Below are positions 1 to 42,091 of a DNA stretch of 42,091 nt, in pieces. Source of the stretch: a virus. A program made the position numbers and the translations under genes. Positions within the stretch are counted from its first letter, which is position 1. The number at the start of each line of letters is the position of its first letter. Under the pieces are notes generated by a model. The model did not search any database. It saw only the letters and a program-made list of their open reading frames with translations, and had not been told where the DNA came from. Location of the stretch: positions 1-42,091 of the IMG/VR virus record IMGVR_UViG_3300025120_000148. One strand, written 5' to 3'.

Positions 1-237
1 ACACTATCTAGAAAAGAGGACAACGAACACGAAATAATAGAAGCTTTAAACTCTGGGTGTAATGTGTCGGCTGTATTTATGGACAAATTACCCAAAACAT
101 ACAAAGGTTTCAAGGTGGTTGACGGAGACAAAACAGACTTAGAGATGACTAAATATAAAAACGTAATACTCGGACTACTTGCAAAAGGCAAAGAGGCAAA
201 GCAAGATAAAACAGGATTTATAATTAAAAACAAATGA
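1..237 (+). CDS. C-terminal end of a GP88-like phage protein (partial)
   Basis: Open from the first base in frame 1 to a TGA, so the 5' part lies outside the window. The 78 visible residues include VVDGDKTDLEM and a closing stretch with GLLAKGKEAK followed by TGFII. From memory this pattern (a VIDGDxxD segment, then a GLxAKGKAxKD tail) resembles the end of the phage GP88 family, whose function is unknown; I could not verify it. The stop overlaps the start of the next gene as ATGA, so it belongs to the rightward early operon. Confidence 0.6.
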   Translation, partial: TLSRKEDNEHEIIEALNSGCNVSAVFMDKLPKTYKGFKVVDGDKTDLEMTKYKNVILGLLAKGKEAKQDKTGFIIKNK

Positions 238-452
238 AAGAAAATATTTTACAAACAAACGATTTAATAAATGACTTTATAATTTACGTTTTAAAATTTT
301 ACAATGACAAAGACGGAATATATCCAACAGCAAACAAACAAACAATATTTAAATGCTGTGATGAATTTATTAAAGATGCCTTAGAGAATCAAAAGCCGTT
401 ATACTTTGACTCAATAGATAGAGAAGAAATATTTAAAAAATTAACAAAATGA
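234..452 (+). CDS. Small hypothetical protein, 72 aa
   Basis: Starts with an ATGA overlap on the previous stop and ends with an ATGA overlap on the next gene, which strongly supports translation. The product is soluble and mixed-charge, with a C-terminal FDSIDREEIFKKL helix. Similar FDSIDRE endings occur, as far as I recall, in small unknown proteins of other Bacteroidota phages. No catalytic motif or membrane segment is visible, and no function can be assigned. Confidence 0.7.
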   Translation: MKENILQTNDLINDFIIYVLKFYNDKDGIYPTANKQTIFKCCDEFIKDALENQKPLYFDSIDREEIFKKLTK

Positions 453-559
453 GAAAAAAAACAGACTTTACAACTAAATCAAAAGACGTGTTAATATACT
501 TCGCAATAGCTTTATTTGCCTCAATATTACACGCGTATATAGTAACTAAATTAAATTAA
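449..559 (+). CDS. Single-span membrane peptide, 36 aa
   Basis: The ATG overlaps the preceding TGA (ATGA). The peptide has a basic N-terminus (MRKK), then one hydrophobic stretch at about residues 14-32 (LIYFAIALFASILHAYIV), then TKLN. This looks like a one-pass inner-membrane miniprotein. The tight coupling supports it despite its size. Function unknown; phage minis of this type sometimes act on host membrane proteins, but nothing here shows that. Confidence 0.55.
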   Translation: MRKKTDFTTKSKDVLIYFAIALFASILHAYIVTKLN

Positions 560-563
560 TAAA

Positions 564-740
564 ATGGAAAATATAATAAGAAACGTACAACACTTGAGCA
601 GAAAAATGTTCAGTAAAGAAGTGGCAAAGATGCACTATTCAAAAGACAGATTAAACGGATTTACAATGGACCAACTCCTGGAGCTTGAAAGGTGGTTTAA
701 AAAAGAAGTGTTAATTAAAAACCAAATCAAATATGAATAA
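564..740 (+). CDS. Small hypothetical protein, 58 aa
   Basis: Begins four bases after the previous stop and overlaps the next gene by 8 bases. The product is basic and probably all-helical, with LSRKMFSKEVAKMHYSKDRL followed by MDQLLELERWFKKEVL. No recognised domain. The A-rich leader (attaataaaATG) is the usual start context in this window. Not recognised beyond being a plausible small early phage protein. Confidence 0.6.
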   Translation: MENIIRNVQHLSRKMFSKEVAKMHYSKDRLNGFTMDQLLELERWFKKEVLIKNQIKYE

Positions 741-1059
741 TTACGATTTATGCAACTATCAGAATGAATGGGCTATTTTTTGTAAACAAAGCAACTGTTA
801 TGTTCTTTTTGGAAGTAAAAAACAAATGAAAAATAAAGTAAAACAATTAAATAAAATAAAAATGATAAATAATAAAGAATTAAAAAAAGGTCAAGAAATA
901 ACTATTAACATACCATTTACTTATACTATTGGCGAAGAGGGTTTTAATAGTGGTAAAGTTTTGAAAACAATTCAAGACTGTAAAGATGAAGTTCTTTCAG
1001 AAATAGAGAATGGAAACTTAAATAATGGAGAAGTATTTATGGAAGTTAGTATTAATTAA
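733..1059 (+). CDS. Hypothetical protein, 108 aa
   Basis: The start overlaps the end of the preceding gene by 8 bases. The N-terminal third has several Cys and aromatic residues (CNYQNEWAIFCKQSNCYVLFG), the middle is Lys/Asn-rich (about 25-55), and the C-terminus is acidic. No membrane segment, no nucleotide-binding motif and no recognisable family. The Cys residues are too irregular for a clear zinc finger. Part of the early operon of small genes. Confidence 0.65.
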   Translation: MNNYDLCNYQNEWAIFCKQSNCYVLFGSKKQMKNKVKQLNKIKMINNKELKKGQEITINIPFTYTIGEEGFNSGKVLKTIQDCKDEVLSEIENGNLNNGEVFMEVSIN

Positions 1060-1074
1060 ATAAAAACTAAAATT

Positions 1075-1227
1075 ATGAATATAGAATTGAAACAAGAAAA
1101 ATTAACAGTATATAAAGATGTAATAACCATTATGAATGATGGCTTAAACAATGACAGAAAATTAACATCTGAGATACTTAGAGAATTAAGATTTAAAATA
1201 GAACAACTTATAGTAAGTGATTATTAA
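1075..1227 (+). CDS. Small hypothetical protein, 50 aa
   Basis: ATG follows an A-rich leader 15 bases after the previous stop. The product is charged and helical (LKQEKLTVYKDVITIMNDGL, then SEILRELRFKIEQL), suggesting a small helical hairpin. It is followed within 6 bases by another small ORF. No function can be suggested; placement and start context are the main support. Confidence 0.5.
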   Translation: MNIELKQEKLTVYKDVITIMNDGLNNDRKLTSEILRELRFKIEQLIVSDY

Positions 1228-1233
1228 AAAAAT

Positions 1234-1335
1234 ATGGAAGAAAATAAAGCAATAACAATGTCTGTATTAATAACAGCAATAATTATATATGTATTTATAT
1301 GGACGATTAATTCAGCAATTGAACAAGCATTCTAA
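1234..1335 (+). CDS. Single-span membrane peptide, 33 aa
   Basis: Short ORF with a polar N-terminus (MEENKA) and one membrane span at about residues 7-25 (ITMSVLITAIIIYVFIWTI), ending INSAIEQAF. This is the second predicted one-pass miniprotein in the first 1.4 kb. It is the last ORF before a gap holding a promoter-like element. Very short, and AT-rich DNA easily gives hydrophobic codons, so confidence is moderate. Confidence 0.45.
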   Translation: MEENKAITMSVLITAIIIYVFIWTINSAIEQAF

Positions 1336-1345
1336 AAAAAATTAA

Positions 1346-1353
1346 TATATTAG
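1346..1353 (+). promoter_or_regulatory. Promoter -7-like box TATATTAG
   Basis: TATATTAG lies in the 48-base gap before the gene at 1384 and is one base from the Bacteroidota -7 consensus TAnnTTTG. The same octamer followed by C recurs at 2896-2903. The best upstream TTG (1319-1321) is 24 bases away, longer than the usual spacing of about 19-21, so the -33 match is weak. Confidence 0.3.
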
Positions 1354-1383
1354 CTGACGAAAATAATAATTAAATTAAACAAA

Positions 1384-1518
1384 ATGAAAATAGATAAACT
1401 TTTAAAGCAGTTGAAATGGTTCAATGATTTTGCTGATAAACTAGAACAAGAAGATCTAGAAATGTATTTAAAATCCTGCGAGTATGCAGACCAAAAAGAT
1501 AGAGATGATATATTTTAA
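1384..1518 (+). CDS. Small hypothetical protein, 44 aa
   Basis: ATG sits after an A-rich leader (attaaacaaaATG), 30 bases beyond the TATATTAG box. The product is charged and helical (KIDKLLKQLKWFNDFADKLE, then EMYLKSCEYADQKDRDDIF). No recognised domain. It overlaps the next ORF, by 35 bases if that gene uses its first ATG or by 14 bases if it uses the second. Confidence 0.5.
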   Translation: MKIDKLLKQLKWFNDFADKLEQEDLEMYLKSCEYADQKDRDDIF

Positions 1519-1666
1519 TAGAAGATTAAGGCATAAAAATTATGTCGAAAACAGAGTAACTGAACTTAGACACGAGATATGTATGGATGCTATACATAAT
1601 GGAGACATAAACCAACTAAAAAGACATTGGTTACTAAAGTACAACGAACACTTAAAACATATATAA
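1484..1666 (+). CDS. Small basic hypothetical protein, up to 60 aa
   Basis: Basic, helix-rich peptide with many Arg, His and Asn residues (MIYFNRRLRHKNYVENRVTE, then RHEICMDAIHNGDINQLKRH). An in-frame ATG at 1505 would give a 53-residue product and only a 14-base overlap with the preceding gene, which fits the local style better. The stop overlaps the next start as TAATG. The charge would suit nucleic-acid binding, but no domain is recognised. Confidence 0.5.
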   Translation: MQTKKIEMIYFNRRLRHKNYVENRVTELRHEICMDAIHNGDINQLKRHWLLKYNEHLKHI

Positions 1667-1971
1667 TGAAAGTAAAAATTCAAAACAGAATTGTCTATCA
1701 CAAATTCGCAGAGGTAGAGATATATATTGACAATGACACCTTTGAGCATTGGAAAATTGACAATGGCAAGTATTCAAGAATCCAAGATTTTCTAATAGAA
1801 AACGAGGACTTATATATAGATAAGATAGATGATAAGATAAGTAAGTCAGAATATGAGTTTGGTTTTGGCACAGGTTCAGATGCTAATTCACATTACAATT
1901 CTTGTATGAACGAATCTGAATCAGAATCTGAATGGAGATATGAAACAGAAAAAGAAGGAGGACACTTATAA
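1666..1971 (+). CDS. Hypothetical protein, 101 aa
   Basis: I place the start at the ATG at 1666, which overlaps the previous TAA (TAATG). A longer reading frame with a TTG at 1627 is open but unlikely. The N-terminal half looks beta-rich (KVKIQNRIVYHKFAEVEIYI), and the C-terminal part is very acidic with a Ser-Glu run (ESESESEW). The stop again overlaps the next ATG as TAATG. No family recognised. Confidence 0.65.
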   Translation: MKVKIQNRIVYHKFAEVEIYIDNDTFEHWKIDNGKYSRIQDFLIENEDLYIDKIDDKISKSEYEFGFGTGSDANSHYNSCMNESESESEWRYETEKEGGHL

Positions 1972-2060
1972 TGGAAGAATCAGAATGTTGTGGAGCAGAA
2001 ATCAAATGGTTTGACATATGCACCGAGTGTGGAGAACACACAGAACCTAGAGAATGTTAA
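1971..2060 (+). CDS. Cys-rich miniprotein, zinc-ribbon-like, 29 aa
   Basis: TAATG-coupled to the previous gene and preceded at 1957-1961 by GGAGG, a good Shine-Dalgarno match nine bases from the ATG and unusual in this window. The peptide has a CC pair at residues 6-7, CTECGE at 17-22 and a final Cys at 29. The paired cysteines suggest a one-metal zinc ribbon. Function unknown; could be a small regulatory or structural zinc protein. Confidence 0.55.
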   Translation: MEESECCGAEIKWFDICTECGEHTEPREC

Positions 2061-2065
2061 AGACA

Positions 2066-2122
2066 AAAGTCAACAACCAGTTTTGAGGCAGGGTCATTGA
2101 CTTTGAAAAGTGTTATTCAAAG
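2066..2122 (+). promoter_or_regulatory. Two mutually exclusive hairpins in the 2061-2152 gap
   Basis: AAAGTCAA at 2066-2073 is perfectly complementary to TTGACTTT at 2097-2104 (8 bp, 23-base loop). CTTTGAA at 2101-2107 pairs with TTCAAAG at 2116-2122 (7 bp, 8-base loop). The stems share 2101-2104, so only one can form, as in attenuators and riboswitch expression platforms. No U tract follows. It may be an RNA switch or a protein-binding leader; chance pairing cannot be excluded. Confidence 0.35.
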
Positions 2123-2152
2123 ATAGTAAAATAAAATATAAAACCAAATATA

Positions 2153-2503
2153 ATGATAAAAGAAATAGCAAACGTAATAATCAGAAATGAATATACGGAC
2201 TTAACAGATATAAGTTTATATAGTTCAAGATCTGCTGATGGATATCCAATATATGTATTAAAGGATGAAAGTGTAGGAAGGATAGTAGAAGAAGAAAATA
2301 TATTTATAAAAAAGGATGACTTAATTGATGTATTGGTAGGTGATTATATTGCGGGATACAGCTCTATGCTTGAAGTATATGTAAGTAATGACTTAATAAA
2401 AGAAGTCATTGATGAACTAGAGTTTTTACTACTTCCAGAAGAGGAGTATGAAGATGAAGATAGAAAGTATGACGAGTATAAAGATGATAAATTAACAATA
2501 TGA
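2153..2503 (+). CDS. Acidic hypothetical protein, 116 aa
   Basis: First gene after the hairpin-bearing gap. The product is strongly acidic with a Glu/Asp/Tyr-rich end (EEEYEDEDRKYDEYKDD). The body looks alpha/beta (EIANVIIRNEYTDLTDISLY, then DDLIDVLVGDYIAGY). Such acidity is seen in DNA-mimic and inhibitor proteins, but nothing here shows that role. No family recognised. Confidence 0.65.
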   Translation: MIKEIANVIIRNEYTDLTDISLYSSRSADGYPIYVLKDESVGRIVEEENIFIKKDDLIDVLVGDYIAGYSSMLEVYVSNDLIKEVIDELEFLLLPEEEYEDEDRKYDEYKDDKLTI

Positions 2504-2542
2504 AGTTTGGGTTGTTGGGGGTGGTTTGGGCTAACCCAAACT
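2504..2542 (+). terminator. G-rich inverted repeat, possible terminator or attenuator
   Basis: AGTTTGGGTT (2504-2513) and AACCCAAACT (2533-2542) form a perfect 10-bp inverted repeat starting one base after a stop codon. A competing short hairpin is GTTTGGG (2524-2530), loop CTAA, CCCAAAC (2535-2541), followed by ATTTATTTAAAAAT. The G runs (GGG, GGGGG, GG, GGG) within 22 bases could also form a two-tetrad quadruplex. This is a conspicuous G-rich island in AT-rich DNA. A leaky terminator or attenuator is my best reading. Confidence 0.4.
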
Positions 2543-2560
2543 ATTTATTTAAAAATAGAT

Positions 2561-2615
2561 CACTTTTCGTACAGTTTTTTACAGTCCGACCACTTTCTGA
2601 CCACTTTTTAACAGT
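2561..2615. repeat. Cluster of short direct repeats (CACTTT and ACAGT)
   Basis: CACTTT occurs at 2561, 2591 and 2602, the last two inside GACCACTTT copies at 2588-2596 and 2599-2607 (11-base period). ACAGT occurs at 2571, 2581 and 2611. The cluster fills the rest of the gap between 2503 and 2629. Short repeats near helical-turn spacing suggest a protein-binding array such as an operator or iterons. Nothing else was seen in the gap. Confidence 0.35.
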
Positions 2616-2628
2616 TAAAACATAAATT

Positions 2629-2754
2629 ATGAAAATAGATATAAGATCAAAAGAAAGTTTATATGTTGAATTGAATGGATATATTTATTATATTGACGAT
2701 TCAACTAATGAACAAATAATAGAAAAATGGAATACGAAAGCGATACCACAATGA
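2629..2754 (+). CDS. Small hypothetical protein, 41 aa
   Basis: First ORF after the repeat cluster. ATG follows an AT-rich leader (cataaattATG), and the stop is part of an ATGA overlap with the next gene. The peptide looks beta-rich with many Tyr and Ile residues (SLYVELNGYIYYIDDSTNEQ). Function unknown; translational coupling is the main support. Confidence 0.5.
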   Translation: MKIDIRSKESLYVELNGYIYYIDDSTNEQIIEKWNTKAIPQ

Positions 2755-2870
2755 AAGGATTAAAAGTAAATTGGATTTCTGAGTTAATTTTAAAAGAAAA
2801 ACTAAAAGACAATCCTAACCAAATGAGAATCAGAGAATTACAACTTTTATGGGATAATTTACCTGACTAA
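2751..2870 (+). CDS. Small hypothetical protein, 39 aa
   Basis: ATGA-coupled to the previous gene. Charged and helical (WISELILKEKLKDNPNQMRI, then ELQLLWDNLPD). No domain recognised. Its stop is followed within two bases by the TTTG of the best promoter candidate in the left arm, so it may close one transcription unit. Confidence 0.5.
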   Translation: MKGLKVNWISELILKEKLKDNPNQMRIRELQLLWDNLPD

Positions 2871-2871
2871 A

Positions 2872-2903
2872 TTTGGATATTACATAGACAAATATTATAT
2901 TAG
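2872..2903 (+). promoter_or_regulatory. Bacteroidota-type promoter
   Basis: TTTG at 2872-2875, a 20-base spacer, then TATATTAG at 2896-2903. This matches the -33 TTTG / -7 TAnnTTTG architecture of Bacteroidota promoters with one mismatch in the -7 box. Only nine bases separate the box from the ATG at 2913, so the transcript would be nearly leaderless. It would drive the DnaA-like, ERF and exonuclease genes. Confidence 0.45.
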
Positions 2904-2912
2904 CAAACTAAA

Positions 2913-3071
2913 ATGGCACAAAGCAAAAGACAATACGAAAATTTAATTATAATGAATAGTCACGATTTTTATGACTATGAATACTACAATTTAATACAAT
3001 CAAATGACGAAAGAAGAAGCACTTCAGAAGATAGAGAAAGTGGTTTTGGACAAGCTCCAGGTACCAGTTGA
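2913..3071 (+). CDS. Small hypothetical protein, 52 aa
   Basis: ATG nine bases after the promoter box, with leader gcaaactaaaATG. The product is polar with a Tyr-rich middle (HDFYDYEYYNLIQ) and ends PGTS. It overlaps the following gene by 68 bases, more than usual here, and the overlapping part could be read-through of the other frame. It may be a genuine leader gene or an accidental ORF. Confidence 0.35.
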   Translation: MAQSKRQYENLIIMNSHDFYDYEYYNLIQSNDERRSTSEDRESGFGQAPGTS

Positions 3072-3306
3072 AAAGTTATTTCACAGCTCTAAAAAAAGAA
3101 ATCACATAGATGCAAGGCAAATATTTTTCTACTTGTGCAAAGATAGAAACATAAGACCTTGTTACATTCAAGATTATATTCTTAGTGAACACAATCATAA
3201 GATGGCTCACTCCAATATATTATATGGACAAGCAAAAATTAAAAACTATATGAGAGTGGATACTGATCTTAGGAATCTTGTAAAGGAATTAAAATGTTCA
3301 GTCTAG
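3004..3306 (+). CDS. DnaA domain-IV-like DNA-binding protein, 100 aa
   Basis: Resembles the C-terminal DNA-binding domain of DnaA (Bac_DnaA_C, helix-turn-helix plus signature). Residues 37-45 (ARQIFFYLC) match the first helix pattern, and 63-80 (HNHKMAHSNILYGQAKIK) align with the DnaA signature GRDHTTVxHAxxKI, then D86-L96 matches the closing helix. The AAA+ ATPase part is absent, so it can bind DNA but not melt it. It sits just before the recombination genes and overlaps the next gene by 13 bases. It may mark the phage origin or act as a repressor. Confidence 0.6.
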   Translation: MTKEEALQKIEKVVLDKLQVPVEKLFHSSKKRNHIDARQIFFYLCKDRNIRPCYIQDYILSEHNHKMAHSNILYGQAKIKNYMRVDTDLRNLVKELKCSV

Positions 3307-3737
3307 AAGAAATCTGGAGCCAAGCCAACAACACTAGGTCTACTATTTTTATGGATAACAGTAAGTTTGAAAAAGCTATTATTCATAAGGGTATTAAGAT
3401 AACCAATGAAAGGGGTGTTTATACGATAGTCAAATCATCGAGTTCTTATTACGATGAGATAGCTGACGAAGAGTATGACATCTTTCTAGAGAAGGGCTGG
3501 GTTATAGGCAGATTAAATGTCTTAATGAACGAATGCGAAGAAGAACTAGATAGTTTATTTATAAAAATTAGGAATTGTTACCAAGATAACAATCGAAAGT
3601 CTTTACTTTTCTACAAAACACGAAAAGAGAAGGTACTAAGTAGGTACAGTAAATATCATAAACAATTAAATCAAATCAATGGAAAAGTTAATGAAAATCC
3701 AATCGGAGTTAAAAGCTCCAAAGAACCAATACAATAG
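3294..3737 (+). CDS. Hypothetical protein next to ERF, 147 aa
   Basis: Soluble protein with a beta-rich first half (FEKAIIHKGIKITNERGVYT) and a long helical C-terminal half carrying many Lys and Glu residues, ending in a likely coiled coil (RKEKVLSRYSKYHKQLNQI). It overlaps the ERF start by 59 bases, and the last 20 residues are read from the ERF start region, so its true end is constrained by the overlap. No known domain; context suggests a recombination accessory role. Confidence 0.65.
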   Translation: MFSLEEIWSQANNTRSTIFMDNSKFEKAIIHKGIKITNERGVYTIVKSSSSYYDEIADEEYDIFLEKGWVIGRLNVLMNECEEELDSLFIKIRNCYQDNNRKSLLFYKTRKEKVLSRYSKYHKQLNQINGKVNENPIGVKSSKEPIQ

Positions 3738-4236
3738 TTTTGGTAAATACAAGTATCGTTCTTGTGAGGACATACTTGAGGCTCTAAAGCCTATACTTAA
3801 GAAGCACAATGCATCTATTACTTTATCTGACTCGGTCAATGAGTATGGTGGTATTATAACTATAGTTACAACTGCTACTATAATGGATAATAAGTCAGAG
3901 CAAAGTGTTTCAGTTACTGCGTGTGCAGGTGTTGATCCATCTAGAAAAGGAATGGATATTGCCCAAAGTTTTGGTAGCAGTAGTTCATATTCTAGAAAAT
4001 ATGCCTTAAATGGTTTATTATTAATAGATGACACTAATGATCCTGACACAACCAATGACCATAAGACAACTTATACTGAGAAAGCTAAGTTAGATATTGG
4101 TGATGACAAATGGGGAGATTGCTTGAAGTATGTCATAGATAACAAGCACTTGGGTTTTGATGGAGTAGTAGATAGACTAAAGAAGAAGTATATTTTATCT
4201 GCAAAAGCAATTAAAACTATTAAGACTTATGTTTGA
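3679..4236 (+). CDS. erf: ERF-family single-strand DNA annealing protein
   Basis: Anneals complementary single strands in phage recombination and genome circularisation. Residues 1-125 follow the ERF pattern: the opening helix with KIQSELKAPKNQYNSFGKYK, then YRSCEDILEALKPILKKH, a beta strand ITIVTTATI, and the AQSFGSSSSYSRKYALNGLL segment that is highly characteristic of ERF proteins. The C-terminal 60 residues are a variable tail. The next gene, a RecE-like exonuclease, overlaps by 8 bases, giving the usual annealase-exonuclease pair. An in-frame ATG at 3691 is a less likely start. Confidence 0.9.
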   Translation: MEKLMKIQSELKAPKNQYNSFGKYKYRSCEDILEALKPILKKHNASITLSDSVNEYGGIITIVTTATIMDNKSEQSVSVTACAGVDPSRKGMDIAQSFGSSSSYSRKYALNGLLLIDDTNDPDTTNDHKTTYTEKAKLDIGDDKWGDCLKYVIDNKHLGFDGVVDRLKKKYILSAKAIKTIKTYV

Positions 4237-4972
4237 TGTTAAGGAAACCCTCCTTAAACTACAAGAAGACAAAGATTACTACGGAGATTTTGGCAGACAG
4301 TTCTTATCTAACTCAGATATTTACAGTCTGTTGAATGATCCTAGAAACTTTAGAAAGCAGTCTAAGGAAACTAAAGCAATGATAATGGGTAGGTACTTTC
4401 ACGTATCTATGTTGGAACCACATAAGTTAGATGACTTTGTAGTTATTGACTCTACTAGTAGAAATACTAAAAACTATAAGGACCAATTAAAAGATACTGG
4501 TTTGTCCATTGCTTTATTGCAACAAGAGGCAGATCATTTAGATGAGTTGGTGGAGATAATGAAAAGTAATTTGACTTTTTATGAAGCCATTTATAATAGT
4601 AAGAACCGATACGAGGTACCTTCGATAAGAGAAATACAAGGTGCTATGTGGAAGGGAAAAGCTGATATACTTCATCCGGATAGAATTATAGATATCAAAA
4701 CAACCTCTGACATCTCTAAGTTTAAGTACTCTGCAAAGAAATACAATTACGACAGTCAGGCTTATATATACCAAAAGTTATTTGGAGTACCTGTGGTTTT
4801 TTATGCCATAGATAAAACAAATAAGATGCTTGGAATATTTGAACCTACTGAAGAATTTATTAGTGGTGGAGAAGAAAAAGTAGAGAGAGCTTTAGGAATT
4901 TATAATAATTTTTTCAGTGAGAATGCCACTGAGAATATAGAAGAGTTCTTCATTTATGAAGAGTTACACTAG
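4229..4972 (+). CDS. RecE-like PD-(D/E)XK exonuclease
   Basis: Predicted 5'-3' double-strand exonuclease that makes single strands for the ERF annealase. The N-terminal part holds the LSNSDIYSLLNDPRNFR helix and MGRYFHVSMLEP, typical of RecE/DUF3799-type nucleases. The catalytic core lies at about 140-185: GKADIL, then IIDIKTTSD (the D-x-K motif), then NYDSQAYIYQKLF with the QxxxY element. Length 247 aa fits the family. Overlaps ERF by 8 bases. Confident on family; substrate is inferred from context. Confidence 0.85.
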   Translation: MFDVKETLLKLQEDKDYYGDFGRQFLSNSDIYSLLNDPRNFRKQSKETKAMIMGRYFHVSMLEPHKLDDFVVIDSTSRNTKNYKDQLKDTGLSIALLQQEADHLDELVEIMKSNLTFYEAIYNSKNRYEVPSIREIQGAMWKGKADILHPDRIIDIKTTSDISKFKYSAKKYNYDSQAYIYQKLFGVPVVFYAIDKTNKMLGIFEPTEEFISGGEEKVERALGIYNNFFSENATENIEEFFIYEELH

Positions 4973-4989
4973 AAGTCTACACTAGTTAA

Positions 4990-5019
4990 TTTGTAGATAT
5001 TAATTTAAATATATATAGT
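4990..5019 (+). promoter_or_regulatory. Possible promoter before the 5021 gene
   Basis: TTTG at 4990-4993, an 18-base spacer and TATATAGT at 5012-5019, one base before the ATG at 5021. The -7 box matches TAnnTTTG poorly (TAta then TAGT). The layout resembles the better candidate at 2872-2903. It lies in the 48-base gap after the exonuclease gene. Confidence 0.25.
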
Positions 5020-5020
5020 T

Positions 5021-5251
5021 ATGAGCAAAGAAAAAGTGTTTGCTGATGGGTTTATTTTTAAAACCCGAGATACTCAACCTGATTGGGTTGTTGGATCAAT
5101 GTCTGTTAAAGTTGAGGATGCGATAGTATTCCTTAAGGATAACAACAAAAATGGATGGGTTAACTTAAATGTTAACACCTCAAAGTCTGGAAAGAAATAC
5201 GTTGAACTAGACACGTTTGAACCTACCAAGAAAACTGAGGACCTATTTTAA
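5021..5251 (+). CDS. Small conserved-looking protein, 76 aa
   Basis: Compact alpha/beta protein: VFADGFIFKTRDTQPDWVVG, then SVKVEDAIVFLKDNN, NGWVNLNV and a strand KKYVELDTFEP. From memory, similar proteins travel with ERF and exonuclease genes in Bacteroidota phages, without an assigned function. A single-strand-binding or replication accessory role is possible from position alone. The last ORF before the repeat-rich gap at 5252-5423. Confidence 0.65.
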   Translation: MSKEKVFADGFIFKTRDTQPDWVVGSMSVKVEDAIVFLKDNNKNGWVNLNVNTSKSGKKYVELDTFEPTKKTEDLF

Positions 5252-5260
5252 ACTATAACT

Positions 5261-5420
5261 GTGACGGAAATGACGATTTTTTTGAAATATTTTGTAATAA
5301 ATGTAATTGGGTATACTGCCTTATTCTTTTTACTATTTTTTCTTATAGAAATCGTCACTTTCATCACAAAGAGTATTAAAAAATTGTAAATCAACAAGTT
5401 AAGTAATTTTAAATCGTCAC
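5261..5420. repeat. TGACGATTT inverted and direct repeats upstream of the primase-helicase
   Basis: Arm 5261-5279 is the reverse complement of 5349-5367 at 16 of 19 bases, with an identical TGACGATTT / AAATCGTCA core. A third copy, AAATCGTCAC, lies at 5411-5420, directly repeating 5349-5358, just before the ATG at 5424. The stretch between is T-rich and AT-rich. Repeats flanking AT-rich DNA beside a replication initiator gene suggest an origin or an operator controlling the primase-helicase. Confidence 0.45.
5270..5389 (+). CDS. Possible single-span membrane peptide, 39 aa
   Basis: An ATG inside the left repeat arm opens a 39-residue frame: MTIFLKYFVINVIGYTALFF, continuing hydrophobic to about residue 32, then basic (TKSIKKL). 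It has the look of a one-pass membrane peptide like those at 449 and 1234. However, T-rich DNA gives Phe, Leu and Ile codons by default, and the frame lies between the repeat arms, so it may be non-coding. Confidence 0.3.
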   Translation: MTIFLKYFVINVIGYTALFFLLFFLIEIVTFITKSIKKL

Positions 5421-5423
5421 AGT

Positions 5424-7823
5424 ATGTCACACATAACAATATTTAAAAACATAAAGGATACCACCCAGCCTTTCCACTTACCTGTAAGTGACATTATAGA
5501 AAGAATAAGAGATGGAAGATCAGAAGAACTTATTAAGAAGATAAGAACTGAAAAAGATAAAAAAAGAATTAATCAGCTAAAGCAAGAGTTACCTGCTATT
5601 TGTTTTAGTGGAAAGTTTAACAAAAGAAACGACGACTCCATCCTAGAGCATAGTGGTTTAATATGTTTAGACTTCGACCAGTACGATACCCAAAAGAAAT
5701 TACATCAACATAGAGAAGAGTTAATTGAAGATAAGTTTGTTTATTGTGTTTTCATATCACCATCCGGCAAGGGACTTAAAGTGCTTATAAAAGTCCCTGC
5801 TGATGTTGATTCACACGGAAAGTATTTTGCTTCATTACAACAATACTTTGACTCAGAGTTTTTTGATAGCACATCTAAAAACATATCTAGGGTTTGTTAT
5901 GAGAGCTACGATCCTTTAATACATATTAATGAAGATTCATTAGTGTGGGATAAAATTATTGATACTCCAACAATTGTTGAGAACAAGGAGATTACAATTC
6001 CTATTACAGACCAAACTAAGATTGTGGATATTTTAGTAAAGTGGTGGGAAAAAAAATACCCGATGAATGAAGGCCAAAGAAACCACAATGCTTTTATACT
6101 GGCTTCATCATTTAATGACTTTGGTATAGAGAAGTCACTTGCTGAATATGTCCTTAAAGGATTTGAGTCTCAGGACTTTAGTATAAACGAAATAAAGAAG
6201 ACAATTGATTCGGCATATGCCAACATCGCAAACTTTGCAACAAGGGTTTATGAAGATTCTGAAAAGATAAATAAGATAAAGTCTAATATTTTAAAAGGCA
6301 AGTCAAAGACAGATATAAAAAAATACTTTGACGAAGTGGATGAAAAAGTTTTGGATAGTGTAATTGACAGAGTTGAGGAAGAGAGTTTTGATAATAAGTT
6401 TTGGACCAAAAGCAAGAAAGGTGTTATTAAAATATTTCACGTAAAGTTTAAAATGTTTTTAGAAGACAATGGTTTTTATAAATATAATCCTGAAGGAAGT
6501 AAGAATTATGTATTTGTAAAGGTCACTAACAATTTAATTGATCACGCATCAGAAAAACAAATCAAAGATTTTATACTTACCCACTTGCTTACCCTAGATG
6601 ATATAGAGATATACAACTACTTTGCTGAACAGACTAAATATTTTAGAGAAGAATTTTTAACATTATTAGATTCCATTGAAGTGTTTTTTATTGAGGATAC
6701 TAAGAACGAGTCTTATATATATTACAAGAATTGTGCAGTTAAAGTAACCAATAGTGAGGTAGTTCCAATTGATTATATTGATTTAGGTGGTTATGTTTGG
6801 AAGGACCACGTTATAGATAGAGATTTTACAGAGTGTGAATCTGTTGAATGTGATTACAAGAAATTCATATCGAATATATGTGCAACAGACGATAAGAGAA
6901 TTGATTCTACCGAAAGCACAATAGGTTATTTAATGCACGGATACAAGAATCTATCATACTGTCCTGCTGTTATATTAAACGATGAGGTAATTAGTGATAA
7001 TCCTGAAGGTGGAACTGGTAAAGGCTTATTTATGAACGCCCTACAACATATGAAGAAGTTAGTAGTTATAGACGGAAAGGGTTTTGATTTTCAAAAGTCT
7101 TTTGCTTATCAATTGGTTTCTGCTGACACTCAGATACTTTGTTTTGATGATGTAAAAAAACACTTTGACTTTGAAAGATTATTTAGTGTGATTACAGAAG
7201 GATTGACTTTAGAGAAGAAAAATAAGGATGCTATTAAGATTCCTTTTAAAAAGTCACCAAAGGTTGCTATTACAACCAACTACGCTATAAAAGGAAAGGG
7301 TAATTCGTTTGAAAGAAGAAAGTGGGAGCTAGAATTAAATCAATACTACAACAAGTCATTTACTCCTTACGATGAGTTTGGTAAGTTGATGTTTGGTGAG
7401 TGGAATGATGACGAGTGGTGCAGTTTTGATAATTATATGATTTACTGTTTACAGTATTATATGAACAAGGGATTAGTTAAGAGTTCATTTGTTAATCTTA
7501 AGATACGTCAGTTATCTGCTGAGACTTGTCACGAGTTTATAGAGTGGGTTGGGTTATTAGATGGAAAAACTCCTAATGAAGATTTTGAAAAAGGATTTAA
7601 AATATACAAGCAAGATTTGTATCTTGATTTTATATCAGACAATCCAGACTTTGCTCCAAAAGCCAAGATGACTGTTTCAAGAACTAAGTTTTACCAATGG
7701 CTTAACTCTTATGCTGTATTCAAAACAGGCGTAAAGCCTGATGAAGGTAAAGACCATATTGGAAAATGGATTAGAATCAGAAATAAGCACGAGCTAGAAA
7801 CAAATGGAAAGTTAGAGATATGA
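5424..7823 (+). CDS. Primase-helicase: VirE_N / PriCT-like / SF3 helicase fusion
   Basis: Likely replicative primase-helicase, 799 aa. Residues 1-170 match the VirE N-terminal (BT4734-like) domain, an archaeo-eukaryotic-primase-like fold: SGLICLDFDQYD gives the hhhDhD metal motif (D83, D85) and SPSGKG lies at 112-117. Residues about 200-275 look like a primase C-terminal helical domain (RNHNAFILASSFNDFG). A superfamily 3/D5-like helicase follows: Walker A GGTGKG (about 529-534), Walker B LCFDD (about 572-576), sensor KVAITTNY and Arg finger SFERRKWELEL. Repeats upstream may be its origin. The next gene overlaps by ATGA. Confidence 0.85.
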   Translation: MSHITIFKNIKDTTQPFHLPVSDIIERIRDGRSEELIKKIRTEKDKKRINQLKQELPAICFSGKFNKRNDDSILEHSGLICLDFDQYDTQKKLHQHREELIEDKFVYCVFISPSGKGLKVLIKVPADVDSHGKYFASLQQYFDSEFFDSTSKNISRVCYESYDPLIHINEDSLVWDKIIDTPTIVENKEITIPITDQTKIVDILVKWWEKKYPMNEGQRNHNAFILASSFNDFGIEKSLAEYVLKGFESQDFSINEIKKTIDSAYANIANFATRVYEDSEKINKIKSNILKGKSKTDIKKYFDEVDEKVLDSVIDRVEEESFDNKFWTKSKKGVIKIFHVKFKMFLEDNGFYKYNPEGSKNYVFVKVTNNLIDHASEKQIKDFILTHLLTLDDIEIYNYFAEQTKYFREEFLTLLDSIEVFFIEDTKNESYIYYKNCAVKVTNSEVVPIDYIDLGGYVWKDHVIDRDFTECESVECDYKKFISNICATDDKRIDSTESTIGYLMHGYKNLSYCPAVILNDEVISDNPEGGTGKGLFMNALQHMKKLVVIDGKGFDFQKSFAYQLVSADTQILCFDDVKKHFDFERLFSVITEGLTLEKKNKDAIKIPFKKSPKVAITTNYAIKGKGNSFERRKWELELNQYYNKSFTPYDEFGKLMFGEWNDDEWCSFDNYMIYCLQYYMNKGLVKSSFVNLKIRQLSAETCHEFIEWVGLLDGKTPNEDFEKGFKIYKQDLYLDFISDNPDFAPKAKMTVSRTKFYQWLNSYAVFKTGVKPDEGKDHIGKWIRIRNKHELETNGKLEI

Positions 7824-8062
7824 ATGAGTTAGATCCAGAAAGATTACATATTGCTTTTAACAACACTTACAAAATGGTGGTTGAAGGTTGGGGAATTGAA
7901 GATGTGTTAGACGCACAAGACTTAGGTGTAGTTAATGTTGATATACTATTTGCTCACGATCCTGTTTATCCTGACGATAAAGAAATGATAGAGCTAATGT
8001 TAGAATATTTTACAGATATTGAAGATTATGAGAAATGTTCTAAAATCCAAAAATTACTATGA
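7820..8062 (+). CDS. Acidic hypothetical protein, 80 aa
   Basis: ATGA-coupled on both sides, between the primase-helicase and the second helicase, which supports a linked role. Acidic and mostly helical (ERLHIAFNNTYKMVVEGWGI, then DKEMIELMLEYFTDIEDYEK). No nucleotide-binding or zinc motif. It could be a helicase accessory or loader factor by position only; no family recognised. Confidence 0.65.
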   Translation: MNELDPERLHIAFNNTYKMVVEGWGIEDVLDAQDLGVVNVDILFAHDPVYPDDKEMIELMLEYFTDIEDYEKCSKIQKLL

Positions 8063-9285
8063 AATTTAGAGATTATCAGTTAAATATAATTGAAAAAGGA
8101 TTAAAAGTGCTTAAAAATAAAAAGCTACTTTACTTATCTATGGAGGTTAGAACAGGCAAAACCCTAACTTCTTTAGGAATATGTGAGAAGCTTAATATCG
8201 AAAATGTATTGTTTATTACTAAGAAAAAAGCAATAAGTAGTATTGAATCTGATTACCATACATATGGCCCAGGATTTTACTTAGAGGTAATTAATTATGA
8301 AAGCATTCATAAGATAAGTGACAAGAGTTGGGATGTAATTATTTGTGATGAAGCTCATTCAATGGGAGCCTTTCCAAAGCCTAGTAAAAGAGCTAAGACT
8401 GTAAAAGAATTAATACAAGACCATCAGCCGTATGTCATTTTAATGTCAGGGACTCCTACTCCAGAGAGTTTTTCTCAAATGTATCACCAGGTGTATGGTG
8501 TACCTGGAAATCCTTTTAGCAAACACAGAAGCTTTTATAAGTTTGCTAGTGATTATGTAAGGGTAGTGCAGAAAAAGATCAATGGATATAATATAAATGA
8601 CTATAGCAAGGGTCTTCCTGAGATTGTAGAAGAAATGAAGCCTTATACTATTTCGTATAGTCAAAAGGAGGCTGGGTTTAAATCTGTTATTAATGAAAAA
8701 GTATTATTAGTTCCTATAAGTGAAAAGGTTAGTGATATGATTAAGGTCCTTAGAAAGGATTTAGTTTATGAGATAGATGGTGAGTACATACTTGGGGATA
8801 CTGCTGTTAAATTAATGACTAAAATGCATCAGATGTGTAGTGGAACGGTAAAGTTTGAGAGTGGCAACAGAATTGTACTTGACTTAAGCAAGGCTAAGTT
8901 TATTAAGGAAAAGTTTGATGGTCAGAAGATAGGAATCTTTTATAAGTTTCAAGCTGAGTTAACAGCATTAAGGGAAGTGTTTGGTGACAATTTATGTACC
9001 ACACTAGAAGAGTTTGATAGTACAGATAAGAACATTGCATTGCAGATTGTTAGTGGCAGAGAGGGAATATCATTACGAAAAGCAGACTTCTTAGTTTATT
9101 ACAATATTGATTTTAGTGCTACAAGTTACTGGCAGAGTCGTGATCGTATGACTACTAAAGAGAGAATGCATAATAATATCTATTGGATATTTTCTGAGAA
9201 AGGTATTGAGAAAATGATATACAAAGCTGTAAACAGCAAAAAAGATTACACACTAAGACATTTTAAAAGAGACTATTTTATATGA
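8059..9285 (+). CDS. DEAH-type superfamily 2 helicase
   Basis: ATP-dependent DNA helicase or translocase, 408 aa, related to phage SNF2-like DEAD/DEAH proteins. The Q-like start FRDYQLNIIEKGL is followed by Walker A EVRTGKT (about 29-35), motif Ia (LFITKKKAI), DEAH box IICDEAHS (95-101) and motif III MSGTP (129-133). The second RecA-like lobe ends with motif V/VI (QIVSGREGISL; SYWQSRDRMTTKERMHN) with the Arg finger. Shorter than cellular SNF2 proteins, with no extra nuclease domain. It sits in the replication operon, so replication or recombination support is likely. Confidence 0.85.
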   Translation: MKFRDYQLNIIEKGLKVLKNKKLLYLSMEVRTGKTLTSLGICEKLNIENVLFITKKKAISSIESDYHTYGPGFYLEVINYESIHKISDKSWDVIICDEAHSMGAFPKPSKRAKTVKELIQDHQPYVILMSGTPTPESFSQMYHQVYGVPGNPFSKHRSFYKFASDYVRVVQKKINGYNINDYSKGLPEIVEEMKPYTISYSQKEAGFKSVINEKVLLVPISEKVSDMIKVLRKDLVYEIDGEYILGDTAVKLMTKMHQMCSGTVKFESGNRIVLDLSKAKFIKEKFDGQKIGIFYKFQAELTALREVFGDNLCTTLEEFDSTDKNIALQIVSGREGISLRKADFLVYYNIDFSATSYWQSRDRMTTKERMHNNIYWIFSEKGIEKMIYKAVNSKKDYTLRHFKRDYFI

Positions 9286-9476
9286 TTAAAAAAGAATGGC
9301 ATTGGATGTTAGACAACGACAAGAGTATTATAAAAGAAAAGAATCTAAGCGATAGTGATGTTTGGAATATAGTAAATGAATGGTATTGCAATGGTATGTA
9401 TCCAGACATTTTACAAGATGAAAACGGATTAGACCTTGAAGAAATATGTTATTTAAATAAAAAAGATGCCATATAA
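9282..9476 (+). CDS. Small hypothetical protein, 64 aa
   Basis: ATGA-coupled to the helicase and overlapping the HNH gene by 11 bases. Acidic with several Trp residues (KKEWHWMLDNDKSI, then DSDVWNIVNEWYCNGMYPDI). No recognised motif. The double overlap supports translation. Function unknown. Confidence 0.6.
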   Translation: MIKKEWHWMLDNDKSIIKEKNLSDSDVWNIVNEWYCNGMYPDILQDENGLDLEEICYLNKKDAI

Positions 9477-9969
9477 AGACAAAGAAAAACAGAAAGAATA
9501 CTTGCGTATGCATTACGTAAGGAATAAGGAAAAGCATAGAGATGCTAAAGCTATAGCTATTAAAGAGTGGAGAATTAATAATAAAGAGCATATTTCTACT
9601 TACAATTGTGAATACGCCAAGAAACATAGAGGTGATATAAATAAAAGGGAAAAAAATAGAAGAGATAATGATCCTTTATATAAGATGAAACTAAATTTAA
9701 GAAGCAGAATAAGAAAGACTATTATTAATAAAACAGGTAAAACCACAGACATATTAGGTTGTGGCTATAGTGAGGTAAGAGAATATATTAGCGGTCAGTT
9801 TAGAGAAGGGATGAGTTGGGATAATTACGGAGAATGGCATATAGATCATATTAAACCATTAGCTTTGGCTAAAACAAAAGAAGAGACATATAAGTTATGT
9901 CATTATACTAACCTACAGCCATTATGGGCTATTGAAAATTTACAAAAAGGATGCAGCAATTTAACTTAA
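9466..9969 (+). CDS. HNH homing-type endonuclease, 167 aa
   Basis: DNA endonuclease of the His-Me finger (HNH) class. The basic N-terminal 90 residues contain repeated Lys/Arg-rich helices (KDKEKQKEYLRMHYVRNKEK and similar) suited to DNA binding. The nuclease core is GEWHIDHIKPLA (HIDH at 125-128), then HYTNLQPLW (146-154) and N158-L-Q-K, which is the classic phage HNH arrangement. It may be a free-standing homing endonuclease or take part in recombination. Embedded in the operon with short overlaps, so not an obvious disruption. Confidence 0.85.
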   Translation: MPYKDKEKQKEYLRMHYVRNKEKHRDAKAIAIKEWRINNKEHISTYNCEYAKKHRGDINKREKNRRDNDPLYKMKLNLRSRIRKTIINKTGKTTDILGCGYSEVREYISGQFREGMSWDNYGEWHIDHIKPLALAKTKEETYKLCHYTNLQPLWAIENLQKGCSNLT

Positions 9970-10115
9970 TATATCATTTCAATCCTTATAATAACAATTG
10001 GTACTGCATACCAAGAGAAGAGTATGTTAATTACTTTGAGGGTAATCACAAAAAATGTGGCTGCGGATTTAATACTGAAGGAGCTTATTTAAACTATAAA
10101 AACAAAACAAAATGA
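9951..10115 (+). CDS. Small hypothetical protein with a C-x-C pair, 54 aa
   Basis: Overlaps the HNH gene by 19 bases and the next gene by ATGA. The peptide is rich in aromatic residues (FNLIYHFNPYNNNWYCIPRE) and has KKCGCGFNTEGAYLNY near the end. Similar HFNPY...WYCIPRE peptides are, as I recall, found in other Bacteroidota phages with no known role. Cys at 19 and the CxC could bind a metal. Confidence 0.6.
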   Translation: MQQFNLIYHFNPYNNNWYCIPREEYVNYFEGNHKKCGCGFNTEGAYLNYKNKTK

Positions 10116-10444
10116 CAGAAATAGAAACTTTTGAAAAACAATATCCTGAATTATCTAAGGAGTTCAAGGAGATACAGCAAGAAATGTATAAATTATTTGC
10201 TAGAAAGCAAATGGATTACGGACTAAATAACATTGCATTAGGCGGTGATTTAAAGAAGCCAGAGGACAAAAAGTTTGCTTTGACAGGTTTATCGATTAGA
10301 TTAACTGACAAAATAAGCAGATTAAAGAACTTAATTAAGAATGGCAAGAATTATGTTCCTGGTGAAGGTCAAGAAGATACGTTTATTGATATAGCTAACT
10401 ATGGTATAATTGGAATGTTAGTTGGTAGAAACCAGTGGAAATGA
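10112..10444 (+). CDS. DUF1599-like (nucleotide-modification-associated) protein, 110 aa
   Basis: Matches the pattern of the nucleotide modification associated domain 1 family (DUF1599): a Lys then MDYGLNNIALGG at about 31-44, a helix with LSIRLTDKISRLKNLIKNG (RxxDKxxRL core) and EDTFIDIANYGIIGMLV at the end, where family members show DxxxDxxxYxxI. The family occurs in phages with modified or salvaged nucleotides and is related in style to MazG-like helical NTP-binding proteins. No partner methylase or hydroxymethylase was seen. ATGA-coupled both sides. Confidence 0.75.
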   Translation: MTEIETFEKQYPELSKEFKEIQQEMYKLFARKQMDYGLNNIALGGDLKKPEDKKFALTGLSIRLTDKISRLKNLIKNGKNYVPGEGQEDTFIDIANYGIIGMLVGRNQWK

Positions 10445-10836
10445 AAAAGAAAGAGCTTCAGTTAATTAAAGATTTGAACCTTAAATACGATAGAGGTTTA
10501 AAACCCACGGAAAATGAATATGAAGCTTACGATGCTTACAACAACGTCTCTATCATAGAAATTAAAGTTAGGGATGTTGTTTATGATACCCACTATATAC
10601 AAGTGGATAAGTTTTATAATTTATTAATGATTGGCGAGGCATTAGATAAAAAACCTTTTTACTTAGTAAAAGACTCTTCTGGAATATATATGTATGATCT
10701 AAAGGAATTAAAGGAAGAGATTATTACCTCTGATATTGTTCCAAAGTTTGCTCCTTATAGGACAGAGTTTGAAAATAACAAAAAAATTACTAAGTATTTT
10801 TATGAGCTACATAAATATAATTCATTAAATTTATGA
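10441..10836 (+). CDS. Possible PD-(D/E)XK-like nuclease, 131 aa
   Basis: I choose the ATG at 10441 (ATGA overlap) over an in-frame GTG at 10435. Residues about 24-42 read YEAYDAYNNVSIIEIKVRD: an Asp, then a hydrophobic strand, then E-I-K, which fits the D...ExK core. Next is the helix VDKFYNLLMIGEAL and a strand PFYLVKDSSGIYMYDL, as in the restriction-endonuclease-like fold. The match is motif-level only. If right, it could be a resolvase or repair nuclease. Confidence 0.5.
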   Translation: MKKKELQLIKDLNLKYDRGLKPTENEYEAYDAYNNVSIIEIKVRDVVYDTHYIQVDKFYNLLMIGEALDKKPFYLVKDSSGIYMYDLKELKEEIITSDIVPKFAPYRTEFENNKKITKYFYELHKYNSLNL

Positions 10837-10973
10837 AAATGAAACTAAACAAACAGATCAAAGTATTGGTTAAAAACACCCCAAATGATTGTAGTTTAGG
10901 ATCAAAAATTAGAATGATATATAATGAGAGAAAGCGCAATACAAGCGAAGAGAATAAAACAGCTAGAAGCTGA
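10833..10973 (+). CDS. Small basic hypothetical protein, 46 aa
   Basis: ATGA-coupled to the gene at 10441 and overlapping the next gene by 50 bases. Basic: KLNKQIKVLVKNTPNDCSLG then IRMIYNERKRNTSEENK. The first 30 residues precede the overlap and look protein-like; the tail is read in the same DNA as the VRR_NUC start. No function assigned. Confidence 0.4.
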   Translation: MKMKLNKQIKVLVKNTPNDCSLGSKIRMIYNERKRNTSEENKTARS

Positions 10974-11160
10974 AGGATATTATGTCATAAAACTAATTAA
11001 AACCAATAAAAATGGCATACCTGACTTGGTTGCAATAAAAAAAGACTCTGTTTTATTTTCAGAGATTAAAACAGAAAAAGGAAAATTGTCTAAGCTACAA
11101 GAGTATAGATTAAAAGAGTTAAATGAGCACGGATTTGAGACAGAAGTATATAGAGGATAG
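10924..11160 (+). CDS. VRR_NUC-type nuclease, 78 aa
   Basis: Small PD-(D/E)XK nuclease of the VRR_NUC class. The motif order is: helix RESAIQAKRIKQLEAEGYYV, strand IKLIKTNKNGIPDLVAI with G-x-PD, then LFSEIKTEKGKLSKLQ giving the E-x-K and following Q, then KELNEHGFETEVY. The length matches stand-alone phage VRR_NUC proteins of about 80-100 residues. A structure-selective nuclease such as a Holliday junction resolvase is the usual proposal. It overlaps the next ORF by 38 bases. Confidence 0.8.
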   Translation: MRESAIQAKRIKQLEAEGYYVIKLIKTNKNGIPDLVAIKKDSVLFSEIKTEKGKLSKLQEYRLKELNEHGFETEVYRG

Positions 11161-11443
11161 GATATTTGATGTGGACGAAGGGTTTATTGATAAGCTTCAA
11201 CAGTCTTTCTCTATGGTTCAATCAATGGCTATTGCAAAACTTATTAATAAAAAACTAGACAATTTAAAACCCAAAAGAAGTACTACTTATGGTGGGGTAA
11301 TACACAAGCCAGAAGCTACTTTTTTTTCTGTTGACTGTGTTAGGTTAACTAAAAACCTATATTCATTTACTGATGTTAGAGAAATAGATAGTGATGAATA
11401 CTTAGACTTAATAAACTTAAACTTAAATTTAAATGAATCTTGA
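11123..11443 (+). CDS. Hypothetical protein, 106 aa
   Basis: The first ATG (11123) overlaps the nuclease gene by 38 bases; a GTG at 11171 would remove the overlap and give 90 residues. Middle region: KLQQSFSMVQSMAIAKLINK, then a polar loop with TTYGGVIHKPEATFF. The C-terminus is Asp/Leu/Asn-rich. No known domain. It overlaps the next gene by 11 bases. Confidence 0.55.
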   Translation: MSTDLRQKYIEDRIFDVDEGFIDKLQQSFSMVQSMAIAKLINKKLDNLKPKRSTTYGGVIHKPEATFFSVDCVRLTKNLYSFTDVREIDSDEYLDLINLNLNLNES

Positions 11444-11726
11444 TTACAAATTCAAATACCTTCTTACAGAAAAGAATAGAAAAAACATATTATTTAGACT
11501 AGTAAAAGGAGAAAAATTACAAAGAATAGCAGACAGGTATGGCTTAACTGTTGCATTCTTAAGAAGAAATTTTAACCACTACATTAAGGATTCTTCAATT
11601 GAAAAAGTAAAACTAGGATACAAGAACGAGCCTTATTATAATAACGAAATGGATTACGGTTCTATGCCATCATATAGTGTAGATGGATTGAGTGCTCCAG
11701 AATTAAAAATTTACAATGAGATATAA
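11433..11726 (+). CDS. Helix-turn-helix-like small protein, 97 aa
   Basis: Residues about 27-48 (GEKLQRIADRYGLTVAFLRR) resemble a helix-turn-helix of the sigma/transposase type: a helix, a Gly turn (YGLT), then a recognition helix. The C-terminal half is acidic and disordered-looking. Possible transcription regulator of this phage, perhaps an early-to-late switch given its place near the operon end; this is inference. It overlaps the next gene by 11 bases. Confidence 0.5.
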   Translation: MNLDYKFKYLLTEKNRKNILFRLVKGEKLQRIADRYGLTVAFLRRNFNHYIKDSSIEKVKLGYKNEPYYNNEMDYGSMPSYSVDGLSAPELKIYNEI

Positions 11727-11955
11727 ATTTGAAGATATAGAAAAAATATTAGAGTTCAAGACTTGGACCGATAAGGATAAAATAGATAAGCTATTAGAGA
11801 TTGATTGCAGTTTGTATGCTCATTTAGGAATTGATTCTACAAGGTTAGAAAAAGACGAAGTAAAGAGAAGAAGTATTGAAATATACAGAACAATTAAAAC
11901 AATAGATAAAAAATTAGGAGATGAGTTTTTATACTCAGAAGATTTAAAACAATGA
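11716..11955 (+). CDS. Small charged hypothetical protein, 79 aa
   Basis: Overlaps the HTH-like gene by 11 bases and the next by ATGA. Helical and charged (MRYKFEDIEKILEFKTWTDK, then KDEVKRRSIEIYRTIKTIDK). No recognisable domain. Companion role to the preceding gene is possible from coupling only. Confidence 0.6.
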   Translation: MRYKFEDIEKILEFKTWTDKDKIDKLLEIDCSLYAHLGIDSTRLEKDEVKRRSIEIYRTIKTIDKKLGDEFLYSEDLKQ

Positions 11956-12113
11956 AACATCACGTCACATACGTTAACTTTATAACTAAGATGATCAACG
12001 ATACTACTGATGACATTTATGAAAGTTTAATGGATAAAAAGCAAGAGGAACTAAATAAATCTTGCAAAAATCTAATTAAAATTTTAGATGAGTTGGTAGA
12101 TCAAGAAGGATAA
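11952..12113 (+). CDS. Last rightward gene, small hypothetical protein, 53 aa
   Basis: ATGA-coupled to the previous gene. Helical and charged (HHVTYVNFITKMINDTTDDI, then KKQEELNKSCKNLIKILDEL). It ends at 12113, thirteen bases inside the convergent minus-strand HNH gene. No U-tract hairpin follows, so the rightward operon has no visible terminator here. Confidence 0.55.
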   Translation: MKHHVTYVNFITKMINDTTDDIYESLMDKKQEELNKSCKNLIKILDELVDQEG

Positions 12114-12481
12114 TGTTCCTCTACGTGACATCTTGAACAGAGTACTTTACATTTATCTATTTCTTCTTGAAGTTTTTTAATTGCCATTCCTCTGTATACT
12201 CCATTACTTACTTCAAACTTTTTATTGTCCTCGTGGTGATGAAACTCAAGAGCTTGAGTGCAGAACCCAGGATGGGTTTCTTTAGAGTATCCGCAGGACT
12301 CACAGGCCATTGTTTCTTTTAAATCCTTAAGCCACTTTTGGTTTACATACCTACGATGTCTTTTCTTCTTACCGTAGCATTGAGTACATTGTAGTCTTGA
12401 GTATCTCTTACCGTTTTTTACTCCGGCAGTAGGAAAGTCTGATTCAGGATGTTCTTGATTGCATATGTTGCAAATCTTCAT
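12101..12481 (-). CDS. HNH endonuclease with zinc-finger N-terminus, 126 aa
   Basis: Predicted DNA endonuclease. The N-terminus holds a Cys4 knuckle (C4, C7 and C32, C35). The HNH core has CESCGYS (C60, C63), a strand ending LEFHHHEDNKK with the catalytic His at about 81-83, a helix IKKLQEEIDKCKVL, and CSRCHVEEH (C115, C118, H119, H123). It is the last gene of the late operon. Its end overlaps the opposite-strand gene by 13 bases. It may be a mobile homing nuclease or have a packaging or recombination role. Confidence 0.85.
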   Translation of the reverse strand: MKICNICNQEHPESDFPTAGVKNGKRYSRLQCTQCYGKKKRHRRYVNQKWLKDLKETMACESCGYSKETHPGFCTQALEFHHHEDNKKFEVSNGVYRGMAIKKLQEEIDKCKVLCSRCHVEEHYPS

Positions 12482-12499
12482 CCTTCAATATAGTAATAA

Positions 12500-15400
12500 T
12501 TATCTAGCTTTTATAGATCCTTTTATTTTTGTTGTAGTTATTTCCTCTTCAGGGTCTTTAGATAGTGTAGGTAAGTCATTTTCTTCTATCTGATTTATTA
12601 AAGATTTGCTTAACCTTTTTCCTTTCATTATCTCATATAAATCGTCAGCGCTAACCCCAAAAACATCTCTTGCAGCTTTATAGTCTAAATAAAAACTTTT
12701 AATAGATTCATCATAATCTTTTTTAAAGTCTTTATATATTTTTTCTATTTCTTGTGGTGTTTTACCTTCTATCTTTTTTTTATAAGCTCTCTTAATATTT
12801 CTTAAGCTTTCTTCTTTATATTGAAAATCACTTACTTTATACTTGAACTGATCTTTAATATCTAATTTATATGTTTTTAATCCAGTTATCATTTCTCTTC
12901 CTGTCTTTAACTTATCTTCAGCTTCATATAGTTTATAGGCTTGTTTAGAAAGCCCAGGCTGAAGTTGTAAAAGAACATATTCCATTGTTTTATATAACTT
13001 ATCTTCCGGTTGATCTGCTTTTTCATAAATAGGAGCTCCAGTTAGTTTTTCACCTTTACTTACAGCAGATATTAAGTTTGCTGTCATTTCTCCACCTAAA
13101 AAAGGTTCTAAAATTGCTTGAGAAAATGAATTTATTGCAGCATCTTCTAGGTTTTCGCTTTCTGATATACGGTTAATTATTTTATCTATAGCACCGTGAG
13201 GGTCAGAGGCGCTTACATCAACATATTCAAAAACACCATCGCCTACTTTTTGTGGAGCAATAGAAGATGATTTTTGAAAATCATATAAGTATCTTTTTGC
13301 TAATGATGTTTTATCTTTTTCATCGTCACTACTTAGTGTTCCAAGAATTATTCCTGTTGCTGCTAAACCTGCTCCTTTAGTGCTTGCGTACAACAATGCA
13401 TTTCTTGCTGACAAATATGTAACTGCCCCCATTAATCTTTTTCTTCCAGCTTTTTGTAGGTTTTTATTAGGAGATTTCATCTCTTTTATTCCAAGCTTTA
13501 TAGTGTTGTATGCAGTTCTATAAGACTCGTATGTAAATGAAATAAAAGAACCTGCCGCTGGTACTATTCTAAATTTTTGAACTATATCCGAAACCCTGTC
13601 ATAATTAGGGTATATATTTTTAACATTTTCAGCTGCTATCTTCTCTACTTCAGCTAGTTCTGTTTCATTAAGTTCACTTGGTTTTTTTCCATATTCAGAA
13701 TCTGCATATCTTTTTAATTCATTTTCAAAACCAAATATTTTCCAGAAATTATCTTCAGCTCCATAAGCCTTTTCAAAACGTGTTAAACCTTTTTTTGATA
13801 TTTGTTTTATTTTATTTGTAATATTTGAGCTTTTTTTATCAATTATATTTATAATTCCATTTTCTAAATCAGCATCTTTAAAAAGAGCTTTAATCTCTTT
13901 TAATTGAACATTATTATCGATTATCCCTAGTCTAATATACTTATTGTATTGATCTCTATTAAATTCTTTATGAAAAGCATTATAAGCTTCTTTAAAAGAT
14001 TTAATATTTCCGTGCCCATTAACAAAAGCAAACCCCATATTGCTTAAAAAATTAATAGCGTGAGTTTGAGGAGACAATATTGTTTTTCCGTACTTATTAG
14101 CTGCAACCAACTTAAAATAAGGTTCTAAAATAAAATTATCTATGGCATCTACACCAAAAGTCATTGTTTTGTTTTGCTGCATATTATTAAACTGAGCAGC
14201 TATTTCAGGTGTTGAGTAAAGCCCCTCTAATGGTTTAAACTTTTCACTTACAGTAGTTTTTGGCTTCCCTTTTTTATCTAATTTAGGTTTATTGGTTATA
14301 ATATCACTAAACTCTTTAGTTCTTTCAGTGCTTAACCATCCTTCTTTTAAACCTAACTCTCTTAAATTTGTGAGCATTTCAGCTGTATTTGATAGAGAAG
14401 CTAGTTTAGTAATTGATTTTACAAAATTGGAAGCTACATCGGTGTATTCACCCATTAAAGCTCTTATCTTTTCAGCCCCTACATCATTACTGTTTAAAAA
14501 CTTATTTCTCTTTTTTAATTGTGATGATTTTTGACCTGTTACGTCTGAGCTAGTAAACAACCAGTTCTCATTTTCTTTTCCTTCTAGTATGTCTTCTACT
14601 CTAAGATCAACTAATTCTTCTATTCTTTCGTCAGTCGCTTCAGGATTTAATCTTTTTTCTTGCTCTCTTAAATAATTTTTTGCATCATTTAAAACTTGTT
14701 CTTGATCCCCTCTCATCACAGACTCTTTCCAGTTTTTAGAATCATATATTTTATAAGCTCTAGTTAAGTAAGTTTCCAAATTATCTTGTATTTCAGCTCT
14801 CATCCCTGGTTTACCCTTAGTAAAGTACGGATCGTTTAGTAATTTCTGAGACAACCTTTTAATTAAAGCTCTCATTTCTTTTAAAGAATCTTTTAATTCT
14901 TGAGGAATATCTACTTTTGAGTCAACCTCCTCCCCTCTAAACAACCTATCTAACTGTTCTTCAATTTTTTTTCTTTGTTCTGGATCTTTTATTTTCTTTA
15001 ATTTTTTTTCATAATCTTTATTAATGTTGTTCATCTCATCAATGTCACCTGCAATTTGAGACTCTCTATTTTCAACTTTATCATAAGCTGCTTTAGATAA
15101 GAATTTCTTTTTAGTAAAAAGAGACCTTGTTGCACGCTCTAAGAAATTAAATATTTTATTTTTACCAGGAACAAAATACTGTTTCTTCTCTTTTTCTGGT
15201 ATTTTTTCTGTAGTCTCACTTTTTACGGTTTCTTCTTTAACCACTTCAGGAGTTTCTTCAACAGTAGTTTCGCTCTCTAATTGTTCTGCTAACTTTTTAA
15301 AAGTTTCACTACCATACTTGTTAAACTTAGGATTGTTTGCCTCGCTTAATGGTCCAGTTGGTATAAATGTTTTTCCTGTTTCAGGATTGAAAGCACCTTT

Positions 15401-17719
15401 AATAAAATATCCATCTTTAGCAAAACCTGGAAGTGGAACCCATTTACCTTTAGAAGCTGGACCTGTTCCAGTTCCTTTAGACTTATACATTAAAAACTTT
15501 TCTCCATTACTTGCTGTAATTTCTAGTATTTGTCTTCCATCAACAATACCTAAATCTCTAGTAACTTCAACAGTAACCCCTTGCTCGTCTAATCTTTGAC
15601 CTAGGTCAATAATGTTCTGAACTTCACCTGGTAAATTTCCAAAATCTCTTCCTGACTCTACATTTTTAGTAAACTCCCCAAACACTTCTAAGTCATCGTT
15701 TATATTGTCATAAACCTTAACTTCTTCAGCTATACCTAGTTCTTGTTTTTGCTTGGTAGTTAATTTATCCTTCATTTTAGGATTCATAACCTCTTCCATT
15801 GCTAATATTTGAGGCTCTCCAACTATAGATCCAAACGAACCTTCTACATATTCATTGTTGTTTAAAGTGTTGGCCGGGGGTATGTTATCAGATGAAGCTA
15901 CATTGCCATCTACTTTTTGAACTACACTTCTACTTCCATCTTTATTAATAGTTATCTCTACGGTTCTAACTCCCTCTCCTTCTTCTGTTTCGATGGTATA
16001 TATCTCTTTACTTGTTGGAATTTGAGAGTCTTTTATTACTGCTTCTTCTTCCGTTTCGATAGAAGGCTCCCGTACTTCTTCTTCCACTTCTTGTACACTT
16101 TCGGTTGGTTCAGCATCAAGTATATCTCCTGTTTCTTGCTCTTGAATGGCATCTTGTTGTAAGTTTTTAATTTGGTTATCTATTTCTATTACTCTATTCT
16201 TTGCAGATTGAGTTGTATTGTTCTCTAAACTTTTTCTTTCTTTTTCTAACTCAACTAACTTAGTCCTTGTTTCAGGATTAGCAATATTAGCAGGAATATC
16301 TTTATTTAGGCTATATTCTTCAAGTCTACTTTCTAACATTCCTTTTACTTCAGGATCGTTATTTATTTCTATTTTAGCACTTCCACTACTTATGTTTTCA
16401 TCAGACAATTGATTAACAAAACCTAACATAAATTCTTTGGTGACATTTTCACCATTTAACTTGTAAGTTGGTTTATTTCTAGAAAAAAGTTTAGCTCCTA
16501 CTGTTAATGGAGCAGAACCTAATCCTGCTGCGCCTTCTAAAAATATGTCAGCTACATCCATTTCTTGACCAGCTACAGCTTTACCACCAACCTCACCTAA
16601 ACTACCACCAACCATTTCTATGGCACCACCAGCTCCACCTGCTATTGCTTTTTTAACGCCTTTTTTTATTAACCCTCCAGTCACCTTGCCAGCCACACCT
16701 GCAGTTATAGCGTCAATAGTACCAATAGTAGCTCCTCTGCCTACTGCTCTAAATCTGAGGCTACTTAATTTCTCAGGGTCGCTTAATATAGCTCTTACGT
16801 TTTCTTTATTAAATTCTTTGTCACCTAATTCCTCTCTAAGTAATTCATTAAATGTCATTGCAGTCTCTAAGGCGGTAGTTGCGCCACCAAAAAAACCAGC
16901 TAATGCACCTCCTGTTGCAGTAACACCAGCAAGTGGACCACCAATAGCCCCAATAGCTGCCCCTGTTGCCGCCCCCACCTCCATCCCGGCTAACCCTGCA
17001 GCAATAGTAGCTGGATTAAGCATAGACGCAGTTGACGATACCAAAACTTCTGTAAGTATGCCTGGATTATAAAAAAGACCTTTTAAAACCCCAAAAACAC
17101 CTTGACCTTCTTCATTATAAGTCTTGTAAAAATCTTTCATTTCATCAGACTCAGTATATGGTCCTGTTTCTTGAACTGCTGCAAGATATTCTTCAATGTC
17201 TTGGTCTGACACATTAGACCCTTTACCTATAACCTCAAGAGCTTCATCCACAGATTGACCTTGTTGGAGTCCTGTCGCTCCTGCTCTATATATATCTCCT
17301 AGAAGGTCAGTAACTGCATTTTTACCTAACGCTCTTTCTATTAAGGTATTTTTTTCTTCTGTATCATCATATGGAGTTCCTTGTCTAGTAGCTACCTTTT
17401 CTTCGGTAGTCATTTCTCGAAATACTTCAGGGTCGAATGATTCAACTACCTCTTCTGAGGAGTCCAATGAAGTAGCTGGCGTTTCTGCCTCTGTAATAGA
17501 TTCCGTAACTTCCTCCTGAACAGGAAAATCTAACTCTTTTTTTTTTATTATAAAATCTTCTTCACTACCAACATCGTATCCTTCTTTATTAAAAAACTGA
17601 TATAACTCTTTTCTTTTCTCTTCATCTTCAAAAGAAGTTAAAAAGTTTTCTTGATCTCCTAAATCGTATCCTTCTTTGTTAAAGAATTCAAATAACTCTA
17701 TTGCTTTTGATTCATCCAT
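12500..17719 (-). CDS. Giant virion/ejection protein, 1739 aa
   Basis: Probable internal or cargo protein. Two short repeats open it (FFNKEGYDLG at about 13-22 and FFNKEGYDVG at about 43-52), then an acidic linker. About 210-400 is Gly/Ala-rich and hydrophobic (GAATGAAIGAIGGPLAGV and similar), suited to membrane insertion. A globular stretch near 760-830 (LMYKSKGTGTGPASKGKW) precedes long coiled-coil and helical regions. A late FRIVPAAGSFISFTYESYRT segment looks like the large polyvalent phage protein type. It follows the 250- and 532-aa genes in the order of T7 gp14-gp15-gp16, and the start overlaps the previous stop (TAATG). No lysozyme motif was seen. Confidence 0.65.
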   Translation of the reverse strand: MDESKAIELFEFFNKEGYDLGDQENFLTSFEDEEKRKELYQFFNKEGYDVGSEEDFIIKKKELDFPVQEEVTESITEAETPATSLDSSEEVVESFDPEVFREMTTEEKVATRQGTPYDDTEEKNTLIERALGKNAVTDLLGDIYRAGATGLQQGQSVDEALEVIGKGSNVSDQDIEEYLAAVQETGPYTESDEMKDFYKTYNEEGQGVFGVLKGLFYNPGILTEVLVSSTASMLNPATIAAGLAGMEVGAATGAAIGAIGGPLAGVTATGGALAGFFGGATTALETAMTFNELLREELGDKEFNKENVRAILSDPEKLSSLRFRAVGRGATIGTIDAITAGVAGKVTGGLIKKGVKKAIAGGAGGAIEMVGGSLGEVGGKAVAGQEMDVADIFLEGAAGLGSAPLTVGAKLFSRNKPTYKLNGENVTKEFMLGFVNQLSDENISSGSAKIEINNDPEVKGMLESRLEEYSLNKDIPANIANPETRTKLVELEKERKSLENNTTQSAKNRVIEIDNQIKNLQQDAIQEQETGDILDAEPTESVQEVEEEVREPSIETEEEAVIKDSQIPTSKEIYTIETEEGEGVRTVEITINKDGSRSVVQKVDGNVASSDNIPPANTLNNNEYVEGSFGSIVGEPQILAMEEVMNPKMKDKLTTKQKQELGIAEEVKVYDNINDDLEVFGEFTKNVESGRDFGNLPGEVQNIIDLGQRLDEQGVTVEVTRDLGIVDGRQILEITASNGEKFLMYKSKGTGTGPASKGKWVPLPGFAKDGYFIKGAFNPETGKTFIPTGPLSEANNPKFNKYGSETFKKLAEQLESETTVEETPEVVKEETVKSETTEKIPEKEKKQYFVPGKNKIFNFLERATRSLFTKKKFLSKAAYDKVENRESQIAGDIDEMNNINKDYEKKLKKIKDPEQRKKIEEQLDRLFRGEEVDSKVDIPQELKDSLKEMRALIKRLSQKLLNDPYFTKGKPGMRAEIQDNLETYLTRAYKIYDSKNWKESVMRGDQEQVLNDAKNYLREQEKRLNPEATDERIEELVDLRVEDILEGKENENWLFTSSDVTGQKSSQLKKRNKFLNSNDVGAEKIRALMGEYTDVASNFVKSITKLASLSNTAEMLTNLRELGLKEGWLSTERTKEFSDIITNKPKLDKKGKPKTTVSEKFKPLEGLYSTPEIAAQFNNMQQNKTMTFGVDAIDNFILEPYFKLVAANKYGKTILSPQTHAINFLSNMGFAFVNGHGNIKSFKEAYNAFHKEFNRDQYNKYIRLGIIDNNVQLKEIKALFKDADLENGIINIIDKKSSNITNKIKQISKKGLTRFEKAYGAEDNFWKIFGFENELKRYADSEYGKKPSELNETELAEVEKIAAENVKNIYPNYDRVSDIVQKFRIVPAAGSFISFTYESYRTAYNTIKLGIKEMKSPNKNLQKAGRKRLMGAVTYLSARNALLYASTKGAGLAATGIILGTLSSDDEKDKTSLAKRYLYDFQKSSSIAPQKVGDGVFEYVDVSASDPHGAIDKIINRISESENLEDAAINSFSQAILEPFLGGEMTANLISAVSKGEKLTGAPIYEKADQPEDKLYKTMEYVLLQLQPGLSKQAYKLYEAEDKLKTGREMITGLKTYKLDIKDQFKYKVSDFQYKEESLRNIKRAYKKKIEGKTPQEIEKIYKDFKKDYDESIKSFYLDYKAARDVFGVSADDLYEIMKGKRLSKSLINQIEENDLPTLSKDPEEEITTTKIKGSIKAR

Positions 17720-19317
17720 TAATTACGACTTATAGGGGTTCTTTTAGCTGTTTTTTGTTCTGCACTAGTCATTGGTCTAAAAACATTATTATTGCTAGCA
17801 CTAGAACTGACTGTTGATATAGGTGTTTGTATAGTGTTGGGTTGTTGACTTGCGTTTGAAATAATATTTCCCTCAATATAGTTAGGTAAAGCAATACCTT
17901 TTCTTCTTTTTTCTGCTATGGTTGCAGGAGTATCAAACTTTACTTCTCCGTTTTCGATAAAGTATTTTTTACCTTTTTCTCTTTTCTTAAAAGCAGATAT
18001 TTTTTCAGGACTTAACCCAGCCGCTTCATTAGCATAACTAAAGAAGTCTTCAAGAGTGTTTAACACAACTGGAGTCAAGTTTCCTGACGCATCTTTTTCA
18101 AAGAAGGTTGCTTCAGGCCTGTTTTTTACATACTCAGCAATTGTTGTTGTTTTTTCTTTAAATTTACCTGGCTTATTAGGGTCAGGGACATTAATAGTAA
18201 CTGTTTCACTAGACTTAGAAGCCTCATCTCTAGTAACATAAGTGTCAGCTTTAAATTGGTCTAAATGGTTCACGTATTCATTTACGCTATTAACTTTACC
18301 TACTAGACCCATAACAATGTTTTTGTTAGTTGTAAAGTCTGTTTCAAACTGAGCAGCTCCTTCTTTTTGTTTATAGGTATTGTCTAAAGAAACTAAAATG
18401 CTTTCTTTAAATCCATCAACAGCTAATTTTTTATACTTGTCAACGTCTACCACTTCCGGTATGCCATTTGTGTTGTTTATTACCTGTATTTCATTAGCGC
18501 TTTGAGGCACTCCTGAAACTAATTCATATCCTTTTTCAGCAGCTAAATATTCAGCAGCGTCTATTCCTGTTTTATCAGCAGCAACACTTGCTCTAGCATA
18601 ATCTGTTAAAGATTCTTGAAAAGCTTTGTTTTTTCTATAACCTTTACTATATGTTAAATCACCTTCAATACCTTCAGTAGAAGAAACCATTTGGCCAAAC
18701 CTTTGTTTTCCTTTTACAATCAAGTCATTGTCAAAAGCAGTATTGTAATAGTTCATTAAGCTTAAATCGCTTGAAACAGGGCTTTTTATTATTTGGCCAT
18801 TAGTCACATAACTAGATTCAAGAATTTGAGTTTCAGGATTCCATCCAACTGACTTATTCAAACCCCCCATTTGATCTACCCAAGTAGCTACCAATTGTGT
18901 AGTTGCTCCACTTTTTCCATCAGTTACTTTTTTTATAAAATCTTGATAAGAAGATTGGTAATTAACAGCATTGTTTTTAAATATCTGGTATTGGGTATTT
19001 AAAGAGTTTACTGCAATTTTATATTGAGTAGCGCTAATCTCACCATTATCATATTGCTCTTTAATAGTTTGATTGGCATCACCAATATTTTGAATAGCGG
19101 ATGAAAAATATTTACTTTGGTCTGGAGTAACTCCTTTTGGAAGTTTTTGAATCTCCCCCGCCATAGTTTGGTCAGCGATAGCTACTCCTGCTTTTTGTTT
19201 TTCACCTGCAGCGAATGCCCCACCTAGTGCTGTGGTTAAGCCACCACTAACTGCTCCCCAATCAACGGTAGTCTTTTCAACATCTCTCTTTACGTAACCT
19301 AGTCCTGGTGCTGCCAT
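17719..19317 (-). CDS. Probable internal virion/ejection protein, 532 aa
   Basis: Alpha-helical protein with Ala/Gly-rich N-terminus (GAVSGGLTTALGGAFAAGEK) and Gln/Asn-rich helices, ending in a Ser/Asn-rich disordered tail (about 495-520). It has no enzyme motif. It stands between the 250-aa and 1739-aa proteins, in the position of T7 gp15 (middle ejection protein). The stop overlaps the next ATG by one base. Classification rests on position and composition. Confidence 0.55.
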   Translation of the reverse strand: MAAPGLGYVKRDVEKTTVDWGAVSGGLTTALGGAFAAGEKQKAGVAIADQTMAGEIQKLPKGVTPDQSKYFSSAIQNIGDANQTIKEQYDNGEISATQYKIAVNSLNTQYQIFKNNAVNYQSSYQDFIKKVTDGKSGATTQLVATWVDQMGGLNKSVGWNPETQILESSYVTNGQIIKSPVSSDLSLMNYYNTAFDNDLIVKGKQRFGQMVSSTEGIEGDLTYSKGYRKNKAFQESLTDYARASVAADKTGIDAAEYLAAEKGYELVSGVPQSANEIQVINNTNGIPEVVDVDKYKKLAVDGFKESILVSLDNTYKQKEGAAQFETDFTTNKNIVMGLVGKVNSVNEYVNHLDQFKADTYVTRDEASKSSETVTINVPDPNKPGKFKEKTTTIAEYVKNRPEATFFEKDASGNLTPVVLNTLEDFFSYANEAAGLSPEKISAFKKREKGKKYFIENGEVKFDTPATIAEKRRKGIALPNYIEGNIISNASQQPNTIQTPISTVSSSASNNNVFRPMTSAEQKTAKRTPISRN

Positions 19318-19326
19318 TATTAATAA

Positions 19327-20079
19327 TTAAAAGTAAACCCCCCTGATTAGGTTGTCTAATTCTTCATTAGATAGGTATGGGTTTACCCCCGACATAGATC
19401 CCATCCCTGAACCACCTGTAGTAGTTCTAACAGCTGGCCCTGTTATACCAGGTGTAACAACATTACTAACAGGAGATTGTTGCCTACCAGCGAACATCCC
19501 TTCAAACCCTTTTTGAATCTGCATTGGAGAAACACCTGCAGCTACCATACCTGTGTAATCCCCTACTAAAGATGCTGGAGCTTGTAAAGCTTGTTGCCTT
19601 CCTTGAGTCATTCTTTGTTGTGCTTCAGCAGCTTGTTGCTGAAACCCTTCTGCTTGAGCAACATCTAAATTAGCTATTCTAGTTAGTCTAGCTTGTTCAC
19701 CTTCTGCAATATCTTTTTCTAAGTTTTGAATATCTTTTCTTTTCTGCATCTCCAAAGCTTGTCTTTGTTTCGCAGACTGTTGTGCTAGTCTACTTCCTTG
19801 AGCTGCAGCTAATCTTGGGTCTTCACCCGCAGTGACATCTAATACAGTAGATAAGTCTTGGCTTATTTGTTCACTAGCAGTATCATACAAGCTAGTATCA
19901 ATAGACCTCATTCTTTGAGTGTTTACGTCTGCGCTTTGATATGCTTTGTCTATATATTTTTGAGCTTGATCTGTAGCGGTTTTCAAATCACTTTTAGCTC
20001 TAGATGCTTGACCTAGACTAAAAAGAGCACTTGCCCCTTTAGTGATTCCGCTTATAATTAACATTGTAGCTGGATCCAT
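19327..20079 (-). CDS. T7 gp14-like internal core protein candidate, 250 aa
   Basis: I start at the ATG at 20079 (MDPATMLIIS); a TTG at 20085 opens the frame two codons earlier. The N-terminus is hydrophobic (about 4-23), then a long Gln/Ala/Arg-rich helical region runs from about 28 to 175 (for example QSAKQRQALEMQKRKDIQNL), followed by a Gly/Ser-rich end. This is the layout of T7 gp14-type ejection proteins: a membrane-active N-terminus plus coiled coil. A TAnnTTTG box lies 3 bases upstream. Confidence 0.6.
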   Translation of the reverse strand: MDPATMLIISGITKGASALFSLGQASRAKSDLKTATDQAQKYIDKAYQSADVNTQRMRSIDTSLYDTASEQISQDLSTVLDVTAGEDPRLAAAQGSRLAQQSAKQRQALEMQKRKDIQNLEKDIAEGEQARLTRIANLDVAQAEGFQQQAAEAQQRMTQGRQQALQAPASLVGDYTGMVAAGVSPMQIQKGFEGMFAGRQQSPVSNVVTPGITGPAVRTTTGGSGMGSMSGVNPYLSNEELDNLIRGVYF

Positions 20080-20082
20080 ATG

Positions 20083-20090
20083 CAAATATA
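20083..20090 (-). promoter_or_regulatory. Late promoter -7 box (TATATTTG)
   Basis: Minus strand reads TATATTTG then CAT and the ATG at 20079. The box matches TAnnTTTG exactly. It lies in the 16-base gap after the 20096 gene. Only three bases separate box and ATG, so a transcript would be leaderless. No TTG at -33 was found. Confidence 0.35.
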
Positions 20091-20095
20091 CTAAA

Positions 20096-20848
20096 TTACG
20101 GGAAACTTTTCATTGATTCTGAACCAACGGAGAATAATTCTACTTTAGAAGTTGAAGTATTAGTTAGTTCATACTCACAGTAATGTCCCATTACACCGTG
20201 AGATTCTGCTACTGTGTTCTTAACATATAGTATAAAGTCTCCATTACTAGGAGCACTTGCGCCTGTAATAGTTGTGTCTATAGTAACAACTTGACCATTT
20301 AATGCCGTTACTACACCTCCTAGGGAAGGTGTTGACCCATAATAAACCATATCTCCTATACTAATAATACTACCTATATTTACCGAACTAGCAAAAGTCA
20401 GTGTAGTTGCTGCGGGGGTGGTAGCATCAACAGTAGTTACGTTTGCTATACCATTAGCATATCTCATTAATAAATTGATATCTGTTTCTAGAAACCTGAT
20501 AAAAGCAAAATAATTTCCTTCTTTCTTTTCAAAATAAGTATCTGCAATACTACCTACTTGAGGTAAGTCAGTTGCTAAAGTAGCTGACCAAGCAGCATCG
20601 GATTCTAAAATAAGTGTTTTAAATAATTTGTTTTCCAATGGACCTTTATTAAATACACTTTTAATAGTGGTGTTATCTTGAACCCCATAAAAGTTGTTTC
20701 TTAAAGTATTAGTATTATGCCTATACAATTGACCATTATTAAATGTATATAAATAATTGTTCATACCTTGAGTATACTCTGGTATAAATGAATAAAAGGA
20801 AGGCCATCCTTTTACTGCTGGGCTATATGATAATGTTATTTCTGCCAT
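20096..20848 (-). CDS. Virion protein with GDiV-type beta module, 250 aa
   Basis: Beta-rich structural protein. The first half (KGWPSFYSFIPEYTQGMNN, then LYRHNTNTLRNNFYG) is of a type I associate with crAss-like tail or nozzle-associated proteins. Residues about 150-210 contain SIISIGDMVYYGSTPSLGGV and the strand pair VVTIDTTITG, a module seen in other virion proteins here. The C-terminus ends ELFSVGSESMKSFP. It lies directly after the giant nozzle gene with a 3-base gap. Role as a nozzle or tail accessory is inferred. Confidence 0.55.
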   Translation of the reverse strand: MAEITLSYSPAVKGWPSFYSFIPEYTQGMNNYLYTFNNGQLYRHNTNTLRNNFYGVQDNTTIKSVFNKGPLENKLFKTLILESDAAWSATLATDLPQVGSIADTYFEKKEGNYFAFIRFLETDINLLMRYANGIANVTTVDATTPAATTLTFASSVNIGSIISIGDMVYYGSTPSLGGVVTALNGQVVTIDTTITGASAPSNGDFILYVKNTVAESHGVMGHYCEYELTNTSTSKVELFSVGSESMKSFP

Positions 20849-20851
20849 AAT

Positions 20852-23800
20852 TTAACTTGAACATAAACTTACTTGAACAATCACACCATTTGCATCTTGT
20901 CTTAACCAATAGGTATCAACTACTGTTGGATTTGGATTTACATATAAATAATATCCTGCAGCAGCTGGAACTGTCATCGCGGCGTCATTATAAATAGCTG
21001 TTGCTTCAGAAGGAACTGCCGCATCTAAGAAGTATGGTCCTAGTGTTCCAGTACCTCCGCAAACTATACTTTCTGTTGCTCCAAAAGACAAATTAACTTG
21101 AGTTGAACTTCTGTAGTCATATATTAAATACAAGTTAGTGTAGTTGGTTGGGGTTGAGTCGGGATTAGCGTAATTAAAGGAACCCTCAAAAACACCCCTG
21201 GACATAGTATATGTAATTAAATTATTTCCGCTAGCAGCAGCTATTAATGCGCTAATATCCGCCTGTGTATTTGCATAAGTAGTGTTGCTTAATAAATACA
21301 ATAATCTATTTCCGTTATTAGTATTGAAATTAAATGAGTCAGAACCAGTTTTTGCTACCTTAACACTTACTGTTGCAGTAGTGGTTGGTGTAGTTCCAAT
21401 AGCTACTTGAGAAGCATACACCTGGTACTGAGCCACTCTTTGTGTTCCAATTCCTGTTCCTGTTGCTACGTTTGTAAAAGTCACAGGCTGGTTAATTAAT
21501 GGGCTAGACACAGAAGGGGTTAAACCGGTAGAAACCCATTCGTATTGATTATGTATGGTTGGAGCTAATCCTGTAAATTCACTATTTAAACATATTTGAT
21601 ATACATTAATAACAGCTGTAGTTGGGCACTGAGCGGTAATTGAATAATCTGCAGACACTCCCACTACAGCCACTGTAATAACAGCAGTTTCAACAGAAGG
21701 TATGTTTTTGTCAAATTGAAAAGTTCCGCTTCCTGTAACACTTCCCGAACTAGTAGTAGCTCCATTGTAAGTAACTGATATGTTTATATTTCCACTAGTT
21801 GCATTGTAATCAATATCAGTAGTTCCCATAGAAGCTCCTAACTTAACAGTATAGGTAAAGCTTACGGTTTGATTGTTAAACTCTAGCTCTGACCCACAGT
21901 TTACAGTTTGAGGTTCTACTGGCAATGTTCTGTTATTACTACTTAACACATACTCATTCATATAAGGATCATATCCCCCTATTTTTTGAGTATTAAAGTC
22001 ATTTATAAACAAGTCTCTAAAGTAAGACCTCATTCCGGCTTGTGATATAACCTCTAGTGATTCATTAGAATAAGAGCTACCACTTAATTTAATAACAGCA
22101 CCACGCTTTGAATCCGTAAAATACTTGTCATATCCAAACTCAGCATAGCTTTCTGGATTATGACTAATACCATATTCTTCTAAACGAGCTACTTGATTAC
22201 CTAAAATAGTAGGTGTTGATGTGACATTGGACAAACCGTCAGCTGAAGTAAGTACATTTTTATTAACTAATACGTAAGATATCTTATCTTCTTGCAATAC
22301 TAATAAATCATTCTGCCTTGCCTTAAGTAATTCTATATTACCAAAGTCTTCGTTTAAATCCTTAAAGTTTAGAATACCTAAATTAAATTCATTAGTTCTG
22401 TTTAGCTTAGTTTCATCGTTGTATATACCACTATAAGTGATAGAAGCATTTCTTCTTTTCTGCCTAAACTCACCCTCTGATAAAGTAAATACTCTTTCAC
22501 CAATATTGAGAGCATCTTCTTTGAATGAGTCTTGAATCCTACAACTTTCCATACCATTACTCCAACAATAAGAGTTAAAAAAGTTAGTAAGCACAATTGC
22601 ATCTGCATTAACAGTTCCACCCTCGACAGGAGTAGATGCCCCAAACGCCACATCTAACACTATGGTATTTGCGTCTGGTTTTTCTAATACTGTGTGTTGT
22701 CCGTTGTATTGTGGATTGGTTGGAGATAAATTAGTTTGTTGCACATTCACTATGTCACCTACGGAAAAGGGAGCGGTAGTTAAGCCTGTTCCTCCTGTAC
22801 TAGTGAGTGCTAGGTTTCCACCATAAGACTGAGAAGCGGGTAATCCTTGAGAGGTTCTATAAGTGTTGTTTTGGGCATTGTCATAAAAAGCCCAGTTGTT
22901 TTGGTTCTGTAAATTACCATCGTGCAAGTCTCCATTAATGTCAAATACTTCATTTCCTTCATAGTAAAATTCATCTGGTGTATCTTCACCATCTGTCTCA
23001 AACACCACCAACCCATCAGGAATATTACTTAAAACAACTTTAGCGCTTATTTTTGAAGTTCCATTATTTTGCCATTGTATAATAGTTGGAAAAGAACTTT
23101 GAAATCCAATAGCGTTTCCTCCACTTACGTTAAAACTTACAGAATGAATAGCGTTTGATGTTGTAATAAAACCTTCAGTTGGAACAGCAGGATTAGCATC
23201 ATTAACTATAAGCGTATTGTTTAATTGAAATTTATAAGAAATTCCGTTGTTTCCAGAATAATTAACGCTTGTGCCAGGAAAAAACTTTTGATCATTTACA
23301 AATTGACTATCAATCATATCTTCTAAATTCTGAGCAAATGTAGGATATGTTTGATAAGTTTTATTAGCGGTTCTAGTAATGTCTAGCTTACTATATTTGA
23401 AAAACATTTCACTTGTTCTTGTAAAAAAAGGCTCTGGTTGTTCACGCTCACAAGTTATTTTAATCGTGATGTTAGACCCTTCTGGAATAGAAGTACCGGT
23501 AAATTTACCAGACACCCCACTAATAACTGTTTGAATTCCTTTTCCGAATGCAATAGTATTTTTTTCTGAAGCTTGTGCTTTTTCTGTAGTAATAATATTA
23601 CCTGCGTCTAATCTATAATTGCCACCAGGAGAAAACTTAGCATATACCCCAGGCCCTGGGTAAGTTGTACTGGAAGTGTTTATATTTGGAGATGTGCTTT
23701 TAGCTAAACAAGTAGCTTCTACATAAGTACCTACAATTCCATTAATGTCTCTTTTTACAGTATACGTTTCTCCATCAGTAATTTTTTGAGCGGTTTCCCC

Positions 23801-25891
23801 TTCAAGTAAACACCAAAACTGAGTTGTGTCATCTTGGTCTGGTTCAGCTCTAATAATAAATATAGTATCGTAATTTAATTTAGAGGGTTTGATTGCAAAC
23901 TTATAATATTTAGCCCAAGAAGGAGCTTTTTGACTAACTGGTATGTTTACTTGAGCTCTGTTAATTATTGTTGAATTAGAGGGTGGTACATTAATGCTAC
24001 TGTCTAAACTTACTAAAGCAGTGCTTGACCTAGCGTAGTCATCCATATAAACCATAGCTAAGTCATAATCTCTATTACTATGCAAAGTTTCTTTACCTCT
24101 GCTAATGTCAAACTCAAAAGAAGAGCTTATAAATTCTAAACCTTCAAATGATTTTGTGGACCCTGTTTCGTATACCATCATTAAAGATTGTATAGTAACT
24201 TGAGTTGGTGTAGCAATATCAAAAGTTTCTAACAATCCTGTTTGTCCTGTTGGGTAAGCCGGAGATGCAGGTGTTGATGCTGCAACAGCAGCATTTGGAA
24301 CAGCTGAATTTACAGGAGTTGCTGCACTACTACTTACACTATTAGTAGCGGGGCTAATTATTACGCTATTATTAATAAAGTCTGTTGCTGTTGACCCTGT
24401 CGATGCATCACTAAATGGTTTGTATACAGGTGTTGCTGTGGCTAACCCTGTTCCTATTAAGTTTTTAAAATCTGTGCTACCAACAAAGGATGCTACATCT
24501 GGATAAGTATTAGTTAGTTGAACATTAGAACTTATAGTTAAAGTAAAACCTCCTGTTGGCCTAGTTAGGTTTAAAACAGAAGCATTTTGGTTATATATAT
24601 TACCACCAGTTGCGTAGCTTTTTAAAGTAGCATTAAAAGAAACAAAAGTTCCTTGATTAAAGTTCACAGGATTTCCAAAAGCGTCTCTAAAATCAAATAA
24701 TGCTTTTGAATTATCTACACTCACTGTGCTTGGGGTAGAGCTCCCATTTAATACTTGGTAGTCAGAAGAGACAAACACTCCAGTAATGGGTTCAATGTTA
24801 CTTTGAGCTCCTGCTAAACTTGTAACATAATTTAGTTTAACATCATTTCCGTCAGCAGACTTCATATCGTATCCATCTACATAATTACCAAACATTAACC
24901 TGTTTCCAGAGCTAGTTAAGGCTTTTGCTTTTAGCGGAACATTGTCATACAGCCTTAAGCTTTCATTAGCAGATAATACTCTAAATACTTCTTTGTTTCT
25001 GAAAAATATAGATTGTGTTGAATTGTCAGCCCAACCTAAGTCAGACTTACTGTACTTGTCAATTACTTTAATAACAGTGCTTGAACTTTCTTTGTAACAA
25101 ACTTCTATTTCTTTGACTAAATTAGAGCCCGTATTAAAAAACACAGTTGCTGCATTGTATGCATTAACCATTGATTCATTCTTAATAGTGTTAAAATCGA
25201 CCTCAACTAAATCAGGGTTTTCAGGCTCAAAAGCAGGAAGGCTAAATGGGGATAGCGCAGAGTACTCTCCATCTTCATACTTGAATCTATAAGCAAAAGA
25301 AATAAACTTGTCTGTAAAAAAACTTTGGTCGTCATTATCAGCACTAGACAAAGTAAAAGTAGGTGGGCTAATAGGTGGCTTAACTATAAGATTTATTTCA
25401 TCTTCTGTTATTTGGTCCACACCACCAACAGGAAAAGCATAAGACCTATCTACATTTATTTTTCTAGGTGGATTTAAATTATCTGTAAATATTAAAAACC
25501 TATCTATTAGCTCAACCCCTGTTATTAAATTGCTTGGGTTAAAGTTTAATATGCTAGTAGATATAATGTGGTATATAGTAACAGATGTCTTTACATTAAA
25601 AGAAATAATTAAGTCAACTACTGAAGGGTCAGTTACAAACCAATAAATAGTTTCATCACTTTCGTCTGCGTATGAACCAATACAAATAGCATTAGCACTT
25701 AATGCCACTCCTTGATTAGTAATATTGGTTATTTTTGTATTGCCTTTAGTATTTTCTACACTTCCTATTTCAGAATCTTCTGTTGATCCAAGCCTGGCGT
25801 TTAATGCGTCTACATATTCTCCAGGAGGTAGTATCCTTTCGTCACTAGACTTATTCATTATGCCTTTGAAGAAAAAACTATTTAATTGCAT
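20852..25891 (-). CDS. Tail nozzle/muzzle protein, 1679 aa
   Basis: Large tail protein. The N-terminal signature (SDERILPPGEYVDALNARLG, then GSVENTKGNTKI) fits the tail nozzle or stabilisation proteins (T7 gp12 / P22 gp10 type, crAss muzzle) of Bacteroidota podoviruses. The interior is beta-rich with Ser/Thr-rich low-complexity stretches (about 500-550). A module with SVGDIVNVQQTNLSPTNPQY is at about 1085-1105. The last 300 residues look like stacked beta domains, ending with an ATAIYNDAAMTVPAAAGYY segment also known in phage adhesins. Length is close to crAss-type muzzles. Confidence 0.75.
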   Translation of the reverse strand: MQLNSFFFKGIMNKSSDERILPPGEYVDALNARLGSTEDSEIGSVENTKGNTKITNITNQGVALSANAICIGSYADESDETIYWFVTDPSVVDLIISFNVKTSVTIYHIISTSILNFNPSNLITGVELIDRFLIFTDNLNPPRKINVDRSYAFPVGGVDQITEDEINLIVKPPISPPTFTLSSADNDDQSFFTDKFISFAYRFKYEDGEYSALSPFSLPAFEPENPDLVEVDFNTIKNESMVNAYNAATVFFNTGSNLVKEIEVCYKESSSTVIKVIDKYSKSDLGWADNSTQSIFFRNKEVFRVLSANESLRLYDNVPLKAKALTSSGNRLMFGNYVDGYDMKSADGNDVKLNYVTSLAGAQSNIEPITGVFVSSDYQVLNGSSTPSTVSVDNSKALFDFRDAFGNPVNFNQGTFVSFNATLKSYATGGNIYNQNASVLNLTRPTGGFTLTISSNVQLTNTYPDVASFVGSTDFKNLIGTGLATATPVYKPFSDASTGSTATDFINNSVIISPATNSVSSSAATPVNSAVPNAAVAASTPASPAYPTGQTGLLETFDIATPTQVTIQSLMMVYETGSTKSFEGLEFISSSFEFDISRGKETLHSNRDYDLAMVYMDDYARSSTALVSLDSSINVPPSNSTIINRAQVNIPVSQKAPSWAKYYKFAIKPSKLNYDTIFIIRAEPDQDDTTQFWCLLEGETAQKITDGETYTVKRDINGIVGTYVEATCLAKSTSPNINTSSTTYPGPGVYAKFSPGGNYRLDAGNIITTEKAQASEKNTIAFGKGIQTVISGVSGKFTGTSIPEGSNITIKITCEREQPEPFFTRTSEMFFKYSKLDITRTANKTYQTYPTFAQNLEDMIDSQFVNDQKFFPGTSVNYSGNNGISYKFQLNNTLIVNDANPAVPTEGFITTSNAIHSVSFNVSGGNAIGFQSSFPTIIQWQNNGTSKISAKVVLSNIPDGLVVFETDGEDTPDEFYYEGNEVFDINGDLHDGNLQNQNNWAFYDNAQNNTYRTSQGLPASQSYGGNLALTSTGGTGLTTAPFSVGDIVNVQQTNLSPTNPQYNGQHTVLEKPDANTIVLDVAFGASTPVEGGTVNADAIVLTNFFNSYCWSNGMESCRIQDSFKEDALNIGERVFTLSEGEFRQKRRNASITYSGIYNDETKLNRTNEFNLGILNFKDLNEDFGNIELLKARQNDLLVLQEDKISYVLVNKNVLTSADGLSNVTSTPTILGNQVARLEEYGISHNPESYAEFGYDKYFTDSKRGAVIKLSGSSYSNESLEVISQAGMRSYFRDLFINDFNTQKIGGYDPYMNEYVLSSNNRTLPVEPQTVNCGSELEFNNQTVSFTYTVKLGASMGTTDIDYNATSGNINISVTYNGATTSSGSVTGSGTFQFDKNIPSVETAVITVAVVGVSADYSITAQCPTTAVINVYQICLNSEFTGLAPTIHNQYEWVSTGLTPSVSSPLINQPVTFTNVATGTGIGTQRVAQYQVYASQVAIGTTPTTTATVSVKVAKTGSDSFNFNTNNGNRLLYLLSNTTYANTQADISALIAAASGNNLITYTMSRGVFEGSFNYANPDSTPTNYTNLYLIYDYRSSTQVNLSFGATESIVCGGTGTLGPYFLDAAVPSEATAIYNDAAMTVPAAAGYYLYVNPNPTVVDTYWLRQDANGVIVQVSLCSS

Positions 25892-25892
25892 A

Positions 25893-26816
25893 TTACTTTA
25901 TAATCTTATCTTGACCTCTTAAATTCATAAGTAGTCTTCCTGGGTGAATGTTACTCATTCTTATCTTGGCATTTCTAAGTAATGCTGATTTGCTTTTTCT
26001 GTATCTATTAACAATATACTCTGGTTCGTTTAATTTTGTGTTTAATATAGAGTAAGTTATATAAGAATACAAGAACTCTTCAAACATTTTGTTTACAGTA
26101 ACTAATGAATCATCTCCATTTTCCATACCGTCAGAAACATATTCTAACACAACTGACTTATTACCAGCTCCAGAACTAAAATTAATTACGCCACTTTTTT
26201 TATCTATTTTAAAAGTAGGTAAAGCATTTGCTGTTTCTGTATTTAATCCGTAAGCACCACCAATAGAAAAGTTAAAATACCAACATCCCTCTAAACAAAA
26301 ACCATAGTAACCATAATAAGGGCTAGTCTCGTTTAAGTATTGGCTTCTGGTAAGTCCAGATATTCTGTCTTGTGTAATCTTAGAGTTCTCAGGACTTAGT
26401 ATATTCCCATTTGAATCAAACAATAAGTTGCTATTATTGTCTTGCAAGTAAGCAGAAGCATAGTTGGTTTGAATATTTTCACTTAAAGGAAACAAAGTTC
26501 CGTTATGATATATAGATATTCTAACCCAGTTAACAAAATCAGAAGGTAGTATGTATCTTAAATTAGAACCAACGTTTAGTTGTAGTATTTTAATTTCTTT
26601 AAATGCATCATAATTAAGTTCCTGTATTGCTCTTTTAGCGTGAAACAAAACTTGATACCTGTCTACATTATTAATAAGTTGGTTATTACCAACATACATT
26701 AACATATAGTTGTTTACAATGTCTTGTAAAGAAACATACTGATAAGAACCCCAGTTAGCATTTGATGGAGTGTTCCCCCCGTTTTCATAATATTGATACT
26801 GTGATATATATGCCAT
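25893..26816 (-). CDS. Tail ring/adaptor protein (crAss-like), 307 aa
   Basis: Virion neck or ring protein. Features: SLQDIVNNYMLMYVGNNQLI, then a helix HAKRAIQELNYDAFKEIKIL, then LRYILPSDFVNWVRISIYHN. From memory these closely match a conserved ring protein of crAss-like phages; the role would be a tail-tube adaptor between portal and nozzle. The C-terminus is basic. It directly precedes the nozzle gene (gap of one base) and overlaps the 316-aa gene by one base. Confidence 0.65.
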   Translation of the reverse strand: MAYISQYQYYENGGNTPSNANWGSYQYVSLQDIVNNYMLMYVGNNQLINNVDRYQVLFHAKRAIQELNYDAFKEIKILQLNVGSNLRYILPSDFVNWVRISIYHNGTLFPLSENIQTNYASAYLQDNNSNLLFDSNGNILSPENSKITQDRISGLTRSQYLNETSPYYGYYGFCLEGCWYFNFSIGGAYGLNTETANALPTFKIDKKSGVINFSSGAGNKSVVLEYVSDGMENGDDSLVTVNKMFEEFLYSYITYSILNTKLNEPEYIVNRYRKSKSALLRNAKIRMSNIHPGRLLMNLRGQDKIIK

Positions 26817-27766
26817 TAGCTATTTTCTTGTATTGTTTCTAGATTCTCTTGTGTGGTTGCTGCTTGAACAACTTCAGCTTCTCTAATTGACAATCCAGCA
26901 TACTTTAAGATATTAATAACTAAATCTGTTTCATCAGATAAAGGTAATTCAAAGTCTTGGAAATCTGCTTGAGATTGGTCAAATAGTGGTTGTCCTCCTG
27001 TTAAAGTTTGGAAAGTCCACTTAGGGTCTTGAGGATATCTCACGTATTGTGTTTGAACGTCAGCTACACCACTAATTGTAGATGGATAAACTGTGATGTT
27101 GTTTCCTAAAGTAGTGCTTGTAGCTCCCCCTAATACATAAGCAGGATACTGCGTGTTAGGTGCTGTTAAGTTAGAGTTGGTTAAATAAAATATTTTACTT
27201 TGACTTACTCTTTCAACTTCCGTGATATTGGTATTGCTATATACAGCATAATTTTCAGCTGTTACAAATATGTCGGCACTCAAAGTAAGAGATGTGTTAG
27301 TAACTACAGTGACATAAGCAGAAGTAGAATCAGTAGTGTTAACCACTATGTCGCCTATGTTTACTACACCTGTAAAAGTAGCAGTAGAATCATCTAGTTT
27401 GTTAGCAGTGGTTCCGTTTGTAGTTCCTGAGGTTAACTGAGTTGGATAATAAAATACTTTGTCAATTAAGTAATAATCTAAAGGTAAGGAATAATTGTTG
27501 GCGTTTACTCTAGTTAAAAATGCAGTTACTGAAAAGCTGTCTAATACTTCTTCTAGTCCTTTTTTAATGTCTGCATACCCTGTGCCAGATAGTCTACCTA
27601 ATCTATTGTTCTCTTTATTTATTTGAGTATTATACTGGTAAAAGTAATCTTCAAATATATCTAGCTGCGCTTGTTTTGCGAAAAGGTTAAAGTCAGCTGG
27701 AGAGATGTATCCGTAATTATTTTTATTCAGTATAGAAAGAACAGTATTTCTAACAGAATTTATCAT
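26816..27766 (-). CDS. Second ring/adaptor protein (crAss-like), 316 aa
   Basis: Neck protein preceding the ring protein. The start (VRNTVLSILNKNNYGYISPA) and KGLEEVLDSFSV region, then YVRYPQDPKWTFQTLTGG and QADFQDFELPLSDETDLV, fit the conserved second ring/adaptor protein of crAss-like phages as I remember it. Residues about 130-175 hold a GDIVVNTTDSTSAYVTVV insert, a beta module repeated in other virion proteins here. A promoter box and terminator lie upstream, so it may begin a new late transcript. Confidence 0.65.
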   Translation of the reverse strand: MINSVRNTVLSILNKNNYGYISPADFNLFAKQAQLDIFEDYFYQYNTQINKENNRLGRLSGTGYADIKKGLEEVLDSFSVTAFLTRVNANNYSLPLDYYLIDKVFYYPTQLTSGTTNGTTANKLDDSTATFTGVVNIGDIVVNTTDSTSAYVTVVTNTSLTLSADIFVTAENYAVYSNTNITEVERVSQSKIFYLTNSNLTAPNTQYPAYVLGGATSTTLGNNITVYPSTISGVADVQTQYVRYPQDPKWTFQTLTGGQPLFDQSQADFQDFELPLSDETDLVINILKYAGLSIREAEVVQAATTQENLETIQENS

Positions 27767-27782
27767 CTAAAATCTTTTGATA

Positions 27783-27790
27783 CAAAGATA
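27783..27790 (-). promoter_or_regulatory. Late promoter -7 box (TATCTTTG)
   Basis: Minus strand TATCTTTG, an exact TAnnTTTG match, 16 bases before the ATG of the 316-aa gene and just after the terminator at 27794-27826. No -33 TTG is at usual spacing, as the upstream DNA is the terminator stem and T tract. Its place suggests re-initiation for the tail module. Confidence 0.4.
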
Positions 27791-27793
27791 AGC

Positions 27794-27826
27794 AAAAAAA
27801 AAGAGCCTCTAGTAATAGAAGCTCTT
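27794..27826 (-). terminator. Intrinsic terminator after the head-protein pair
   Basis: On the minus strand, AAGAGCTTCTA pairs with TAGAGGCTCTT (11 bp with one G-U pair) around a TTAC loop, followed by a run of about nine Ts (complement of 27794-27802). It lies 23 bases after the stop of the 177-aa gene. A textbook rho-independent terminator. It separates the head genes from the tail genes. Confidence 0.85.
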
Positions 27827-27848
27827 GTATAGTATATTAGGTAAAATG

Positions 27849-28382
27849 TTATCCTATAGATATTCCTATTACGTTGTTAGGCAAAGTAGATACATCGTGA
27901 GAAACATCTGTCCAACTAGAAGAGTAGCCTTTAACTATTGATTCTTCAATCAAATCTCTAACTGCTTCACTTCCTGAAGCAACTGGAGTGTGTGTTAAAG
28001 TAATAACATCAACTGCTGCTGCTGCGTCATAGGTAATAGTGACAGTGCTAGTGGTAGCTTGCTCTACTAATAAAACTCCTGACCCAGAAACCAATTGGCT
28101 ATTGTTAACGGTTCCTGAATGAATGAAAACCTCCTTAGTAGCTGGTATACTAGCTGCCGCACCTTCTAAGGGTGTTAAATCTAACTGAGTATTACTAGCT
28201 ATGGCAGCTACTAAATAGTATTCATTATCAGTTGCGTTATGAACAATGTCACCTATAGAAACGTCTGCTATAAATGTTCCTGAAGTAACTTCAAATTCAG
28301 CACCGCCTGTAGGAGTAACTGAATCTAAAGGACCTCCATTGGTTACTAGAGGGTATACGGGTATGTTTAAAAACTTCTCCAT
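27849..28382 (-). CDS. Small head/virion protein, long paralogue, 177 aa
   Basis: Beta-rich virion protein, tandem paralogue of the 99-aa gene upstream: both start MxKFLxIPV, share QLVS...V/IxLxE, and have LTHxPVASGSExxRDxI then LPxxVxxIxI at the end. It has an extra 70-residue insert (about 10-95) with ADVSIGDIVHNATDNEYYLV, the same module as in the 316-aa protein. Likely head decoration or neck protein. Followed by a strong terminator. Confidence 0.65.
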   Translation of the reverse strand: MEKFLNIPVYPLVTNGGPLDSVTPTGGAEFEVTSGTFIADVSIGDIVHNATDNEYYLVAAIASNTQLDLTPLEGAAASIPATKEVFIHSGTVNNSQLVSGSGVLLVEQATTSTVTITYDAAAAVDVITLTHTPVASGSEAVRDLIEESIVKGYSSSWTDVSHDVSTLPNNVIGISIG

Positions 28383-28385
28383 ATC

Positions 28386-28685
28386 TTAAGCTATTACGAT
28401 TGCACTTACCGCTTTTGGTAAAGAACCCATTTCTAAAATAACTTCAGTCCATTGTTGTTTTAATACTTGAACAACACCATTCTGAATAGCATCTCTCATA
28501 TCTTCACTTCCAGAAGCTACTGGACCGTGAGTTAGAGTTACTTTTTTTCCTCCTCCGTAAAATAAAGTAGTTGTTGTAGTTGGATTTGATCCTGAGCCAT
28601 CTCCTACTTCGATTAATTTAATGTCGTTAGCTGAGACTAATTGTTTTTGCTCGCTTGTAACTGGTATACTTAAAAACTTTTGCAT
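28386..28685 (-). CDS. Small head/virion protein, short paralogue, 99 aa
   Basis: Beta-rich protein with MQKFLSIPV, a Thr-rich stretch (NPTTTTTLFYGGGKK), LTHGPVASGSEDMRDAI and a closing MGSLPKAVSAIVIA. It is the minimal form of the paralogue pair, with no inserted module. Both are downstream of the capsid gene, so decoration or head-completion roles are plausible. A TATCTTTG box lies 31 bases upstream of its ATG. Confidence 0.65.
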   Translation of the reverse strand: MQKFLSIPVTSEQKQLVSANDIKLIEVGDGSGSNPTTTTTLFYGGGKKVTLTHGPVASGSEDMRDAIQNGVVQVLKQQWTEVILEMGSLPKAVSAIVIA

Positions 28686-28716
28686 TGTTTAAAAAATTAA
28701 GTGGTTAATAATCTTA

Positions 28717-28724
28717 CAAAGATA
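28717..28724 (-). promoter_or_regulatory. Late promoter -7 box (TATCTTTG)
   Basis: Exact TAnnTTTG on the minus strand, in the 41-base gap between the 247-aa gene and the 99-aa gene, 31 bases before the latter's ATG. The same octamer as at 27783-27790 and 39576-39583. No -33 TTG at the usual spacing. Confidence 0.35.
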
Positions 28725-28726
28725 GC

Positions 28727-29470
28727 CTATTTTTCTAACATCTCTTGGAAGGCTTTGTATATGTCAAGTCCTTCATCCTTCTGGAAATATGATGCCACTG
28801 TTTGTATGTGTTCATCTCCAAATGGAATAGTTAACATTTTAGTCTTTTTAGTCTTAAGATTATAATAAACATCCTTACCATTGTTTCTTAGTCCTAACAA
28901 TCCTTTTTCAAATATCTTAACTACAGTATCTTGTAGCTCTAACATTGGATCATCAATGGCATCTAGAAAATCTTCCGGATAGTTCTTAGCAAACAAAATA
29001 ACATCTCTTTTTAATTCAGATGTAGTCATATTATCTACTCTTAACTCCAAGAACACTCTTCCTAAAGTCTCCATTTGATCTATAGTTAATTCAGCAGCTA
29101 TTTTAAATGCTTTTGCCTCAACCTCTAAATAATCTACTTCCCTTTGAGCATCTGCTTCTTTATCTATTTCTTCAAAAACAGAACCATTGTCTGGGTGGTA
29201 ATGTAAAAACTCCTGTAATACAGGGTTGTTTTTAGGAACCACTAACATTCCATCTTCAAAAATAACTGGGTCTAATATTACGTTTTTGTCTTGCTCATCT
29301 TCAAAAGGACTCTTTTGATTGGATGCATAACGTAAAGGTCTATTGTGCTCACCGTCAAAATATAATAACGGCTTTCTTCTTGTGTTTCTAGAATTAATCG
29401 TGTGGCTTAATGGTTGGTGACCGTTTCTTAACCTATACACACGGTTCTTTATTTCTTTCTTTTTTTTCAT
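28727..29470 (-). CDS. Conserved head-module protein, 247 aa
   Basis: Follows the capsid gene across a terminator. The N-terminus is very basic (KKKKEIKNRVYRLRNGHQPL), then VPKNNPVLQEFLHYHPDNGS and a helical domain with DQMETLGRVFLELRVDNMTT and ELKRDVILFAKNYPEDFLDA. The C-terminus has IPFGDEHIQTVASYFQKDEG. I recall similar proteins beside capsid genes of marine and crAss-like phages, with unknown function. A head-completion or assembly factor is plausible. Confidence 0.65.
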   Translation of the reverse strand: MKKKKEIKNRVYRLRNGHQPLSHTINSRNTRRKPLLYFDGEHNRPLRYASNQKSPFEDEQDKNVILDPVIFEDGMLVVPKNNPVLQEFLHYHPDNGSVFEEIDKEADAQREVDYLEVEAKAFKIAAELTIDQMETLGRVFLELRVDNMTTSELKRDVILFAKNYPEDFLDAIDDPMLELQDTVVKIFEKGLLGLRNNGKDVYYNLKTKKTKMLTIPFGDEHIQTVASYFQKDEGLDIYKAFQEMLEK

Positions 29471-29488
29471 TTGATTTAATTTAAAGTT

Positions 29489-29517
29489 TAAAAAATAGGA
29501 GGGGATTGCTCCCCTCC
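29489..29517 (-). terminator. Intrinsic terminator after the capsid gene
   Basis: On the minus strand GGAGGGGA, loop GCAA, TCCCCTCC (perfect 8-bp, GC-rich stem) then TATTTTTTAAAC. It starts 13 bases after the capsid stop. A strong rho-independent terminator that would leave much of the late RNA ending after the capsid gene, raising capsid over downstream products. Confidence 0.85.
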
Positions 29518-29530
29518 ATAAATTATACTA

Positions 29531-30979
29531 TTATTTGAACAATACGAAATTGTTTGCACCCATAGTACATAGTGCTCTTTCTGATAAGAAATTAACTCTC
29601 ATCTCATCAACATCGCTAGTAGCTGCACCACCGGCAGAACCAGTAATCCAAGACTTATAACGTCTGTCTTCAGTTTCAGAAGCTCTGTATCTTACGTGTA
29701 AGAATGGTCTCTTAGCGTTTCTTCCCAATACTTGGTCATAAACATTAGTTGAACCAGCTGGTACTAATACACCATCTACAGCTCCACCAACTAAACCACC
29801 TCGCATTGTAGGATCGTTAAGGTATTTCCAATCTGTCTTGTAGAAATCATATGCTCTTCTAAATCCAGAAAATCCTAGGTTTAATGCCATCTCTTCGTCA
29901 TTGTCAAACAATCCGTAAGATGAACCACCATTACCATAAGAGTTCTGAGCAGCCAACATATCATCAATCTCGAAAGATGTTTGTCTGTTTAAGAAAAGAA
30001 CGTTTTCTTCAATAGCACCTTGCTTATCTAGTCTTTCGATAATAGAATCAAAATCTCCTAGATTAGTAATAGCTCCTGTGAAAACATTACCTCTTGTTTC
30101 AATAGCAGAAAATAATCCTTCAGAACCAAGAAAACCTTTAGCAGCAGCTCCATTAGCTACAACTCCAGCAGACTTAACAGCTTCCACCATTGCAGTCTCT
30201 AGGTAATCTTCAAACCTCATTCTTGTTTCGTGCTCTGCTTTTAAATACCATAGGTATCCATTGCCTCCATCTTCAGTAGATATTTCTACCCATCCAATTT
30301 GAGCCATATCAGAACCATTAACAGCGTAGTTGTCTTTGATAATAATAGGATTGTTTTCTAGAATCGTGTCAAATGGCTCTAAAGAACCTGTCATTCCATT
30401 ATCTCCTTTTTTAAATTCAGAACCGTAAATGAAAACACTTACTGTCTCAGCAGCAACAGCTGCTGTTCCTGAACCACTATATCCTCCTGTTTCGTAGAAA
30501 GAACAAGTGAAAGTAGTATCGCCAACAAGAGTAACAACACCTTTGTTAGAAATCCCAGCATAGCCAGCGTTTCCAGATATCATAACTGTTTGACCTACTC
30601 TAATAGCAATTTTAGATGCTTGGTTAGTTCCAGGAATAGAAGGCTGTTCACCCATTACTTGGTTAGCTGGAATTAAAACGTCTGCAACTGTAAATTGAGC
30701 TTCTCCAGCTCCATTAGCAACCGCAGTACTTACGTTTGTATATTTAATGTGTAATCTGCCTTGTTCTGCCCATTTAATAAGGTCAGAATTAGAAGGCATC
30801 TCAGCACCTACCATTCTTAAGAAAGCCGAAAGAGTTCTGTTTCCATATCTCTCGAATTCCTTTTCGTATGTGTCTGGCAAATATTGATTTAAAAAATCAA
30901 AACTTGTCATATAGTTTGTTGTGGTTGGAACTCTAGTAGCACTTGGCTGTAGAGCAAACCCCGGTATATTTAAACTCAT
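29531..30979 (-). CDS. Major capsid protein (HK97-like, crAss-type), 482 aa
   Basis: Forms the icosahedral shell. The N-terminal part (FDFLNQYLPDTYEKEFERYG, then SAFLRMVGAEMPSNSDLIKW and EQGRLHIKY) fits the capsid of crAss-like phages as I remember it. An inserted beta domain at about 120-190 (VGQTVMISGNAGYAGISNKG) precedes FKKGDNGMTGSLEPFD. The rest has helical and beta elements of an HK97-type fold. Position between scaffold and terminator, after TerL and portal, supports it strongly. Confidence 0.85.
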   Translation of the reverse strand: MSLNIPGFALQPSATRVPTTTNYMTSFDFLNQYLPDTYEKEFERYGNRTLSAFLRMVGAEMPSNSDLIKWAEQGRLHIKYTNVSTAVANGAGEAQFTVADVLIPANQVMGEQPSIPGTNQASKIAIRVGQTVMISGNAGYAGISNKGVVTLVGDTTFTCSFYETGGYSGSGTAAVAAETVSVFIYGSEFKKGDNGMTGSLEPFDTILENNPIIIKDNYAVNGSDMAQIGWVEISTEDGGNGYLWYLKAEHETRMRFEDYLETAMVEAVKSAGVVANGAAAKGFLGSEGLFSAIETRGNVFTGAITNLGDFDSIIERLDKQGAIEENVLFLNRQTSFEIDDMLAAQNSYGNGGSSYGLFDNDEEMALNLGFSGFRRAYDFYKTDWKYLNDPTMRGGLVGGAVDGVLVPAGSTNVYDQVLGRNAKRPFLHVRYRASETEDRRYKSWITGSAGGAATSDVDEMRVNFLSERALCTMGANNFVLFK

Positions 30980-31003
30980 TGTTTTTTGTTTTTAATGTTT
31001 AAC

Positions 31004-32146
31004 TTATTTATTTTTTGGTGACCTAATTGTCAATCCTCGCCTAGACGAGGGTGTCGTAGCCTTAACATTAAACCCTTGTTTAGATGTCACCTGCGGAGTT
31101 TGCCTCATATCTAAGCTTATATTTTTAGATTTTTTAGCAGACTCATTAACAGCTGATGCCACCCCTTGTTCGTAAAAATACTTTGCGAACTTTTCAGGAT
31201 TCATTGCCATTGACAACGACTTGTGATATCCAACTACATCCGATATCTCTCCTTGATTATTAGTAAACTTTGATACAAAGTTCATAATGTCAGATTGAGA
31301 CTTCTTCAGTTCGTTGAAATCGCCAGGAGAATAAACATATTCTTTATCACTGATGTTAAACTTAAAACCTTTAAATTCTTCAGTAAACAATTTATTGGTG
31401 TTCTCCTGAAAACTTTCAGACCGCTTTCGCATTAATCCTTCAGTTTCCTTGGATTTCTCCACTTGTTCTTGATAAGCTTTAAACCTCTGTTGGTCTTCAT
31501 CAGAAAACGTAGCGCCCATTGACTCAACAGGAACTTTGTATTTTTCTTTTTGACCTTCAAAGTGTTTTAAAGCCTTTGCAAGTTCTTTTTTCTTATCTAT
31601 GCTTTTCTTTTTCATTTCATCTTCCGAATCAACTTCAGGATCAGTTCCGAATCTAGAATTAAGTAAATAATCTATTTCTTCCTTGTCTAAGCCTTCTTCA
31701 ACTTCTGAATAATACATAGATAATACTTGATCAGGACTTTCTTTACTATAATCTTTATTGATTTTAGCAAAGTCTTCAAATCCACGACCAGTCTCTTTTT
31801 TATACTGTAAGTAAGTTGCTACATCTGCGGGCAACTCTTCCTGCTCTCTTCGAGCTAAAAGGTCATCAATAGAATTAACTTCCTTACTGTATTTGTCTTT
31901 AATAAATGAAAGAACTTCTTGTTCACCCATTTGTGGCTTTTCTTCCACTACAGGATTTTCTTTTATTGGTTCTTCAGCTTTAATAGGCTCCTCTGATTTA
32001 GGCTCCCCTATCTTAACTGTTTCTACCTTATTCTCTTCTACACTTTCACCGCTTACTTCGGCTTCGTGCTTTTGTAACAACTCTTCCTCTACTTGTGCTT
32101 TTGACTTCTGAGGTCCAGAATCGTATTCTTTTACTTTAATTTCCAT
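31004..32146 (-). CDS. Scaffolding-like protein, 380 aa
   Basis: Located between portal and capsid, the scaffold position. Extremely Glu/Lys-rich, largely helical: acidic N-terminal 90 residues, a charged middle (EQVEKSKETEGLMRKRSESF), and a basic C-terminus (SSRRGLTIRSPKNK) that could contact the capsid. No protease catalytic pattern was seen. Starts after an AAATCAAATCAA leader and a TAACTTTG box. Confidence 0.7.
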   Translation of the reverse strand: MEIKVKEYDSGPQKSKAQVEEELLQKHEAEVSGESVEENKVETVKIGEPKSEEPIKAEEPIKENPVVEEKPQMGEQEVLSFIKDKYSKEVNSIDDLLARREQEELPADVATYLQYKKETGRGFEDFAKINKDYSKESPDQVLSMYYSEVEEGLDKEEIDYLLNSRFGTDPEVDSEDEMKKKSIDKKKELAKALKHFEGQKEKYKVPVESMGATFSDEDQQRFKAYQEQVEKSKETEGLMRKRSESFQENTNKLFTEEFKGFKFNISDKEYVYSPGDFNELKKSQSDIMNFVSKFTNNQGEISDVVGYHKSLSMAMNPEKFAKYFYEQGVASAVNESAKKSKNISLDMRQTPQVTSKQGFNVKATTPSSRRGLTIRSPKNK

Positions 32147-32163
32147 TTGATTTGATTTTTATG

Positions 32164-32171
32164 CAAAGTTA
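32164..32171 (-). promoter_or_regulatory. Late promoter -7 box (TAACTTTG)
   Basis: Exact TAnnTTTG on the minus strand, 17 bases before the scaffold-like ATG, in the 42-base gap after portal. The leader between box and ATG ends AAATCAAATCAA, identical to the one before the gene at 39556. No -33 TTG at the usual spacing. Confidence 0.4.
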
Positions 32172-32188
32172 CTAATAATTTATTTATG

Positions 32189-34624
32189 CTACCGAGGGTT
32201 AAATTCAGCCAAATCGAAGCCATCTAGGCTGTCTTCGTTGGATTCGAAATTAACAGGTGGTAGTTTTTCTTGTCTCTGTTGAATAAGTTTAGATTGCTCT
32301 GTGTTTTGTTGACTTATTCTAGAGGACTTAGCTTCTTCTCTTTGGTTTTCTCTTTGATTAATTGCTTCTTCTTGAACTCCTTTTAATTGCATATTAAGCT
32401 GAAACTCATATGTCATTAACTGTTGTTTTAAAGAAGCTTCGTTTTTCAACTTCTCTATTTCAAAAGCCACTTCTGCTTGCTTCTCTCTCATCTTCATTTC
32501 ACCTTCTAATTGTATCTTTTGCATAGCTGCATCCGAAGCCATCTTCTGAGACTGGAACTGAGTTTGAGCATTCATCTGTTGTTTCATTGCGGCTGCTTCT
32601 CTATCAGCATCTTGCTTTCTTTTTCTCTTAAGCTTCAACAATTGATTAGCCATTTTTAAATTTCTAACCTCTCTAATATCAATAGCGTCTTCTAAATTAA
32701 TATCACCTTTAGATAATGCCATTTGAACATTTTGTTCTAGCATAGCTTTTTGTTCCTCATCAGGAGCTACTTCAATAAATATACCGAAGTCATATAGGTA
32801 TAAGTCTTTAATATCTTCTATTCTCTTTACATTGTATTTACCTATCTGATTAGCAAATTCTTCTTTAAAATCAGCATACTCTAATAAATCAGCAATTCTT
32901 AATGATAATCCTTCAGCAATTGTTCTGGTGATATATAAACTACCTTCTAGTATATGTCTAGTAGCTGTGTTAGAATTAAGAGCTGCTAATTTCTGTACAC
33001 CAACTAATGCATTTGGATCAGGAGTTGAGCCGTCTCTAGCCTCGTTCAGGCCTGTCACTGCTCTAATCATTCCTAGGTAATGATTGTAATTTCCTATCAA
33101 TGCAGCCATCTTAGATTGACCACTACTAGTATTTAATTGCTGAATTGGAACTCTAGCGTTGTTAAATTCTCCATCTTGAGTATAGCTTCTACCTACCACA
33201 CTACCAGTCTGGAAGTAAAGTCTTAATGCATCCTCTGGGTTATACGCCTGTCCTGTACCTAAATCCACTTCACTAAGCCCGTCAGCGTCTATAAACACAC
33301 CATCTGGAACCATTTTAGCAACTACCTGCTGTAGTTTTAAATGGCTTATTTGAATTTGGTCTGCAAAAGGAATCATTCTTCTAACCAAAGATTCAATATT
33401 ACCTTTGTACATTCTTGGAGCGCAAGCCACATAGTTAGGCATCGCGTGTTGAGAAGCTGATTTTGGTCTAACCATATTCTTAGCCATTTCCCATTTCAAC
33501 ACAATATTAGAACCAGCTACCATTATACCTTCGTACCAAACTTCAATAGTTTTTTCAACTCTCTCAAACTTACCCTCCTTCATCATATCTTTTGGTGGGT
33601 TGAAAGTGTCATCCTTTTCAATCATTCTTTCTCCACCACCTTCTAATATCTTTTTCTTATATACAAACTTTTTAGTAGTTTTATAATTGAAATAAATAAG
33701 TGTAGCAGTATCCTTAAAGAATAAACTATTTTCGTAAAATCTATTTACATTATAGGAATCGTACCAAGTCTGACTATACTGTGAAATCTTTTTTAAATCA
33801 TCTCTAGTTAAATCAGGATCAATCTTAACAAGTTCTGCTATTGGAAGTGTTTTAACTTCTCCCCAATAAAAACAATCTTTAAAATGAGGGTCTTCTGTGT
33901 AGCTATACACTACATTAGCTGGGTCAACATAATCTACTTGAACACCACTACCTGGTAAGAACTGGTGTTTAGCCATACCTACACCCAAAACGGTCATATC
34001 GTAATCAATTCTTTTCTTGGTGTCTTGATAATGATTTTCGTCTAGCACTGTATTAATAGCCACCTCTTCTGCAATTTCAATAGAAGGCTTGTATTTTAAT
34101 TGCATATGCAATTCAAGTTCTTCGTCATTTTCTGGAAGTTCTTCTACATCCGTCATAAACGGGTCAATACCAAATGACTCTTTGAAGTCAGCAAAGATAT
34201 CTTTATTCAACATATCTCTTTCTACTAAATTCTGGTATTTATTTCTGTGCTCACTAGACAAAGCATCTTGCGCATATGCCTTAACGTGAAATAATCTGTT
34301 TGACATTCCATTAACTACAATGTCCACAAACTTAGGGAGTATTGGAACTGGAGTCCAATCTAGATTCAGGTAAGATAAGTCACCGTCAACAGATAATTCG
34401 TTTTTGTATTTAGCAACAGATTGTTCACCTCTTGCATATCTCCTTAATTGATTAAAAGATTGAAGCTGGCTATAATACCTACAGCTACCTCCACCTTTTC
34501 TAAACCACTCATATTGAATGGCCTGACCTACCTGTAATCCATACTCCATTGTTGCTTTATCAGCATCAGTGGCAAATTGATCTGGAAAACCTGCGGGGTT
34601 TATTAATAATTCAACGTCTTTCAT
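32189..34624 (-). CDS. Portal protein, 811 aa
   Basis: Dodecameric head-to-tail channel. The N-terminal and central part (about 1-600) has portal-like features: EYGLQVGQAIQYEWFRKGGG, a stem/clip region with IDYDMTVLGVGMAKHQFLPG, and a run of helices (NYNHYLGMIRAVTGLNEARD) typical of crAss-like portals. A 140-residue Gln/Lys/Glu-rich coiled coil (about 640-780) follows and then an acidic tail. Immediately follows TerL. Large for a portal, but crAss-type portals are also about 800 aa. Confidence 0.8.
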   Translation of the reverse strand: MKDVELLINPAGFPDQFATDADKATMEYGLQVGQAIQYEWFRKGGGSCRYYSQLQSFNQLRRYARGEQSVAKYKNELSVDGDLSYLNLDWTPVPILPKFVDIVVNGMSNRLFHVKAYAQDALSSEHRNKYQNLVERDMLNKDIFADFKESFGIDPFMTDVEELPENDEELELHMQLKYKPSIEIAEEVAINTVLDENHYQDTKKRIDYDMTVLGVGMAKHQFLPGSGVQVDYVDPANVVYSYTEDPHFKDCFYWGEVKTLPIAELVKIDPDLTRDDLKKISQYSQTWYDSYNVNRFYENSLFFKDTATLIYFNYKTTKKFVYKKKILEGGGERMIEKDDTFNPPKDMMKEGKFERVEKTIEVWYEGIMVAGSNIVLKWEMAKNMVRPKSASQHAMPNYVACAPRMYKGNIESLVRRMIPFADQIQISHLKLQQVVAKMVPDGVFIDADGLSEVDLGTGQAYNPEDALRLYFQTGSVVGRSYTQDGEFNNARVPIQQLNTSSGQSKMAALIGNYNHYLGMIRAVTGLNEARDGSTPDPNALVGVQKLAALNSNTATRHILEGSLYITRTIAEGLSLRIADLLEYADFKEEFANQIGKYNVKRIEDIKDLYLYDFGIFIEVAPDEEQKAMLEQNVQMALSKGDINLEDAIDIREVRNLKMANQLLKLKRKRKQDADREAAAMKQQMNAQTQFQSQKMASDAAMQKIQLEGEMKMREKQAEVAFEIEKLKNEASLKQQLMTYEFQLNMQLKGVQEEAINQRENQREEAKSSRISQQNTEQSKLIQQRQEKLPPVNFESNEDSLDGFDLAEFNPR

Positions 34625-36796
34625 TTATTTGAGTAATTCGCTTATATTCCCCTTGTTTGCATACCTTGCAAAGTTAATGCTTATTTTTGACTCTTTTTTG
34701 ATAGGAGTGTACAAATGTTTTTGATTAGCCATTATAGCTAAACCAGAGCTAATAGAAGCATCAAATTTAGTTCTTTTATTAATATCAAAACGAGCCCAGT
34801 CTTCTAGAGTTCTAGTAAAATACATAGACCCCATTTCATCCATTGCTCTAAACTCGCTAACCATATCTAGTCCGACATATTTTTCTATGTAAGACTCAAT
34901 AGCAGATGCGTGAGATTGCTTAACATCTTCAGATGTATTGGGTATACCACCTAGTTCTTTTTCTGTTTTAGACAGCTTATTAAATTGCTTGTCTGGTCTA
35001 TTCATACAAAATCCTCTATAACCTCTGTTTTTAAAATGATACAAAAGTCTTGGTTTGTTATTTTCACAAAGTATTGGCATACCGTAAAACACACAAGCCA
35101 TTAACACTTCTTCAAAAAATATCTCTGCGGTTTGTGGTCTAGCTACATACTCTAAAAAAAACTCATTACTTGGAGCATCATCCATATTGAATTTAGTCAT
35201 TCCGTGTAAAGCACCATTAGAACCTTTTCCACCAACCGTTCCTGAAATATCATAACTATCACAACCAAATGAACCAATATGCTCATTACTAGGGTGGTAT
35301 CTTCCGTTTCTATGTTCCTTTCGGTTTTGAAGTTCATATTTAGGTATCCAACTAACCAAGAACCTCCCTGTGTTATTTGGAGTCCATATTACTCTAGAGT
35401 CTTTTATTCCGTTCTCCCAATGAAAACTACCTCTAGTTAAATACTTAGCCTTCATTAACCCGTCATTGTAATCTATCTGTTGGTATATTTTAGTTAAATT
35501 AAACAGAGACTGTTTACTCTCATCTCTAAATGCGTGAGACTCTGTTCTAGGAAATTGTCTATAAAATTCATTTAAGGCATCTGCATCATTTTTTAAAGAA
35601 TCAACTTCATTCTGCCAATAGTCAACAGCTCCTGTAGTAATGTACTCACCATCATTTCCTTGAATAGGTTTGTCTGGAGTTTTTAAAACAGGCATTCCAA
35701 ACTTATCTATATATCCTTCAAAATTCCATTCCATAGGAATAAATAAGGAATACAACCCAGATTTAGTTTGGCCATTGGCATTTCTTGACTTAGCATCGGA
35801 ATCATAATATAGCTTCTTAAAATTTGCACCACCTTTATCCAATGCATTAGAAGTTGAGCCCATCATACACTTCCCAATAACTTTACTACCTAACCTCAAG
35901 CAGGTTTTTGTAACACGCCAATTGTTTAGTATATTCTCTGGCTTTTCCCACTTTCCACTTTCATCGTGTATTAGTAGCTGTAATTTTTCTCCATCATAAG
36001 AGTTGTCAGAAGTGTTACGCCAATCTATTGTGGTGTCTAACCCTTCAAGTTCTTGATTGTCAGATATATACATATTGCGCTTAGTAATCTTACTTGCTGG
36101 AACACGATAAGATAATTCTGTTTTTGGTTTATCCATACCATCTTGAATAGGCTTAAAAAAGAATGGGTAGTTGTTAGATATAGGAACTATTTTATCTGTA
36201 AACATTTTCTTTGCATCCGTTCCAGTTTTAGACAACACTCCTACTCTGGCGTCTTTAGATATGGTTGCGGTATTTACAGTTTCTGAAGAACCCATAAATG
36301 AAAAACCAGAACGTCTTATCTTTAAGTAACACATTCCAAAACTTCTTTTATCTGCCTTGCAAGCTTCCCAAAACAAAAAGAATATTCTATTAGCTTCTCT
36401 AAACTCAGGATGACCTACATCAATCTTTGTCCATTGCAAATAACAATAATGAGTGCCTGTAATGTATATGGGATTACCATTGTTATTAAACCAAAAACCC
36501 TCTTCTCTTCTGTCAAATTCTTGTTCAATATAACCTACCCAAGTATCTTTAAAGTCAGAAGACATTTCGTTCCATTGAAATATGGATTTTATTTTAGATA
36601 AAGATTTAGGGCACTCAAAAGGTTGCCAACATTTTTCTTCATTAGAGTAATATTTAGAAGGTGTTTTAGGTAGGCCAATTTTCAACCCCTGAACTTCGTA
36701 TATATCACCTACTGTTCCATCCTTAGAAATAACTATAATATCGTACTTTTCATTGTATCCATATTCCCAGTTTTTGGCTTTGTTCTTTTTAGCCAT
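34625..36796 (-). CDS. terL: Terminase large subunit, about 723 aa
   Basis: Packaging motor ATPase and nuclease. I use the ATG at 36796; a TTG at 36850 opens the frame earlier and overlaps the previous gene. The ATPase has an odd Walker A, KIRRSGFS (about 159-166, the usual Lys before Ser is Phe), and Walker B LLIHDESGK (D278, E279). The nuclease part starts near FGCDSYDISG, with later acidic residues and LLYHFKNRGYRGFC. The rest matches crAss-like TerL in length. It abuts the portal gene with no gap. Confidence 0.85.
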   Translation of the reverse strand: MAKKNKAKNWEYGYNEKYDIIVISKDGTVGDIYEVQGLKIGLPKTPSKYYSNEEKCWQPFECPKSLSKIKSIFQWNEMSSDFKDTWVGYIEQEFDRREEGFWFNNNGNPIYITGTHYCYLQWTKIDVGHPEFREANRIFFLFWEACKADKRSFGMCYLKIRRSGFSFMGSSETVNTATISKDARVGVLSKTGTDAKKMFTDKIVPISNNYPFFFKPIQDGMDKPKTELSYRVPASKITKRNMYISDNQELEGLDTTIDWRNTSDNSYDGEKLQLLIHDESGKWEKPENILNNWRVTKTCLRLGSKVIGKCMMGSTSNALDKGGANFKKLYYDSDAKSRNANGQTKSGLYSLFIPMEWNFEGYIDKFGMPVLKTPDKPIQGNDGEYITTGAVDYWQNEVDSLKNDADALNEFYRQFPRTESHAFRDESKQSLFNLTKIYQQIDYNDGLMKAKYLTRGSFHWENGIKDSRVIWTPNNTGRFLVSWIPKYELQNRKEHRNGRYHPSNEHIGSFGCDSYDISGTVGGKGSNGALHGMTKFNMDDAPSNEFFLEYVARPQTAEIFFEEVLMACVFYGMPILCENNKPRLLYHFKNRGYRGFCMNRPDKQFNKLSKTEKELGGIPNTSEDVKQSHASAIESYIEKYVGLDMVSEFRAMDEMGSMYFTRTLEDWARFDINKRTKFDASISSGLAIMANQKHLYTPIKKESKISINFARYANKGNISELLK

Positions 36797-36827
36797 TGCC
36801 GTCCTAGGAACAACATCTTGTAAAACT

Positions 36828-37094
36828 TTATTTAGACCTTCTCTCTGCAAAACCTTGGTTGCTACTTGTTTTATTTACACTATTTAAAGCCTCTTCTTCA
36901 GCGTCAATACGATTTAGTATTTCAAAAGCATCGAATATAGCTAGCTTTTTTGTTGCTGCTGCATTCTTTAGCCTATCTGCTGCCAACTCATCATCTGGGT
37001 CAGGCTTAATAATTTTTTCTTGAGCTACTTTTATTAATTGCTCTACTGCTGCTCTACCTGCTTGAATAATTTTTAATTTAATTTCTTTACTCAT
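36828..37094 (-). CDS. Small helical protein upstream of TerL, possible small terminase, 88 aa
   Basis: Short, helical and charged: KEIKLKIIQAGRAAVEQLIK, then DPDDELAADRLKNAAATKKL and AIFDAFEILNRIDAEEEALN. It directly precedes TerL with a start overlap on the 187-aa gene (ATGA). Position suggests a small terminase or packaging recognition factor, but no HTH is evident. Similar proteins occur in crAss-like genomes as I recall, unassigned. Confidence 0.5.
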   Translation of the reverse strand: MSKEIKLKIIQAGRAAVEQLIKVAQEKIIKPDPDDELAADRLKNAAATKKLAIFDAFEILNRIDAEEEALNSVNKTSSNQGFAERRSK

Positions 37095-37654
37095 AACATC
37101 ATAGTTATATTTTTAGATTTCATTCTATAAAGAGTTTTGTCATCTATTTTAAACTCATACTCAGACTCTGGCCTAAAACAAACCTTATCTCCTTCTTTTA
37201 CACCTAAAGAAGTTAGTTCTGGATTAGTTATCTCAATAGTTCCTGTAAGAGCTTGATATTTATCACTATTAAATATAACAGATCCTTCTTTACTAGAAGG
37301 CTTAACAAAACAATAATCTAAATGAGACTTCCACTTGCCATCTTGTTTATACATAAAAAACTGAGTAGGTTCTACTATAAATAGATTGTCTTTTAAAAAA
37401 CTTCTACCACTTTTTTCTCTACCCTTCATATCATTGTAATACTTAAATACATTATGATGTACTACCAATATGTCACCTACTTTTACCTCTCCCTTGTAGT
37501 TTAGTGGCGTAGCTTCTACATTAGCAAAACGATTAGAGACAGTATGATCTTCTTTAGAGGAGCTAGTAATAAAGTCTATGCCTCCTATTTTTTTTACATT
37601 ATCGTACCGAGTGTCATTAACCGGAGTTACAATAAAACCAAAAGGTGACTTCAT
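37091..37654 (-). CDS. GroES-like co-chaperonin-fold protein, 187 aa
   Basis: Resembles Cpn10/GroES. Residues 6-50 (GFIVTPVNDTRYDNV, then KKIGGIDFI with the GGI tripeptide at 24-26 that GroES mobile loops use to bind GroEL), then VKVGDILVV (58-65) and, after a roughly 85-residue insert, a second copy at 152-187 (VKEGDKVCF, then EYEFKIDDKTLYRMKS and NITMML), which follows the closing GroES strand pattern. T4 gp31 is a precedent for phage GroES in head assembly. Position before TerL fits. Match is by motif only. Confidence 0.6.
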   Translation of the reverse strand: MKSPFGFIVTPVNDTRYDNVKKIGGIDFITSSSKEDHTVSNRFANVEATPLNYKGEVKVGDILVVHHNVFKYYNDMKGREKSGRSFLKDNLFIVEPTQFFMYKQDGKWKSHLDYCFVKPSSKEGSVIFNSDKYQALTGTIEITNPELTSLGVKEGDKVCFRPESEYEFKIDDKTLYRMKSKNITMML

Positions 37655-37655
37655 A

Positions 37656-37874
37656 CTAAAAGTTGATATTATATTCTATAGAGACTGGAATAGTGGCATT
37701 AAAACTTTTCCAAAGTACAATTTCGTTTTCTCTAATAATCCATATTTTAAAACAATTTTTTTCTTGTCTTATGTGGTGTATGGTGTAATTACCCCCTAGA
37801 ACATCTTGTCCAACAAGGTAGTGCATTGCCCCAGACTTATAGTCAGGACCAACTGATATTTTTCTAATTTCCAT
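37656..37874 (-). CDS. Conserved-looking small protein, 72 aa
   Basis: MEIRKISVGPDYKSGAMHYL, GQDVLGGNYTIHHI and WKSFNATIPVSIEYNINF: a compact beta-rich protein. I recall similar proteins beside the GroES-like gene in other Bacteroidota phages, with no known role. It ends one base before the next gene and follows the tail fibre gene by 10 bases. Confidence 0.65.
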   Translation of the reverse strand: MEIRKISVGPDYKSGAMHYLVGQDVLGGNYTIHHIRQEKNCFKIWIIRENEIVLWKSFNATIPVSIEYNINF

Positions 37875-37884
37875 TTCATTTAAT

Positions 37885-39339
37885 TTAATATATAGTTAAT
37901 GCTGGTCTAAGAGTTGTTGCAGTGAAGGTATTGCCTTCTGCTCCAGTTTTTAGTTCTGTAGGTAAAGTTGGATTACCATATATTGTAGCTGCATAATCAA
38001 CATTAGATAATTTTCCTGAAGCTGCAAAAACACCACTACCACTATTACCACCAACACATCTAAGTGCAACTACGTAATTTGTTCCAGCAGTTAGGGCTAA
38101 CCCTGAGCCATCATCTGCTGTTAAGGAAATAACTTTTCGTTTAGTAGTTGAACCACTTGAGCTTCCGTGACCTAATCTAACATTAGAAGTGGTGCTGTTA
38201 ATGCCTTGTTCTACGTAGGTGTAAATAGCCACTTCAATAGTTGTTGTAGTTGGAACTGATTCAAATTGAAGTTTTATTGAGCTAGCTGTAAAATTACTAT
38301 CGACAGTTGTTGTCATTAGATATGCTGCATTTACATCATTTGCAGAAGTTACTGTATCTGCATCAGCCATATCTATAATAGTATGCCCTGCAGAACCAGG
38401 GACTGCCCAAGTATTATCACCTCTTAAAAATGTTGTAGCACTTGCTGTTCCACCTGCTGATAAATCTGCAGTTACAGTTACAGGACCTGTAGTAGCGCTA
38501 TTAGGTGTTAAATCAATAAATGTGCCATCTGTAGTAGTTACGGAAGCAACACCACTACTACCTGATGGGGTAGTTATCCAGTTTCCAACACCAGAAGAGT
38601 TAACTTCTAATATTCTTCCTCCACTAACAGCTGTTTGTGCAGCTATTTTGTTTGGTAAAGTTATAGAATAACTAAGTGGACTTCCACTATGGTTAGGGCC
38701 TATAAACTCTACCCAATGGTTATTATTAGAGCAATTAAATTTTAAATTACTTGCATTTCCACTAGCTGTACCATCTCCTTTTAAAATTGTAGGATTACCA
38801 ATAGAGATAACTGAACCAGTATCTGTTATAGTAGAATCTTCTATACCTGTTCCACCTGTAGACCATTTACTTAATGTGTTTGCAGTACCTGTTCCTGTAA
38901 CTGTACCCGTACCTGTTGGCGTTGCCCAAGTGCCATCTTTTCTTAAAAAGTTATTATTATGAGTTGCATTACCTGCTAAAACTAAACCAGCAAGGTAATT
39001 ATTCCCACTGCCCATAACATTATAAGTCGTGTTAGTTGGAGTTGACCAATTTCCTTGATAATCTAAATATTGACCAGCTGAACCACCTGTTGTTCCAAGT
39101 GTTATAGTACCAGCTCCGGTTATAGGGTTTTCCCCTGTTAAAGTAAGTCCTGCAAGACCATTTAAAGAAAAACCTACACTAGTAACTGTTCCTGCTCCAG
39201 TTCCACTATAAAGATTAGCTATGCTTTGTAAGGTAAATGTCTTTGTTTCTTTTGAAGAAGCGTCTGTTCCTATTACATAATCAGTCCCTAAAGGGCTTGC
39301 TTTGGTGGGATAGGTGGTAGTGTTACTTATTTTCGACAT
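37885..39339 (-). CDS. Tail fibre protein, 484 aa
   Basis: Ser/Thr/Gly-rich fibre. N-terminal attachment-like part (TTTYPTKASPLGTDYVIG), then repeated units: QYLDYQGNWSTP (about 89-100), NNFLRKDGTWATP (about 129-141) and TTFLRGDNTWAVP (about 301-313), a pattern of Bacteroidota phage fibres. The C-terminal 170 residues look globular (IEVAIYTYVEQGINSTTSNV) and could bind the receptor. No chaperone autocleavage motif was seen. Confidence 0.75.
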   Translation of the reverse strand: MSKISNTTTYPTKASPLGTDYVIGTDASSKETKTFTLQSIANLYSGTGAGTVTSVGFSLNGLAGLTLTGENPITGAGTITLGTTGGSAGQYLDYQGNWSTPTNTTYNVMGSGNNYLAGLVLAGNATHNNNFLRKDGTWATPTGTGTVTGTGTANTLSKWSTGGTGIEDSTITDTGSVISIGNPTILKGDGTASGNASNLKFNCSNNNHWVEFIGPNHSGSPLSYSITLPNKIAAQTAVSGGRILEVNSSGVGNWITTPSGSSGVASVTTTDGTFIDLTPNSATTGPVTVTADLSAGGTASATTFLRGDNTWAVPGSAGHTIIDMADADTVTSANDVNAAYLMTTTVDSNFTASSIKLQFESVPTTTTIEVAIYTYVEQGINSTTSNVRLGHGSSSGSTTKRKVISLTADDGSGLALTAGTNYVVALRCVGGNSGSGVFAASGKLSNVDYAATIYGNPTLPTELKTGAEGNTFTATTLRPALTIY

Positions 39340-39556
39340 TTTGTGTTATTGTTCCGTGTTCTAAATTAATTACAGAGTTTTCTCCGTATTTCTTTATTAA
39401 TTCGTTTTCAAGTGATTCAAATTCTATCCTTATTAAATCTACTCTTTTAAGAACTGAGTTTTTCTGTATTGACAGCTCTCCTAATTGTACTTTAAGTGAC
39501 TGAAACTCTGAGTTTAAATCTCTTAAAGATTTTAATTCTTTTTCTTCTAATTTCAT
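39323..39556 (-). CDS. Coiled-coil protein, 77 aa
   Basis: Almost entirely a coiled coil (KELKSLRDLNSEFQSLKVQL, then SLENELIKKYGENSV). It overlaps the fibre gene by 17 bases. A fibre chaperone or assembly helper is a guess from overlap and shape. Preceded by a TATCTTTG box inside a palindrome and the AAATCAAATCAA leader. Confidence 0.65.
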   Translation of the reverse strand: MKLEEKELKSLRDLNSEFQSLKVQLGELSIQKNSVLKRVDLIRIEFESLENELIKKYGENSVINLEHGTITQNVENK

Positions 39557-39566
39557 TTGATTTGAT

Positions 39567-39584
39567 TTATCTTTACAAAGATAA
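39567..39584 (-). promoter_or_regulatory. Promoter box inside an 18-bp palindrome
   Basis: Perfect 8-bp arms TTATCTTT and AAAGATAA around a 2-base centre. The minus-strand arm plus centre contains TATCTTTG (39576-39583), an exact TAnnTTTG box, 19 bases before the ATG at 39556. A dyad over a -7 box suggests an operator bound by a dimeric regulator. Leader AAATCAAATCAA follows. Confidence 0.45.
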
Positions 39585-40034
39585 TCATTTTCTACGTGAT
39601 GCTGACGAGCCGTAAAAATAACCGAAAATACTCAACACAATTCCCTCTGTCACCCCTATTAAATGAATCCAAATCTCTTTATTGTGTTCAGGAACCTCTA
39701 AATATACTATTGCATAAACCAAGAAAGCAAAACAAGAAAGGCCAACCAAACCTGTTAAATTAAACATAAAGTCAAAACGATTTGCTTTAGCTAATTCAAC
39801 TTCTCTTTCTCTCGCAGAATCTCTATCGTCTACTTCTAACTTATAAAGCTCTACTACTTGTTGATGAAGAGCTTCTTTTTCTTGAGGAGTTAAGTCAGGT
39901 TGTTGGCTAATTACATTTTTAATTATTCCAAGGGTTCCATTAGAAGGGAGAATGTCTCCAATTGCATCTAATACCTTTGGGGCTTTTTCTTTTAAGAACT
40001 TACCTAATCCAGTGTCTTTTAATTTCTTTTTCAT
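39585..40034 (-). CDS. Holin candidate with C-terminal membrane spans, 149 aa
   Basis: Cytoplasmic N-terminal half (LKDTGLGKFLKEKAPKVLDA, then SQQPDLTPQEKEALHQQV and REREVELAKANRFD), then two membrane spans at about 91-113 (NLTGLVGLSCFAFLVYAIVY) and 124-142 (IHLIGVTEGIVLSIFGYFYG), and a basic tail SSASRRK. The layout fits the 3TM/GTA-type holins: a pore that releases the endolysin. It stands in the lysis cluster with the M15 peptidase. Confidence 0.7.
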   Translation of the reverse strand: MKKKLKDTGLGKFLKEKAPKVLDAIGDILPSNGTLGIIKNVISQQPDLTPQEKEALHQQVVELYKLEVDDRDSAREREVELAKANRFDFMFNLTGLVGLSCFAFLVYAIVYLEVPEHNKEIWIHLIGVTEGIVLSIFGYFYGSSASRRK

Positions 40035-40141
40035 CCACTACAGCTTTCGCAGTTTTCATCATCAATACTACAGGTTCTTTCTGGGACTGTTTCAGACTCT
40101 AATCTCTTTAGCATTTTTTCAAATTCTGTTTCTTCTTTCAT
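40031..40141 (-). CDS. Small Cys-rich acidic protein, 36 aa
   Basis: ATGA overlaps with both neighbours support translation. Charged helix EETEFEKMLKRLESE, then RTCSIDDENCESCSG with three Cys residues near the end. Could bind a metal or form a disulfide; function unknown. It lies in the lysis cluster. Confidence 0.55.
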   Translation of the reverse strand: MKEETEFEKMLKRLESETVPERTCSIDDENCESCSG

Positions 40142-40326
40142 TTTCCTAAAAATAAACCTTCTATAAATGTTCCTATTCCCGTTATAAATACCGCGACAGA
40201 TGTCCAGAACTTCTTCTCTAAGCCACGTATTCTTTTTTCGTGATCGTTCTTTTGCTTTCCAATTTCTTCTAGCTGATGCTGCATCACAGCTTGACCTTGC
40301 AAAAGTTGGTTTATTTTATCTTCCAT
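40138..40326 (-). CDS. XhlA-like membrane-associated protein, 62 aa
   Basis: A coiled coil (QAVMQHQLEEIGKQKNDHEK) followed by one C-terminal membrane span (FWTSVAVFITGIGTFIEGLF) and a short end LGK. This is the layout of XhlA-type lysis accessory proteins, which support holin or endolysin action. Next to the M15 peptidase and the holin candidate. The stop overlaps the next gene as ATGA. Confidence 0.65.
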   Translation of the reverse strand: MEDKINQLLQGQAVMQHQLEEIGKQKNDHEKRIRGLEKKFWTSVAVFITGIGTFIEGLFLGK

Positions 40327-40813
40327 AAGCTTTATACTTAGTTTTATTATTTTCGTCCTTGTATGCTACTAATATTTTATTTCTTTGAGTTCTAGTCGTG
40401 CTATAACTTACGTGAACCCAAGAAGGATTTTCTTCTGTTCCAAACTCCCAAATCAACTGATCAAAATCTAAATTGTCTTTAATAAAGTGAAATACTTCTG
40501 CGTTGTTTGGTGCGTCTGCATAATCTCTATCTAAATCTATTGCTTCTCCTTTACAATGCTGTGAAGTCGCTACATACTTTCCATCTATATATTTATGAGC
40601 GCCTCCTATGGCTTTATTTAAATCTTCTGACCTGTAACCACTACTTATACTGAAAGGTACATCAAAGTGCTCTCTAACGGGCTGAAATATTTTTTCAGCT
40701 AACACTTTCATATTCTCTATATGTTCTGGAGTCGCACTATTATCTATTCCTCTTCTAGATGCAGTTTGACTTTTTATCATTTCAGAAAGAGATAAGTTTT
40801 TAGATAGTTTCAT
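40316..40813 (-). CDS. Peptidase M15-type endolysin, 165 aa
   Basis: Peptidoglycan D,D- or L,D-peptidase. The M15 zinc motif is visible: SGYRSEDLNKAIGG (58-71), SQHCKGEAIDLD with H86 and D93 (SxHxxGxAxD), and WVHVSY with H134. No signal peptide is present, so it depends on the holin. It overlaps the XhlA-like gene by 11 bases and the next upstream gene by ATGA. Length is standard for small M15 endolysins. Confidence 0.9.
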   Translation of the reverse strand: MKLSKNLSLSEMIKSQTASRRGIDNSATPEHIENMKVLAEKIFQPVREHFDVPFSISSGYRSEDLNKAIGGAHKYIDGKYVATSQHCKGEAIDLDRDYADAPNNAEVFHFIKDNLDFDQLIWEFGTEENPSWVHVSYSTTRTQRNKILVAYKDENNKTKYKAYGR

Positions 40814-41058
40814 TTTTTTATTCTGTTTTTAGCTGTTAACAATATTCTTTCTTCCATTTTAGCCAACTTCACTTTAAGACTCATATTCTCTTGAATAAGC
40901 TCATCTATCTTTACCTCTAAACTGCTTATTTTTTCTGTGAGCCTTTCTATTTGATTGTCTTCCTTTTTAGCAGAGATATCTATCTTCTTCTTAATTATAT
41001 TCCATATTTCCTTGACTCCAAGCGCTGAAATCAAAGCTATTAAAATAGGTTCTTCCAT
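40810..41058 (-). CDS. Membrane-anchored coiled-coil protein, 82 aa
   Basis: I start at the ATG at 41058; an in-frame GTG at 41076 would add six residues and overlap the previous gene. N-terminal hydrophobic helix (EEPILIALISALGVKEIWNI), then a long coiled coil (EDNQIERLTEKISSLEVKID, then NMSLKVKLAKMEERILL). It could be a spanin-like or holin-accessory protein in the lysis cluster. The stop overlaps the endolysin start (ATGA). Confidence 0.6.
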   Translation of the reverse strand: MEEPILIALISALGVKEIWNIIKKKIDISAKKEDNQIERLTEKISSLEVKIDELIQENMSLKVKLAKMEERILLTAKNRIKK

Positions 41059-41059
41059 A

Positions 41060-41167
41060 TTACTTGCCTTGACCACGATATTTTGGTTTATACCCTACTT
41101 GACCTTTAGAAGCATTCTTAGAATGCACTCCTGGTCTCTTTGTTGTTATTTTCTTTCTATAAGCCAT
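41060..41167 (-). CDS. Very small basic Gly/Lys-rich peptide, 35 aa
   Basis: MAYRKKITTKRPGVHSKNAS then KGQVGYKPKYRGQGK: rich in Lys, Arg and Gly, with no acidic residue. From memory GVHSK...YRGQG peptides recur, unassigned, in Bacteroidota phage late modules. It is one base from the next gene's ATG and six bases after a TATATTTG box. Nucleic-acid binding or an RNA-related role is possible from charge only. Confidence 0.6.
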   Translation of the reverse strand: MAYRKKITTKRPGVHSKNASKGQVGYKPKYRGQGK

Positions 41168-41173
41168 CAATTG

Positions 41174-41181
41174 CAAATATA
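41174..41181 (-). promoter_or_regulatory. Late promoter -7 box (TATATTTG)
   Basis: Exact TAnnTTTG on the minus strand, six bases before the ATG at 41167, in the 23-base gap after the 83-aa paralogue. The transcript would be almost leaderless. Same octamer as 20083-20090. No -33 TTG at the usual spacing. Confidence 0.4.
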
Positions 41182-41190
41182 AGAAACTTT

Positions 41191-41442
41191 TTACTCTGTA
41201 GGATCTGGTAATGACCAAGCTGCAGTTGCCATCAAAGCTAGAGCTTCGTCTTGATTCATTACATCACCAACAATAGGTAAACTGCCATCCGTAAGAAAAC
41301 TTGGAGTTACTCTATAGCTTAACAACCCTTGAGTATTTGCTAAATTTCTTCTCATTGACTGTGCACTTTGCTGATCTACTTGAGAGAATAAAACTAAATT
41401 AGTATCACTTAACTCAATTACTATATAACTTTTATTATTCAT
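41191..41442 (-). CDS. Small virion-module paralogue A, 83 aa
   Basis: Paralogue of the next gene upstream: both share an N-terminal strand, a SxxxxRxxxxxTQ helix, PSFLTDGS/T and a closing AAWSLPDP / NFWSIPEP. Compact alpha/beta protein. Close to the LamG adhesin, it may be a fibre chaperone or assembly factor. Function unknown. Confidence 0.65.
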   Translation of the reverse strand: MNNKSYIVIELSDTNLVLFSQVDQQSAQSMRRNLANTQGLLSYRVTPSFLTDGSLPIVGDVMNQDEALALMATAAWSLPDPTE

Positions 41443-41459
41443 TTTTTTTATTTTAATAT

Positions 41460-41705
41460 TTATTCAGGTTCTGGTATGCTCCAAAAATTTGTTCCCATTA
41501 ACTCTACACACTGTTCGTGTGTATAAGATCCTAAAGGAACAACTGTTCCATCTGTTAAAAAACTAGGTTGTGTTTCCCACTTAATAACAAACTGAGTTTT
41601 ATCAATAGACTTTCTAATTGTTTCAGTACTTGTTTCTTCAACTTGTGTAAAGTCAATGCTGTTTAAATCTGCTATTGCTATTGTGTTGTATGTTAAATTA
41701 CTCAT
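41460..41705 (-). CDS. Small virion-module paralogue B, 81 aa
   Basis: Tandem paralogue of the 41191 gene. TYNTIAIADLNSIDFTQVEE, then TIRKSIDKTQFVIKW, PSFLTDGTVVPLG and NFWSIPEPE. The shared FLTDG core is the best-conserved part. It follows the adhesin gene by 5 bases. Recent-looking duplication with clear divergence. Confidence 0.65.
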   Translation of the reverse strand: MSNLTYNTIAIADLNSIDFTQVEETSTETIRKSIDKTQFVIKWETQPSFLTDGTVVPLGSYTHEQCVELMGTNFWSIPEPE

Positions 41706-41710
41706 ATGTA

Positions 41711-42091
41711 TTAAGGTACGTTTGTTGATAAAACTGCTCCATTTTTTACTGTTCCTGTTAATCCATTTCCAGAAGAGTCTGCTGTAGTAACTACTCCAGC
41801 ATTGGTTGTAAGTGATTCAAATCTAGACCATAATACTGGACTTAAAGGTAGAATATTATTTGGGGTGCCACCATTGTAAATAGCCGCAACTTGTGGCCCT
41901 GTTAATTCTACGTTAAATATCGCTACTTCGTCTATTAAACCCTCTGCATAATCTAAACCTGAACTACCCCAAGCAACTCCATATGATAAAGGAGCACTAC
42001 CATTTGTCATACCAGTGTAAGTGCCATTATTTGAATCAATATAGCTACTAGCTTCAACGCCATTAACATAAATTTTCATACCTGAATTAGT
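41711..42091 (-). CDS. C-terminal part of a LamG-type adhesin (partial)
   Basis: The frame is open through the right edge (127 codons in phase, from TNSG onward), so the N-terminus lies outside. The internal ATG at 42079 is not the start. Residues TNSGMKIYVNGVEASSYI, then YAEGLIDEVAIFNVELTGPQ and VAAIYNGG follow the LamG/concanavalin (Laminin_G_3) jelly-roll pattern: the YVNG strand and the IDEVAIFNxxLT segment. Likely the receptor-binding domain of a tail adhesin. Confidence 0.75.
   Translation of the reverse strand, partial: TNSGMKIYVNGVEASSYIDSNNGTYTGMTNGSAPLSYGVAWGSSGLDYAEGLIDEVAIFNVELTGPQVAAIYNGGTPNNILPLSPVLWSRFESLTTNAGVVTTADSSGNGLTGTVKNGAVLSTNVP

Follow-up and report, generated by a model that had tools for sequence, protein, structure and literature searches.

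A phage protein with two predicted GroES-fold domains is encoded beside the terminase gene in genomes that also carry a single-domain GroES and, usually, GroEL

Results

The tandem GroES-like gene lies in a head and packaging operon

The DNA analyzed here, referred to as the window, is a 42-kb viral fragment from IMG/VR (IMGVR_UViG_3300025120_000148), and the features discussed below are listed with their coordinates in Table 1. The initial annotation had described a GroES-like protein encoded in the packaging region. We find its open reading frame on the minus strand at exactly the coordinates that had been given, and the full translation is MKSPFGFIVTPVNDTRYDNVKKIGGIDFITSSSKEDHTVSNRFANVEATPLNYKGEVKVGDILVVHHNVFKYYNDMKGREKSGRSFLKDNLFIVEPTQFFMYKQDGKWKSHLDYCFVKPSSKEGSVIFNSDKYQALTGTIEITNPELTSLGVKEGDKVCFRPESEYEFKIDDKTLYRMKSKNITMML. 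The sequence elements on which that description was built are also present in the protein: the loop sequence DNVKKIGGIDFI occupies residues 18 to 29, VKVGDILVV residues 57 to 65, VKEGDKVCF residues 152 to 160, and the closing-strand sequence EYEFKIDDKTLYRMKS residues 165 to 180. The assignment to the packaging region holds as well, as the gene sits in a head and packaging operon, directly before the terminase.

Table 1. Features of the window, with positions on the 42-kb fragment and the evidence for each
Feature	Position	Strand	Evidence
Tandem GroES-like protein, 187 aa	37091..37654	-	ORF and translation, Pfam, PHROG, AlphaFold2 model, purifying selection
N-terminal predicted GroES-fold domain (residues 1-112)	37319..37654	-	modelled alone, PDB matches
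N-domain mobile-loop region (residues 18-41), G-G-I-D-F-I at 24-29	37532..37603	-	model confidence, conservation
N-domain family signature HHNVFKYYNDMKGREKSGRSFLKD (residues 66-89)	37388..37459	-	family's most conserved part
C-terminal GroES domain (residues 113-187)	37094..37318	-	Pfam Cpn10 124-184, hhalign
C-domain loop (residues 120-135), variable	37250..37297	-	column counts in 45 sequences
72-aa ORF directly upstream of the tandem gene	37656..37874	-	alignment of equivalent small ORFs
88-aa ORF between the tandem gene and TerL	36828..37094	-	position, alignment
Terminase large subunit (TerL)	34625..36850	-	PHROG 6681, 1.7e-174
Portal protein	32189..34624	-	PHROG 6547, 3.5e-145
Virion structural protein, 482 aa	29531..30979	-	PHROG 13704, 3.2e-102

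The terminase of the window is related to those of the Flavobacterium elemo phages, the Cellulophaga phages phi38:1 and phi19:3 and the Maribacter phage Panino, and weakly to those of crAss-like phages. From this kinship, which is also the basis for the host assignment, we infer that the window comes from a marine Bacteroidota podovirus-like phage. The portal gene is followed by a gene for a 380-aa protein and then by that for the 482-aa virion protein. The latter is probably the major capsid protein, since the resulting order of TerL, portal, an intervening gene and capsid would be that of Crassvirales cr10_1, and its position makes it a candidate client of the lid proposed in the Discussion.

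The order of 72-aa ORF, tandem gene, small ORF where one is present, TerL and portal is kept in elemo, Panino, phi38:1 and the Manatee Spring phage. Counterparts of the 72-aa ORF, with a conserved RKIS...WK pattern, are found at the same place in these four, and it is possible that its product is a partner of the tandem GroES. The 88-aa ORF can be aligned with ORFs at the same place in the Manatee Spring phage, phi19:3 and Gundel, and it may encode the small terminase subunit. A comparison of the window with L082, L083 and L105 showed that elemo, Panino and phi38:1, which have no such small ORF, have a TerL of 876 to 879 aa as opposed to 741 aa, about 135 aa longer. This suggests that the longer TerL carries a fused small terminase-like domain in these three phages.

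Two further ORFs of the window lie outside this block. A 484-aa Gly/Thr/Ser-rich protein (37885-39339) has no significant family match and is probably tail-fibre-like, and the ORF cut off at the right end (41711-42079), which aligns at several sites within a repetitive ORF of 1390 aa in G001, the nearest long relative, probably forms the end of a long protein made of repeats.

The tandem protein belongs to a phage family under purifying selection

The GroES-like identity proposed at the outset is borne out by Pfam Cpn10 (PF00166), which matches residues 124 to 184, in the C half only, at 23.1 bits against a curated cut-off of 21.1. Nearly the whole protein is covered by PHROG 13932, "co-chaperonin GroES" (residues 1 to 183 against profile positions 1 to 195 of 200, E 1.3e-23), whose members include phi38:1 gp089, phi19:3 gp101, elemo gp30 and Panino CDS0088. 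With homology over the whole length and the same place before TerL and portal, the window protein is part of this family. It is 51.6% identical to the protein of the Manatee Spring phage, 37% to that of Panino and 34% to that of elemo. The Cpn10 profile matches 17 of 29 tandem relatives at E<=1, and the elemo and Panino proteins gave no Cpn10 match. A search of viral contigs with the tandem protein returned 579 related stretches; the Panino protein returned no relatives from viral contigs. In the PDB, a sequence search with the single protein gave no match, and a search with the family profile gave only two GroES chains, at E of about 0.4 and on the C half.

Against near relatives, dN/dS of the tandem gene is 0.05 to 0.23, so the gene is under strong purifying selection and its product is a real, selected protein. 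The most conserved part of the family is the HHN...DMKGR region of the N half, and not the loop; the columns H66, H67, N68, F70, G78 and D89 are invariant across 29 sequences. Judged from conservation, this suggests a further constraint beyond GroEL binding.

We also searched a genome collection for cellular tandem GroES. The 12 hits were contigs in metagenome-assembled genomes (MAGs) of unrelated taxa, including Aliivibrio, Pseudomonadales, Nitrosomonadaceae and an Aenigmatarchaeote. These are most likely phage sequences binned by mistake, and we claim no cellular case. One family member (L126, CP070801.1) lies within a 1.05-Mb "chromosome" of an Aenigmatarchaeote MAG, probably an error of binning or assembly.

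Both halves of the protein are predicted to adopt a GroES fold

An AlphaFold2 model of the full-length protein, made from 29 sequences, has a pLDDT of 79.8 and a pTM of 0.74, and its two weakest stretches, residues 32 to 36 and 128 to 131, are in each case the loop after the first strand of the half. The best PDB matches in Foldseek are 7ekq_R (E 7.9e-5) and 7ekq_Q (E 2.0e-4), which align end to end. Their TM-score over the query is 0.54, compared to about 0.29 for single GroES chains, which therefore cover one half of the tandem protein. By sequence search, 7ekq_R and 7ekq_Q are the Cpn20 co-chaperonin subunit and Chaperonin 23, and chain P is Chaperonin 11. In 7ekq there are two Cpn20 chains and one each of Cpn23 and Cpn11, by our own sum seven GroES domains. 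Chains of the alcohol-dehydrogenase-type GroES-like fold occur only far down the Foldseek list and with low probability, and this fold was rejected.

The N half required a separate test. In hhalign, the C half aligns with single-domain GroES over 73 columns (96.6% probability, E 5e-10), whereas the family-wide N half reaches 14%, which is not significant, and the comparison of N-half and C-half profiles reaches 2.7%, which is no detectable similarity. Together with a Pfam match confined to the C half, these values are what one would look for if a single GroES domain were preceded by an unrelated domain that recruits substrate. We therefore modelled residues 1 to 112 alone (33 sequences, pLDDT 85.0), and the five best PDB matches of this model were all Cpn10/GroES, the best of them with a probability of 1.00 and an E-value of only 0.016. 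The N halves from Elemovirus align in register with single GroES at 70% probability, and the scores of three N halves exceed 10 bits, against a maximum of 5.7 among 900 shuffles. With the end-to-end match of the full-length model to Cpn20/Cpn23 also speaking against it, an unrelated N-terminal domain seems to us very improbable.

In these models, the protein is two GroES-fold domains in tandem, and not one GroES with an insert, a reading for which the N half offers structural evidence and the C half evidence from both sequence and structure. Because the two halves have so little profile similarity, duplication is argued here from structure, not from sequence. The initial annotation had proposed a phage co-chaperonin with "an insert or duplication", which might serve the capsid or giant proteins. 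A co-chaperonin is supported by the Cpn10 match and by the GroES-type fold predicted for both the full-length and the N-domain models, the two points on which that proposal had been open to refutation, and of the two architectures duplication is favoured, given that the best full-length matches are themselves tandem proteins, while the insert is not.

Hydrophobic positions of the mobile loop are kept in the N domain only

The N-domain loop region overlaps the lowest-confidence stretch of the model, residues 31 to 40, where the mean pLDDT is 50. The GGI tripeptide noted earlier in this loop is literally present in the window protein but is not a feature of the family: among 45 relatives, G24 is kept in 39, while at position 25 there is G in 16 of them, D in 14 and no residue in the 10 that have a gap. 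What is conserved is G-x-[V/I/L]-[D/E/N]-[F/L]-[I/V], with hydrophobic residues at positions 26, 28 and 29 in almost every relative in which these positions exist and mostly D, E or N at position 27. The Elemovirus loop, NGLIL, is of the classical type and aligns with the SGIII of a phage short GroES. No SG-hydrophobic triplet is found in the C-domain loop across the 45 sequences, and the pLDDT of residues 128 to 131 is below 50. The loops of the short GroES proteins encoded by the same phages read SGLLL, SGLYL, SGILL or SGIII; Panino has SGLEI and phi38:1 has SGMTF. The segment corresponding to the roof hairpin is short in both domains, with 8 residues (N domain) and 9 residues (C domain); E. 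coli GroES has 15 here, and flavobacterial GroES has 10.

Tandem-carrying phages also encode a single-domain GroES and, usually, GroEL

Twenty-four tandem-carrying records were searched for GroEL and GroES, 17 of which are at least 52 kb long and near-complete. A separate single-domain GroES of 84 to 93 aa is encoded in all 17 and a phage GroEL in 16, the exception being phi19:3, in which the tandem gene and the gene for the short GroES are present but no GroEL gene. All four tandem-carrying records that lack a short GroES are fragments, 39 to 48 kb long. In Gundel_1 and cr10_1, which are related to these phages through TerL, no tandem gene adjoins the terminase, and neither GroES nor GroEL was found. 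No GroEL was found in the 42 kb of the window either. On the right, the alignment of the window with G001 ends at about 44 kb of G001, in which GroES and GroEL are encoded at 56 to 58.6 kb, and the absence is explained by the fragment ending about 13 kb before the equivalent site.

The single-domain protein (PHROG 3188) has the GroES fold, and it is the protein matched by the C half of the tandem protein. The two differ in that the short GroES has an intact SG-hydrophobic loop and is encoded near groEL, outside the head operon, whereas the tandem gene lies in the head operon and adjoins neither groEL nor groES. The phage GroELs are 30 to 37% identical to E. coli GroEL, and the residues of the ATP site are mostly intact, with Asp52, Asp87 and Asp398 present wherever the sequence is complete. 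Mass spectrometry has detected phi38:1 GroEL (gp054) both in cells under infection and in free virion preparations (PMC13288928, Table 3). Other papers report GroEL homologues for this phage group (PMC5332604), mention GroEL and GroES in Panino (PMC11590407), and list "chaperonin cpn10" as a core gene of Pervagoviridae (PMC8776804). These phages carry GroEL, a single GroES and a tandem GroES, which is the chaperonin part list of chloroplasts. With a separate GroES and a GroEL of their own in the relatives, the question moves from whether GroES is replaced to why there is a second, double lid.

Discussion

The closest likeness in architecture is to the Cpn20 proteins of chloroplasts and apicoplasts (Cpn21, Chlamydomonas Cpn20, Cpn23), which likewise have two GroES-like domains head to tail in about 20 kDa, and which belong to a system that also holds a GroEL-type barrel and a single-domain Cpn10, as the tandem-carrying phages do. 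Sequence identity to the phage protein is only 12 to 13%, however, and the phage protein has the loop motif in its N domain only; for apicomplexan cpn20, one report describes the mobile loop and roof domain as retained in both domains (PMC3542282). We regard the phage protein as Cpn20-like in architecture but not as a member of Cpn20; common descent is not suggested, and an independent origin is more likely. T4 gp31 is also a phage-encoded co-chaperonin tied to head assembly and gives a weak structural match (1g31, E 0.12). It has no roof loops, a lack believed to help it fold the large capsid protein (PMC6318259), and the roof segments of the tandem protein are short. Unlike the tandem protein, which is double and whose phages own GroES and GroEL, gp31 is single-domain and uses the GroEL of the host.

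On balance, we lean towards the view that the tandem protein is a two-domain GroES-type co-chaperonin that shares seven-domain lids with the short GroES on GroEL and serves head proteins. In chloroplasts, Cpn10 and Cpn20 function as mixed rings of seven GroES domains (PMC5780408), and as the phages hold the same part list, we propose that they form mixed lids too. We hypothesize that tandem and short GroES subunits would co-assemble such that 2a + b = 7, for example as three tandem subunits and one single, and that these lids would cap the phage GroEL, or the host GroEL in phages without their own, such as phi19:3. Expressed with the late head genes, the tandem subunit would redirect the chaperonin towards structural proteins of the phage, of which the major capsid protein is the most plausible client. 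With the hydrophobic loop motif kept in the N domain but not in the C domain, each tandem subunit could provide one strong anchor per two domains, and the lid might bind less tightly or asymmetrically; the shortened roof segments may leave it more open, as in gp31. We further speculate, more tentatively and with some doubt, that these phages independently evolved the chloroplast arrangement as a whole, with their own GroEL and mixed seven-domain lids that are re-tuned late in infection for capsid proteins.

Mixed lids can be doubted on several grounds. The short GroES alone could serve the phage GroEL, the loop of the C domain is degenerate, the middle residue of the N-loop triplet is acidic or Asn in most relatives, unlike in the SGLLL, SGLYL and SGIII of the short lids, residues 66 to 89 are highly conserved outside the loop, and the groEL and groES genes are distant from the tandem gene. 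These doubts keep two other explanations alive. The tandem protein could form a ring of three or four subunits on its own that replaces GroES for the capsid, leaving the general folding of other proteins, of phage or host, to the short GroES. T4 gp31 does this for gp23 and without roof loops (PMC6318259), and the roof segments of 8 and 9 residues as well as the location of the gene among head genes fit such a role. Homo-oligomers of chloroplast Cpn20 work with GroEL, as do GroES/Cpn20 concatamers of six to eight domains (PMC5780408). Six or eight domains would nevertheless mismatch a seven-fold barrel, a homo-oligomer would be held by just three or four strong anchors since the C domain has no loop motif, and the short GroES in every near-complete tandem-carrying genome is left unexplained. 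We consider a stand-alone ring rather unlikely.

Alternatively, the tandem barrel may work away from GroEL as a factor in packaging or head assembly, such as a cap or scaffold on the terminase or portal ring, or on a protease ring. That lids of this kind can serve other rings is indicated by 7ekq itself, in which Cpn11, Cpn20 and Cpn23 were solved with ClpP and not with Cpn60. Such a repurposing would also agree with a position directly before TerL and portal that is fixed in all lineages, with conservation that is strongest outside the loop while the C loop has degenerated, and with the presence of a canonical GroES gene. It is harder to reconcile with the hydrophobic positions kept in the N loop, which in Elemovirus is the classical NGLIL, or with the pattern of gain and loss, which tracks GroES and GroEL instead of the terminase, as Gundel_1 and cr10_1 have the terminase without the tandem gene. 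A function apart from GroEL is thus an unlikely explanation in our judgment.

The family is already annotated, and in the PHROG 13932 records consulted its members are labelled simply GroES or cpn10, with neither the doubleness nor the second, single GroES stated. The two-GroES-domain architecture has so far been described mainly from chloroplasts. In the literature searched, in which subscription papers are thinly covered, we found no description of a double GroES architecture in phages, and no statement that two kinds of lid coexist in them. A tandem co-chaperonin outside the plant lineage, as part of a three-part viral set, therefore appears to be undescribed in these sources. The cultured phages phi38:1, phi19:3, elemo and Panino are among those that show this architecture, accompanied by a single GroES and usually by GroEL, and this phage set offers a small, tractable second case of a question raised by chloroplasts, namely how and why even-numbered double lids fit seven-fold barrels. 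A second suggestion is that these abundant marine relatives of crAss-like phages arrive with a folding machine of their own, complete and customised to their virions.

One further observation concerns the barrel side of the proposed contact. Most phage GroELs of this lineage have Glu in place of Leu234 of E. coli GroEL, a helix-H residue of the apical binding groove (genes compared: L107-L114, L129-L132, L134 and L138). This Glu can be set beside the acidic residue at the middle of the N-loop triplet in the tandem protein; the elemo GroELs keep Leu at this site.
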